From Neoarius graeffei (taxonomy: Eukaryota; Chordata; Actinopteri; Siluriformes; Ariidae): DNA of 64,000 nt. Below, piece after piece: positions 1-64,000 of the stretch. Every line of letters begins with the position of its first letter. The stretch's first letter is position 1. The stretch spans positions 30,647,961 through 30,711,960 of the forward strand of contig NC_083592.1 of NCBI RefSeq assembly GCF_027579695.1, in the 5' to 3' direction. The notes beneath the pieces are model-generated. The model worked only from the letters and a program-made list of their open reading frames with translations. It made no database searches and had not been told where the DNA came from. The translations under genes were made by a program, and so were the position numbers.

Positions 1-458
1 ATAAAGTTAATGTTTTGGAATGGCCAAGTCAAAGTCCTGACCTTAATCCAATGGAAATGTTGTGGAAGGACCTGAAGCGAGCAGTTCATGTGAGGAAACC
101 CACCAACATCCCAGAGTTGAAGCTGTTCTGTACGGAGGAATGGGCTAAAATTCCTCCAAGCCGGTGTGCAGGACTGATCAACAGTTACCGCAAACGTTTA
201 GTTGCAGTTATTACTGCACAAGGGGGTCACACCAGATACTGAAACAAAGGTTCACATACTTTTGCCACTCACAGATATGTAATATTGGATCATTTTCCTC
301 AATAAATAAATGACCAAGTATAATATTTTTGTCTCATTTGTTTAACTGGGTTCTCTTTATCTACTTTTAGGATTTGTGTGAAAATCTGATGATGTTTTAG
401 GTCATATTTATGCAGAAATATAGAAAATTCTAAAGGGTTCACAAACTTTCAAGCACCA

Positions 459-462
<4 letters not shown>
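1..462 (+). mobile_element. Tc1-like transposon, 3' end only
   Basis: The window opens inside a Tc1-like transposase. Positions 15-242 encode about 75 C-terminal residues beginning with the [12 protein letters not shown] block, which holds the third acidic catalytic residue of the DDE triad, and ending at a natural stop. A terminal inverted repeat region follows and finishes at about 462 with CAAGCACCACTGT. The same 3' end recurs at about 36.1, 36.7, 39.9 and 43.7 kb. The HTH and the first two catalytic residues lie outside the window or are lost, so only a fragment is visible. Confidence 0.9.

Positions 463-504
<42 letters not shown>
463..504. repeat. (GT)n(AT)n microsatellite
   Basis: A dinucleotide tract, GT then AT, lies exactly between two Tc1-like elements. 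It replaces the outermost ~40 bp of the left inverted repeat of the element that follows. Confidence 0.95.
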
Positions 505-506
<2 letters not shown>

Positions 507-2097
507 CTTTTTCACATTTTTCCACCTTACAACCACGAACTTAAAAGTTTTTTTTTTATTGAGATTTTATGTGATAGACCAACACAGAGTAGCACATAAT
601 TGTGAAGTGAAACAAAAATGATAAATGGTCTTCAAAATTTTAAACAAATAAAAATCTGAAAAATGTGGTGTGCATTAGTATTCAGCCCCCCTGCGTCAAT
701 ACTTTGTAGAGCCACCTTTTGCTGCAATTACAGCTGCAAGTCTTTTGTGGTATGTCTCTACCAGCTTTGCACATCTAGACCCTGAAATTTTTGCCCATTC
801 TTCTTTGCAAAATAGCTCAAGCTCAGCCAGATTGGATGGAGAGCGTCTGTGAACAGCAATTTTCAAGTCTTGCCACAGATGCTCAATGGGATTTAGGTCT
901 GGACTTTGACTGGGCTATTCTAACACGTGAATATTATTTGATCTAAACCATTCCATTGTAGCTCTGGCTGTATGTTTAGGGTCATTGTCTTGCTGGAAGG
1001 TGAATCTCCTTCCCAGTCTCAAGTCTTTTGCAGCCACCAACAGGTTTTCTTCCAGGATTGCCCTGTATTTAGCTCCATCCATCTTCCCATCAACTCTGAC
1101 CAGCTTCCCTGTCCCTGCTGAAGAAAAGCATCCCCATAGCATGATGCTGCCACCACCATGTTTCACAGTGGAGATGGTGTGTGCAGGGTGATGAGCAGTG
1201 TTAGTTTTCCGCCACACATAGCGCTTTGCATTTAGGCCAAAAAGTTCAACTTTGCTCTCATCTGACCAAAGCACCTTCTTCCACATGTTTGCTGTGTCCC
1301 CAACATGGCTTCTGGCAAACTGCAAACGGGACTTCTTATGCCTGTCTTTCAACAATGGCTTTCTTCTTGCCACTCTTCCAAAAAGGCCAGATTTGTGGAG
1401 TGTACGACTTGTAGTTGTCCTGTGCACAGATTCTCCCACCTGAGCTGTGGATTTCTGCAGCTCCTCCAGAGTGATCATGGGCCTCTTGGCTGCTTCTCTG
1501 ACCAGTGCTCTCCTTGCTCGCTCTGTCAGTTTAGGTGGACGGCCATGTCTTGGTAGGTTTGCAGTTGTGCCATACTTTTTCCATTTTTGAATGATGGATT
1601 GAACAGTGCTTCTTGAGATGTTCAGAGCTTGGGGTATTTTTTTATAACCTAACCCTGCTTTAAACTTCTCCAGAACTTTATCCCTGACCTGTCTGGTGAG
1701 TTCTTTGGTCTTCATGATGCTGTTTGTTCTTCAGTGTTCTCTAACAAACCACTGAGGCCTTCACAGAACAAATGTATTTGTGCTGAGAATAAATTACACA
1801 CAGTAGGACTCTATTAACTAATTAGATGACTTCTGAAGGCAATTGATTGCACTGGATTGTATTTAGATGCATCAGAGTACAGGGGGCTGAATACTAATGC
1901 ACACCACATTTTTTTCAGATTTTTATTTGTTTAAAATTTTGAAGACCATTTATCATTTTCGTTTCACTTCACAATTATGTGCTACTCTGTGTTGGTCTAT
2001 CACATAAAATCTCAATAAAAAAACTTAAGTTCGTGGTTATAAGGTGGAAAAATGTGAAAAAGTTCAAGGGGTATGAATACCTTTTCAAGGCACTGTA
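505..2097 (-). mobile_element. Near-complete Tc1-like transposon, minus orientation
   Basis: Inverted repeats of ~185-215 bp bracket the element. The left runs 505-690 and the right 1882-2097, ending AAGGCACTGTA. The left copy lacks the outermost ~40 bp present on the right; the AT microsatellite stands there instead. The transposase gene lies on the minus strand between the repeats. The right end abuts the pseudogene that begins near 2110, so the element may have landed in one of that gene's introns. Confidence 0.9.
696..1715 (-). pseudogene. Tc1 transposase with one nonsense codon
   Basis: The start at 1715 (MKTKELTRQVRDK) gives a 339-residue frame of normal Tc1 length. It has an N-terminal paired-type HTH (residues ~1-110, with NISRSTVQSII and the GRPPKL linker), a first catalytic Asp in WSDESK, a second in QQDNDPKH, and [11 protein letters not shown] with the catalytic Glu. 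A TAG at 915-917 separates the second Asp from the Glu block. Tc1 relatives have Trp there, so this looks like a single TGG to TAG change. The rest of the frame stays open to a natural stop at 696, so the copy is recent but dead unless read through. Confidence 0.9.
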
Positions 2098-2353
2098 TGT
2101 ATTTTCCAGGTACCAGTGCAAGTGGTATGCATTTTCAGGCATACCTTCTGGAAGGTCTTAAGTGCTGGAATGAAGATGGGGTGATGCTGCTGTCCGTGCA
2201 GATTGTTCCTCAAGTCCCACCATCCCGCAATCTTACTGTACAGTGGACTTTTAAAGCATGCCACTAACAAGCTGAGCTGTGCTGAACTGGGAAGAGCAGT
2301 CCATCCGTCATACCGAGAGCCACACAAATATACAGGTAATGCTTCCTAACACC

Positions 2354-2397
2354 CACATCCATCCATCCATCCATCCATCCATCCATCCATCCATCTA
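2354..2397. repeat. (ATCC)n microsatellite
   Basis: About ten tandem ATCC units lie in the first intron of the decayed gene, just after the donor at 2336. Confidence 0.95.
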
Positions 2398-3266
2398 TCT
2401 GTGTGTTTGAGTGAGTGTACATATCATGATTTATCATTATTAGTTATAGATAAGAAAGGATGTTGTTTCATATTATTTTCATTGAATGTATTTTTTTGTT
2501 TATACAGGTGAACTTATAGGTGTTGAGTACCTGTATAGCCAGACTGGGGAGGTGCTGCAGGACTTCACTTTAGATCCTGACAGTGAAGAATCTGCCCACC
2601 TGGATGCCTGCCGAGAGGAAGAGGACAATGAAGGCTATGAGGAGAGCAGCCCAGAGGAGGACCCTACCCTGTCCTCAATCCTTGTGGTGCCACGAGCACA
2701 TGCTAGTCTCCATCTAAAGGTGCCGGTTGACAATCCCTCTGATGAGTGTAAGAAAGATTTTAATTAGTATACACCTAATCAGCCACAAGATTTTCTGTTT
2801 TTAATATGTCAGTATTTTGGATATTTTCCTTGCCATGTGTGAAAAGATAGATTATACTGACCAGCAGAATGTAATTTCATATGTCATAGTGAATGTTAAT
2901 GAAGATTTTTATTTCCATTTTCATGTGTATTATTGTAATTTAATTTGTTATTGTTATTAACATCATCATGATTTGTAATATTGTTATTAATTCTACTATT
3001 ATTACTTTCAGTTTTGGAATATATGAGACAGTCGAAGGTCAAGCGCCAGCTTTTTCAAGGTGACAGTTCAGCAAGTGTGGGAGCACCTCCACCGCTTTTG
3101 CCATCAAAGACGAGTGTGGCACCGCCTGACGGTCTGGCGTCACAATCTGCTGGCAGTCCAGTATCTTCCCCATCAGAAGCTGAGGTAATTTATGTGTCAC
3201 AAATCTTTTGTGTGTGGAACATACATACCGACACTTGAAGAAATAAATATTTTGACGTTGTGCCAT

Positions 3267-3298
3267 GGGCGGCACGGTGGTGTAGTGGTTAGCGCTGG
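3267..3298 (+). repeat. V-SINE head fragment
   Basis: About 32 bp match the tRNA-like 5' end of the V-SINE found in full elsewhere here (box A region GTAGTGGTTAGCGCTG). The copy stops there, with no central core and no tail. It lies in an intron of the decayed gene. Confidence 0.8.
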
Positions 3299-4217
3299 TT
3301 GAACATTACTTTTTAAAATGATTTTCTGAAGCAATATTTTCTTATGTTAAATCTTATAATTCACAGCACACATAACTGATGGTGGAATTTTACACTAACA
3401 TTTCAGTAATATGGTTACATTTGTAATTATGCATATACTTAGTATTTTGCCATTCTTTCCCTTTCAACGCAGATGTTTCTTGGGGCAGAATGCTGGACCA
3501 GCACAGTGGCCTGACTGCAATAGGTATGTCGAGTGTCTCATCTCAAAGCTGTGCGAGGACTGCCCATCGTCTGTGCGCAAGAACGGGGCCACCATTCAGC
3601 GCTGAACTCTCATCAGCCGTGCCTACAGAAATATCAGGCAGAAAGTCCTCAACAATGCCAGGGTTATGCAGGGCACCACCATACAGCTGGTTGAAATAAA
3701 CCGCACCACCCTCACCCAATAGTAAATATTTAGAATTATCACTCCTTAAACAAACACGCTCTTGAGCACATCTATTTCAATTCTTTACAATTACATAGCT
3801 TTAGTTGCTGATAAAGCACTCTCACTGATCAAAATGATCTGCATGTTGCTTATTGTTTATATAATCGATTTCAGGCACAACAAAAAGGCTAAGAGGCAAG
3901 AGAAACAGATCCTGGAGCAAGGCATCACACTGGCGCCGCCTGCACCCTGCACGTCTTTTCCTCTCCCTCCTCCTGTGCAGAAACTGACCGCCATGCTTGT
4001 CCCTCCACAGCAGCGTCTATTCGTGTTCTCCCTTCCAATCAACACTAGTGGCCAAGCCAGCCTCCTGTCACCCTTCTTCTCCTGTCTGGAGAACTTGCAC
4101 AGCCTTCGCCCATCAGCCCTCGGTCGACTAAGTGGTACCAGGAGAAGAAACACGCGAGAGAAGAAGCAGGCCACGTCTGTAAGAAATACATCAGATTCTG
4201 ATGATCAGAACCAATGA

Positions 4218-4583
4218 GATGTCGTCGTGCCGGCAGTGTGGCAAAGAAAGAACAAGGGAGACGAACAAGGGAGACGCACAAGCAGTACTACGGAAATTGG
4301 TTTTGCTAGGAAACATCCAACGTTTTGTATGAAGAATGACGAAATCAATTTGCTGATAAGAAATATGGAAAGAAGAAATGAGCATTGTAGCTCATTCCAG
4401 GAGGAAGTGGCAAAAAACATTTAAAAACAATAACAAAAAAAAACATTAGAATCATGAAAAACAAACAAAAAAAAACATAATGTGGCCTAATTTTATCAAA
4501 ATGTGAGATCTTTTACTTTTTGTTAAGTTAGAAGGTCCCAAGCACGCAAAAGCAGAGGGGAATGTTACAGTGTAATTAGAATT
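4218..4583. other. No gene seen
   Basis: AT-rich sequence with A-runs after the pseudogene stop, including a purine-rich stretch around 4246-4280. I see no coding signal or named repeat. Confidence 0.5.
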
Positions 4584-4597
4584 AAACAGCTAAGAGT

Positions 4598-4840
4598 CTC
4601 GTCTCGTCTTCATCCGCTTATCCGGGGCCAGGTCACAGAGGCAAGAGTCTCAGCATGGAAGCCCAAACTTCCCTTTCCCCAGACACCTCAGCCAGCTCCT
4701 CGGGAAGAACACAGAGGTGTTCCCAGGCCAGCCGAGAGACATAGTCCCTCCAGCGTGTCCTGGATCTTCCCCGGGGCCTCCTCCTGGGGGGACATGCCTG
4801 GAACACCTCCCCAGAGAGGCGTCCAGGAGGCATCCAAAAG
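4598..4840 (-). mobile_element. 5'-truncated LINE insertion with 14-bp TSD
   Basis: The minus strand encodes the C-terminus of a non-LTR retrotransposon ORF2, with motifs PPGRLSGEVFQACP, RTRWRDYVSRLAWE and REVWASMLRLLP. The element's 3' end is a CTCGT-type repeat at 4598. The insertion is bounded by a perfect direct repeat AAACAGCTAAGAGT (4584-4597 and 4841-4854), which is the target-site duplication. The clade is uncertain; this tail is common in fish. The RT domain is missing through ordinary 5' truncation. Confidence 0.85.
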
Positions 4841-5038
4841 AAACAGCTAAGAGTATTTTTGAAAATGAAACCACATTGCAAAGTTCCTTACTAAGGAGAT
4901 AGAAGACCATCATGAAACAATTGATTTCCACTTTATCTAGGTTGATAATATCAAAATTGTATCTCAATATGTTCCTAATAAAGTACTTTCTCTGTTTAGA
5001 CTATATACATGTTCACCGATTTATGAATACATACTTCT

Positions 5039-5041
<3 letters not shown>

Positions 5042-5108
<67 letters not shown>
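5042..5108. repeat. (CA)n(TA)n microsatellite
   Basis: Dinucleotide tract immediately left of a Tc1 inverted repeat. Just after it, 5111-5157 is an extra, partial copy of the following Tc1 end, which suggests slippage or re-insertion at this end. Confidence 0.95.
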
Positions 5109-5112
<4 letters not shown>

Positions 5113-5716
5113 CCCGATTCCAAAAAAGCTGGGACAAAGTACAAATTATAAATAAAATATATAAACCCGATTCCAAAAAAGTTGTGACAAAGTACAAATT
5201 GTAAATAAAAACGGAATGCAATCATTTACAAATCTCAAAAACTGATATTGTATTCACAATAGAACATAGACAACATATCAAATGTCGAAAGTGAGACATT
5301 TTGAAATTTCATGCCAAATATTGGCTCATTTGAAATTTCATCACAGCAATACATCTCAAAAAAGTTGGGACAGGGCAATAAGAGGCTGGAAAAGTTAAAG
5401 GTACAAAAAAGGAACAGCTGGAGGACCAAATTGCAGCTCATTAGGTCAATTGACAATAGGTCATTAACATAACTGGGTATAAAAAGAGCATCTTGGAGTG
5501 GCAGCGGCTCTCAGAAGTAAAGATGGGAAGAGGATCACCAATCCCCCTAATTCTGCGCCGACAAATAGTGGAGCAATATCAGAAAGGAGTTCGACAGTGT
5601 AAAATTGCAAAGAGTTTGAACATATCATCATCTACAGTGCATAATATCATCAAAAGATTCAGAGAATCTGGAAGAATCTCTGTGCGTAAGGGTCAAGGCC
5701 AGAAAACCATACTGGG

Positions 5717-6286
5717 TTAGTCTGGCTAACGCGACTTCAAAGCTCTGCGAGCATTTGGTCTGGCAAAGATATTAAGCCCAACCGTTTCCCAAAGTGCGTG
5801 GTTGACCCACCTCCCTGAAATGCCTCAGTTTGCTACTGGTCGAAGCCAGAAAAGGCTGTGACGAAACTTAAACCAATCACATCACTCTTTCCTCTGACGT
5901 ATGTGACGTGACGGGGCTAACTGGTAGATTAAACTCTTACCGAAGCCGGTCAGGAGCAAGGTGAAAACGTCCTTCCTTTCAATAAATACCTCCAGGGCTG
6001 CTCTTTGCTCCGTTTTCAATGAGAACCTGCTCCATGTTCGTAATGTTTCTAGTGAATGAAGCGCTTCCGGCATAGATTCTGTAAACAATCTATGGCTTCC
6101 GGTCGCAGTTCTACTACGTCACTGCCTTGAACACGCCTCTACCCAGGGCCGTTGGAGATGCTCAAAGTTGATTGGCTCCCGATTTTTCGGGAGCTTGGAA
6201 GAGCTGTAGATAGCTTGCCTGGCCAGACTAAGCTCACAACAGGCCCTCGTGTTGCGTCACTCTTAGGATGGGCGGGCCCAGGCTAA
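5717..6286. mobile_element. Non-autonomous TIR element carrying a helicase fragment
   Basis: This 570-bp block interrupts the Tc1 transposase gene. It begins TTAGTCTGG and ends with the complement of TTAGCCTGG. It is flanked by TACTGGG (or ATACTGGG) on both sides, a 7-8 bp TSD that fits a hAT-like insertion. The Tc1 reading continues directly after removal of the block and one repeat. Internally it carries a short minus-strand RecQ-like coding fragment, so it looks like a MITE-like element with captured or residual coding sequence. Confidence 0.7.
5882..6088 (-). pseudogene. RecQ-like helicase fragment
   Basis: The minus strand reads FSLKTEQRAALEVFIERKDVF, then LLLTGFGKSLIYQLAP. This is the Q-motif-like stretch plus Walker A (TGFGKS) of RecQ-family ATP-dependent helicases. 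Only ~60 residues remain; the DEAH box and later motifs are absent. The frame leaves the RecQ pattern after QLAP and soon stops. It could be a gene fragment captured by the transposon or the remnant of a helicase the parent element encoded. I favour the latter because I recall similar helicase fragments repeated in other fish. Confidence 0.6.
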
Positions 6287-7339
6287 TACTGGGTGCCCGT
6301 GATCTTCGGGCCCTTAGACGGCACTGCATCACATACAGGCATGCTTCTGTATGGAAATCACAAAATGGGCTCACGAATATTTCCAGAGAACATCATCTGT
6401 GAACACAATTCACTGTGCCGTCCGCCATTGCCAGCTAAAACTCTATAGTTCAAAGAAGAAGCTGTATCTAAACATAATCCAGAAGCACAGACGTCTTCTC
6501 TGGGCCAAGGCTCATTTAAAATGGACTGTGGCAAAGTGGAAAACTGTTCTGTAGTCAGACGAATCAAAATTTGAAGTTCTTTATGGAAAGTTGTTATCAG
6601 CACTCAGTTCAGAAGCCTGCATCTCTGATGGTATGGGGTTGCATTAGTGCATGTGGCATGGGAAGACACCATCAATGCTGAAAGGTATATCCAGGTTCTA
6701 GAGCAACATATGCTCCCATCCAGACAACGTCTCTTTCAGGGAAGACCTTGCATTTTCCAACATGACAATGCCAAACCACATACTGCATCAATTACAGCAT
6801 CATGGCTGCGTAGAAGAAGGGTCCGGGTACTGAACTGGCCAGCCTGCAGTCCAGATCTTTCACCCATAGAAAACATTTGGCGCATCATAAAACGGAAGAT
6901 ACGACAAAAAAAAGACCTAAGACAGTTGAGCAACTAGAATCCTACATTAGACAAGAATGGGTTAACATTCCCATCCCTAAACTTGAGCAACTTGTCTCCT
7001 CAGTCCCCAGACGTTTACAGACTGTTGTAAAGAGAAAAGGGGATGTCTCACAGTGGGAAACATGGCCTTGTCCCAACTTTTTTGTGATGTGTTGTCATGA
7101 AATTTAAAATCACCTAATTTTTCTCTTTAAATGATACATTTTCTCAGTTTAAACATTTGATATGTCATCTATGTTCTATTCTGAATAAAATATGGAATTT
7201 TGAAACTTCCACATCATTGCATTCCGTTTTTATTTACAATTTGTACTTTGTCCCAACTTTTTTGAATCGGAGTTGTATATATAGTGTGTGTCTAAGTATG
7301 AATACACACACTCACTCACACACATATATACATATATGT

Positions 7340-8190
7340 TATTTACCAGCTGGGAGGTCCGTATCGTGAAATACCGTGACCGAGGTCTTGAAAGTACTGA
7401 GCCCCTCTGGGCCGAGGTCAGTATTCAAGGCCGAGGTCACGGTATTTCACCATACGGACCGACCTTAAGCTGGTAAATAATATATTTAAATTTTTCTTTA
7501 CCAAATTCTAACAGAAAACGAGAGCGCCCGAAAGGGAAAACCAAGGCGAGCCGCCATTTTGAATCCTCATTCACAGCTATAATGCAAATTGCTTCCTCCT
7601 CGATATACAAGTGCACTTCCATGGCAGGAAAACAACTACATTTTGCCTCCTATGTAGTTCCCTATTTATACAAATAGGAGTCATTCAGGATTCAGCCATG
7701 TTTTTGCTCGGTGTTAGCAAATTACAGGTTTTTAGTTTTCTCCTGAAATGTTTTCTATTTCTTCTTCCTCAGGGTAGTAAAACTCGCTTTCGCTGTGAAC
7801 AGTCGTTATCGCTATCCATGCTGTAAAATTAATGCTATTCTCCTGAGAAATGCTGGCAAAAATGTAAGATTTTTGATAATCTTATAAATAAATCTTATAA
7901 AAAAAAAGATAAACGTTGACAAAAAAATGCTACTATGTTTGTTGTTGTGAACGAGCGAGTCGCCAGAGAGCCATAACCAGGGTCCGTATCGTAGGATACG
8001 GAGCCGCTCGCCAGCCAATCAGAGTGCAGGATTTGATGGAAACCAGACCGCGAAAAAAAACAATTATTTACCAGCTTAAGGTCGGTTCGTATGGTGAAAT
8101 AGCATGAGCTCAGCCCAGAGGGCCTCGGTCAGTACTTTCAAGACCTCGGTCACGGTATTTCACGATACGGCCCTCCCAGCTGGTAAATAA
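7340..8190. mobile_element. Composite element with 130-bp palindromic end blocks
   Basis: A ~140-bp block (7340-7483) and its inverted partner (8064-8190) flank ~580 bp of internal sequence. Each block begins TTATTTACCAGCT and ends with the complement, so each is itself an imperfect palindrome resembling a small TIR element. GTATCGTGAAATACCGTGAC is shared by both. The internal part shows no convincing protein. A single-block relative lies at 10537-10984. No TSD is visible because both flanks are microsatellite (AT left, CA right). Confidence 0.7.
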
Positions 8191-8308
8191 CACACACACA
8201 CACATCACGCATGAATCCCTCGCACGTGTGCGATCACGAGCACAAATGACTGATGACATCACCACAAAGAGAACCAATCAGAACACCAGCAGCTGCTCAA
8301 CCGTCCAT

Positions 8309-8326
8309 ACTCCCAGCATGCACCTC
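8309..8326 (+). promoter_or_regulatory. SPH/Staf (ZNF143) distal element of the U6 gene
   Basis: ACTCCCAGCATGCACCTC lies about 215-232 bp upstream of the U6 start and fits the SPH motif (CCCAGCATGC core) bound by Staf/ZNF143 in vertebrate snRNA enhancers. Its spacing is right for a distal sequence element. Confidence 0.65.
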
Positions 8327-8473
8327 TGTAGGCTGAGAAAAAGTGTAGAATTTTGAAGTGTTTACTGGTTAATTTGGGGGATTGTTATATCTGTAAAGTC
8401 CATAAAGTGTGTGTGTGTATGTGGATTCAGATCAGTTCTGTGACTCTCCTGAACGAATTTGGGGGTTTTCGCA

Positions 8474-8517
8474 CTCACCCTAGACAGGAAACGTTGTAAT
8501 CAAGTGGGGTCTTTATA
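8474..8517 (+). promoter_or_regulatory. PSE and TATA box of the U6 gene
   Basis: CTCACCCTAGACAGGAAAC (8474-8492) resembles the vertebrate snRNA PSE and sits at -67 to -49. TTTATA (8512-8517) sits at -29 to -24. This spacing is the type-3 pol III layout that recruits SNAPc and TBP. Confidence 0.75.
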
Positions 8518-8540
8518 GTGGCTGTTCAACTAGTGTATTT

Positions 8541-8647
8541 GTGCTTGCTACGGCAGCACATATACAAAAATTGGATCGATACAGAGAAGATTAGCATGGC
8601 CCCTGGCGCAAGGATGACACGCATAATCGTGAAGCGTTTCAATTTTT
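8541..8647 (+). ncRNA. rnu6: U6 spliceosomal snRNA (divergent copy)
   Basis: The sequence begins GTGCTTGCTACGGCAGCACA and aligns with U6 over its full ~107 nt. The ACAGAGA box that pairs with the 5' splice site (8581-8587) and the AGC of the catalytic triad are intact, as is GGATGACACGC. From memory of vertebrate U6 it differs at about six positions (5' stem-loop, central region, 3' end) and has one extra G in the internal stem-loop (CCTGGCGC). A correctly spaced SPH, PSE and TATA precede it, so it is not a promoterless retropseudogene. It may be a variant expressed copy or a real gene beginning to decay. Confidence 0.85.
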
Positions 8648-8651
8648 TTTT
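8643..8651 (+). terminator. Pol III T-tract terminator
   Basis: A run of nine T residues directly follows the U6 body, the normal pol III stop signal. Confidence 0.85.
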
Positions 8652-8737
8652 CTATTTTCCAGCGGAGCACCATACCTAAGAAAAAATGGTAAACCCATCG
8701 AATCGATTTTTTGTGGTTTGTCCGTGTACGTGTACCA

Positions 8738-10020
8738 CCAGTCATACACACCGCCTAGTGGTCAGTGTTAGTAATTACCAGTCATACACACCGCCTAGTG
8801 GTCAGTGTTAGTAATTACGTCATACACACCGCCTAGTGGTCAGTGTTAGTAATTACGTCATACACACCGCCTAGTGGTCAGTGTTAGTAATTACCAGTCA
8901 TACACACCGCCTAGTGATCAGTTAGTAATTACCAGTCATACACACCGCCTAGTGGCCAGTGTTAGTAATTACCAGTCATACACACCGCCTAGTGGCCAGT
9001 GTTAGTAATTACCAGTCATACACACCGCCTAGTGGTCAGTGTTAGTAATTACCAGTCATACACACCGCCTAGTGATCAGTTAGTAATTACCAGTCATACA
9101 CACCGCCTAGTGGCCAGTGTTAGTAATTATCAGTCATACACACCGCCTAGTGGCCAGTGTTAGTAATTACCAGTCATACACACCGCCTAGTGGTCAGTGT
9201 TAGTAATTACCAGTCATACACACCGCCTAGGCACGGTGGTGTAGTGGTTAGCGCTGTCGCCTCACAGCAAGAAGGTCCTGGGTTCGAGCCCCGGGGCCGG
9301 CGAGGGCCTTTCTGTGTGGAGTTTGCATGTTCTCCCCGTGTCCGCGTGGGTTTCCTCCGGGTGCTCCGGTTTCCCCCACAGTCCAAAGACATGCAGGTTA
9401 GGTTAACTGGTGACTCTAAATTGACCGTAGGTGTGAATGTGAGTGTGAATGGTTGTCTGTGTCTATGTGTCAGCCCTGTGATGACCTGGCGACTTGTCCA
9501 GGGTGTACCCCGCCTTTCGCCCGTAGTCAGCTGGGATAGGCTCCAGCTTGCCTGCGACCCTGTAGAAGGATAAAGCGGCTAGAGATAATGAGATGAGATG
9601 AGATGAGACACACCGCCTAGTGGCCAGTGTTAGTAATTACCAGTCATACACACCGCCTAGTGGTCAGTGTTAGTAATTACCAGTCATACACACCGCCTAG
9701 TGGCCAGTGTTAGTAATTACCAGTCATACACACCGCCTAGTGGTCAGTGTTAGTAATTACCAGTCATACACACCGCCTAGTGGCCAGTGTTAGTAATTAC
9801 CAGTCATACACACCGCCTAGTGGTCAGTGTTAGTAATTACCAGTCATACACACCGCCTAGTGGCCAGTGTTAGTAATTACCAGTCATACACACCGCCTAG
9901 TGGCCAGTGTTAGTAATTACCAGTCATACACACCGCCTAGTGGCCAGTGTTAGTAATTACGTCATACACGCCGCCTAGTGGCTAGTGTTAGTAATTACAG
10001 TCATACACACCACCTAGTAG
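8738..10020. repeat. 40-bp minisatellite, ~24 units, split by a V-SINE
   Basis: The unit contains CATACACACCGCCTAGTGG and GTGTTAGTAATTAC. About 13 copies lie before 9231 and 11 after 9607. Units differ at TGGTCAG, TGGCCAG and a shorter TGATCAG variant, and these variants follow a higher-order order (see findings). The array starts ~90 bp after the U6 terminator and ends in degenerate units at 9961-10020. Confidence 0.97.
9231..9607 (+). mobile_element. V-SINE inside the minisatellite
   Basis: Full-length tRNA-headed SINE: box A (GTAGTGGTTAGCGC), box B (GGTTCGAGCCC), the V-SINE core (GAGTTTGCATGTTCTCCCCG), the L2-like tail and a terminal AGATG repeat. It is flanked by ACACACCGCCTAG at 9218-9230 and 9608-9620. 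Because that string is part of the minisatellite unit, the 13-bp TSD keeps the array in register on both sides. Confidence 0.95.
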
Positions 10021-10536
10021 CCAGTGCCAGCCAGTAAAGAAATAAAACAAAAGAGGCTGGCTATGATATAAGAAAATTCTACAACCCAGAAACAGATGGG
10101 AGCTCCGCTTTTAGGTAGTGCCTAAATCTATATATTAATCTTAACCAGAGCCGGTCTCTGGAGTGCCTAAAATAATTATTGACATCTGCTTAAAGACAAA
10201 AAAAGACCAACTCTTGTTTTATTTTTTTGCAAATATCCACAACTTTCCCAAACTCTGACCTTTCCCATGATTCATTGCTGCGTCATAGCAGAAGCCGGGC
10301 TCTTTCTTCCCCTCCACTTCCTGTGTCCCAAATCGCTCACTCGTTCACTGCTCCCTACTCACTATATAGGGAATTACTATATAGAGGACAATATAGTGAG
10401 CTCATTGGTAAAATGAAAAAATGCTTTTGGGCGCTAGTCCGTCACGCTGGTATTTACATCATTACTGTCGCACAATTAAAACGTGCCAGATCAGTCGGCT
10501 GGTGGGTTTTCGAAATAATAAATACATGCATTTATT

Positions 10537-10984
10537 TTTTTCGCGGTCCGGTTTCCATCAAATCGTGCGCTCTGATTGGCTCGCGAGCAGTCCGGAATCC
10601 TACGATCCGGACCCCGGTTACAGACCTTTGGCGAGTCGCTCGTTCACAACAACAACAAACATAGTAGCAATTTTTTGTCAACATTTTTGTCACCTAGATC
10701 AGGGAAGTGATCTAGATCAAGTTTTCTTTTCAGAAAATTCCGAGCTGACGTAACTTGTCAAACAGGTTTCTGGCGAGCTTGCAGCAGGTTTGTTCTAAAT
10801 ATGGTTTCCCTTTCAGGCGCTCTCATTTTCTGATAGAATTTGGTAAAGAAAAAAATATATTATTTATCAGCTTAAGGTCGGTCCATATCACGAAATACCG
10901 ACCTCGGCCTTGGCCTCGGTCAGTATTTTCAAGGCCGAGGTCACAGTATTTCACGATACAGACCTCCCAGCTGGTAAATAATAT
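10537..10984. mobile_element. One-ended relative of the 7.3-kb composite element
   Basis: The right end is the 130-bp block seen at 7340-7483 (ends CAGCTGGTAAATAA). The left ~150 bp match the internal sequence at 7920-8060 in inverse orientation. The second end block is missing. Comparison with 19200-19270 shows the uninterrupted host sequence and so defines the insertion. Confidence 0.65.
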
Positions 10985-11111
10985 ATATGTATTTTTGTGA
11001 TAAATACACATTATACTGAGCGTATTTTCCACATTAATCAATACAAAGTACCTGCATCTTTCAGTTCTTTTAAATCAAGGCTGAATACTTTCTTCTTTGC
11101 CGCTGCCTTTT

Positions 11112-11474
11112 CATCTCATCTCATTATCTCTAGCCGCTTTATCCTGTTCTACAGGGTCGCAGGCAAGCTGGAGCCTATCCCAGCTGACTATGGGCGAAAG
11201 GCGGGGTACACCCTGGACAAGTTGCCAGGTCATCACAGGGCTGACACATAGACACAGACAACCATTCACACCTACGGTCAATTTAGAGTCACCAGTTAAC
11301 CTAACCTGCATGTCTTTGGACTGTGGGGGAAACCGGAGCACCCAGAGGAAACCCACGCGGACACGGGGAGAACATGCAAACTCCGCACAGAAAGGCCCTC
11401 GTCGGCCACGGGACTCAAACCCGGACCTTCTTGCTGTGAGGCGACAGCGCTAACCACTACACCACCATACCGCC
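11112..11474 (-). mobile_element. V-SINE, minus orientation
   Basis: Complete copy, tail at 11112 and tRNA-like head at 11474. Flanked by GCCGCTGCCTTTT (11099-11111) and GCCACTGCCTTTT (11475-11487), a 13-bp TSD with one mismatch. Confidence 0.93.
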
Positions 11475-11926
11475 GCCACTGCCTTTTATTAAAGCAAATT
11501 TGAGACTTTTAATTTGATTTCTTTCAGTGCAACCACAATGCATGATGGGATATATTGCTTTGGTTAGTGACCATCAGTTGTACACTACTTTTCGTGATGC
11601 ATTGTGGGATACTTTGAGTGCACGATATAGGGTGTAAATAATCCTCACTACTATATAGTGGGCAGCACTACAAAATGGTGTGCCCACTATATAGTGCCCT
11701 ATATAGTGAGTAGGGAGCGATTTCAGACACAGGGCGTTTTTTCATTTTACCAATGAGCTCACTATATAGTCCTCTATATAGTAATTCCCTACATAGGGAG
11801 TAGGGAGTAGTGAATGAGTGAGCAATTTTGGACACAGGGCAAAATGGTTACACGGGTCCGACGTGCTCTGTGGATAATACGATCAAAGTGCTCCATCCGT
11901 CTACCCTCATGGAATAGATAGATGAC

Positions 11927-12196
11927 ATGAAGTTGTGGCCGGATGTCAGCTATATTGACCTTGTCTATTATTTTATTCTTAGCGAGGGCGTTGATGGCGA
12001 GGAGCTAAGCAACTACAAAAGCACAGAGGCATACAATTATCTACACAGTAATAAAATTGGCAAAATTATGTGTAAAAGAGAAGGTGAGTTTGTTTGCTTA
12101 AAGGCTGAGGTTGAGCATAGCCAGAGCAACAAAAGAGAAATCCTGCAGTCATGCAGCAGCTACCATCTGGAAGGTTGGCTATGTCAGAGTAGAGTG
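11927..12196 (+). pseudogene. Fragment of a SWIM/YqaJ-type fish protein
   Basis: The frame starts MKLWPDVSYIDLVYYFI and contains ELSNYKSTEAYNYLHSNKIG and EFVCLKAEVEHSQSN. This order (WPD, YKS.EAYNYL, F..L.A.V.HSQ) is what I recall from the segment just N-terminal to the SWIM zinc finger in uncharacterised YqaJ-type proteins repeated in fish. The frame loses similarity after ~12140. A piece with the next segment of the same family lies at 29.5 kb. Only a fragment; no start or splice site can be fixed. Confidence 0.45.
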
Positions 12197-13870
12197 ACTG
12201 TATTATTGTATTGGTTTACTAATAATGTAGTGTTTATATATTGTAAGTCACTTTGGACAAATGCGTCTGCCAAATACCATATAGGCTCAATATGTACTGT
12301 ATACGTGTACCGTAGGCTCAAGAAGCATAGGTTAACTGTTTTACTGCAGATGTAAATGCTGTTAAACATTGGAAACAAAAAACATACCATACTTAAATAA
12401 TTCCTTGTCTATGTATTTGTCCAAGCTTCTTCAACTTTTTGACTACCCTAATCAGTCCAGATACTGGGTGGTATTTGTAAGTTATTTGTTTACACTAGTA
12501 CTTCAGCACTGGTTGCTCTTGCTTACTGAGGCTACATGCACTTAGTCGCTTTGAATAAAAATGTCAACTAAATGATGAATGTTTGAATAATGTACAATAT
12601 CTAAACAACAGTTACATAGAATTAATGTTGTTGATTCAGGTCCAAAATGAAGTGGTTAGTGGAAAGACAGGAATCGCATGTTACAGATGAGCAGTGTATG
12701 GTGCTGGACAACACGTCTTGTGAGTCCATTTTTTGTGCTCAAAACAGATTCCATTCATAAAATTGTTACGCTTTCGCGAGTTGTTTGTGCACCCGACGAC
12801 GGCTCACACTGAACCAGAAAAAGCCAAAATTTAAAAAGATGTTATCCTCTGATGAAAACATAGTTGTTGCAGCTAGTGCCGCTTGGCTATGTTCAGCTCC
12901 CTCAGCCATAACTGCTTGGATAAACTGGAAATCAAAGACCAGCATCCGGGAAAAGTGGGTGTCATGGCGACCCCCATTGTCGCTAGCAGGAAAGCCATGG
13001 ATAGTATAGCTTGTAACAGTCAGGGATGAGAATGAAAAATATTAAAAAAGTCTGAAAAAAGCCGGGGGTTTGGGGGCCGCAGGCACTCAGTGGGGCCCAA
13101 GGGCAGAGCCCCGGTGGGGGCCCAGGGGGCGGGAGCTAATGATTTTTGGCTATTTTTTTTTTTTACCCCAAAACCATTAATTTTATCAGCAAAAAGTTGC
13201 AATTTATTTGGAAATAAATTCCCCTTCTTGGTGGACTACCAGGTGAAAATGATTAATATGGTACAAGAGGCTTGTTTTTAATCAATTCACATTTGATGAT
13301 TTCAAAAAAATCAATGCACCTTTTAATATAAACGAGCTCTACAGTATTATATTTCTGCATTTTTGCTATTCATGTCTTTGAATACTCTAATCCTTTAAAA
13401 TGAAGTGCAAACCAGAAAAAAGTTCTATCCTATAATTCTCTTAAGCTTTCTTCTGATGTTATCATGGTAGCAGGCGGTCCTGCATATTAAGCAGGCAACA
13501 TTCAACATCACTTATCACTTCCCTTTCAACTGTTGTGTGTACTAACTAGGTTTTATCTGGACAGGATGTTGTGTAATGTAATACATATACCATATGGTCA
13601 ATCTGAAGATCGAAATGGTGATTTTGAATTAAAGAACAGGCATGTACAATTGGCATTACATATTGGAAATTTTTTTTAAATCAAAAACTATAAGTTCATC
13701 TCGGCCTAAAAAATTTGGGCAGACGCTCCCGCGTGGCACATGCCAGCAATTCCCCCCGTCCCCCTATGAAATGAGCAATAAGTAAGAGAGTTATACATGG
13801 TATCATACCTAAAATTTTATCAGAAATATAGATATGATACTATGATTCTCCCCAACATGCTACATTAGAT
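12197..13870. other. No intact gene; repeat tails and a G-rich repeat
   Basis: GTAAGTCACTTTGGACAAAT (from ~12244) and a second diverged copy at 12536-12575 match the conserved 3' tail of common teleost SINE/LINE families. At 13055-13140 there is a G/C-rich stretch (GGGGCCCAAGGGCAGAGCCC), a dispersed fish repeat whose class I cannot name. An open frame at 12785-13009 has no recognisable domain. Confidence 0.4.
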
Positions 13871-13880
13871 AGGCTAACCC

Positions 13881-14944
13881 CATAGACATATAAACATAGA
13901 CGCCGCATTGAGCTGGTGGCCCCGTTGCTGGGATACGTCAGAGTGTCCGCCATATTTGATGTGGCAAATCTTCCCCGTAAACCAATGCAAGTAAATGGAC
14001 TGAACTTCATAAAGCCCCTTTCTACAATAATATTTAACTCGATGCCTTTTATTCACCTATTAAGACACACACGTATATATTTGGGAAACAAACAGGCATC
14101 AAAACAACACATATAACTTTTAATGTGATGGTTATAAATAGTGTGCGAAATACCCTGTACACTGCAAACTAGCGACAGATACGCGATAGATAGCTCAGGT
14201 AAGCTAATCAGTCAGCATACCGCAGCAAGCTACCAAAACCTGAGGCCACAATAACCAACCTACAAGACTGAATATGATAAATGATGGAAATAGTGGAAAA
14301 ACTGGAAATAGTGAATGAAAATAAAAATTTACTGTTTTATTTATTGAGTCACCACACAGACCTACTCTCATTGAATAAAGTGAGCTGAATGACCGCCAAA
14401 CTGAGTTCGGCCAGGCTCTAACGTCATACCAAAACAAAATACATCACTGATTCCTTCACATTCAGAAAGGTTAAAAACATTCATCCTACGTTCAAAAACG
14501 TTCATCATAGTGTGGCACTGTATTCTCTAATTCTCACTGCTTATAACTATACACCTACCCGGTGGAGATGAGCTGGGAAACTGAAGACTGAAGGAACAGC
14601 TCCCTCTCTGATCCTGACTGTCTGACCTGTTCTGTCAAAATCCTTCATATTAGCCACAAAGTCAGAAAAATCTGTTCGTAAAATTACGTTATAATGACCA
14701 AATACAATGAAAAGTATTTTTCCAGTCTCACCTGTGAAAGGTAATCCCATGTGATCTCGTTTGGACGGTAAACCTGTTGGTACAGTTAAACGCAGCACAT
14801 GAATGAGGCATCTTTATTCTCGGCTACTGTCTAGACGCTATACCAGAGACGGTTGAAGAATCTCCACTTTGCCACATCCAATATGGCAGCGAGGATGACG
14901 TATGATTCTACGCAGAATGCGGCATCTATGTTTATATGTCTATG
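13881..14944. mobile_element. Non-autonomous MULE-like element with 9-bp TSD
   Basis: The ends are CATAGACATATAAACATAGA and its complement, and similarity continues inward for ~80 bp (ATGTGGCAAA blocks). Flanks are GGCTAACCC at 13872-13880 and 14945-14953, a perfect 9-bp TSD, as in Mutator-like elements. There is no transposase in the 1,064 bp; open frames inside are short and unlike known domains. A related end (CATAGACATCC) appears at 49643. Confidence 0.75.
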
Positions 14945-14985
14945 GGCTAACCCCATTTTTAAAAGATACACACATATATGACATG

Positions 14986-14992
<7 letters not shown>

Positions 14993-15047
<55 letters not shown>
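14993..15047. repeat. (AT)n(AC)n microsatellite
   Basis: AT tract running into an AC tract. Confidence 0.95.
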
Positions 15048-15049
15048 CA

Positions 15050-16235
15050 TGGCATTGATTCGTGCGATATACATTATAAATATAATGAATCATTGAACAG
15101 GCAAAATAATTTTTGACCTACCTTTGTGTTTTTTGGTGTATATGTGAAGTTTGATAGTCCTTGACCCTCTACTAGCGTAGTTTATCATGTCAGAACACAA
15201 TGAGCAAAGTACTTTTCCTGGGACGTCTATTTTCCGTATGTGATCAACGATGTCTGCAGCACCAGGTAGTCTGAGATGTCAGGGAACTCAACAGATGGAT
15301 AATTTTCCAGCTCATAATGAATGAATGAATAATTTTATTTAAAGACAATAAGTGGATCAGCAGAGCTTGTGGGGTCGTGCATGTACAGATACAAATAATT
15401 ACAAATACAAAAATAAAACTAAAAATAAACACAGTCTTAACCTTAAAATCTGTTGATTATCTGTTAATTATCTTTGCATTAAGTTAAATAATAGTATGTA
15501 TAACTATTGTCTTTGTATTTAGTTACTGCTACAATAGGATCAAAAATTATTCTACTAATGCCAAATTTAGCGAGTAAATTTTTCTTTCAGAGAAAAATCC
15601 TTCTCTGTTAGCGTGTAAGGATCTAATCCCATTGAGTGGTTTCTACATCCACTTCTTTTGAGTGTACTTCTTGATTTTAATAAGTTGCTTGGTTGCTGTA
15701 CACAAACATGGCAATAAGTTCTTGTGTTAATGGACCAAACTCCATTTTTGGATCATTAACCCCTTTTGACTGAGAACGCCCTGCATGCATGGTTTTATGT
15801 TGGCTTCTGGCACATCCATACAGTTTTAAATGCAATACCTACAATTAAAAACATCCATCCATTATTGTTTTAATTATAGGGAAGGTGACTGTGCCCATAA
15901 AACGCTCGCGTTTTGCTCATGTATGTCATGATGACCGCATTTTGATGACGCAGGAAGCGTCATCCCTGTTGACTGCCACTAGATGGCAGCAGCGAACAAG
16001 GAGAAATTTACTGGTTTGAAAAAATGTGATTAAATTAAGATAAAATGAACGTTCTTAGATTTAATTGTATGTAATTAAATATATCACATATGGAGTGTTA
16101 ATGTGACAAAATACAAAGAAACTGCACACAATTACCCCCATAACCACAAATACCCCTTCAGCTAGTTCACAAACACATCTCCAGAATTAATTGAATAGTT
16201 TGGTAAATAGTAAAGGTTAAAATATTATTTTTGGT
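15050..16235. other. No gene seen
   Basis: AT-rich unique-looking sequence with GAATGAATGAATGA near 15319. A CpG-bearing stretch at 15895-15990 includes CACTAGATGGCAGC, a CTCF-like core, but I cannot support a function from one motif. Confidence 0.4.
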
Positions 16236-16250
16236 AAAACTCTCATTTTA

Positions 16251-16626
16251 GGCGGCACGGTGGTGTAGTGGTTAGCGCTGTCGCCTCACAGCAAGAAGGT
16301 CCTGGGTTCGAGCCCCGTGGCTGGCGAGGGCCTTTCTGTGCGGAGTTTGCATGTTCTCCCCGTGTCTGCGTGGGTTTCCTCCGGGTGCTCCAGTTTCCCC
16401 CACAGTCCAAAGACATGCAGGTTAGGTTAACTGGTGACTCTAAATTGACCGTAGGTGTGAATGTGAGTGTGAATGATTGTCTGTGTCCATGTGTCAGCCC
16501 TGTGATGACCTGGCGACTTGTCCAGGGTGTACCCCGCCTTTCGCCCATAGTCAGCTGGGATAGGCTCCAGCTTGCCTGCGACCCTGTAGAAGGATAAAGC
16601 GGCTAGAGATAATATGATGAGATGAG
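16251..16626 (+). mobile_element. V-SINE
   Basis: Full-length copy with box A, box B, core and tail. Flanks AAAACTCTCATTTTA (16236-16250) and AAAACTCTCACTTTA (16627-16641) form a 15-bp TSD with one mismatch. Confidence 0.95.
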
Positions 16627-16641
16627 AAAACTCTCACTTTA

Positions 16642-17214
16642 TTTGAAACAAAAAACCTAAGCTTGCATGTCAGAGAGATTGCTGTAAAAGTAATGTCCAT
16701 CAGATTGCTTTCTGATGGAGTTAAACGGAGCTTGGTCCAGAAGCCGAATTATGGCACTTGAGAAGGGGCCATATATGCCAAGCTCACTAAAAACAACAGA
16801 AACTCAACTGAAATTATTTTGTTGCAGTTTTCTTTTAGTTGTAGTTGTTGTGAAATCAATTAATAAATGTTATATCTTCTAAGCCCTGTCTTTTAACTGA
16901 CCAAACAGTTGTTGCAACATCTGTAAAGATGAAAACTGCATTCAATTTTAATGCATTTCATTTTTAAACCTAATTTTTTTTAGCTTTAGCATGCATCCCA
17001 TCATCATCATCATCATTCCATCTCCTGTCTGTCAGAGTAATTAAACTTCAGACCTCATGTCACAGCACTAACAGCTAGATGAACAAACTGACTCAGTTTA
17101 ATATTTTGATGGATAATTCTCTCAGGCACATGGACTGCTGGTATTATTTTTATTTAACATGATAAAATGTAAACTTTTAGTTCAGTTGCACAGTCTGAAT
17201 ACTTCTCTGAATGT
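16642..17214. other. No gene seen
   Basis: Unique-looking AT-rich sequence with a short CATCAT tract at 17000-17018. No coding or RNA signal found. Confidence 0.4.
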
Positions 17215-17437
17215 ATAGTGAGAATTATTACACCCTATATAATGGACTCATAGTATCCCACAATACTACTATCCCACTACTACTATCCCACTACTTTGTG
17301 AAAAGTAGTGTACAACCGATGGTCTCTAATCAAGCAATATATACCATCGTGCATTGGAGTCACACTGTAAGAATAGCAATAATATTGTAGGGTGTTGGGG
17401 GTGAATTGACAGAGGAAGAAAAACATTATAAATGGAC

Positions 17438-18264
17438 TTCTTCTTCTTCACGCTGTTTTCCTTTATGTGGAGGGGTCAGCGACATGAATTATCTTCCTCC
17501 ATTTCTTTCTGTCCAGTGCATCTCCCTCTTGCGGTCTCTGCTCCTTCATATCATCCCTCACACAGTCTCTCCACCTTCTCCGCTGTCTTCCTCTGCTCCT
17601 TGTTCCTCGTTCAATTTTGATGACTTGGTCTTTCATGTTCTTATCCAGGATGATACCAACGCCATTTCTTCTAGTATCGCTTCCAACAGTTTGAAACCTC
17701 CTCCAATCTCTCTTGCACTCTGACCTTTCCATTTGGTCCCTTGGACACACATAATGTTAATTCTCCTTCTCTCCATAACGTTGACAAGCTCTCTTCCCTT
17801 ATCTATCATGGAAGAGACATTCCATGTGGCAATTCTTAAACGTCTTTCTGTCTCTTGCCCACTTCTCACACCACAGGGGGCAGGGCTGTGGTGCGCGTCA
17901 CCTCCGGGGGATGCCCTAGCCATACACTGAAACTCACAAGGACACATATTCATGTAAATAAGGAGTGGTGCTAGGGTTTTACTGCGGGATGCCCTTCCTG
18001 ACACAAACCACAGTTGTAGATGGTGGGCCTAGCCTTTGATCCTCAAGACCGGCTTGCAAGGCAGCAAGTAGGTTCAGTTTAAATGACATGCCCAGGTCAG
18101 CTATTTAAGCCATAGTTGGCACCCTTGGCAGGTACTACCACTCCGGGTCAGAGTGGGCCTGGGAGCAAATGGCAGCTAAGGGGATAACTCCACATTCCCC
18201 ACAACCCCAGCTATCCCTAACTGAGGCCTTGCCACCAGATGCATTTTAATGTCATACCCAGGAC
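17438..18264 (-). mobile_element. RTE-like LINE lacking its RT domain, with 15-bp TSD
   Basis: On the minus strand the 5' part encodes the start of an AP endonuclease (LRIATWNVSSMIDKGRELVN, GTKWKG, then NGVGIILDKNMKDQV in another frame). It then passes at about 17610 to the C-terminal tail (RWRDCVRDDMKEQ, DALDRKKWRKIIHVADP). The rest of the endonuclease and the entire reverse transcriptase are missing. The 827-bp unit is flanked by a perfect ACATTATAAATGGAC (17423-17437 and 18265-18279). Both termini are present, so it is an internally deleted rather than 5'-truncated insertion. Confidence 0.85.
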
Positions 18265-18366
18265 ACATTATAAATGGACATTCAAGTACAATTAAAATTA
18301 GTAAAAGAATGGAAAAAAGCTAAAATATCATAAGACAGATAAAATACAAAAATAAAAGTTAGAGTG

Positions 18367-19051
18367 CCATACATGTCAACCTTATAACCAACCTCCAAAA
18401 TCCATATTTCCCTTATAAAATCCTTATAAGATGCAAATTTAAATAATTTACCTAAAATTTGAATGATAATTAACAATGATATATCCAAGTTACTTTTTAT
18501 TCAATATTAATAACAATAAACCTTCAGAATGAATACAAAGCTCCAATGTTTGACAAAAACACAAAGTGTCACTCTAATGTTCTGAATTGTACTCCATGAC
18601 AGCTTTTTTTAGCAGTCTGCACCAATACCTCACTAGGCTGCATGTCACAGCAAGTGTCTGTGTTGATCTTGCCGGAGTGCCCATTCAGAATCTTTTCAGT
18701 CGCGAGTGAAAGTCGCTCAGGTGGAAATACGCGTTTCGAACAAAATGTTACTTCACGGTTGCCGGGATTCTCGCAATGCGGTGTGCGCATGATCAGAAGT
18801 GGAACGAAGTCTCGCTACCACAAGATAACGCGCGATTTCATAAGACTCTTTACTGGCTGTTTGTGCTTTCTGTGGTGTACAGTACGTTTGTAAATGTTAT
18901 GCGCTCTTTTATCATCGTGGGAATTGATTATAGCTCTAAATAAATATTGAAGTTTTTTAAAGAATCTGTATAACTTTATTTGTACGCCCGTATACTACAT
19001 TTATTGAATCAAATCCGTATAAAATACGGACATTCCGTATTGACATGTATG
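18367..19051. mobile_element. Non-autonomous TIR element, CCATACATGTCAA ends
   Basis: The terminal 13 bp CCATACATGTCAA are repeated inverted at 19039-19051. The inner part near the right end has TCCGTATAAAATACGGA. A 73-codon open frame on the minus strand (18569-18790) has no domain I recognise. No clear TSD; AGTG occurs on both sides but is short. Confidence 0.6.
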
Positions 19052-19445
19052 GAGTGCAGAGCAAGGAATTAATCAAAATCCTCAAATTTGATTTTAATAA
19101 AAGGCAGCGGCAAAGAAGAAAGTATTCAGCCTTGATTTAAAAGAACTGAAAGATGCAGCAGACACAAAGTACTTTATATTTATTAATGTGGGAAATACGC
19201 TCAGTATAATATGCATTTATCACAAAAATACATGCATGTATTTATTATTTTGAAAACCCACCAGCTGACTGATCTGGCACGTTTTAATTTTGCAACAGTA
19301 ATGACGTAAATAATGGCGCGGCGGAGTAGTGTCCGAAAGTGTTTTTTTCCCCCCTTCATTTTACCAATGAGCTCAGTATAGTCCTCTATTCCCTAGATAG
19401 TGAGTAGGGAGTAGTGAATGAGTGAGTGATTTTGGACACAGTTTA

Positions 19446-19735
19446 AGTTTTCTATAATTTTTATTTTCATTTTTTTTACCACAGTTTCTGCTTTGTTTTC
19501 ACCTTCTTTGTATAGATTGCAATTTTGCAATAAAGGTGGAATAAGCTCTGACAGGATTTATCTTGGTTTCATTTTTTATCACAAAAAAACCCTGCCATTT
19601 TAGCAGCGGTGTGTAGACTTTCATATCTACTGTATATTACACTTAAACCTAATCTGGACACTGATGCTTGGATCCTGATGTCTTTTTCATGTTACATTTA
19701 AATATGGTTGTGTTCATTGTGTTAAAAAAAATTTA
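19446..19735. other. No gene seen
   Basis: AT-rich sequence between the TIR element and a V-SINE. Nothing recognisable. Confidence 0.4.
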
Positions 19736-19748
19736 CATGTAAACAGCT

Positions 19749-20065
19749 GGCGGCACAGTGGTGTAGTGGTTAGCACTGTCGCCTCACAGCAAGAAGGTCT
19801 GGGTTCGAGCCCTGTAGCTGATGAGGGCTTTTCTGTGGGGAGTTTGTGTGTTGTCTGTGTGGGTTTCCTCTGGGTGCTCTGGTTTCCCCCAAAGACATGC
19901 AGGTTAGGTTAACTGGTGACTCTAATTTGTGTGTGTCAGCCCTGCAATAACCTGGTGACTTGTGTACTTGGTGTACCCTGCCTCTCACCCATAGTCAGCT
20001 GGGATAGGCTCCAGCTTGCCTGTGACCCTGTAGAACAGGATAAAGTGGCTAGAGATGATGAGATG
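19749..20065 (+). mobile_element. V-SINE, diverged
   Basis: Head, shortened core and tail are recognisable but carry several deletions, so it is older than most copies here. ATGTAAACAGC occurs just before it (from ~19737) and just after it (20063-20073), the probable TSD. Confidence 0.88.
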
Positions 20066-20086
20066 TAAACAGCCCACTGTTGTGAT

Positions 20087-20860
20087 ACACTATATGGCCA
20101 AAAGTTTGTTGACACCTGACCATCACATGCACGTGTGTTTGTTGAACATTCCATTAAAGATTTAGTTCCACCTTTTGTTGTTATTATAACCCTCACTTTT
20201 CTGAGAAGGCTTTCCACTTGATTTTGGAATGTGGCTGTGGGAATTTTTGGTCATTCAGCCACAAGAGCACAAGTGAGGTCAGGCACTAATGCTGGGTGAG
20301 TAGGTTTGGGGCCCAGTTGGTGTTCAGATTCCAGTTCATGGGGTGGCCTTGGTTCGATTCATTCCATAGGTCTGAGTTTGTTTTGGAGTGTTCATATTTG
20401 TAGAAAAATGCTGACTAATTGCTCTGAGTTCACTTTGAGGGCTAAAAGGGGCCAAGTATGAAAACACCCTAAGTCCTGTAAGTTGCAAGGTTGAGCCATG
20501 GAGCCTCTGTTTTTGTCCAGCACATCCCACAAATGCTCGTTCAGATTGAAATCTGGTGAATTTGGAGGCCAAGTCAACACCTTGAACTGTTTGCCATGCT
20601 CCTCAAACCATTCCTGAACAATTTTTGCAGTGTGGCAGGGTATATTACCCTTTTGAAAGAGGCCACTGCCATTAGAGAATACCACTGCCATGAAGGGGTA
20701 TACTTTGTCTGCGACAATGTTTCGGTAAGTGGTACATGTCAAAATAACATCCACATGAATGCCAGGACCCAAGGTTTCCCAGTAGAACATTGCCCAGAAA
20801 AGAACACTGCCTTGCCGTCTTCCCATGCTGCAAGTTTCTTTGAGTAGTACATATTAAAAT
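20087..20860 (-). mobile_element. Tc1-like element, decayed
   Basis: The left end CACTATATGGCCAAAAGTTT is a typical fish Tc1/mariner-type terminus. The minus strand at 20392-20826 encodes a C-terminal transposase part with FWAMFYWETLGPGIH, IPCHTAKIVQEWFEEH and WPPNSPDFNLNEHLWD. The second catalytic Asp reads Gly (QKGNIPCHT where relatives have QQDNAPCHT). The N-terminal HTH and first catalytic block are missing, and frame changes follow VLDKN. Confidence 0.8.
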
Positions 20861-20987
20861 GACATGGTAGAGAAGGATTTCACTGAACTCATTAACAATG
20901 AGTCAGAGCTGAGTAGAGTACTCTGATTCTCTGAAAAGAGTAGGAATTTTCACCACTCAGGGTGGTGGTGGTGATAGTGGTTTGCTG

Positions 20988-21166
20988 TGGCATGGTGGTA
21001 CACCATGCTATCACCTCACAGCAAGAAGGTTCTGGGTTCAAGCCCAGTGACTGATGGGGGCCTTTCTGCGTGGAGTTTGCATGTTCTCCCTGTGTGGGTT
21101 TCCTCCACAGTCCAAAGACGTGCAGTTAGGTTAACTGGCTACTCTAAATTACCCATAGGTGTAAAG
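20988..21166 (+). mobile_element. V-SINE, truncated in the tail
   Basis: Head and core are present but diverged; it breaks off after TAGGTGTAAA, losing the L2-like tail. No TSD recognised. Confidence 0.8.
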
Positions 21167-21379
21167 ATCTAAGCTGTGGTCAGACATGAGTAGTATGGCA
21201 GCTGCCAGCGATGCCTTTGACTTGGCCATGTTAAGATGCGTCCTTAGTAATTCAGCTGCAAGAAAGGATGATGAGCCACTCCAAACTCATTAAGGGGAAC
21301 AGGCCTTCTTATTCAGACAGTGTATTTTACATGAGGCCTTTTCACAGCCAAGTAATTCATTACCCATTAAGGTTTCTAT

Positions 21380-22070
21380 GGCTACGTTTACATTAGACCG
21401 TATCTGTCTCGTTTTCTTCGCGGATGCACTGTCCGTTTACATTAAACCACCTGGAAAAGCCGGGAAACGGGAATCCGCCAGCGTCCACGTATTCAATCTA
21501 GATCGTATCTGGTCTGGTGCTGTGTAAACATTGAGAATACGCGAATACGCTGTGCTGAGCTCTAGCTGGCGTCTCACTGGACAACGTCACTGTGACATCC
21601 ACCTTCCTGATTCGCTGGCGTTGGTCATGTGACGCGACTGTTGAAAAACGGCGCGGACTTCCGCCTTGTATCACCTTTCATTAAAGAGTATAAAAGTATG
21701 AAAATACTGCAAATACTGATGCAAATACTGCCCATTGTGTAGTTATGATTGTCTTTAGGCTTGCCATCCTTCCACTTGCAAGTAGTAAGTGATATGCGCT
21801 GGGATCTCACACACAGCGGCTCAGTCCCGAATCGTGGCTTGTGCACTTCACTCGCGCGCTGTGTGAGCTGCGCAGGGCCGGAGTGCGCACCCTCCAGAGG
21901 GCACTCGCTGTTCAGGGTGGAGTGATTTGGAGCGCAGGATGCCTGCGGAGCCGAGCGTATCCGTGTATTGGTATTGCTGTGTGCACGGCTAACGGTTTTA
22001 GTGTAAACGCGAATCGTTTTAAGAACATTAATCTGATGATCCGCTGATTCGACGTAATGTAAACGTAGCC
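21380..22070. mobile_element. Non-autonomous TIR element, GGCTACGTTTACATTA ends (copy 1)
   Basis: GGCTACGTTTACATTA at 21380 is repeated inverted at 22070. Flanking TAT on both sides is a possible 3-bp TSD, which would fit PIF/Harbinger. The 691-bp interior is GC-richer than its surroundings and holds no long coding frame. A second copy, closely similar over its whole length, lies at 38699-39398. Confidence 0.75.
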
Positions 22071-22342
22071 TATGTTCCTGATGAGATAAACAGGAAAGGT
22101 TGCTTTATTAGTGGAATAATTTGCACTACATTTAACCTTTATTTTGTACTACACTGGGTGTTTTTGTTGCTTTTGCTTTTATTTTTGCACTATATTGCCT
22201 TACTTTATATTACTTCTTCCGCCTATTTATTTATTTGTAATTGGCATTCATGGTGGACAGCAAATTAAGAATTTCATTGTGCAAGTGGACATGTCCTTAC
22301 TGTGCATATGACAAGAAACACTTTGATAAGACACTCTCTTGG

Positions 22343-22672
22343 GTGGCATGGTGGTGTAGTGGTTAGCACTGTTGCCTCACAGCCAGAAGGTCCTGGGTTC
22401 GAGCCCAGCGGCTGACGAGAGCCGTTTCTGTGTGGAGTTTGCATGTTCTCCCTGTGTCCGTGTGGGTTTTCCCCCACAGTCCAAAGACATGCAGGTTAGG
22501 TTAATTGGTGGCTCTAAATTGACTGTAGGTGTGAATGTCTATGTGTCAGCCCTGTGATGACCTGGTGACTTGTCCAGGGTGTACCCTGCCTTTTGCCCAT
22601 AGTCAGCTGGGATAGGCTCCAGCTTGCCTGCGACCCTGTAGGACAGGATAAGCCGCTACAGATAATGGATGG
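22343..22672 (+). mobile_element. V-SINE
   Basis: Complete copy with head, core and tail ending in GATAATGGATGGA. A few internal deletions; no certain TSD. Confidence 0.92.
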
Positions 22673-23289
22673 AAGATACCATCTTTTTCTCTGAATCTTT
22701 GATTCTAGTTTGGAATAAGATTTGGGTATAATACCAAACGCTTAAACTCAAGGCCACAAACAAAAAAGTAATCCCAGGAAAGCAATTTCAAAGAACCATA
22801 ATAGCTGGAAGTGAAAACAGAGGACCTGGCAACCTTTTGGCACTTCTTTCTCCAAAACTCAGTGGAGTTAGTGCCTCCTAGTGAATAAGCTGACAGTTTA
22901 TGCAGGTACAGGATGCGGAAATCAGCTGTCTGCTAGCAAAACGGTGGAGGAAAACGCTGCTCAGTGTGTGTAAGTAGAGTTTATAAATATGATGTATATA
23001 TTCGTGCAATATGATAAAGTTGAACAGCGCATGCGCATGATCTCAAGCATGTTTTAGAGTTGATGTGTGTGTTATATTTAAGGTTTGCCAACAGTGATAA
23101 GATCTTACTCGGGTTCACAGAGAGGATACAAACCAGAAGTTGTTTACACTGAGTTTGTAGCTTTGTAGATATAAACCGGTTTTATTCTCCTTCACAACCG
23201 CCGTCAAGGACGAGCATGTGCACATCTGTCTTTGAAACTGTAAGGTTAATAAAGGCTTATTGCCCACATAATTTGATAAGATAGTATCT
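22673..23289. other. No gene seen
   Basis: Unique-looking sequence with a mildly GC-richer stretch at 22900-22990. No domain, RNA gene or named repeat recognised. Confidence 0.4.
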
Positions 23290-23304
23290 AAAAAGTGATA
23301 TTTA

Positions 23305-23520
23305 GGGCCCGAGCACCGAGGTGCGAAGCCCTGTTGTACTTGGAAGGATTATTTTTTTTTTTCCTGCCTCGTTTGGCCTTTTTTGAGCTGGTTCCCATGG
23401 TTCAAAATGAACAAAATTTGGTACACATCAGTCATTGTAACCGCTACTCAGCCACGGAGATTTGGCCCCGGGTAACAATTCTCTGACAGCTTAGCACCGT
23501 TTCTTTTAGAAGTTTTTAAG
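23305..23520 (+). repeat. Dispersed fish repeat (GGGCCCGAGCACCGAGG start)
   Basis: Begins GGGCCCGAGCACCGAGGTGC and contains AAAATTTGGTACACATCA. I recognise the start as a widespread teleost repeat related in style to the 55.5-58 kb unit, but cannot name its class. Confidence 0.5.
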
Positions 23521-23554
23521 GAAAGCATTGGTAGGGGTGCACTTCCTCCTACTT

Positions 23555-23930
23555 CATCTCATCTCATCATCTCTAGCCGCTTTATCCTGTTCTACAGGGT
23601 CGCAGGCAAGCTGGACCCTATCCCAGCTGACTACGGGCAAAAGGCGGGGTACACCCTGGACAAGTCGACAGGTCATCACAGGGCTGACACATAGACACAG
23701 ACAACCATTCACACTCACATTCACACCTACGGTCAATTTAGAGCCACCAGTTAACCTAACCTGCATGTCTTTGGACTGTGGGGGAAACCGGAGCGCCCGG
23801 AGGAAACCCACGCGGACACGGGGAGAACATGCAAACTCCACACAGAAAGGCCCTCGTCGGCCACGGGGCTCGAACCCAGACCTTCTTGCTGTGAGGCGAC
23901 AGCGCTAACCACTACACCACCGTGACACCC
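23555..23930 (-). mobile_element. V-SINE, minus orientation
   Basis: Full copy: tail (ATCTCATCTC) at left, box B complement near 23868 and head at 23930. Confidence 0.93.
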
Positions 23931-24019
23931 CCATGTTTGAATAAGTGTATGTGTGTTCATGCAACATGTATTCCTGCCTTTTGATATGTTATATTTGTAC
24001 TATTTTCAACGAAATATAG

Positions 24020-24103
24020 GGTTTCCACGATTTGCAAATTTTCGTACTGTTTTTATTAATAGTTTGCACAGCGTCCCAACTTTTTTGGAATTGGGGTTGT
24101 ATA
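24020..24103 (+). mobile_element. Tc1 3' end fragment
   Basis: GTCCCAACTTTTTTGGAATT and the following GGGGTTGTA match the 3' terminus of the Tc1 family at 5.2-7.3 kb. Only the last ~85 bp remain, diverged. Confidence 0.75.
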
Positions 24104-24105
24104 TC

Positions 24106-24394
24106 TGTTTTTTGCTTTTGTTGTTATGGAAACCAAACAGTACATATTTCCAACACACAGAAAAATCAGTCAAGCTTGGCTGTAATGTACCGGGTTATTT
24201 CTGTCCAGAATGTGATGGTAGAGACATTGCCAGAACAGATGCATTATTGTTTCCGGATCTGTCTCACACAATGAACAGTCCACACAAATGTCTCTCTTAA
24301 ACTTAAGCAGATAGTGCTTGGCAGAATAGTATCTATGAATCAGTTTGAAAGACACCTCCTTTAGTTTGTTTGTAAGGAGGTATCTGTATGGCAA
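24106..24394 (-). mobile_element. LINE ORF2 C-terminal fragment (L1-like)
   Basis: The minus strand reads KLKEVSFKLIHRYYSAKHYL, CSLCETDPETIMHLFWQC and, after a frame change, LCVGNMYCLVSITTKAKN. The C-x2-C...H...C pattern is the zinc-knuckle-like end of fish L1/Tx1-type ORF2. It is a short fragment with no RT domain. Confidence 0.7.
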
Positions 24395-24534
24395 CCAATC
24401 AGAGCATGTGCCATAAATGTGTGTACTACGTTACACCGCGGGAAAACTGAACTTGGAACATCTCAGGTTTGAATTAAAAAAAAAAGAGTGAAAGTGCGAA
24501 TACAAATAAATTTCATAGATAATCTATGTATTTG

Positions 24535-24894
24535 GGCGGCATGGTGGTATAGTGGTTAGCGCTGTCGCCTCACAGCAAGAAGGTCCGGGTTTGAGCCCCA
24601 TGGCCTGTGAGGGCCTTTCTGTGTGGAGTTTGCATGTTCTCCCCGTGTCCGCGTGGGTTTCCTCCGGGTGCTCCGGTTTCCCCCACAGTCCAAAGACATG
24701 CAGGTTAGGTTAACTGGTGACTCTAAATTGACCGTAGGTGTGAATGGTTGTGTGTGTCTATGTGTCAGCCCTGTGATGACCTGGCGACTTGTCCAGGGTG
24801 TACCCCGCCTTTCGCCCATAGTCAGCTGGGATAGGCTCCAGCTTGCCTGCGACCCTGTAGAACAGGATAAAGTGGCTAAAGATAATGAGATGAG
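24535..24894 (+). mobile_element. V-SINE
   Basis: Complete copy. ATCTATGTATT at 24522-24532 and again from 24895 is an 11-bp TSD. Confidence 0.95.
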
Positions 24895-24905
24895 ATCTAT
24901 GTATT

Positions 24906-25587
24906 GATTCAACAATATCAAAAGCTGTTGTCAGTAGTATTTCATGTGACCGTGTGTTGATGTTCAAATAAAATGTTTGACGATAATTATATACCTGTGT
25001 TTTTCTTAATTCAATTTCATAATCATGTACTGTATACATAGATATTTAGCAAGATAGGTAGATCTTACACGCTCTTAAACCCCCAAAAAAGGAAAAATAA
25101 GGCTGTTGCTATTGTTACAGTAAACTGGATATACAAAATAACTGTCGGTCTCTTATATTTAAATATACTTTTTATTTATCGAAGTTCGCTCAACATGGCT
25201 CCCAGCAGCATTGAGGAAAAAAAAAACTTGGATAACTGAATGATTTAATATGGAACATGGAAAAAATGTTTGCTTATAACGTTTTGGCAGTGCATAATGA
25301 CTTCATAATAAACTGTGATCAATTTGTCATTTCAGACATTAGAGGAAAAGTCAATTAATTTGGCATTTTTATGTCGTGATTTCCTACAAGATGTTCCTCT
25401 TCACGTTTGACAAATGATGTCCAAATTTGATAGATGAAGAACAAATGCTTGGTTTTCCCACGGCGTGACGTAGTATGCAAAGTTATTTATGGCCAGTGTT
25501 CAAGATAACACAATTTTTTTTTTTTTTTGTGTAGCAAAAAATGCTACACAATAGTAATTTTGTGTAGCAATTCCAAAATTGTGAATC

Positions 25588-25642
<55 letters not shown>

Positions 25643-26743
25643 ATATAAGTATTAAATGTGCGAATGACAGAAAATAAAGACATGAGTCTTATGACAAGTT
25701 TACAAAATCAATCAAAGTCCTTCCCACGCCATGTGGCGCATAGGGCGGTTGCCGATCTCTGTTTCCGTAGCCCTCGGCCTCTCGCCTATTACATAGCTAG
25801 GGTTACAGTGGGGGGCTGGTCCTGTGGTAACCGCGATGACAAGTTTACAACAATGTTTTATTGCAGTGAGCATTTGTATTATTGTGCTGATATGCAAATG
25901 TAATGGTACAACTACTACAGCAAGCTTTAAGACCCATTTTTGGTCATTATACATTACTCATATCCAGCTAGGAATGTCATCTGTTTGAGCCCTCATTTTC
26001 ATGCTAATTTTGTGATCAAGAGTTCTGAGTAATGTTAAAAAAAGTTTTTAGTGTATTTCTAAATTTCATGCGTAATGCTATTTATGCTTAACAGTTATAA
26101 TGCCCTAACGAAGTTAAAGGCGAAGTCCGACACTGTAATGGCTTATTTGATACAAAATATTTTTTTAATTTGTGCAAATAAACTTTTTAGACATTCCGTT
26201 TCAGATACTGGATTCTGTGTTTTCCGTCTGTTTACCGCAATCGCGGAAAACCATCATCTCCTATATTCTTATTCTTTATTATTATTATTATTATTATTAT
26301 TATTTATTAATTAATTTATTTATCCATCCGTCCCCCGCTGGACAATTGGCGACTGACTAACCCAGTTACCCAGGGAATGTTAGGAAATAAGGAAAGCTTA
26401 TAATTTTCTTAGAGAAGTTGGCCAACTTTTTGCATTGCATTTCTGTGCGATACACTCGGGAAACTGATTAGCAGTTCTTCAAAATTGGGTTGCATTTTGC
26501 AATGCGATACCAACTATCTTGAACGCTGTTTATGGCACATGCTCTGATTGGTTGACCTTTCTCCAAGGCTACCTGAGGTAGTGTTTTTCTGTCTGTGATC
26601 TACCATGCTGTGTCAGGCGAACTATCTGACGTCAGCATGTTGGGCTCCGTCATACCTACCGGTATATGGAACTTAAAAAAAGGTACCCTATGGGTACATG
26701 TGCCTACTGCTTATAAATAAAATTGTTTTCTGATACCATGTCC

Positions 26744-26745
<2 letters not shown>
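24906..26745. other. No gene seen
   Basis: AT-rich, mostly unique-looking sequence. It contains a short hairpin (TGTGTAGCA / TGCTACACA, 25531-25553), a TATC microsatellite and a TTA-triplet tract at 26274-26305. A moderately GC-rich part at 25720-25840 carries open frames but no recognisable domain. Confidence 0.4.
25589..25642. repeat. (TATC)n microsatellite
   Basis: About 13 tetranucleotide units. Confidence 0.97.

Positions 26746-26748
<3 letters not shown>

Positions 26749-26827
<79 letters not shown>
26749..26827. repeat. (GT)n(AT)n microsatellite
   Basis: GT tract followed by more than 30 AT units; a GA tract follows at 26838-26853. Confidence 0.97.
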
Positions 26828-26833
<6 letters not shown>

Positions 26834-26859
26834 GAATGAGAGAGAGAGAGAGGCAATAG

Positions 26860-27464
26860 CCACAAAAATGAACAATTTAAAAATCACAGAAGTAAAATAT
26901 ACCAAGTATCTGTATTTTATATTATTCTACTCTTATGGTTTTTGAAACTGAAACCTCCGAACCGAAGCTGACATGCACATGCTGTCGCCATGACCCAAAT
27001 TATAATTTCCCGGAAAAGGCCCGGCGCTAGAGGTCAGTGGTCTCTTTTTGACAGCTTCCCATAACAACTCAGAAGTGCGTCACATCTACATCACACGTGG
27101 GTCCACTGGCCGAAGAAGGCGAGGAAAGGGGGACAAGCTGGAGCATATTTTAAAATACTTCCCTTCTGAAAGCGTTTTCTTTAGCCTAGTCCATTTATAT
27201 CGACTGGTGAACCGAATTTTATACACTCACTGGCCATTTTATTAGGAACACCTGTATGCATATGTGCAGTGCACGATTGTTACACTAATTCTTACAACAT
27301 GATGACATAGTGGCTACCAGACTCTATGAGGCAGTAGCCACAAAAAAAAATCTGCACGAGCGCACACTGCAACTCTACAAATGTAAGAATGGGAATGGGT
27401 AATTGCACTCTGGAAAGTTTGGCTGCCTCAGGCATTAATGATGGCAAATATCCTGTGTGTGTGT

Positions 27465-27506
<42 letters not shown>

Positions 27507-28954
27507 TTGTGTATCTGCATGACAATGCATTTGTTTTCTTTCTCGTGTGCGTTAGAACAGATGTGTGTGAGATGTCCTTACTTATTTGTGTGTGACACAC
27601 TTGCATAAGACCTCTTAGACTGATAACTGTCTTACTACCATGTTTTATCTTCATATGAACATGTGTATGGATGTCTCTGTCACTCCACCAGCAGGATGCG
27701 CCTCGTTTCATCTGTGTTTCTGTTGCTTACGTACTTGCCAACTCTACCAATTCATGCAGTGGTCTCCCAATTTTGACAGGTGAATACCGCCTACTGCTTT
27801 TAGTTCTAAAAACTACCGCATTACAGAATAATCAGTGAACACTGTTGGAGTCATTCTTCTGAGCTCGCGTCAGCGGTTTTCAGCACGGGGATACAAGGAT
27901 GTAGCGTCAGATAGTCATTAAGTGAAGCCGTGAGCCAGTGGAATGGTGTGATAATGATGTTCCATCTAAATTGCTCTATCACACCATTCCACTGGCTTTA
28001 GTTATGGTTCCAGCCAATCAGTAATGAGGTCACATGTTACAACAAATCGCACCAGTGTTCGTTTATTTAAAAAAAAATCGCTATGCCAAGTTCAAGGCTA
28101 CTTGGTCGTCAGATCATCCAGCTTCAAAGCATCGAGGCAAGGTGAGAAGCAGCTTTTTGTGAAGTATGTTCATCCAACTTCCTGATCAATTTTCTTCACT
28201 CAGGATGTGGGAGAATGCACCATTATACACTTTTTTTTTTTTCTCCCCCCAAATTTTCTGGGGGACCATTCCCCTGGACCCCCCTAGAAGGCCACGACTG
28301 CTTCTCGCAATCTAATCTACCACTTTTCATTCTGCGTGTGTGTGTGTGTGTTCACTTATGGCAGAAGGAGAGACATAAAAAGACAGGGGAAGAGTATTCT
28401 AAACTTTTTGTGACCAATGATTTTACATTTTATTCTCAGTTCTATGTTAAGTTTTCAAAATGCATTCTTTTAATGTATGATTGTTAATTATTATTTGACT
28501 TTTATTTTATAGATCTTTGTTGAACAGTGTGCTAAACAGTGTTTACAGTAAACAGTTTTACTCCATCTAATATTCACCGAAGCAAAGTCAGTGCACTTCA
28601 GTTCCCTTTTCCTTTAATGAGTCGTATATCAGCATCCCTCCTGATACTGTTACAGGTAGAAGGTATCAATTTAGTTTTTCAAATTTACATGGCAAAAACA
28701 GAATAATGCTGCATTGTTTTATTATAGCAGCTTAAATAAAATGTTGTGCATTGAACTTGTCAGGGTTTGGTTTTAATTGGTTTGTATGAGCTACAGGACC
28801 GTGCCACTAGAAATTTTGGGCCCTGTGAAAGAATATACCGGTAATATCAGCATTACTTGCTTGCTTCTGGCAATTATTTGGCAACATACTAGCTTATATA
28901 CTCACAGTGTAACCTCGTATTAACACTCGGATTTTAAAATAATTTATTTAAATA
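26860..28954. other. No intact gene; short repeats
   Basis: CACTGGCCATTTTATTAGGA (27230-27249) is the end of a common fish Tc1/mariner-type element. A TC microsatellite lies at 27466-27500. A 20-bp inverted repeat is listed separately. CACTAGAAATTTTGGGCCCT near 28806 belongs to a dispersed fish repeat that recurs near 54560. The C/G-rich patch at 28241-28290 (CCCCTGGACCCCCCTAG) is another dispersed fish repeat. Confidence 0.4.
27933..27997. repeat. 20-bp perfect inverted repeat
   Basis: AGCCAGTGGAATGGTGTGAT at 27933-27952 is repeated inverted at 27978-27997 with a 25-bp loop. It is probably the pair of ends of a very short or deleted TIR element. Confidence 0.8.
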
Positions 28955-28964
28955 ATAAACATCT

Positions 28965-29087
28965 AATGACCTGGCGACTTGTCCAGGGTGTACCCCGCCT
29001 TTCGCCCGTAGTCAGCTGGGATAGGCTCCAGCTTGCCTGCGACCCTGTAGAAGGATAAAGCGGCTAGAGATAATGAGATGAGATGAG
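28965..29087 (+). mobile_element. 5'-truncated retro-insertion of the V-SINE/LINE tail
   Basis: Only the last ~123 bp of the V-SINE type sequence are present, starting at ATGACCTGGCGACTT. They are flanked by ATAAACATCT at 28955-28964 and 29088-29097, a perfect 10-bp TSD. The tail therefore moved by itself, either as a 5'-truncated SINE or as the 3' end of the partner LINE. Confidence 0.85.
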
Positions 29088-29522
29088 ATAAACATCTATT
29101 TATTCGTTCTGTGGTGTTAAATATGGTCTGAAAAATGTGCTGTGAAGTCTGGGAATTTGAGTTTGGAAAAAGTATGGAATTTTGAATTGGACAATGTGTA
29201 GGAACCCTGGAGTGTGACTTACATCCACGTTGGAATGTATTTGCTTTTTAAAGACAGTCGTTATACACGAGACTGCTTCATAAACTACACAAGCTTAAAA
29301 TGCTATGATCCTTTGCAAAGAAGTCATTGATTTGCAAAGTTTTTGGCAAGAAACGATTGCTGATTGTGAAGGTAAATGTGGTGTTACATGACACAATGCT
29401 GTTCTACCTTGATGTGCAAAATCTGATCCAAATAAAGTCTTTATTTGGAAATAAAAATTGTTTTCCACATAAACCATTCTCAAAGAACATCAGGAAAAAC
29501 CATTGACACCATGTGTTCTCTG

Positions 29523-29823
29523 TGAGGAAAAGGGAAAGATTTTGGCAGCACATTATGATTGTATGGCAGGTCTTGGAGAAAATTGCAGTCACGTTGCTTC
29601 CCTCCTTTAGGAGACAGAAGCTGGTACAAAATGCCGCAGTTCCTTGACTGTCATGGATAAAAAAGCATATTGGGTTTTACCAGCTGCTGTTCTGAATGTT
29701 TCTTACACCAGAATAAAGGATATTGACTTCTTTAAATCCGGTGATGCCACTCCAAAAAGCACTTGTAATCCTACTCCATCTGCTGCAAAACTAAATTCAT
29801 TTCTTACATCCTTAAAGAGTTGA
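29523..29823 (+). pseudogene. SWIM zinc-finger domain fragment (YqaJ-type family)
   Basis: The frame reads EEKGKILAAHYDCMAGLGEN, then CSHVASLL, a TAG at 29608, then ETEAGTKCRSSLTV and AYWVLPAAVLNVSYTRIKDI, ending at a stop near 29824. The C...C-x-H ending is a SWIM zinc finger, but the first Cys of the CxC pair reads Tyr (HYDC where relatives have HCDC). The TAG lies where relatives have Trp. It follows on, in family order, from the fragment at 11.9 kb, but the two are separate loci. No promoter or flanking exons identified. Confidence 0.55.
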
Positions 29824-29854
29824 CCACCCAAGCCTGCTGCATCAAATAAATAAT

Positions 29855-30220
29855 ATGCATCCATTATCTGTAGCCGCTTATCCTGTTCTACAGGGTCGCA
29901 GGCAAGCTGGAGCCTATCCCAGCTGACTATGGGTGAGAGGTGGGGTACACCCTGGACAAGTCGCCAGGTCATCACAGGGCTGACACATAGAGACAAGCAA
30001 CCATTCACACTCGCATTCACACCTACGGTCAATTTAGAGCCACCAATTAACCTAACCTGCATGTCTTTGGGGGAAACCAGAGCACCCGGAGGAAACCCAT
30101 GCAGACACAGGGAGAGCATGCAAACTCCACACAGAAAGGCCCCTGTCAGCCACTGGGCTCGAACCCAGAACCTTCTTGCTGTGAGGCGACAGCGCTAACC
30201 ACTACACCACCATGCCACCC
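29855..30220 (-). mobile_element. V-SINE, minus orientation
   Basis: Complete copy. CAAATAAATAAT at 29843-29854 and 30221-30232 is a perfect 12-bp TSD. Confidence 0.95.
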
Positions 30221-30232
30221 CAAATAAATAAT

Positions 30233-30720
30233 AAATATACTAAATTCTAACTTGCTTAATATAAAATGGTCACTGCAGACTCGTATTAGGTTCAGGCTTT
30301 TAGTGCAATCGTCACTCGAGGTCTTCTCGTTGTATGCGACGTAACCGCGTTTCTAGTCGTGTTTTTTAATACAAAACACGCAGTTTCTGATCATATCTTT
30401 GAGCAGGAACTGAAGGTAAGCAATAAAAGCTTTTTTAACCCGTATTTTATCGGTTAGAACACTGCACAAAAATTAACCATATATTCATATAAATTGCTTC
30501 AACTGTCATTGTTGGTGACTGTTTGTCCTCTGAGTTTATCCTTGACAACGGTTGTCAAGGAGGGTGAAACTGGTCTTATTATTTCTGGTCTTCAGCTATA
30601 CCTACTTTTTGTTGTAACATGGCAGGCTTTTTTTAACAACCCTTTTTTGTTTTGTTTGTTTGTTTTGGCAATAACCTTCCAGCTTATTCTTTTATTGTAG
30701 GTATACACACACCTACTTTT
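30233..30720. other. No gene seen
   Basis: AT-rich sequence with T-rich runs. No coding or RNA signal found. Confidence 0.4.
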
Positions 30721-30723
30721 TAT

Positions 30724-32611
30724 ACAACCCAAAATCATAAAAAGTTGGGATGGTATGTTGAAGAAACAATGATTTGTAAATAATCTTTGACCTGTATTAC
30801 ACCCAAAACAATACAACAGCACATTATTTGATGTTTTTACCTCATGAATTTTTGTTTTTTTCAAAATAAACACATTTCAGTTTTGATTCTTGCAACACAT
30901 TTCAAAAAAAGTTGGGACGGTAAAGCATTTACTACTTTGCAATGGTGCCATTCCTTCTCACAACACTTAAAGTATGTTTCGGGACTGAAAACACCAAGTA
31001 ATGAAGTGTTTCAGGTGTTATTTGGTCCCATTCTTCCTGCAAGCAGGTCTTAAGGTGTGTAACAGTACGAGGTCATCATTATCACATTTTTTTGTTTCAA
31101 AATTCACCACGTTCTCTGTTGGGGACAGATGGGACAGGCACCCTCTTCTTCCACAGCCATGTCTTTGTAATGTGTGCAGAATGTGGTTTTGCATCGTCTT
31201 GTTGAAATCTCCCCGGAAAAGATGTCATCTTGAAGGCAACATATGTTGCTTCAAAACTTCAATGTACTTTTCTGCATTAATGCTCCCATCACAGAAGTGT
31301 AAGTTACCTTTGCCAAGGGCACTGACACAACCCCATACCATGACAGACCTTGACTTTTGGACTTGTTAACGGTAACAGTCTGGATGGTCATTGTGGTCTT
31401 TGGTCTAGAGCACACGGTGTCAGTTTTTTCCAAAATAGACCTGGAATACTGATTCATCTGACCACAACACAGATTTCTACTGTGTGAAGGTCCATCCCAG
31501 GTGCACAGTTAACGTAAGGATTCCTTTTTGCACAGTAAAGTTTTAACTGGCATTTGTAGATGTAACTCTGTATTGTAGTGCTTGACAAAAGTTTGCTGAA
31601 GTACTCCCAAGCCCATGTGGTTATATCAGCTACAGATGAATGATGGTTCTTATTAAATGTAGTGCCGTCTGAGGGATTGGAGATCATGGGTGTTCAACTT
31701 AGGCTTGCGCCCTTGCCCTTTACATACCGAAATTCCTCCAGATTCTTTGAATCAATTGATAGTATGCACCGTAGAGGGTGAAATATCCAAATCCCTTCCT
31801 ATCTTTCCTTGAGGAGCATTTGTTTTTAAATATTTCAATAATTTTCTCACGCGTTTGTTGACAAACTGGAGATCCTCTGCCCATCTTTGCGCCTCACAGA
31901 CTAGGCCTTTCCTGGATACTGATTTTGTACCAAATCATGATTACAATCTTCTCTTGACATTGTGTTACAAATCACATCATTATTTAATTGTTTTAACTTA
32001 TTATAAACCTTAAATTGTCCCCGTCCAAACTTTTTTTTTGGAATGTGTTGCAGGTCTGAAATGCAGGAATGGATGTATATTAATAAATGAAATAAAGTTG
32101 ACCAGACAAAACATGAAATATCTTGGGTTCATCCTTTCTGCAATGAAATGCATCCATCCATCCATCCATAACCCCTTTCCTGTGCAGGGTCGCAGGGAAG
32201 CTGGAGCCTATCCCAGCTGACTATGGGCAAGAGGCAGGGTACACCCTGGACAGGATGCCAGATCATCGCAGGGTTGACACATAGACAAACAACCCTTCAC
32301 ATTCACACCTATGGTCAATTTAGAGCCACCAATTAACCTAACCTGCATGTCTTTGGACTGTGGGGGAAACCGGAGCACCCAGAGGAAACCTTCGCAGACA
32401 CGGGGAGAACATGCAAACTCCGCACAGAAAGGCCCTCGTTGGCCACTGGGCTCGAACCCAGAACCTTCTTGCTGTGAGGCCACAGTGCTAACCACTACAC
32501 CACCGTGCGGCTCCCAATGAAATAAAAGCCAAAGTAAATTTAGAAATCACTGCTTTCTATTTTTATTAGAATTTTCCATAGCATCCCAAATTTTTCTGAT
32601 TTGGGGTTGTA
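30724..32611 (-). mobile_element. Old Tc1-like element carrying a V-SINE
   Basis: The ends are ACAACCCAAAATCATAAAAA and its counterpart ATTTGGGGTTGTAG. Between them are recognisable stretches of a fish Tc1 family, such as the minus-strand KCQLKLYCAKRNPYVN at ~31530. The transposase is heavily eroded with many stops and frame changes and no complete catalytic core. A V-SINE at 32150-32514 sits just inside the right end. Confidence 0.8.
32150..32514 (-). mobile_element. V-SINE inside a Tc1 end
   Basis: Full copy. CAATGAAAT at 32141-32149 and 32515-32523 is a perfect 9-bp TSD, showing it entered the Tc1 element after that had inserted. Confidence 0.94.
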
Positions 32612-32809
32612 GTATTAAACCTTAACTAGGCTTCTATAGGCTTGCTCCTAACAATCTCACTTTACTTGTACAGTGACAGTAAAGGTATATGATATCGAGA
32701 AATCGCTGTCTGACTCCCAAATAGTTACTTTGTCCCTATATAGGTGCACTATAGAGGGGATAAAATATGGTTTCAGCATTCAGTTCAAAGCGGTTAAGTT
32801 AACATGGGG

Positions 32810-32925
32810 CAGCCTTGGGCTGAAGTGCCCTTGGGCAAGTGTGTTCACTGTTTCAGATGGGCTAAATGCAGAGGACAAATTTCACTATGCTTGAGTGTGC
32901 AGGTGACAAATAAAGGCTTCTTCTA
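32810..32925 (+). repeat. Dispersed fish repeat, 3' part
   Basis: GGGCTAAATGCAGAGGACAA and the following ACAAATAAAGGCTTCTTC match the common 3' end of a teleost dispersed repeat. The 5' part is not recognisable. Confidence 0.6.
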
Positions 32926-33381
32926 TGTAGAGCCCCTATGGATTTCATAAACTTGAAAGGCATTATATCTAAATACACTCTGGGTATAACTGTTTTGAGC
33001 CTATGTTTGTAACCTTGTTTATGGAAAATTGCTGAATTCTTATGTTCAGGAAGGTTATAGCTTAAGTGTTTAAAGATCTGATGACACGTTTTTGACATCT
33101 TTGGCGATGTTTTATAACATAAAAAGTAATTCCCGATGATCCATATATTAATTCACGAAGGCGCCTATTTTACAAGTTATGATAAAAAACGCGGCTATTT
33201 GGGCAAATTTGACGGGGCTGCAGCACCCAGGAGACGAAAGAGGAGGAGGAGGAGCTATATGATGTCAGCGAAAGAATCTTCCTCCTCACTTACCAGTTTG
33301 TTGTTGATGCGACAGGTGTTCAGTTTGTCATTATTAGTATTATTATTATACATTTATTTATATATATATAATATAGTTATT

Positions 33382-33834
33382 ATGCCTTTGCGTTGTGTTG
33401 CCGGCTTTTGCTCCAAAACCCACAAGGATGGGGTAAGTTTATTCAAGTTTCCCAGAGATCCCGAGCTGCATGCGAAGTGGGTGAAGCAAGTCAGGCGCAC
33501 TCGTGACAAGTGGGAGCCCTCACCAACATCCGTCCTGTGCTGTGAACACTTTGATTTGGATTGTTTTGACACCCTTCCCAGCTTAAAAGAATCTCTTGGG
33601 TGTGCAGTTCAGCACAAATGTGTGTTACTACCATCAGCAGTGCCTACAGTATTCTGGAGGGGGTCTACTAGTAGCTACGCCGGATCCAGCAGTCGCCTGG
33701 ATATTTTGCTTCATTCAAGGATAAAACTAAGAAGCCATAAACTAGAAGACGTGCCTGCCAATATTATCCTAAATGTATCACGGATCAGGCATAGTCATAA
33801 GCTTATTATGTTAGCCGTTTGCATGCTCCATTAG
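33382..33834 (+). CDS. THAP-domain exon of the Kolobok element
   Basis: The frame begins MPLRCVAGFCSKTHKDGVSL and shows the C2CH THAP zinc finger: Cys at residues 5 and 10, then SLFKFPRDPELHAKWVKQV, W at WEPSPTS and CCEHF carrying the last Cys-His. It continues DCFDTLPSLKESLG to VLLPSAVP, the usual end of the domain (about residues 1-90). Downstream sequence to the stop at 33834 is not recognisable and may be intron. THAP binds DNA and would recognise the element's ends. The catalytic part is missing, so this is a partial gene. Confidence 0.8.
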   Translation: MPLRCVAGFCSKTHKDGVSLFKFPRDPELHAKWVKQVRRTRDKWEPSPTSVLCCEHFDLDCFDTLPSLKESLGCAVQHKCVLLPSAVPTVFWRGSTSSYAGSSSRLDILLHSRIKLRSHKLEDVPANIILNVSRIRHSHKLIMLAVCMLH

Positions 33835-33959
33835 GAACTATGTATTCAGTGTAGCATACGGCTTACGTGATATAAGCAGTGTTTACACATGCAAGACAAC
33901 AATACACAATATTAAAATATTGATTCCGTAACATTTTGAACAAATACAGGTTGACCTAC

Positions 33960-34198
33960 CAATCCTTGTTATCCAACCTTGTGGTGTTCGTCAATGCTGG
34001 GCTGTCTGCCTGTCCGCTGTCCATCTCGGAGTCGCTCTTAGATTGGTGCACAGTAACAGGTTCAAACCTGTACGGTTGGATGCACCCGTGTTCGTCATCA
34101 CTAGATTCTTCCGATCTATCCCACTCACAACACAATTCTAGACTCCCAGAAGAGGAAGAGCTAGCACTAGAGAGTTCACCGGCGTTTTCATGCGCCAT
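33960..34198 (-). CDS. P2RX7_C-like protein, first exon
   Basis: Read from ATG 34198 (MAHENAGELSSASSSSSGSL), with an alternative ATG at 34204. A Ser/Glu-rich stretch is followed by IQPYRFEP and, at the end, RLDNKDW meeting a GTAGGT donor (exon ends at 33960). IQPY.FEP followed by RL.N.DW is what I recall from the N-terminal part of the many 'P2X purinoceptor 7-like' fish proteins, where a Cys-rich C-terminal-domain-like region follows. Those next exons are absent. The position inside the TTAA-flanked unit suggests it is a second gene of the element. Confidence 0.55.
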
Positions 34199-34491
34199 TT
34201 CCATTGAGTAGAACCAGAGTAGAACGGCCAGTGAACCGCAGCGTGTTCTTCCGCTGACATCACAGCATGACCACGAGCCACGGACCCAGTTTTCTTGCGC
34301 TGTGCAATTAAAAGTTGGATATTTGCGTAACAACAGCTTCTTTTCACGTAATTATAACAGAAATCTAATATGTTTGCCATGTTGTATAGTTTATTTAAGA
34401 AATTGCATAGAGTCATGTTCGTGTCATCAGATCTTTAAGTGTGTGTGTAATTCCTCTTTTGCAGGGGTAAATCATTACAGGTGGTCTGAAG

Positions 34492-37400
34492 ATGAAGCTT
34501 GCAATACTTGGAGCTACAGGACTGACTGGGAAGCAGCTGGTAAACCAAGCGCTCAAGCAGGGCCACGTTATAACAGCCGTAGTGAGGAATCCTTCCAAAC
34601 TGACAATAAACCATGAGAACCTTAAGGTAAATGAGGACATAAAGAATGGTTTCAAATGCCCAATCTAAGATTAAATGAGTAGTTTAAAAAATTATTTAGA
34701 GTCCTGACATCTGCTTTTGCTTCCCTCTTTCTGGCCCAAGCTCCAGACTATGTGTGCCTGAGGTTTTCAAAGATATAAAACATGGCTGTTGGGGTACTAT
34801 ATTTTATAATTGAGTTATTTTCAGTATAGTGTATTTGCTTTGTGATGATCATGTGCACACACAGCAAAATCATAGGATTTACATTGCTATAAAAATATAA
34901 AATGGTTTCAGAGAACGACTGCTCTGTCAACGCCTTACTGTTTAAAAACCTCAATAGGTGGTGGAAGGAAATATCTTCTCTGAAGACAGTCTGAAGCCAC
35001 ACTTCACAGGACATGATGCTGTTATGTCTTGTCTTGGGTTCCCACCATCTTTTTTCTCTGGAGTCACCGGCTACACTCGGTCTATGACAGCAACTCTCAA
35101 TGCAATGCGAGAGGTCAAAGTGAATCGAATCATTGCCATGACATCATGGTATACAGATCGTAAGTGCTGGCCTCAAGCATGCATTTTAATTATAGAAGTA
35201 TCTTAAAGAAGATATGCAGAACCTTTTTTTTTTTTAATGCCTCTGCCACCGTAAGATGCAGGAGGCATTATGTTTTCGGGTTGTCCGTCTGTGCGTGCGT
35301 GCGTCCGTCCGTCCCGAAACCTTGTGAACGCGATATCTCAAGGGCTAATGAAAGGAATTTCACCAAACTTTCACCATTTGTGCGCTTTGGGACAAACATG
35401 AACTGATTTAGATTTTGAGATCAAAAGGTCGAAGGTCAAGGTCACTGCGAGGTCAAATGTCTGTCCGAAAACTTTGTGAACACAATATCGCCAAGGCTGA
35501 TACAAGTAATTTCACCAGGTCAAGATTACTGTGAGGTCAAACGTCCATCCCCAAATCACAACTTAATAAGGCGTGTAGTTTACCGGGCAGAGGCATCCCC
35601 ATCGACGCCATTGGCGTCGAGTTCTATCTAGTTAAATACATTTCTGAGTGGATGGTATCTCCATCCTTGACTCTTGTATGCTGCATAATTGGGAATAAAA
35701 ATATATTTTTGAGAGTTAAAATTGACCGCAAAGTTGGCATTCGAGCTGCCCCACTGAGCCAGCCAGCCCTGAGTGGGTGACATCACAGCAGGATGGTGCT
35801 ATAGACCAAAGCCAGACTCGGCAGGCGAGAGTGGTTGCAATGGCCTCTTCATTCGGATTTATTGGAGATTCTTTGGATTCCTCAGATAGTAATACATCTG
35901 ACTGTGATAATCCTGAAATTGGAGTGTGTGTGTACATGCTACTGCTATACACATAGAACAATATCAGTTCGAACCATTTAGAATTTTCTATATTTCTGCA
36001 TAAATATGACCCAAAAAATCATCAGATTTTCACACAAGTCCTAAAAGTAGATAAAGAGAACCCACTTAAACAAATGAGACAAAAAATATTATATTTGGTC
36101 ATTTACTGAAAGCAAAGGTTGACATACTTTTGCCACTCACAGATATGTAAAATTGGATCATTTTCCTCAATAAATAAATGACCAAGTATAATATTTTTGT
36201 CTCATTTGTTTAACTGGGTTCTCTTTATCTATTTTTAGGACTTGTGTGAAAATTTGATGTTTTAGGTCATATTTACATAGAAAGTTCTAAAGGGTTCACA
36301 AACTTTCAAGCACCACTGTATGGTACATCAATACTGATATTGGTATCGATTCCATACTAATTTACTTGCACTAATGCTCCAAATCAACATCAGTAATAAA
36401 TGATACTATGTGAGCCTAGAGTACATTGCCACGCTAATGAGCAAATGATGTGAAATGACAGAGAGCTGGATGTATTTCATGATTATTTATCAAAGCAGAC
36501 TGCAAACTGTGCTCTGTGAAAAAATCACAAACTACAGCATGATCCTACAATCCAAGTAAAACATCTTAGGGTGTCTAAACAATTTAATAAAGAGCAGTAC
36601 CAGTATGTGTGGTCATTAAAAATGAATGCAAGGTAGTGTGAATTGTTTGCATAAAAAAAGGAATTCACAAGCATGGACTAAGTGGGTTCTCTTTATTTAC
36701 TTTTAGGACTTGTGTGAAAATCTGATGATGTTTTAGGTCATATTTATGCAGAAATATAGAAAATACTAAAGGGTTCACAAACTTTCAAGTACCACTGTAT
36801 TCATCTAAATGCAGGTAAACAATGAGTGGTGTTGTTTTTGTTATGTAACCAAATGAGAATCGCATCTTACCCGTCGGTGTTCTCGCTTCTTGAAGGCCGA
36901 TCTTGTGGCCGATTGTTTTGAAACAATCTGACTTTCAGTTCTTCATTCATTCGCTTCTTCCATGTAAGGGCGATATATTGCTGCCGAGGCAAGCATATCC
37001 AGCTGGGGGGAAGCATATCCAGCGGAGAAATCTGAGGACTGGTCCACTCATTCTCCATTTTCTCCATACTGAGTATGACACCATTACTGTTCAGTTCACA
37101 CTCCGGGGGAACTGGTGCAACTGAAATTAGTTTCCTTTTCTTGTAGTTTTCTTTTCCTTTAATTGTTGGTACTGCACCCTCTTTCAGTACAGGCTTATAG
37201 CCAACGCTCCTCAACAGATCAGAGGTTTCGTACGAGTCTTCAGTAAAGTGTGCAGAGCAGAGGAGAGACCACTTCGTAGGCACCCAATCCGTGAACTTCT
37301 TGCAAAACGTGTCCAAATCTTTGCAGTTTGAACATTCTTGGGCCATGAATGCAATGTAAATTCACCTTCTGTCATGTTGCTGCACCCACCAGCAACACAT

Positions 37401-40400
37401 CTGCGTGGCATAGTGATAAATTGGCTCAAAATGGAAGCTGGAAGTTGCAGTTAGCTCTGTGTTTTAGTATAGCGGAAATGCCAATGAGACCAATAGACTT
37501 CCTGCTGTGATGTTACAGATGTCAAGGTCATTCACTCAGACCGCTACCTGTATGAATCACTTTAATCGGAAAAATTATTATATTAGATTTATTCTTAATG
37601 CTTAAAGCTATTCTTATGCCATTCTTGAGGTCTAAAGGCATTGATGAACAAAAAGTGAGGCCATGGTTCTGCGTATCTCCTTTAAAGGTTTGCTCATTCA
37701 AACCTTTGGTCATTCAAACCTTTTATTTGATTAATGTATGTTGTGTGCCCTATTTATTTCAAAACAAGCACATTTATTTTTCTGCAACTGAACTAAATAC
37801 TACTGCTGTTGTAATGCAGTGCATAATCCTCATAAAAGTGATGTGATATATTTGAAGTTATCTGCTTTTCGCAGCTAATTCAGGGACCAGAGCTTCATTT
37901 TGTATCCGCTTCATGCTCTTGCCAGTAATTCGGAATATTCTAAGCAATATGTATGAGATGGAGAAGCTTTTGGAGAAGACTGAGGACATTGACTGGACTG
38001 TAGTCAGGCCGCCTGGGCTGCAGAATACTCCAGTTACAGGTGGGCTAGTGAAAATGAGCTGCTTCTATTTTATTGTGCTCTGTATTTTAGTTGGAGGTCT
38101 TTTACTGGGAGATAAAATATTATAGCAGGTCGATTATTAATCATAAAACCTGTGTTCTGTAAAATAGCAGTGTTTCAAACAGGGTGGAGCTAAGGCTTAG
38201 CCTGGAGTGGTAATGGCCACTCCTGAAATATCCTTGACCACTCCAAAAGTGGTCGATGGTGGTGGTGGTTGTTTAAATTGAATTTTGGGTGACAAGCAAA
38301 ATTCAGTAATGGTTTTCAGCAATCATGCAATTCCTGGAATCTTGTTCATAAATGAACCTCTCTGTTTATTTACACATCTTATTTACAAAGAAAAGGAAAC
38401 CGAGCTCAAGTTGAAGGGGATACAAGGGGATGACATCTCATTCATAAATAGATGGATGGATAGATAAAAATTCAATCCATATTTAAGATTTTTGTCATGG
38501 AACAAACAAGTCCTACCAATTGATGGCTTTTGAATTTAAAATTTTATGATCCATATGTGCTATAAGAGAAGAAAATTATCCGTGTTCTCTGAGTGGGAAG
38601 GATGATATTCTCTATCCCTGTCCATCATGGCAACATCAATCAATCATGAGCATCTGTGAACTCATGAATACAAGATTGCAGTTAACGCTTTCCTCTGAGG
38701 CTACGTTTACATTAGACCGTATCTGTCTTGTTTTCTTCGCGGATGCACTGTCCGTTTACATTAAAATGCCTGGAAACGCCGGGAAACGGGAATCCGCCAG
38801 CGTCCACGTATTCAATCCAGATCATGTCAGCTCCGGTGCTGTGTAAACATTCAGAATACGCGGATACGCTGTGCTGAGCTCTAGCTGGCGTCTCATTGGA
38901 CAACGTCACTGTGACATCCACCTTCCTGATTTGCTGGCGTTGGTCATGTGACGCGACTGCTGAAAAACGGCGCGGACTTCCGCCTTGTATCACCTTTCAT
39001 TAAAGAGTATAAAAGTATGAAAATACTGCAAATACTGATGCAAATACTGCCCATTGTGTAGTTATGATTGTCTTTAGGCTTGCCATCCTTCCACTTGCAA
39101 GTGGTAAGTGATGTGCGCTGGGATCACACACACAGCGGCTCAGTCCCGAATCACAGCTTGTTCACTTCACTCGCGTGCTCTGTGAGCTGCGCAAGGCCGG
39201 AGTGCGCACCCTCCAGAGGGCACTCGCTGTTCAGGGCGGAGTGATTTGGAGCGCAGGATGCCTGCGGAGCCGAGCGTATCCGTGTATTGGTGTTGCTGTG
39301 TGCACGCAAATCGTGTATTGGTGTTGCTGTGTGCACACTAATCGTTTTAAAAACATTAATCTGATGATCCGCTGATATGGTCTAATGTAAACATGGGCTC
39401 AGTTGTTTAGAAGTTACCCTGGGGTCCTTTGTGACCTTGCCGACTATTACACACTTTGCTCTTGGAGTAATCTTTGTTGGTCGACCACTCCTGGGGAGGG
39501 TAACAATGGTCTTGAATTTCCTCCATTTGTACATAATCTGTCTGACTGTGGATAATTTGGTGGAGTCCAAACTCTTTAGAGATGGTTTTGTAACCTTTTC
39601 CAGCCTAATGAGCATCAACAACGCTTTTTCTGAGGTCCTCAGAAATCTCCTTTGTTCGTGCCATGATACACTTCCACAAACATGCGTTGTGAAGATCAGA
39701 CTTTGATAGATCCCTGTTCTTTAAATAAAACAGGGTGCCCACTCACACCTGATTGTCATCCCATTGATTGAAAACACCTGACTTTAATTTCACCTTCAAA
39801 TTAACTGCTAATCCTAGAGGTTCACATACTTTTGCTACTCACAGATATGTAATATTGGATCATTTTCCTCAATAAACAAATGACCAAGTATAATATTTTT
39901 GTCTCATTTGTTTAACTGGGTTCTCTTTATCTACTTTTCGGACTTGTGTGAAAATCTGATGATGTTTTAGGTCATATTTATGCAGAAATATAGAAAATTC
40001 TAAAGGGTTCATAAAGTTTCAAGCACCACTTTACATGCATACAGCATGTGTCTCAGAGAAAGCATGTGTTAGCCTTCATCTTTCATTTATGGGATTAAAA
40101 AATAAAGTGTAACACCCAGTTGCTATTTATGTATCAGGATTTCTTAATCGCAGACCACATAGGTTTAGTATAGAGAGGATGATGTCAGATTACTGAAAAG
40201 TCAAAATAATGTTTTCAAACTTGCTTAGTTGATTACAAACCATCTCAAACTGCAGCCACAAAAATGCATGCAACTAAATAATATGTCAGCAAAGTTTTGT
40301 TTCAGATCAACTGGATTATTAACAGTAGCCTATCTATACTTGTATGACATGATCTGGCAAGTTCCAAAATGTTAATTATATTTGTTTTGCTATTTCTCAG

Positions 40401-41422
40401 AAGAGGAAAAAGTCAAAGAAATTATTAAAATACATTAGTCTAAATATACAGGTGATTATAGGAAATTGCGCACTCTGGTTGAGAAATTTGGATTATTTCT
40501 CGATAATCACCTCAAGCAACTCAGCAAAATGGCAGCTGATCACTTTGTCACTGTAAGTGAGGAAGAATTACACATTATGAAAGAAAGTGCTGTTCCTAAA
40601 AGCGCTAAAGATGCTACGAAGTTTGGTCTGAAACTATTCAAAGGGAAAGTGGAATTGTGATTTATTTTATCGATTTTAAATCAAAGTATTTTTTGTGACT
40701 CAGCATAGGTAAGTGACACAAGTCTGTGCCGCACTGTTATTACATTTGCTTCCTGATTTTGAAGTTTGAAATCAACAATAATAATAAAAAAAGATCACCT
40801 GTGTGTTTTATACTAAAACAATTATTCACCTCAGACTCGGTGAATAATAACCTTGACTTTGTCTTGGTGGTTATTCACTGATATTCACTTCACCTTCTGC
40901 AAATAATTGTTAATTATAAGACATTATCTAGAGGGAGAAAAGATCAGATATACAGCAAAACCCATCTTATTTTATATTCCATCTTTTGCAGTCACCAAAG
41001 TATTTTCATGATTAATTAGGTGTAGAAAATTTGAATCTTCTTCAAAAATACAAAACATCCTTGGAAACTGAATTTGCACAAGAAAAGGTTTTTCATATTA
41101 TCTTCTCCCAGCATCCATCCAACTTCAGCAGCGTATTAATTAAATGAAAGCTTGCTTTTTTTTTTTCCATTGCTTTCCCTTTGATATGTCCTTTTGCTTG
41201 GTCTCGATACTATTTGTGCTGGTTTCAGCTAAATAACTGACATTATTCTTTTGCTTTTTGCCAGACAAAGAATTCCTGACCCATGAAGGTTACTATGTGC
41301 CTGATGAGAACGACTATCCTCTAGGCCATTCTGTATCAAGATCAGATGTGGCTCGCTTCATGTTGTCTCTGCTTAGCGACAACACCTGGACAAAGAAAGC
41401 AGTTGCTATCACTACCAAGTGA
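34492..41422 (+). CDS. NAD(P)-binding flavin reductase / BLVRB-like protein
   Basis: Four coding exons with GT-AG splice sites and matching phases: 34492-34626, 34958-35159, 37875-38039 and 41265-41422, giving 219 codons. The protein opens MKLAILGATGLTGKQ with the GxxGxxG dinucleotide-binding loop of atypical short-chain dehydrogenases. It has VVRNPSKL after strand 2, DAVMSCLG, IIAMTSWYTD (Ser at the position of the active-site Ser of BLVRB), the helix YEMEKLLEKTEDIDWTVVRP, and a C-terminal SRSDVARFMLSLL. Length and order fit flavin reductase (NADPH)/biliverdin reductase B-like proteins (human ~206 aa), which transfer hydride from NADPH to flavins or biliverdin in the cytosol; the substrate here is inferred. 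A splice acceptor at 34463-34464 shows that an untranslated exon lies upstream. Introns are filled with transposons; the last is 3.2 kb. No disabling change is seen. Confidence 0.88.
35230..35632. repeat. Dispersed repeat in intron 2
   Basis: Begins near AATGCCTCTGCCACCGTAAG and ends GCAGAGGCATCCCCATCGAC / GCGTCGAGTTCTATCTAG. The GCCTCTGCC / GGCAGAGGC ends are complementary. Its interior has paired imperfect repeats (AACCTTGTGAACGCGATATC and AACTTTGTGAACACAATATC). This is a widespread fish repeat of non-coding TIR type. Confidence 0.6.
35974..36318. mobile_element. Internally deleted Tc1 (two inverted repeats only)
   Basis: The left part is the complement of the Tc1 3' end seen at 240-462, and the right part is that end in direct orientation, joined near 36110. 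The transposase gene is wholly missing, leaving a ~345-bp MITE-like derivative in intron 2 of the host gene. Confidence 0.85.
36109..36678 (+). repeat. 570-bp duplicated segment, copy 1
   Basis: Nearly identical to 43663-44245: a Tc1 3' end plus ~360 bp of non-Tc1 sequence (GGTACATCAATACTGATATT onward). The copy ends at GCATGGAC, where another Tc1 end follows directly. Confidence 0.9.
36683..36799 (+). mobile_element. Tc1 3' end fragment
   Basis: GTGGGTTCTCTTTATTTACT through CAAGTACCACTGTA, the last ~117 bp of the same Tc1 family as at 1-462. Confidence 0.88.
36867..37409 (-). pseudogene. THAP-domain gene fragment
   Basis: The minus strand starts MPRRCVAGGCSNMTEGEFTL (start at 37409) with the first two Cys of a C2CH THAP finger. 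It then continues in a second frame with CKKFTDWVPTKWSLLCSAHF (last Cys and His), VGYKPVLKEGAVPTI and a basic segment, to a stop at 36867. The switch of frame falls inside the finger near residue 38, so one small indel breaks it. No DDE domain follows. It lies in intron 2 of the host gene, antisense to it, and is probably another transposon remnant. Confidence 0.75.
37440..37870. other. Intron sequence, nothing recognised
   Basis: AT-rich intron 2 sequence between the THAP fragment and the acceptor of exon 3 (TTTTCGCAG at 37866-37874). Confidence 0.5.
38040..38698. other. Intron sequence, nothing recognised
   Basis: Start of intron 3. AT-rich with no named repeat; a short GGTGGT run lies at 38260-38268. 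Confidence 0.5.
38699..39398. mobile_element. Non-autonomous TIR element, GGCTACGTTTACATTA ends (copy 2)
   Basis: Second copy of the 21380-22070 element, collinear over ~700 bp. The right end ends GTAAACATGGGC. Near the right end the string CGTGTATTGGTGTTGCTGTG is tandemly repeated (39280-39330). It lies in intron 3 of the host gene and abuts a Tc1 fragment. Confidence 0.75.
39399..40032 (-). mobile_element. Tc1 fragment: N-terminal half and one end
   Basis: The minus strand encodes the start of the transposase (MARTKEISEDLRKS from ~39665) and the HTH/linker region (STVRQIMYKWRKF, LPRSGRPTKITPRA). It has one in-frame stop and at least one frame change. The inverted repeat ends at 40032. The catalytic domain is cut off at 39399, where the TIR element begins. 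Confidence 0.85.
40033..40447. other. Intron sequence, nothing recognised
   Basis: AT-rich part of intron 3, with no coding or repeat signal. Confidence 0.5.
40466..40660 (+). pseudogene. Possible Crypton/tyrosine-recombinase-related exon
   Basis: The 64-codon frame reads MAADHFVTVSEEELHIMKES and SAKDATKFGLKLFKG in its second half. F..VSEEEL......K..KKATK....LF is reminiscent of the N-terminal region of ZMYM2/QRICH1/KIAA1958-like proteins derived from Cryptons. It follows a TACAG acceptor-like site (40446-40450). It lies in intron 3 of the host gene on the sense strand; there is no recombinase core. The identification is weak. Confidence 0.35.
40661..41264. other. Intron sequence, nothing recognised
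   Basis: End of intron 3. A pyrimidine-rich acceptor (TTTTGCTTTTTGCCAG) precedes exon 4 at 41265. Confidence 0.5.
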
Positions 41423-41507
41423 ATTAAAATCATGCTTCATGCTCACAATGAAGGGGAATTTGAGCACTTTTAAACAGATTCCTATTTGTTCGCTTCAAAT
41501 GTTTGTC

Positions 41508-41515
41508 AATAAACC
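41508..41515 (+). promoter_or_regulatory. Poly(A) signal of the BLVRB-like gene
   Basis: An AATAAA hexamer (TCAATAAACC) lies ~90 bp after the stop codon at 41422, the first one downstream, implying a very short 3' UTR. Confidence 0.6.
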
Positions 41516-41522
41516 ATTAAAC

Positions 41523-42070
41523 ATAATCATATGTTATTCTACATATCATTTCAGCAAGATGCTCTGTATATGCACCTGCTTAGATTTAGATATTAGACAT
41601 TATATTTGGTGTCATACACTGATTCTGACTGCTGAAAAATAATTATAACCAATTTTGAAAATGTAAGACCCCAAATTTGATCAGAAGTTGGACACTCCCC
41701 CCCCCCCAAAGATTTGCCCAGAATAACATGATACACTTGTAAAACACATGGAATTTATTGTAAATAATCTTGATATTTGGTCATAAACATTGGAAGATGA
41801 CAAACAGGAACAGTTAAACATGCTATACTACTTTATGTTTTGCAATAAAAAAGTGGATAATGTTTTGGCTGTTTTTGTACTACCTCTAGCATTGTTTACT
41901 TGTAAATTAAAACTTTATTTGGACTACTGTCCATATTTGAGACAGCTATGCATCATCGACCATGCTTGTGAATTCTTCCATGAATATCGATGGCTTGCTT
42001 AAACGAGTCCTCCATTTTGCAGTAAGGAGCAAGTTTTAAAATATAGTAAATACAGTAAATTAAATACACT
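41523..42070. other. No gene seen
   Basis: AT-rich sequence with a C-run at 41697-41707. Open frames are short and without recognisable domains. Confidence 0.4.
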
Positions 42071-42077
42071 GAGGTTT

Positions 42078-42611
42078 ACAGTAGCAATCAAAAGTTTGGA
42101 CACCTAATTCAATGGTTTATTTTTATTAATTAAGTCACTTCATGTCTTAAAGCAATGATGAATGTCGTTTCTCTTTACTTAGTTGAGTGGTTCTTAATAT
42201 ATAGATTACTGTAGTTGTGCAACATTTAATGTATTTTTATTATTTACTAGTTGATCTCACACGCATTAAGAAGGCAAGAAATTGGAGTAATTAACTTTTG
42301 ACAAGGCACCTGTTAATTGAAAAGCATTCCAGGTGACGACCTCATGAAGCTGGTTAAGATAATGCCAATAGTATGTGAAGCATTGAAACATCTAACAAGC
42401 ATCATCAAGGTAAACAGTGGATACTTTTGAAGAATCTGAAATATGAAACATTTTTTTAACACTTTTTATTTACCATATAATTCCATATATGTTCCATGTG
42501 TTATTTCATTGTTTTGATGTCTTCAGTATTGTTCTGCAATGTAGAAAATAGTCAAAGTACAGAAAAACCTATGAATGAGGAGGGGTATACAAACTTTTGA
42601 CTGGTACTGTA
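42078..42611 (+). mobile_element. Internally deleted Tc1/mariner-type element
   Basis: Ends CAGTAGCAATCAAAAGTTTG and its counterpart ACAAACTTTTGACTGGTACT, with TA at both outer edges. The ~535-bp body keeps a decayed C-terminal transposase trace (MPIVCEALKHLTSIIKVNSG at ~42362-42420) and nothing else. Confidence 0.85.
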
Positions 42612-42807
42612 TCTTCCAGGCCATCCATCACACAATTAATAAATCAGGTGGATCAGTATTTCTAGCAGTATCTGTTCAATTTAATGTTGGAATTGGCAAA
42701 ATATTTCAGTAAGTAACTTTGTGACACTAATGCATCATTTTGAGCACCAGTTTAGTAGCAGAAAAAGCATCTCCAGTGGGCAAAGCTCATGAGCCCACAG
42801 AGCAGTT

Positions 42808-42975
42808 TTTTTTTTTTTTTTTTTTTTGGGGGGGGGCTTTTTCCACCTTTATTGGATAGGACAGTGTAGAGACAGGAAATGAGCAGGAGAGAGATCAGGA
42901 AATGACCTTGGGTCGGAATTGAACCCAGGTCCCTGAATTTATGGTATGGCACCTTATCCACCTGAGCCACGATGC
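42808..42975 (-). mobile_element. tRNA-derived SINE, minus orientation, 14-bp TSD
   Basis: Read on the minus strand it starts GGGCATCGTGGCTCAGGTGG (box A), then GGTTCAATTCC (box B), a short body and CCTATCCAATAAAGGTGGAA followed by a long A tail (T run 42808-42828). CCCACAGAGCAGTT at 42794-42807 and 42976-42989 is a perfect TSD. This SINE family is distinct from the V-SINE, and the long A tail and intact TSD imply a recent insertion. Confidence 0.88.
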
Positions 42976-42989
42976 CCCACAGAGCAGTT

Positions 42990-43487
42990 CTTGTGTGTGA
43001 ATGGTACAGGGTGGTGGTAACAATGTAATGGTATGGGATGTTGGGGCTTCTAACACCAACTTAAAAAAAAAAAATCAATATCGAGGCACATTTTTGCCCA
43101 GTATCCCTCCAGATGGTGTTACCCAGTGAACAACTCAGTGTTGTATGTGAACAGAATAATCTGTCTTAAGTGGGACACGCATCATTCTGTCCACAAAATT
43201 GGCTGCAACTTATATAAACTAGACAATTGGGCTTTCTCCACCTTTGGAATCCGTTCCTGTTCTCAGCTTTGTTAATCTGCGCTTTCTGTATTGTTTGTCT
43301 TCTTTCTTCTTCTCAGGGATAGGCTGGTAGAGGCATGAAGAGGTGTTCAGTTAAGGAGTCTGGGAGGTGACATTGGCCCATGCAGGAAACTCATTCAAAT
43401 GGAACATTGCAGCACCCCAAGTTTGGACAGCAAAGTTAATGCAGACAACTCCCAGAAGGTTCAGTACAAGTCCAGGCCTTATAAGGA
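42990..43487. other. No gene seen
   Basis: Unique-looking sequence. A TTCTTCTCAG acceptor-like string at 43308-43317 precedes a short open stretch, but there is no domain or matching donor to support an exon. Confidence 0.35.
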
Positions 43488-43881
43488 AGGACCTGAAGCG
43501 AGCAGTTCATGTGAGGAAACCCACCAACATCCCAGAGTTGAAGCTGTTCTGTACGGAGGAATGGGCTAAAATTCCTCCAAGCCGGTGTGCAGGACTGATC
43601 AACAGTTACTGGAAACATTTAGTTGCAGTTATTGCTGCACAAGGGGGTCACGCCAGATACTGAAAGCAAAGGTTCACATACTTTTGCCACTCATAGATAT
43701 GTAATATTGGATAATTTTCCTTAATAAATAAATGACCAAGTATAATATTTTTGTCTCATTTGTTTAACTGGGTTCTCTTTATCTACTTTTAGGACTTGTG
43801 TGAAAATCTGATGATGTTTTAGGTCATATTTATGCAGAAATAGAAAGTTCTAAAGGGTTCACAAACTTTCAAGCACCACTG
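43488..43881 (+). mobile_element. Tc1 3' end fragment
   Basis: Encodes the last ~55 residues of the transposase (KDLKRAVHVRKPTNIPELKL) and runs to CAAGCACCACTGTA. Same family and extent as the element at the window start. Truncated before the catalytic Glu. Confidence 0.9.
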
Positions 43882-44245
43882 TATGGTACATCAATACTGA
43901 TATTGGTATCGATTCCATACTAATTTACTTGCACTAATGCTCCAATATCAACATCAGTAATAAATGATACTATGTGAGCCTATGAGAGTACATTGCCACG
44001 CTAATGAACAGATGATGTGAAAAGACCGAGAGCTGGATGTATTTCATGATTATTGATCAAAGCAGACTGCAAACTGTGCTCTGTGAAAAAATCACAAACT
44101 ACAGCATGATCCTACAATCCAAGTAAAACATCTTAGGGTGTCTAAACAATTTAATAAAGAGCAGTACCAGTATGTGTGGTCATTAAAAATGAATGCAAGG
44201 TGGTGTGAATTTTTTGCACAAAAAAAGGAATTCACAAGCATGGAC
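43663..44245 (+). repeat. 570-bp duplicated segment, copy 2
   Basis: Partner of 36109-36678. Here the sequence continues into an open frame (44138-44365, QYQYVWSLKMNARWCEFFAQ) that copy 1 interrupts with a stop and a Tc1 junction. This copy is thus closer to the source arrangement. Confidence 0.9.
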
Positions 44246-44653
44246 CGATGGCGTGAGCACTTGAGAGCACGTCACACTTCTGCGAGCACTGAGACTCCTT
44301 TTCGCCAGCGTCTCCACCTTGCTCACGAGTCAAAGTTCAATTCACAGCATCTTGCACTCATTTAAATGACCACACTTGCTGAGCTTTCAGAGCAGTGCCA
44401 GAGGTACTGTTTAAACACCATAACTTCTTAAACATAAAACTCTACATGAATAGTTCATTACTACCAACACGTGCCAGCAACCAACATAAACAGAGTTAAA
44501 TAAATACATAGAATATGACACCCCTAATTGCTTAATACTATGTAGCTTACTCATTTCAATATCAGTATTAACAAGTATCAAAAAACATACTTGGTCTGAA
44601 AAAATGGTATTGATGCATCCATAGTTAGGATGGTTTGAAAGAACACACTGTAT
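44246..44653. other. No gene recognised
   Basis: Tail of the open frame at 44138-44365 (DRWREHLRARHTSA), which I cannot assign, then AT-rich sequence. Confidence 0.4.
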
Positions 44654-45738
44654 CTACCCTTACAAAAAAGTTTATTCAAGTGTGCTTCTAGTATACTTCT
44701 TTTAAACTAAAAATAGGAGAATATGCCTTCAGTTTACTTTTTATTTACTTATCAGAGATATACTTAATAAAGTTATACATAAGTATACTTGGCTTATACT
44801 GAAAAGTATATAGAAAAGTCTAAGTGTATTTAGCTTATACTTAAACTTTTGATCAAGATATACTTAACAAAAGTGTAATAAAGTATTAAAATATTTGTAC
44901 CATTATGTTTAAGAGTACTTGCCCTGTAGTTGTGCTTATCCTTTTGATAGTAGCCTATAAAATACTTCTTTTTCACACATATTGACTTCTTTGTGATATA
45001 CAGCAACATGTTTTAAATCCCATCTTTTAAACCTATGTGTACCATAAGTTTGTGGTCGGCTCTGGGATGGAATAGTTTAAGAGTAAACAGTGTTGGAACT
45101 TAAACTTATCTTTTATGTATATAGTGTTATTAACCCACAAAGAAGCAGCTAAACATTTCTCTTATTTTATTTGCCAACAAATTTGAAAATGAAGGTGAGA
45201 ACATTGTGACCGTAAGTAATGGTATATTGCCAATATGCTATAAAGTATACTTTTATAAACTAAAAAGTGGACTAGAAGTGTGTAACGAGTAAACCAATAG
45301 TATATTTCCAGTATACTACAAAGTATACTTTAGTAAACTAAAAAGTGGACTAGAAGTATAAAACAAGTAAACTCATGGTATATTTCCAGTATACTATGAA
45401 GTATGCTTTTGGAAACTAAAGAGTGGACTACAAGTATAGAACTAGTAAACTATTAGTATATAAATTTACTTGTGGTATACCTGCAGTACAAAATAAAAAA
45501 TACTAGTTGTATACTCAAAGTTTACTTCTCTTAGACTTAAAGTATACTTTTTATGAACTAAAAGTGGGCCAATTTAGTCCCAAGAAGTATTAGATTAGTT
45601 TACTTACAAGTATACTGTGAGTACATTGATATCAGTATCTTTGGTACACAAAAGTATACTTAAGGAAATATACTTTAACTTTACTCAAGTATACTTAATA
45701 AAATGAACTTGAAGTATACTTCTTTTTGATAAGGGTAG
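44654..45738. mobile_element. Non-autonomous TIR element rich in AGTATACTT
   Basis: The left end CTACCCTTACAAAAAAG is mirrored by the right end CTTTTTGATAAGGGTAG. The 1,085-bp body has no coding frame. It is unusual in carrying more than 25 copies of AGTATACTT-like palindromic strings in both orientations and an internal tandem repeat at 45215-45460. No clear TSD. Confidence 0.75.
45215..45460. repeat. ~80-bp tandem repeat, three units
   Basis: Three diverged units, each with AAACTAAAAAGTGGACTA-like and TATATTTCCAGTATACTA-like blocks, inside the TIR element. Confidence 0.85.
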
Positions 45739-46030
45739 GATGTAGTAATGTATTTTGTTACCTGTCAATCTGGCCTTTGAGGATGAGGTTGACAGAGCCA
45801 GTGAGGGTGGTTGTGCCTCCAATGCTGGCAGTATAACACACTCAAACTCATTCCTTTTGTGAGACTCAGATACTTCTGCTCACGCTTTAGTCTCCTCTGC
45901 TCAGCACTTAACAGTTCCTCAGGACCAGGCTCCTCTTCTACAAGGCGAAGAGGTGTATCTGATTATCAAAGTATCTGCTAAATTATCTATTAGTTGTAAG
46001 AACAGAGAATAATCATCTCTGGATCCTATT
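45739..46030. other. No gene seen
   Basis: Unique-looking sequence. A GC-richer part at 45775-45960 lacks a sustained frame. Confidence 0.4.
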
Positions 46031-46684
46031 GGGGTGGTACAGTGGTGTAGTGGTTAGCACTGTTGCCTCACAGCAAGAAGATCCTGGGTTCAAGCCCAGC
46101 GGCTGACGAGGGCCTTTCTAGTTAGCTTTTGTTTTTTTCTTTTTTATCAGACATCTAATTTTTGGGTTTGTTTACCTGACATGTTTCGACGTACAACTTC
46201 CGTCTTCCTCAGAGTGTCACCGGATGTTATTGGTGACGCATCTTTTATCAGCTGGTTAAAAGATGCGTCACCAATAACATCCGGTGACACTCTGAGGAAG
46301 ACGGAAGTTGTACGTCGAAACATGTCAGGTAAACAAACCCAAAAATTAGATGTCTGATAAAAAAGAAAAAAACAAAAACTAACTATATTTAATATAAGAC
46401 ATAATGAACGTAATCGAAAGAGGGCCTTTCTGTGTGGAGTTTGCATGCTGTCTGCGTGGGTTTCCTCCGGGTGCACTGGTTTCCCCCACAGTCCAAAGAC
46501 ATGCAGGTTAGGCTAATTGGTTGCTCTAAATTGACCGTACTGTAGGTGTGAGTGTGAATGGTTGTTTGTCTCTATGTGTCAGCCCTGCGTTGGCCTGGCG
46601 ACTTGTCCAGGGTGTACCTCGCCTATAGTCAGCTGGGATAGGTTTCAGCTTGCCTGTGACCCTATAGAACAGGGTTGCAGGCCA
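46031..46684 (+). mobile_element. V-SINE split by a palindromic insert
   Basis: Head and start of core at 46031-46119; core and tail resume at 46420-46684. The 300-bp insert is flanked by a 12-bp duplication of SINE sequence (GAGGGCCTTTCT), so the SINE was there first. Confidence 0.92.
46120..46419. mobile_element. Palindromic insert with hammerhead-like cores (Penelope-type)
   Basis: Two ~125-bp arms (about 46123-46247 and 46257-46383) are near-perfect inverted copies around a ~10-bp loop. A ~36-bp tail follows. Each arm holds CTGAGGA, a GACG...CGTC stem, GAAA and ACATGTC in the order of a type-I hammerhead ribozyme core: plus strand 46292-46326, minus strand ~46178-46211. Small hammerheads with a tiny stem III (ACA/TGT) are known from the terminal repeats of Penelope-like retroelements, which also occur inverted. 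The cleavage-site stem I is weak here. TSD GAGGGCCTTTCT at 46108-46119 and 46420-46431. Confidence 0.6.
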
Positions 46685-47937
46685 GATAAATAGCAACAAT
46701 AAATAGCACTCCTGAATGCATCAGTGACTTGGGCTAAATTTTCTTTACATCAATAAAGTAGTTGCTCTGAGAAAGTACGCTCTGCAGTTTATTGGCTAAC
46801 TTTTTTTGAGCACTTGCCAAGCTTGGCGAGTGCCTCTCAGGAAGCACTCGGCAAACCTGTTGAACACTCGCCACATGTATCAGGCCCATACATGACTTAA
46901 TGGGGGGGGTCATTTTTACAATTATTCATAAAGTATTTTTAAGTTCGATATAATTTAACTCCTTTATGTATTAACTAAATGAGTATTAGAACAAACAAAT
47001 AGCTCCATGAGATCCCTGGTGGGTTTTTTTGGATATTTTTGTTGATAAACCACCCCTGTGCCTCCTGTACTGTACCTGCCTAAAAATGCGTAGTATTTAT
47101 CCTGTTGGGACACCTGAGAGGGGGCCCAATAATGGACTTTACAGGCCCATGATACACGCAAAGCAATGCTGGGCCCCCTCCTAGAAAATTTCTGGATCCG
47201 CCAGTGAGTCCATTTAAAAAGCTCTCTGATGCATGGATTCTGTATATTTCAATATCATTTGATAGCACTGTGTTCATTCTTAATCCTTTTTTTAATTACT
47301 GAAATAAATTAAATGATAAAAACTGCTCAGGTATTGTCTCCAATACTTGTTTTACACATCTTGACCTTTTTCATCAAATAAGAATATATTTCCATTCATA
47401 ATTTTGTTATTTCACTCATCATTTTCTGTGTTGACTTACCATTTTGTTTTGACAGGACTGGCGCACTAACCTTGGGTGCTGAAAATCTTCAGGACAGGAG
47501 TCCCAGATGGGATGATGTAAAAAAAATAATAATGGGGGTCTACCACACTAAACTCATGCTTATATCACAATTTATATACCTAATAACCCATATGTACTTC
47601 CCCATAATATTTGGGGGCCCAAAAAAGGATATCTGGCAAGTGTGAGTCGTGCGAGTACAGATTTTCTATGCAATTTGGTCTAATAAAAACAATCTCTCCC
47701 CACAAGCGACCCCAGAGTCTGTGACTGACAGAAAGATGAGAGCTCAGAAGGGCTAAAACAGTAGGCTAGCTTTACTGCTGCTTAGCAGTATTTATTATTT
47801 TATATAAAATTATTAAAATAATTTATTAGCTCTCAATTAATGTCAATTATTGAAACTATATTGTATCTCTATGAGATACACTTGTTAATGTGAGAGCATT
47901 TCTGTGTATATGAAAGGTTAAACTCTACCCATGTCTA
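46685..47937. other. No gene; scattered repeat pieces
   Basis: Short pieces of dispersed fish repeats: CACTCGCC-type inverted strings at 46820-46875, a GGGCCCCCTCCTAGAAAATT motif near 47170, and GGGGGCCCAAAAAAGG near 47610. No domain or RNA gene recognised. Confidence 0.4.
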
Positions 47938-49560
47938 CCGTATTTTTCGGACTATAAGTCGCTCCGGAGTATAAGTCGCACCAGCCAAAAAATGCATAAT
48001 AAAGATGAAAAAAACATATATAAGTCGCACTGGACTATAAGTCGCATTTTTTGAGGAAATTTATTTGATAAAATCCGAGACCAAGAATTTCATCTTGAAA
48101 GGCAATTTAAAATAATAATGGATTAGAGAACAACAGGCCGAATAGGGTTACGGTATGCTAACGTAACACATTCAGCTACATGACGCATAGACAACGAACT
48201 GTACGTGTCTGGTATGTTAACGTAACATATTAACAGTTATTCAGGTAACTATAGCATAAAGAACATGCTAACAAGTTTACCAAACCATCAATCTCACTCC
48301 AAATCACTAAATCCATTGAATTCTTCATCCTCGGTGTCAATTCTAAACAAATCCGCCAACTCCAGAGGTAGACGAAGCGCCGCTTCCTCTTCTGCGTCAC
48401 TTTCATCAGACTCGTCGTCAGTTGCAGTTCCAATTATTCCAGCCTTTCTGAATCCCGACACGATGGTTTCGGTTGTCACTGAAGCCCATGCTTTGTCGAT
48501 CCATCCAATGACTTCCAGGAAAGTTGCGTGGCGCATTCTCCCGGTTGCCGTGAAGCTGTGCTCTCCATCCATCATCTACTGCTCCCACAGGTTACGCAAG
48601 ACTGCCTTAAAGCTCCGGTTCACGGAGATGTCAAGTGGCTGGAGTATTTTGGTAAAGCCTCCAGGGATGATGGCAGGTATGGAGTTGAAAACTTTTAATT
48701 TATCTTTGAACTGTGGCGTGATGTGCACTCGCATGCTGTCCATCACAAGCAGGGCTTTGCGTGTTCTAAAGAAGCCATCCGGATGCTTAGTGTAGCACTT
48801 CGTAAGCCATAAGTTTATCATTTCTTGATCCATCCACCCTTTCTCATTCATGGCGACGGCAACTGAGGGGGATTGGATTTTTGGCATGGTTTTTCGTTTG
48901 AAAATGACCATTGGTGGCAATTTTGATCCATCTCCACAACATGCCAGCACCACTGTGAAGTGTGATTTCTCATGACCAGTTGTTATTATATTCACACTCT
49001 TTAGCCCTTTCTCTGCGACACTTCGGCCCATGGGAATGTCAAACGTGAGGGGGACCTCGTCCATGTTAATAATATGATCCGGTGTCACGTTGTGCTCAGT
49101 TACATGCTTTTCAACGAACTCACGGAAACTGTCGACCTTGGCTTGGAAGTCTGCTGGCAGTTTTTGGGACATCATTGTCTTTGCTCTGATAAAGAGGCGG
49201 TTGCGTTGCATGAAGCAGTAACACCAAGAAGGTCCTCCCGCAAAGTCATTTATATTCATCTCCTTGGCAACTACCTGGGCGTGGAGACACAACTGCACTG
49301 TTGACAAGCCTCTCCTGGCAGCACATTGTTCAAGCACCCATGTGCAAACTCGTTCCTCTAGCTGTGGCCACCTAGCTTTTAGCCCACGATTAGCTTTTTT
49401 TGTTTTCTTCATTGCAGTAAGGGTAACCTCCGCTTTTCGCCAGTCCCTCACAAGTTTCTCGCTCACTCCAAACTTTCTGCTCGATTACCGTTTTTGGCTG
49501 CATATTTCACTACTTGCAGCTTGTAATCTGCAGAATATGATTTTCTTTTTGATGCCATTT
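47938..49560 (-). mobile_element. pogo-like DNA transposon, one end missing
   Basis: The left terminus carries CCGTATTTTTCGGACTATAA and repeated TATAAGTCGCA strings, typical of pogo/Tigger ends in fish. The transposase lies on the minus strand. No matching right end is seen after the start codon near 49558, where a small palindromic sequence (49578-49631) intervenes. Confidence 0.85.
48294..49558 (-). pseudogene. pogo transposase (CENP-B HTH + DDE_1), lightly broken
   Basis: Start at 49558 (MASKRKSYSADYKLQVVKYA) with a psq-type HTH. A small deletion shifts the frame near 49490, then VSEKLVRDWRKAEVTL continues. A CENP-B-type HTH follows (LEERVCTWVLEQ...FAGGPSWCYCFMQRN). The DDE_1 domain has IINMDEVPLTFD (first Asp), LLVMDSMRVH (second Asp) and LQPLDISVNRSFK (third). 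A TAG after LRNLWEQ, where relatives have Trp, separates the last ~90 residues (GEHSFTATGRMRHATFL ... acidic tail) ending at 48294. So two disabling changes in an otherwise full-length gene, a fairly recent copy. Confidence 0.88.
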
Positions 49561-49577
49561 TTTTCTAGCCTAGTAAA

Positions 49578-49631
49578 CTAGACCCACCTGCCTAGCGGCC
49601 AAAAATATTTTTGCCTAGCGAGTGGGTCTAG
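49578..49631. repeat. Short palindromic sequence
   Basis: CTAGACCCAC (49578-49587) and GTGGGTCTAG (49622-49631) form a perfect 10-bp inverted repeat around CCTAGCG repeats and AAAAATATTTTT, directly where the right pogo end should be. Confidence 0.85.
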
Positions 49632-49639
49632 CCTCGCAC

Positions 49640-50820
49640 CATAGACATCCTAATACACAGACGGAGCATCCAATGTAAATTCTAAAAGCGCTGACGAGAC
49701 GCCGGGCCGCCATCTTGGAGTGGTGATCCGCTGCACTCAGTGTAATACTAAATACATTAGATATAAACAGCTTAATGTTTTTCTATCGGCTACAACCACC
49801 AATCTGTTGCAAATAAAATGCGGTTTTAACAATCTAAATCCATTATAATGATTCAAATGTGTGTATGTTTTCTTTAAATAGATTGTTAAGAAGATATCAA
49901 AGGGGAAATTAATCTAGTCAGTGAATTTATAAGAGCCTTTTACATCCTTCAACACAATCTGACCCCCCCCTTCAGCAAAGCTGATGTATTCAGGTTGAGT
50001 GGGGCACTTTGTTTGGTACGTAGGACAATGTGTGATGACCATATATTGACCACAAACATTTTTTTTTGTTTTAAAGCATATCAAAACATTTATTTATAAC
50101 AAATTAATGTCAAACATAAAAAATATAACAATGTAGTAAATAAATAAACTAGTAAATAAATAAAAATGGTAGTATATGAAAACATTTAATAACAATATAT
50201 ATAATATTAGCATACAACATTAAAACATCACTCGTGAAACCACTACCTGATGACGATTTAAGTCTCTTAGCTCCTTCTCAGCTCTGGTAATATACTATTT
50301 AAAAAAAACAACAAATAGTACGGTAATGTTAAATCTTACTTGTGAAAAGTAATCCCCCTGCTTCTGTTTGAAACGGTTCGCTCGTTTGAGCAGGAGTACG
50401 CTGAGCGCCAGCCTGGCAGCTTGTCTCTTGTCTTCTTCTTCAGTCGTGCAGTAATAGACGGTACTTTTTTTAAAATTATTTCCCAAAACATTCAAAATAC
50501 AAACAAATAGAGCACCATATATATACAGATCCAAAAACATCAAAATAGTAAAACACACACATAGCAATAAAGTAAAAAATATGAACAAGAAAGGGGTTAC
50601 TTAACTATCTTTACATATGTTAATCGAGTAAATCAAAGTCATCCAAAAAAGATATAAAATAACCAACATCCTTATTTTCAACTAACTTTAGAGATTTGGC
50701 AAAAAGCTTGAGGTCATTCTTCCAGTGTGTAACATAAGGTTTAGTTTAAAAAAAAAAAGACATTTGTGAATAAAATGTTTACCTAAAAGTAGTAAATTAT
50801 TAATACCATATTCAATTTTG
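49640..50820. other. No gene recognised
   Basis: Begins with a CATAGACATCC end resembling the MULE-like element at 13881, without a visible partner end. A minus-strand frame (50295-50588) includes EEEDKRQAARLALSVLLLKR, which I cannot assign; it faintly resembles N-termini of HARBI1-like proteins. Confidence 0.35.
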
Positions 50821-50826
50821 ATTGCA

Positions 50827-51123
50827 CACAGGTGGATCTTAATCAACTGATTATGTGTTATGAAATGAATTGATTGGACCAGCTCTTATTTAGGGGTTTC
50901 ATGTGAAAGGGGGTGAATACCTATACACACTCCAGATTTCTGTTTTTTTCATCTTAATTATTGTTTGTGTCACAATAAAACAACAATTTTCACCTTTAAA
51001 GTGGTAGGCATGTTGTGTGCCAGTAAATCAAATGGTGCTAACCTTCCAAAAATCCATTTTAATTCCAGCTTGTAATACAACAAAACAGGATAAACACCAA
51101 GGGGGATGAATACTTTTGCAAGA
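50827..51123 (+). mobile_element. Tc1-like 3' end
   Basis: GCACACAGGTGGATCTTAAT and GGGGGATGAATACTTTTGCA followed by AGACACTATG are typical of a fish Tc1-like 3' terminal region. No coding part remains. Confidence 0.75.
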
Positions 51124-51164
51124 CACTATGTAGACTGTCATGAAGCAGCCTATCAACTATTTCT

Positions 51165-51672
51165 TTTTATTACTTCTGCCAAAGAGGTTACATTTGTCTG
51201 TTTTTAAGCATGATTGTAACCTGATTTCCATGAAACTTGGTGGAAGGATGTAGCCATGGGCCAAGGAAGAGCATATTATATTTTGGAGCAGATCTGAGTG
51301 TCCTGGGGCGATCCCATGAAATTTTCACTTTTGCTAACGTTGTGAGATTGGCATTTGGCATTCATGGAAGCCAGCCCTCAACAATGCCATACATCTTAAA
51401 ATCCAGTAAATGACAGTAAAGTTCAATAGTGACAAAACATACGGTAGCCAATGTAGAAATATGACTCCTAATCACAATCTTCCTTCACAGGTACCAGTAA
51501 TCCTCTGGGATTCACATGCAGGCACATTATACTAATAGTTTTGGAAATATATTCAGACAGATAAAGTGGTTGCAGTTACTGATTTACATATCATAGAAGA
51601 GTCGACTATTGTCCTTGGTGGAGGTCTGCACTCTCGAGTGCCTTTCTTTCTTTCTTTCTTTCTTTCTTTCTA
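51165..51672 (+). repeat. Dispersed fish repeat ending in (TTTC)n
   Basis: Starts TACTTCTGCCAAAGAGGTTA, contains TTTCCATGAAACTTGGTGGA and GGGCCAAGGAAGAGCATATT, and ends GGAGGTCTGCACTCTCGAGT just before a TTTC tract (51643-51671). A common teleost repeat; class not known to me. Confidence 0.6.
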
Positions 51673-52366
51673 GCCATCTTGCAATTAATTATTAATAGTT
51701 TGCTACACAGCTGAGTTATGAACATTAAAGAGTTGTAATTATGGTCTATGGCAGCAGGGAAATGGTCAAGTGTCGGTTTGTGAATGGAGGCCGAGGTCGG
51801 GGAAGGTAAGTGGCAAATTTATCACATCTGTGTCATCGTAAGTGTGTGTGCGTGTCGTCTTCTCGGTTAATTCCTCGCCATTTTGGATCCTTTCTGGCAA
51901 ATAGGTAGGTATTTCTAGGGTGTATATAGCTTCTATATATAGCTTGTATATAGTGTACATAGCTTGCAGCATTTACTGTGCAAGGTGGCCCACTTTAGAT
52001 TGTTCCTTCTGGACTAGACAGGGTCGGAGTGAGCTACGCTGTCATTGACGGTCTCATTGACAATGCAGGGAATTTCTAACAGAAGGAGTCTGGCTGGCAG
52101 CAGTGCCTCACCAAATAGAAATAATCACACATATTTATTAGATTTTCTCAGAACACATGGAGACCAGGAGACAAAAATAACAATTCTTCACACAATATAT
52201 TAGACAATCCATTAATGTAACAAACTTTTAAAAAATTTTCACCAAGTTCCAAGTTCTGCAGTGCATTCACTTGAAAATTGGGCATGTCTATTAAAATGCC
52301 AGGAACTCCAGCAAACACATCACTTAAGTATGTTATACTGCTAAGGTCAAGCACACACATTCTTAC
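51673..52366. other. No gene recognised
   Basis: Unique-looking sequence. It is the expected start of the first intron of the SLC13-like gene for its last ~700 bp, but no second exon is recognisable. Confidence 0.4.
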
Positions 52367-52468
52367 CAAAGTGTTGACAATAAGAGGTAGAGGCAGGATC
52401 AGAAGAGGTGTCACAATGATGATCACATAATTTCTGTAATCCCACAGCCATTTCATGCTGTTCACCAT
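52367..52468 (-). CDS. SLC13-like sodium/carboxylate transporter, first coding exon
   Basis: The minus-strand frame from ATG 52468 reads MVNSMKWLWDYRNYVIIIVT, then PLLILPLPLIVNTL, ending at a GGTAAGA donor (phase 0, 34 codons). A short cytosolic lead, Y/F-rich turn, then a hydrophobic segment with TPLLLLPLPL is the start of SLC13 (NaCT/NaDC/NaS) transporters, whose first coding exon also ends near residue 34. These are plasma-membrane Na+-coupled di/tricarboxylate or sulfate carriers. The following exon (EAKCAYV...YWCTEALP in relatives) is not found in the lower-coordinate part of the window, so the gene is either split by a very long intron or a lone relic. Confidence 0.6.
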
Positions 52469-53148
52469 AATCTAGATTCATCAAGTAACTTGTGCACAAG
52501 ACAAAGAGAACACCTTTGTGTAAAACTTTGTTGATCAAATGACACGTTTTATGACATAATTATGGATTGACTTTTGAGCAAGATAAAGTAGGGGAATATA
52601 ACACATGCAGAGATCATTAAACAGTAACTTCATTGTTTGTGGCTCCACAGATAAAGAATAAGTAACAGATACATACTTGAGTAAGGTGCATTCAACCAAC
52701 TCAGGATAACATAGTCTTTCTACAGGTTAATTATACATCATCCAGAAGATACAAATTCTTTTTCAAGAAATTTCACATAGGAGTTAGAAGCTACAGAGTT
52801 TTACAAGCTACAAAGACACATCCACTCAAGGTTGAGATAAAGAGCAAAACACAAAGAAACAAACACATACATACCCATGCTCATAAAGTAACAGAGTTAT
52901 CACTGTTTAAAGCTTGCAGATACAGCATCATTATCCAGTGTAATCCCATAATTCATGTTGTTCTGATTGATCATAAAGGAGGTGGGGAATTATGTTCACA
53001 ATCCTAGACAAGGCATGATACAATACAGTATTAAATACCAAAATACAGCTGTTGGCTTGGAGATTCTTCAGGTACAGTGCACAGTGAACAATCATGCAGA
53101 TTTCGGACCGACATGTACACAATATAGCATTTCTAAATTCTGAAGTAC
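52469..53148. other. Possible upstream region of the SLC13-like exon; nothing defined
   Basis: AT-rich, unique-looking. No CpG island or clear TATA box; no repeat recognised. Confidence 0.35.
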
Positions 53149-53160
53149 TGTAAGTGTTGG

Positions 53161-53533
53161 GGGGTGATGCAGTGGTGTAGTGGTTAGCACTGTTGCCTCA
53201 CAGCAAGAAAGTCCTGGGTTCGAGCCCTGTGGCCGGCGAGGGCCTTTCTGTGTGGAGTTTGCATGTTCTCCCCGTGTCCGCGTGGGTTTCCTCCGGGTGC
53301 TCCGGTTTCCCCCACAGTCCAAAGACATGCAGGTTAGGTTAACTGGTGGCTCTAAATTGACCCTAGGTGTGAATGTGAGTGTGAATGGTTGTCTGTGTCT
53401 ATGTGTTAGTCCTGCGATGATCTGGCAACTTGTCCAGAGTGTACCCCGCCTCTCACCTATAGTCAACTGGGATAGGTTCCAGCTTGCCTGCGACCCTGTA
53501 GGACAAGATAAGCGGCTACAGATAATGGATGGA
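53161..53533 (+). mobile_element. V-SINE
   Basis: Complete copy. TGTAAGTGTTGG (53149-53160) and TGTAAATGTTGG (53534-53545) form a 12-bp TSD with one mismatch. Confidence 0.95.
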
Positions 53534-53545
53534 TGTAAATGTTGG

Positions 53546-55490
53546 AGCTTTATATTGTATATGTATGTGGCTTAGTTTTGGATATTTACAGAGTTAGATA
53601 TGAACAATTCCATATACGTACTGTAAACGTTGTGACCTGTATCACACCTGCCCCACTGAGGGTGGTGTTCCCTGCCCTCTCTTGCTTCCTCAATTCCCTT
53701 TCAGCTCCTCGCATTTGCTGACTATCAACCACATGCTTACACAATACAAAGCCCCAACACTTACAATGCTTCAGAATTTTCTGGCTTAATTAATACTCCG
53801 AGTTGGAATTTTATTCCTACATGTTGACCACTGTACCTACAATACTTATGATATAATGTATGAAAATCAGGTGTGTGATCCGTGCTTCACCTCCTTCCTT
53901 TAGCCAATATAATAAATGGTAAGCTACTTGATCGGGGTGCAATCAGGTGTACACACAGCAAACATTATACCTGGTTTTGTTTTGTTTTTTTGCCTCCTTT
54001 ATAGAACACTGCTCTCCAATAGTATCTGCTTATCTGATAGCAAGCAACAATGGCAGTACAAAATAATCTCAGAAATGGGAAAAAAAACAGATTTGATCAT
54101 TAAAATGTAATCAAAAATGTACATTTATTTAAGTTATTCAAGATCTAGAAGACTCCAGGTCCGTAGGAAAAAGCTACCGGTATTAAAGCTGTTAACCACC
54201 ATTGCTTATTTGGTAAGAGTTATGTTTTCAAATGTTTTTACTTATATGGCCAATTTGTGTTGCTAAAGGATGTTTGGAAGCAAAGCCAGTCACCATGGCA
54301 TATTGCTTGAAGACACTGCAAGAGGTAAGGTTAGCTGCTCTTTGTAACCCAAATTTCAATGAAAACACACAAATGTATTAACAAAAACACTTTGTCACTC
54401 ACACAACACTTTCAGAATTTAAAGATCTAGGTTAAGTAAATGTGCATGCAGTCCTCATTATATTTATTTATTTATTGATTTGGACACTCTAAGTCAGCAT
54501 CACATGGCTAATCTGTGGCCCATCCATTTCTACTATGGCCTCCATCAGGGGTGCTGCTAGAAATTTTGGGCTCTCTAAAAGAATAAAATCTCTCCTCCCC
54601 CCCAAAAAACAAACAAACAAACACCTTTTGTTTTTGTTTATCCAGAGGAAGTGTTGTTAGTGTAATTTTCTAACAAAAGCACACATGAATTCAAAAGTCT
54701 GAGTTTGTCAAACACCAGTAATAACCCTGATATTACTTTTCACCACTATGTGTCAGTATTTAATTAGACACCTACCCAGGCTGTAGCTAGTAGATAAGTC
54801 GACTGGCCTTGCTATCGCAAACACACTTCTAAATTCATCCTAATGTCTCCTTCATGTACTGACTCATTATAGTCAGGCGGTATTTGTTTATATTTGGAGG
54901 CTACTTTGCAAAATTTGCCAAGTCTTGTTTTTGGTAATAATAATATACATATTCAGATATAAATTCATAAATCTGGACTTGTTGTAATGTTTGTAGGCTG
55001 CTGTTTCATATGCAGGGGAACTTTGCGCATAAAAAGAGCCCTGAAACCACATATAGAAAATTGGTATAAAAGTATTACATCATTACTATGCAATTATTAT
55101 ATCTATAATAGGTGTTATTTGTGGCACACAACCTTTTTACTCAGGTCAAAAGCATGGTTCATACATTAGATACCCATTTAACCCTAAAAGGAGTTCGAAC
55201 CTCAGAGGTGGTGTGATGTGCAGCTCAGTCTATTCAACTGACATAACTTTTTGCTTTTAGGAGTTTGTTACTCTATAGATTCTTTATCTAAAAGTATGTT
55301 TGTTTCAAGATTGATGAAAAAAAGTGTTTAACAAGGTGACTGATTTTCTGTTTGGGTCCCATAACTCTGTGAGATTTGTTGCAAAAATATTTCAGCAAAT
55401 TAGTCGCTTCTTTGTGTGTCTATCTTTGCCTATCTGTATGTTTGCATGCTTGTCTCAGATGTCTGGCGTAATTAGGATGCAGTGCTGCAG
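53546..55490. other. No gene seen
   Basis: Mostly unique AT-rich sequence. GGTGCTGCTAGAAATTTTGG near 54550 belongs to the dispersed repeat also seen near 28800. No exon, RNA gene or complete mobile element recognised. Confidence 0.4.
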
Positions 55491-55494
55491 CACA

Positions 55495-57108
55495 GCAACC
55501 TATGGGCTCCCCTAGGGGAGCCCATAGGTTGCAGTGCAAAGCACTGCAACTATTGTTCTTCTACGTATTTCTTCTTCTTCTTCTTCTTATTCCTACGCAA
55601 ATTTTGATTTCGAATAACTCAATAACCGTACGTCGCACACAGACAAACAATACATCAAAACGTGCGGCTCGATCGGACTCGCTATGCTATTACTTTTTTC
55701 TACAGATTACGATTTTTTCGCGACGTAGTCGCGAAAAAATCGCCCCAAAAAACCCCATTCATTTCTATGGAATTAATTGAAAAAAAAAGCACTTTTTCAA
55801 CGTTTTTCAAACATCCGCTGCTCTGGCATGCTTTCACCTAGAGACATGATTCAAACTCTAAAACGTAGGAAAACTTCTCTGTGGATCTGGCATTCAACTT
55901 TTCTGCTAGGTTTTACACTTTCGGATCAGGCCCGGTTCAAACGCCATGTGGTTTCTGGGAGAAAATCCGGCTTTTGAATGGGTGTCTATTGCGTTACACA
56001 CCAGTGAGGGTCGTTAAGCTTAGAGTGCAGACAGTTTGAAAAAAAAGCTCAAACTTTCTCGCTTAAACCGTGTTTTCAGCCACAAATTTCACTCTACAGA
56101 CATGATTTTCTCAAAAGTAGTAGGAAAACTTGTCCTGATTCACACAATGTGTCTACCTAAACGATAGGATTTACGGTTTTTGAATGACAAGCCTCAAAGT
56201 GAGGAGAGCACAGGTGAGCGGCCTCATTGACTCCCAGTATAAACGTTGCTGAAAAGTCACTCGTTTTTAACTCCCTGTAGCGTCCTCATTTTTAACAATA
56301 CAAACAAAAAAATACATCATTTTATTCAGGAGACCCTTCTAGCGCTCACTGTGAAAGAATTTTGTGAATAGCTGCTTTCGTTGTCGAGTTATTTGTGATT
56401 GTTCGAGGCCTACTCTTTGCAAAACACAGCAGACACCTGACATAATCTTGTGTGTGTGTCTTAACTCTCCTGTTCAGGCCCGTCACCATGCCAATTGGGG
56501 CCAGTGACGGGGCAGAGGGAAAAGCTGTCTCAAGCACACACACAAATCATGCTCAAAATTTCAAACTTAAACTGTTTTCAGCCACAAATTTCACACTACA
56601 GACATAATTTTCTCAAAAGTAGTAGTCACACTTGTCCCAAAAAAAAACCCATTCATTTCTATGGAATTAATTGGAAAAAAAAAGCACTTTTTCAAACATC
56701 CGCTGCTCTGAGAAACTGAGAGGAGGGCAGCCGACAGGCCTCACCTTAGCCGCCCACTTTATTAGGAACACTTCTGTTCGTACATACAAACTACAAACAC
56801 TCTTCTTAGAGTTTAGAGTTTATTTTATTTTTAAAAGGGACAGTGCACAAATTAAACATTATCCTTGTGGTAAGGACAGATGTCTGTCCCAGGTTATAGC
56901 AGTACATGCTAATTTCCGCCTGTAGTCACTTTGGTTATACTGTTGAATAGCTCTTCTTCATGACGGCTGCTGTCTCAAGCACACACATAATCATTGCATT
57001 GAAACGTCATTGCGGGTCACACATTCACGGCCAGCGAACATGCGTGACCGAATTGCTTCGCGCACTGCATCCTCTCACAATTTCCCCCGGGGAATTGTCC
57101 GGTCTAGT
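55495..57108. repeat. Hairpin-rich fish repeat, unit A (rearranged)
   Basis: Starts with a 38-bp perfect palindrome (55495-55532) and continues GCAGTGCAAAGCACTGCAAC, a TTC-rich stretch, and a 15-bp-stem hairpin CGATTTTTTCGCGAC / GTCGCGAAAAAATCG (55710-55742). It ends near CACAATTTCCCCCGGGGAAT at ~57077. The interior contains internal duplications (CCCATTCATTTCTATGGAAT at ~55754 and ~56648) and a foreign piece at 56746-56940 that starts like a Tc1/mariner-type end (CACTTTATTAGGAACACTT). Non-coding. Confidence 0.6.
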
Positions 57109-58084
57109 TAGTGATGCAGTGCAAAGCATGGCATCACTATTGTTCTTCTACGTGTTTCTTCTTCTTCTTCAACTTATTCCTACGCAATTTCGATTTGTAA
57201 TAACTCAATAACCGTACATCGCACACAGACAAGCAATATATCAAAACGTGTGGCTTGATCGGACTCGCTAGGCTATTTCTTTGTTCATCAGAATACGATT
57301 TTTTCGCCACGTAGTCGCGAAAAAATCGTCCAAAATTTCCCATTCATTTCTATGGAATTATTTGAAAAACTTTGCCGGCCCCAGAACCGTCTGGTGAAAA
57401 GTTGTGAAATTTTGCACACTGATTCTTGGCTGCCTCAAGGTTCTTCTCAGCAAGTTTCAAGTCACCACCTTAAACTATCTAGCGCCACCAGCAGCTCAAA
57501 GTCGCAGGTACATTTCTGCTTGTAACTTCTGAACCGTTGGTCCGATTTTCAAAAACTTAGTATCGCTGGAATCCTTGGGCCAAGACGAATCCAGCACACC
57601 CTCTAACAAAATTTTCAACCTCGGAAAGTTTTCGCGCTATTTTGAATTTTGTGAAAAACAGTTAAAATGCTTCTCCTCCCTCAATTTTTGACCAATTTCT
57701 CCCAAACTTGGTACATGCCAACTTTGGACTAGGCTGCACAAGAGCCTCAACCGGTGTTTAGAATTTCATAGGCATTTGGCCATGGCAGCCAATCAAAATT
57801 GCCTTCACAGATGCGCAACAGGAGGTGTGCTCATATCTCGGCCGCCCTTTGGCGTATCTTAATGAAACTTGGTGGCAGTATGCCGCACCCCACCAGAAAG
57901 GCCCACAAAAAAAATTGGAGCAAATTGGCCGCTAGGGGGCGCTATACCTAGGAAAAATGGGATTTTTTGGAAAAACTACACACATTTTCAGACATCCGCT
58001 GCTCTGGCATGCTTTCACCTAGAGGCGTGGCTATGCGCACTGCATCACTCTCACAATTTCCCCCAGGGAATTGTCAACTCTAGT
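57109..58084. repeat. Hairpin-rich fish repeat, unit B
   Basis: Direct tandem partner of unit A: GATGCAGTGCAAAGCATGGC start, the same TTC-rich stretch and the same hairpin with one mismatch (57296-57328). It ends CACAATTTCCCCCAGGGAAT then TGTCAACTCTAGTT. Includes AATGAAACTTGGTGGCAGTA, a string frequent in teleost repeats. Unit B is more compact and probably closer to the family consensus. Confidence 0.6.
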
Positions 58085-59550
58085 TAAGAATAGAACTCTT
58101 TCTTACAAATTGTAGATAACTAGTGAACCTGTTAGTTACAGAGTTACTGAAATGTCTGATGCTTATCTGTCCATACACAACCACCCACCACAACAGATTC
58201 CTCATCCTTGCACCTATCCTGTAAATATGCTTTGTGCTAATATGCTAATGCTTAATAACAATGTGTCCACATACTGACTCTTCAATAAAAATCTGGGATA
58301 AGTGATTCCTTATTTGAATAAAAGATTTTATAAGACAAAATTTGAAACCTGCACATGTCAAATATAATATTTCAAAGTATCATTTGTTTTTTACTTATTC
58401 ATTAATATGGAATATCAAATGATGAAGAGTTCATTGCATCATAAACATGTGGACACATTTGAAGGTAGCTTAATATGCATGCTCTTAGAAAATGCTCATT
58501 CTGCTTTATTTCTGGTCATAATATGTGTTACCAATAACTGCTTTTATCTGTGTTTGAATCCTGAGGCAAAGTATTACTTCTTGATGTAGTTTGGACATAA
58601 AAAAAAAAAAAACAGAAACTGCTAGCAGCTTAGTAATAAATGTATCAGAAATTTCTGAAATGAGAGATTGTGAGCCGAGTTCTGGAATGTTGATAAGCTA
58701 TAAATATTCTCAAGTTCTGTAGCAATAGTGTAAAATATTTCTGGCTTTCTTATGTTCTCAATGTACTTAAATGTCTCATTTTAAACTTAACTTGATAATA
58801 TCATGTAAATACCGTATATGATTTTTATTCACATAAAGTTAGTAAATCGGTAATTTAAAAAAAAATGCAGATGTTATAATGGACTTAAGTGATATGGATA
58901 TATGTTGGGTTTTTTAATGTTTTTACATGCGATATTTAGCATTTCCTTTTATTGGTGAAAATGGTGATTGCTGACATTACAACAAGTAAAAATAATTTGT
59001 TTGGGATGTAAATAAAGGGTTAATACTGAGAAACCAGACTTGGCAAATTTTGCAAAGTAGATTACATATGCTCCCTGACTATTATATACAGTTAAATTTT
59101 TAGGTTGATGAGTAACTATTTAATTGATAGAAGAAGATTACATGTTGCACTGCAAGAAATACACTGAGGGTTTTTTTTTGCTTGTTTTTTGGCTGTGCCA
59201 ATTTAATAGAAAACACAGTAAAAACAGTAATCAGCAATCCAGAGCAAAACTCAACATTCATCAACTTATTAAATAAAGACTTGAACAATAACAAATATAA
59301 ATGTGAACAATGGCAAAACATCTAAACATACAAAGAGGTCAAATGGCAGAGAATAAAATCTCCTCAACCTCAAATATTTAGTATCTCAATGTTCAACAGC
59401 CCCGAATGAGCTCAATAACCACTGCATAAACTCTACATACAGTTTTAAAGTGACTTATGGGCTTTGTTGTGCATAATTCAGCATCTGTCATATCATCGTA
59501 CTAACACAGTGTGTTGTTAGAACTGTGTATGTATTAGCTATAGATACTAA
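58085..59550. other. No gene seen
   Basis: AT-rich, unique-looking, with A- and T-runs. No coding frame of note, RNA gene or named repeat. Confidence 0.4.
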
Positions 59551-59551
59551 A

Positions 59552-59669
59552 ACCCCGATTCCAAAAAAGTTGGGACAAAGTACAAATTGTAAATAAAAAC
59601 GGAGTGCAATAATTTACAAATCTCAAAAACTGATATTGTATTCACAATAGAACATAGACAACATATCAA
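59552..59669 (+). mobile_element. Tc1-like 5' end (host of the Harbinger element), left part
   Basis: CCCCGATTCCAAAAAAGTTG and the following ~118 bp are the 5' inverted repeat of the same family as 5166-7276. The sequence breaks off after CATATCAA and resumes at 63741. Confidence 0.93.
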
Positions 59670-59910
59670 GGCCGAATCCCATTTCACCCCTTGGCCCAAC
59701 CCCTTAGCCCTTCCCCTCCATTTTGCGCGTTCATGTGAAGGGGTAGGAGTATCCCAATCCCAGTTAACGCGGAGGGGTAGGGGAAGGGGGAGGGCTTTTG
59801 TACCCCTCCAAACGGAGATTTTCCTGGAGCTCACTCCGAACGAAGGGGTTTGAGTGATTTCCCACAATGCCATGCGGATTTCAGCGAGATTTCATGCGGA
59901 TTTCAGAAAG

Positions 59911-61304
59911 ATGGCGGTTCCCGCGGCGAAAGATTTTCATAAATGTAAGTATTTTCTCCATTATAACCGTTCTACAATAGTGTTAACTAGCCTATTAACG
60001 TTAACGTACTATAAACATTAACGTTGTGTGATCGGTTGATGCAATGAAAATTGTGAACAAAGTTGTTATTTAGCAGTTAGCTCAAGTAATTACAAACAAC
60101 AGAGGATCTGCTTTTTCTGTTGTGTCGTTACGTTAACCAGCTTCCCATCCCTGTGTACTTGCAGGGAATCCAGAGGAAACACGCCGCTTGATTCGTTTTC
60201 GAGCTGAGAATGAGCAGCGATTTCTGAAATCTAGAGCTGCTGCTAAAAAGCTTTGGGAGTGAGTATTTCGGTTGCTTGACTGCGTGTTCTCGCTTTTATT
60301 GTTTACATGAGTGTTCTGACACCTCATTCTGTCGGATGTGGTGCACGAAGCGCTAAAGATATCCCATTCAGTGGTGTTAGTTAACAAATCACACCCTTCA
60401 TTAGCTTGCTCTTCACAGTGTTTACATCACTCCTCATATTTATGATACAGGACGCTGATCAAGGAGCTTGGCCTGGAGGGAAAGGTGACCTCCCAGCAAG
60501 CATCAAAAAAGTGGGAGAACTTGAAAAAGAAGTATAAGGTATGTGGGCAGCAATGTCGTTCTAGTAGATGGATGAATGTATTATTTAAATGATTTTCAGT
60601 TAGCAATGCAAGGATGTTTTCATAAATACAAATTTCTATTTGCTTACTGCAGGAGCTGAAAAATCCACTCTCTGGGAGTGGGACAGATGAGGGCCAAACA
60701 ACTGCGTGCACATGGCAGTTTTTTGAGGACATGCACGAGGTGTTGGGATCCAGGCCATCCATTGACCCTCCAGTGGTAGTGGAATCATTTTGTCCAGATG
60801 CTGATCCCACACTTCTGATGGTAAAGATGCTGCCATGGATTAATTTTTTGGTGGTCTTTGTAAAGACTGATAATGTGTATGGTTTAACGTTGTGGAATGC
60901 AAACCAGTATGTTATTCTTTTTGTTTTCAAAAACTATATTTCAACTTACTTGAATTGTACACACCAACCAATTCTGGACTAAAATACCTTCACATTTTTT
61001 TCTCGCTTTGGAAAAAAGCATCTACTTAAATGTAATATTTTCTTCATTTCAGGAAATCGCCGGGCCCTCCTCAGACACCTTTTTTCCCATGGCAGCCAGC
61101 ACCTCTGATGCTGACACATGTACTACCTCTAGTCCTGCTCCTATTCCCCCAACCCCGTCCCCAAAGAAGAAGAGGAAGAGGAAGTTAGACTTGATAAATT
61201 TCCTTGCAAAGGAGAGTGAGAAGGCGCAGAAGCGCCATGAGGAGACCGAGGAGAAGACGGAGCGCTTTTTGGGTCTTTTTGAAAAGTTGGTAGAAAAAAT
61301 TTGA
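59911..61304 (+). CDS. Harbinger Myb/SANT-like DNA-binding protein
   Basis: Five exons with GT-AG sites and agreeing phases: 59911-59944, 60165-60258, 60451-60538, 60653-60820 and 61053-61304, giving 211 aa. MAVPAAKDFHKWNPEETRRL opens a Myb/SANT-like (MADF/trihelix-type) domain with the tryptophan pattern KWNPEET...AKKLWETLIKELG...ASKKWENLKKKYK (residues ~12-75). A linker with TCTWQFFEDMHEVLGSRPSI follows, then a Ser/Pro-rich stretch, the basic PKKKRKRK (possible nuclear signal) and a charged, coiled-coil-like C-terminus (EKAQKRHEETEEKTERFLGL). In Harbinger elements this partner binds the transposase and the subterminal DNA and brings the transposase to the nucleus. The start has a good context (AAAGATGGCG). 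No stop or frame change seen. Confidence 0.9.
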
Positions 61305-61323
61305 GTTCATTTTGTCTTCTTGT

Positions 61324-61562
61324 TAAATCAAGTCAACTTTCTTATATTTGAGACATGTAAAGTTTGTCTTTACCTGACATGTTTGGACTGTGTAGTTTCC
61401 GTCTTCCTCGGAGGGTCACACTGGTATTGGCGTGTGACATGCGCACGTCACACCCCAACACCAGTGTGACCCTCTGAGGAAGACGGAAGCTACACCGTAC
61501 AAACATGTCAGGTAAAGACAAACTTTACATGTCTCAAATATAAGAAAGTTGACTCGATTTAA
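61324..61562. mobile_element. Second palindromic insert with hammerhead-like core
   Basis: Arms of ~115 bp (TTAAATCAAGTCAACTTTCT and its complement at the far side) surround a centre near 61435. CTGAGGA (61474-61480), GACGG and ACATGTC (61503-61509) repeat the core order of the 46.1-kb insert. The GAAA is diverged (TACAAAC), and the minus-strand copy is diverged too. It lies between the two Harbinger genes, just after the Myb-like stop, and harms neither. Confidence 0.6.
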
Positions 61563-61753
61563 TACTTTTGTTTCAGTACAGTTCTTCCCATTTTTATTTA
61601 TTTCTCTTTTTCATTTGAAGTTCTTTTTAATGTGTTCTATTGTGTGCAATGTTTACATGTTTGACTGACTTTTTGCAATTCAACGCTGACTGATGTGAAG
61701 GGATAAGCAGCTGGTTTTTTTTACTTTACTAAAATACTTTTCTATTTTTCTTA

Positions 61754-61756
<3 letters not shown>

Positions 61757-61835
<79 letters not shown>

Positions 61836-61838
61836 AAT
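61757..61838. repeat. (AT)n microsatellite and T run
   Basis: More than 30 AT units followed by ~18 T, in the spacer between the two Harbinger genes. Confidence 0.97.
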
Positions 61839-62107
61839 AAATCATGCAACAGGAGTACCGCTAGTACATTTGAATAATGTAGCAGCCTAATAAAGTGCAC
61901 TGTTTTTTTTACCAGTTTGAGAGCATGATTACCACACCAACCACACATTAATAACATCTGAAACGGATATTGGCATGAAAAGATGTATTAGGATAAAAAA
62001 AAAAAACAATATACATTCCTGAGGTCAATCAAAAACAAGTGTCAAAAAAGAAGATTTTAAATAAGTTTCAGTATTAAAAAAGTACACTCCACAAGCCTAC
62101 AAAAAAG

Positions 62108-63509
62108 TCACAGCTGGGCAGCCAGTCTGTCCCTTGATGCATTTCCAGATGTCTCATTAGCTGCGAGGGGCTCCCGGGGAGGTTGGGGATCTAGCAGGTC
62201 CTGTACCACATCGTCATCTGGCTCCAGCAGGTCCCCATTCTCCAGACAGATGTTGTGCAGAAAGGCACAGGATGCAATGACCTGAGGTGCAAAGATCGGT
62301 TTAATCTCCAGGGCTTTGAAAAGAGTACACCTCCACCTGCTCTTCATTACGCCAAAAGCCCTTTCGATTATGCTGCGGCCCTTGGCATGGTAATGATTGA
62401 AGCGCCCCTGCACTGGTCCAGTAACTGGCTCCTTGTATGGTGTAATGAGGCAGATAGGTGTGTCCAAACATGGATAGCCACCATCTCCTAGGAGAATGTA
62501 GCCTGGTGGAGGGTACCGTCTTGCTGTATAAAACCTGCTGTTTTTCATGACTCGTGTGTCGTGAACTGACCCCGGGTAGCCAACAAAGATGTCCAAAAAC
62601 TTTCCACTGGAATCACATATTGCCTGCATGTTAATTGAATAGAATCCTTTGTAATTCAAATAGTCTATTATGTGCCGTGCTGGTGGCTTAATCCGTATGT
62701 GGCTTCCGTCTATTGCACCCACAACATTGCTGAATGCAGGGCTCCCTGAAAGTTGGGCAAATCCTTGGCCGACTGCATGCAGCTCTCCAGTCTTGGGGAA
62801 AGAGATGGCACGGTGCAGATTGGTGCAGATCTTATTTGCTACTTTGTGGACAATGCGGTGAACTGTGGATTTGGGTATATTGAAAACTCTGGAGACAACG
62901 GTATAAGACAGTCCATGAGCCAGCCAGTAGACATAGACAATGACTTCTAGCTGACTACCCCAGCCATGGTCCTGTTCTGTTTGTAGCAGTCTCTGCACAC
63001 TGTCCATAGCCCTTCTGCTGAGGCGAAAGTCCCGTTTCAACTCTGACTCTACATTGAACCACAGACGCAGGATGGGCATCTTGTAATCTAGTCTACAGTA
63101 TGTAGGATGACTCGTCTGAAAAAGAAAAGGAAGGATTTGTTTAGCTAGTGTCTGTGGCCTTCCATTCACCCAACCAACGAATTCACTGTACCTACCATGC
63201 ATCCATGCTTCACATTTTCATTATTTTCAGTTATCAGATGAACACAGAAAAAATGTATTCATGTGTATCACAAGCGATAGGATGCAAAGTAACCAATACA
63301 TGCTAACGCTAGCTTGTATGTTGTGTAGCTTGGCTAAACTAACGTGTTTTGTCGTAACGTTACATTATACATACCATCAAATCGTTAATTATTGCTCCCA
63401 GGTGTTGTAAACATCTTCGTCTACTGGCATTTCTCCGTTTAGCTGCAGACAACCGTAAAAAGAGGCCTATAGCCCAGGACACAGTGATCACAACAGCAGC
63501 AGACGGCAT
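62108..63509 (-). CDS. Harbinger DDE transposase (HARBI1-like)
   Basis: Two exons on the minus strand: 63375-63509 (45 codons, starts MPSAAVVITVSWAIG, donor GTATGT) and 62108-63115 (acceptor TTCTTTTTCAG), in phase, giving 380 aa. A longer unspliced start at 63202 exists but gives an N-terminus unlike relatives. HTH-like region ~residues 100-145 (VYWLAHGLSYTVVSRVFNIP, STVHRIVHKV). DDE_Tnp_4 nuclease: GAIDGSHIRIKPP (first Asp), LGDGGYPC (second Asp) and IIERAFGVMKSRWR (catalytic Glu), with HDTRVMKNS and FLHNICLENGD also typical. All three acidic residues are present and normally spaced. It lies tail to tail with the Myb-like gene. Confidence 0.95.
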
Positions 63510-63740
63510 TTCAGCAGAGATTTCCGGTTCTGCGGCTGGTCGCAGCCAATGACGCATTTGGTCGCGTTTTGCTAACGTAAACGCTGACGGAGGTACGCGA
63601 TGACGTATGCGATCGTTGAAGGGCTATCCCAATACGTAGGGGTTGAATTTCAAGCCCTATCCCTTGTAGCTCAGTTTCAAGGGGAAGGGCCAAGGGGAAG
63701 GGGGAGGGGAAGGGGTAGAAATTAGAATTGGGATTGGGCC

Positions 63741-64000
63741 CAAATGTCGAAAGTGAGACATTTTGAAATTTCATGCCAAATATTGGCTCATTTGAAATTT
63801 CATGACAGCAACACATCTCAAAAAAGTTGGGACAGGGGCAATAAGAGGCTGGAAAAGTTAAAGGTACAAAAAAGGAACAGCTGGAGGACCAAATTGCAAC
63901 TCATTAGGTCAACTGGCAATAGGTCATTAACATGACTGGGTATAAAAAGAGCATCTTGGAGTGGCAGCAGCTCTCAGAAGTAAAGATGGGAAGAGGATCA
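63741..64000 (+). mobile_element. Tc1-like 5' end, right part, cut by the window edge
   Basis: Continues the Tc1 element interrupted at 59669 (CAAATGTCGAAAGTGAGACA onward). The transposase start (ATGGGAAGAGGATCA, MGRGS) is reached at 63986, just before the window ends. Confidence 0.93.

Follow-up and report, generated by a model that had tools for sequence, protein, structure and literature searches.

Positions 59670–63740 of the window, the 64-kb stretch of DNA analysed here (C25:30647961-30711960 in a 2.34-Gb genome whose repeats point to a fish), are occupied by a PIF/Harbinger-type transposon of 4071 bp nested within a Tc1-type element. We conclude with high confidence that this copy is complete in structure and was inserted recently, and that the DNA transposon family to which it belongs is young and of PIF/Harbinger type (PHIS superfamily). 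The observed basis consists of the element's ends, its target-site duplication, an empty site, two open genes, a catalytic triad located by alignment, near-identical dispersed copies, and deletion derivatives whose ends and target preference are the same. The roles of the proteins and the chemistry of movement are proposed by analogy with Harbinger3_DR and Ping/mPing.

Ends, insertion site and target preference

The left terminal inverted repeat, GGCCGAATCCCATTTC, lies at 59670–59685 on the (+) strand, and its inverted partner, GGCCCAATCCCAATTC, lies at 63725–63740 on the (−) strand and ends at 63740, in agreement with the matching ends noted in the original prediction. The inverted ends are short and their first bases are GGCC; a first base of A or G, here G, is a PIF/Harbinger feature. 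When the 64-kb window was scanned with a pattern derived from the ends, GGCCGAATCCCATTTC and GGCCCAATCCCAATTC were the sole matches at 0 mismatches, and allowing up to 3 mismatches gave 5 matches against 2.86 expected by chance. The trinucleotide CAA flanks the element on both sides, at 59667–59669 and at 63741–63743. Once joined minus one CAA, the flanks aligned across the junction to 5157–5717 of the window (96.8% over 563 bp), where a sibling Tc1-type copy has a lone CAA at its unfilled site (5279–5281). Because the joined flanks align through the junction, the empty site proves the 3-bp duplication and both are demonstrated inside the window, as had been claimed from the Tc1 sibling near 5.28 kb.

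Both subterminal regions are rich in one short motif. Six AGGGGTAGG-like 9-mers are found in each 170-bp end (59670–59839 on the (+) strand and 63571–63740 on the (−) strand) and 0 in the 3731-bp interior, on both strands and at up to 1 mismatch, the motif having been picked post hoc as among the best of many 9-mers. Since the Myb-like protein of Harbinger3_DR is described as recognising a 9-bp subterminal motif (PMC9710019), these 9-mers are candidate binding sites for the element's Myb-like protein.

We examined the insertion sites of 30 loci in all and recognised both ends at 29, 21 of which have exact 3-bp duplications (TTA seven times, TTT three times, TTG twice, and nine others once each). 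TWA accounts for 8 of these 21 (TTA 7, TAA 1); the other 13, the window's CAA included, are not TWA, and all but one of the 21 have A or T in the middle. Around the exact sites there is a symmetric flank bias toward GAC-TWA-GTC, often imperfect. It is clearest for C at −2, immediately beside the duplication and present in 30 of 42 half-sites (p 8e-12, an approximate value as half-sites were treated as independent), followed by A at −3 (28/42), T at −1 (27/42) and G at −4 (20/42). That the insertion preference extends beyond the duplicated bases has been described for the superfamily (PMC2836001). The 3-bp flanks were non-identical at 8 of the 29 two-ended loci, or 7 of 28 independent insertions, and at one of these loci (L029) an end is damaged too. 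This proportion, 7 of 28 without identical flanks, exceeds the prediction from a divergence of ~1–2% and counts against a simple picture of insertion.

Two convergent genes

The element carries two convergent genes, a Myb-like gene on the (+) strand and a transposase gene on the (−) strand. The Myb-like gene is modelled with five exons, at 59911–59944 (beginning at the ATG), 60165–60258, 60451–60538, 60653–60820 and 61053–61305; all of its junctions are GT/AG, and it reads through 211 aa to a stop. The fifth exon holds the stop codon and a KKKRKRK basic stretch, a possible nuclear signal. The product matches the Myb/SANT-like Pfam family Myb_DNA-bind_4 (PF13837) at E 4.1e-15. The transposase gene is modelled with two exons, at 63375–63509 (ATG at 63509) and 62108–63115, which share a GT/AG junction and encode 380 aa followed by a stop. 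Exon 2 is the catalytic exon: it matches DDE_Tnp_4 at E 1.3e-34 over the full profile (1–158 of 158), and alignment places the catalytic triad at D181, D256 and E296. Exon 1 is the least certain part of the model because an unspliced reading of the minus-strand ORF is also open from 63217. The original prediction of three DDE residues and of open genes with canonical splice sites is therefore borne out, with the splicing itself of both genes predicted from the sequence.

Several further searches were made with the two proteins. HTH_Tnp_4 and other HTH models match approximately residues 56–97 of the exon-2 protein, all below the Pfam cut-off, and no YqaJ model was among the Pfam hits for either gene, the second gene being Myb-like. 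A search of solved-structure sequences with the transposase exon as query gave no match up to E 1, and a single-sequence AlphaFold model of the same exon had a pLDDT of 34 and was unusable.

Genomic copies and the age of the family

The transposase exon, used as a DNA query, returned 13 loci, 96–100% identical, from 14 first-look candidates. A second search, with the left 1636 bp and with 40 of 646 candidates scored, found 15 loci that span the query and 25 that match shorter left parts. Five of the 15 query-spanning copies (the window copy included) are at 99–100% and ten at 92–96%, gaps counted. We tallied divergence over 13 copies, leaving out L045, which has an internal deletion, and L051, whose right half was not found within the 17.7 kb joined. 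With gaps excluded, four copies that we call subfamily A lie 0.46–1.02% from the window copy, and eight, subfamily B, lie 1.44–1.78% from it. FastTree on the 13 copies gave the A clade a support of 0.999, with 14 sites splitting A from B; the nearest relative of the window copy is L040 (support 0.961), and the terminal branches of subfamily A are 0.14–0.42%. Subfamily B is star-like with internal branches near zero, a shape that would fit a burst. All 13 tallied copies have private changes. In the window copy, 10 of 3923 sites carry private substitutions (6 of them exonic), which may correspond to the order of a million years, an uncalibrated figure that uses vertebrate neutral rates and is uncertain several-fold. 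The copy search and pairwise divergence that the original prediction had proposed as a check thus found near-identical copies (0.46–1.78% from the window copy among full copies), not copies that are all old and diverged, and upheld its view of a recently mobile family.

Deletion derivatives accompany the long copies. Fifteen further fetched loci retain both end types with 0–3 end mismatches, and their junctions define four deletion classes (in element positions, 935->3801, 849->3863, ~756–759->3746 and 666->3863–3866). Over the first 620 bp the derivatives differ by a mean of 1.3–1.6% among themselves, by 1.4–1.5% from subfamily B and by 2.5–2.6% from subfamily A. The sampled derivatives, which are the longest of those scored and may not represent all, therefore stem from the B side. 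The left-end 28-mer occurs 1866 times in the genome at up to 2 mismatches (940 forward, 926 reverse; reversed control 0). As this count of left ends stands beside ~15 long copies, most of the 1866 are probably short derivatives.

Both genes are open and all junctions intact in five of the 15 long copies: the window copy (L039), L041, L042, L048 and L049. L041 and L042 go back to one insertion that was copied by segmental duplication, their flanks being 99.9% and 97.8% identical, so that 4 of 14 independent insertions keep both genes open; in L041 a retroelement of ~3.7 kb lies between the two. In each of the other 10 long copies at least one gene is broken by a stop, a frameshift, a lost junction or a deletion, or has a half missing. 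The window copy also has coding changes absent from every other copy compared, such as I194 in the transposase where 9 other equal-length copies have R. Any of these could impair it, so its open frame is no proof of competence, and "intact-looking", the term used in the original prediction, is the right one. Variants shared between copies number N 13 and S 9, against ~3:1 for all possible changes and ~1.9:1 for transitions alone, and their density is 22/1779 in coding and 32/2144 in noncoding sequence; from these small numbers, purifying selection between copies was not clearly detected. Private substitutions over the 15 copies are equal on coding and noncoding sites (97/1779 and 121/2144), which argues that copies drift neutrally after insertion.

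These data bear on whether the family is still mobile. We lean slightly towards a family that moved recently and is now extinct, with the window copy among several that have drifted since the last burst and none competent today. The private changes in every tallied copy, the neutral-like spread of private substitutions, the 10 of 15 copies with a broken or missing gene and the private amino-acid changes of the window copy all point this way; the five copies (four independent insertions) in which both genes remain open and the short terminal branches of subfamily A point against it. Extinction would be compatible with our preferred explanation, that of a recently inserted copy of a young family, which posits recent, not current, movement. 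That the two genes are instead a host-domesticated pair, and no transposon, has next to no probability. Two intact genes side by side do recall co-domesticated PIF pairs as described in PMC9710019, but the inverted repeats, the CAA duplication, the empty site and the many near-identical dispersed copies rule this out.

The origin of the family is a separate matter. When the genome was searched with the transposase protein and 120 of 1346 candidates were scored, 13 loci matched at ≥95% and the next long match, on C11, at 47% over query residues 6–280; in the alignment this relative has IIK in place of the third acidic residue. Two short fragments on C14 matched at 56–57%, the other matches listed were at ≤42%, and among the 120 scored there was no copy of intermediate age. 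(Eight top DDE_Tnp_4 loci, L001–L008, belong to other families, as tblastn of the transposase gave them no significant match.) This gap fits a recent arrival or the recent revival of a low-copy lineage. Arrival by horizontal transfer from another animal, followed by a burst, strikes us as possible though rather unlikely. Horizontal transfer of Harbinger elements is documented for salmonid/carp (PMC9179366) and for sea kraits (PMC8437027), and the step from ≥95% to 47% fits such an arrival, but an old low-copy lineage losing its old copies gives the same pattern, MITE divergence was sampled for the longest derivatives only, and a scan of viral_contigs gave no relative.

Relation to known systems and proposed mode of spread

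With two genes, their domains, its ends and its 3-bp duplication, the element has the core PIF/Harbinger features and is a known kind of transposon. Within PHIS two subgroups are candidates, the PIF/Harbinger group proper, which has TWA, and NuwaII, which has GG ends and C|TNA|G. The former is described as having a DDE_Tnp_4 transposase and a Myb/SANT protein encoded by two genes, a mean length of ~4124 bp, a 3-bp duplication that is most often TTA, and terminal repeats starting with G (PMC4482050), all of which resemble this element of ~4.1 kb. Unlike that group, the element has a loose duplication (8/21 TWA) and HTH matches below Pfam cut-offs. NuwaII, which the same source reports from 3 bony fishes, likewise has two genes and terminal repeats starting with GG, and the C and G that flank its duplication (PMC4482050) have a partial counterpart here in the C at −2 (30 of 42 half-sites) and T at −1 (27 of 42), whereas 20 of 21 sites here have A or T as the middle base; this comparison is by ends and target features. 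ISL2EU, with a YqaJ nuclease as second gene and an AT duplication, does not match a Myb-like second gene and a 3-bp duplication, and Spy, mostly single-gene with an AAATTT target and no duplication, does not match two genes and a duplicated CAA.

Two systems supply the closest functional parallels. Harbinger3_DR of zebrafish (Sinzelle et al. 2008, via PMC2836001 and PMC9710019), compared here by description, shares the two-protein architecture and has a non-autonomous partner; its proteins were reconstructed, whereas natural copies of the present element have open genes. Ping/mPing of rice, as described in PMC2836001, similarly combines few full elements with internal-deletion MITEs that have common ends, and its insertion preference is broader than the 3-bp duplication. 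Ping/mPing are plant elements with proven natural activity, for which our element is a candidate. By analogy with these systems, the Myb-like protein would bind the repeated G-rich subterminal sites and recruit the DDE transposase to the ends. This enzyme would then excise the element and join it to a roughly palindromic GAC-TWA-GTC target, at which the 3-bp stagger would become the duplication. We read the family as having spread in at least two pulses, the first of subfamily B together with those deletion derivatives that were sampled and the second of the younger subfamily A, including the window copy.

Fish Harbingers with both partner genes intact were held to be uncommon in the original prediction, which otherwise stands in its interpretation of an intact-looking, autonomous-type PIF/Harbinger of a recently mobile family. 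The literature lends the rarity claim no support: 88 of 214 PIF/Harbinger families and 22 of 30 NuwaII families over eukaryotes are reported as potentially active, with two intact ORFs (Han et al. 2015, PMC4482050), and two ORFs are reported to persist in all fish transposons studied by Etchegaray et al. (2022, PMC9179366). Because both sources concern families or consensus sequences and not single copies, the claim is unsupported rather than refuted. No naturally active vertebrate Harbinger was found by title or abstract opening, in a search light on subscription literature; natural activity is described for Spy, a bee element elsewhere in the PHIS superfamily (PMC11304231). Among vertebrate Harbingers, the present element makes a good candidate for one that may still be mobile. 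It is a tentative and rather doubtful step further to see in it a naturally active vertebrate counterpart of Ping/mPing, in which few autonomous two-gene copies still mobilise themselves and up to ~1,850 deletion derivatives, possibly after recent horizontal arrival. With natural copies whose genes are open, siblings that are almost identical, derivatives formed by deletion and, within one window, an exact empty site, the family allows a direct test of Harbinger activity in vertebrates and of the birth of MITEs.

The region between the convergent genes holds two further features. At 61323–61562 is a 240-nt palindrome without a spacer, in which 112 of 120 arm positions pair. Its arms stay paired in 14 of the 15 long copies (107–113 of 120 positions; 84 in L051), and among 15 variable palindrome pairs, two of them variable only by gaps, there were no compensatory double changes. 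With 40 of 839 candidates scored, the palindrome was found at 95–100% at the 15 long-copy places and at 72–86% elsewhere in the genome. We rejected a selected hairpin on both grounds, and because copies at 72–86% occur elsewhere and compensatory change is absent, we read the palindrome as an older fold-back repeat that the ancestor of the family had captured. At 61756–61820 is a (TA)n microsatellite whose length differs among copies, and in L041 and L051 it is followed by retroelement sequence.

Target flanks and the host element

Among 28 independent Harbinger insertions, the 3-bp flanks were not identical in seven, namely L029, L030, L036, L038, L041/L042 (a segmental duplication of one insertion), L047 and L052, as identified by flank comparison. 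When the flanks of L041/L042 are joined (ACACAAA+TTAGAG), the resulting sequence is similar to an unbroken repeat copy that lies within the window at offset 44083 of the reverse complement, approximately plus coordinate 19,900. From its sequence, this locus looks as if the transposon had inserted without target duplication, or as if a duplication had since been lost. The Tc1-type element surrounding the window copy extends beyond window base 64000, and its transposase appears, from an alignment read by eye, to carry an in-frame stop.

Insertions and repeats between the Harbinger genes

In L041 (G000:C1, ~113.65 Mb of the same genome), the (TA)n array of the Harbinger holds a ~3.7 kb retroelement, possibly R4/Dong-like, with an 856-aa open frame matching RVT_1 (E 3.7e-26). 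Because L042 is without this insert, the retroelement probably entered L041 after the segmental duplication. In L051, another long copy, sequence like this retroelement directly follows the (TA)n. The spacer-less 240-nt palindrome at 61323-61562 of the window also exists on its own, as a fold-back repeat whose diverged copies (72-86%) are scattered across other parts of the genome.

Other DDE_Tnp_4 loci

Many further DDE_Tnp_4 loci are present in the genome, with 151 matches from the best 150 scored of 1485 candidates. The matches listed include a cluster of mutually similar copies at ~38-40 Mb on C11, and a pair near 82.77 Mb on C1. A transposase relative, L057 (G000:C11:6953399-6954226), is 47% identical and lies within a 419-aa open frame. 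Its sequence departs from the Harbinger transposase after the first D, and the third catalytic acidic residue is missing, with IIK there instead. Judged by these residues, L057 would be dead or domesticated.
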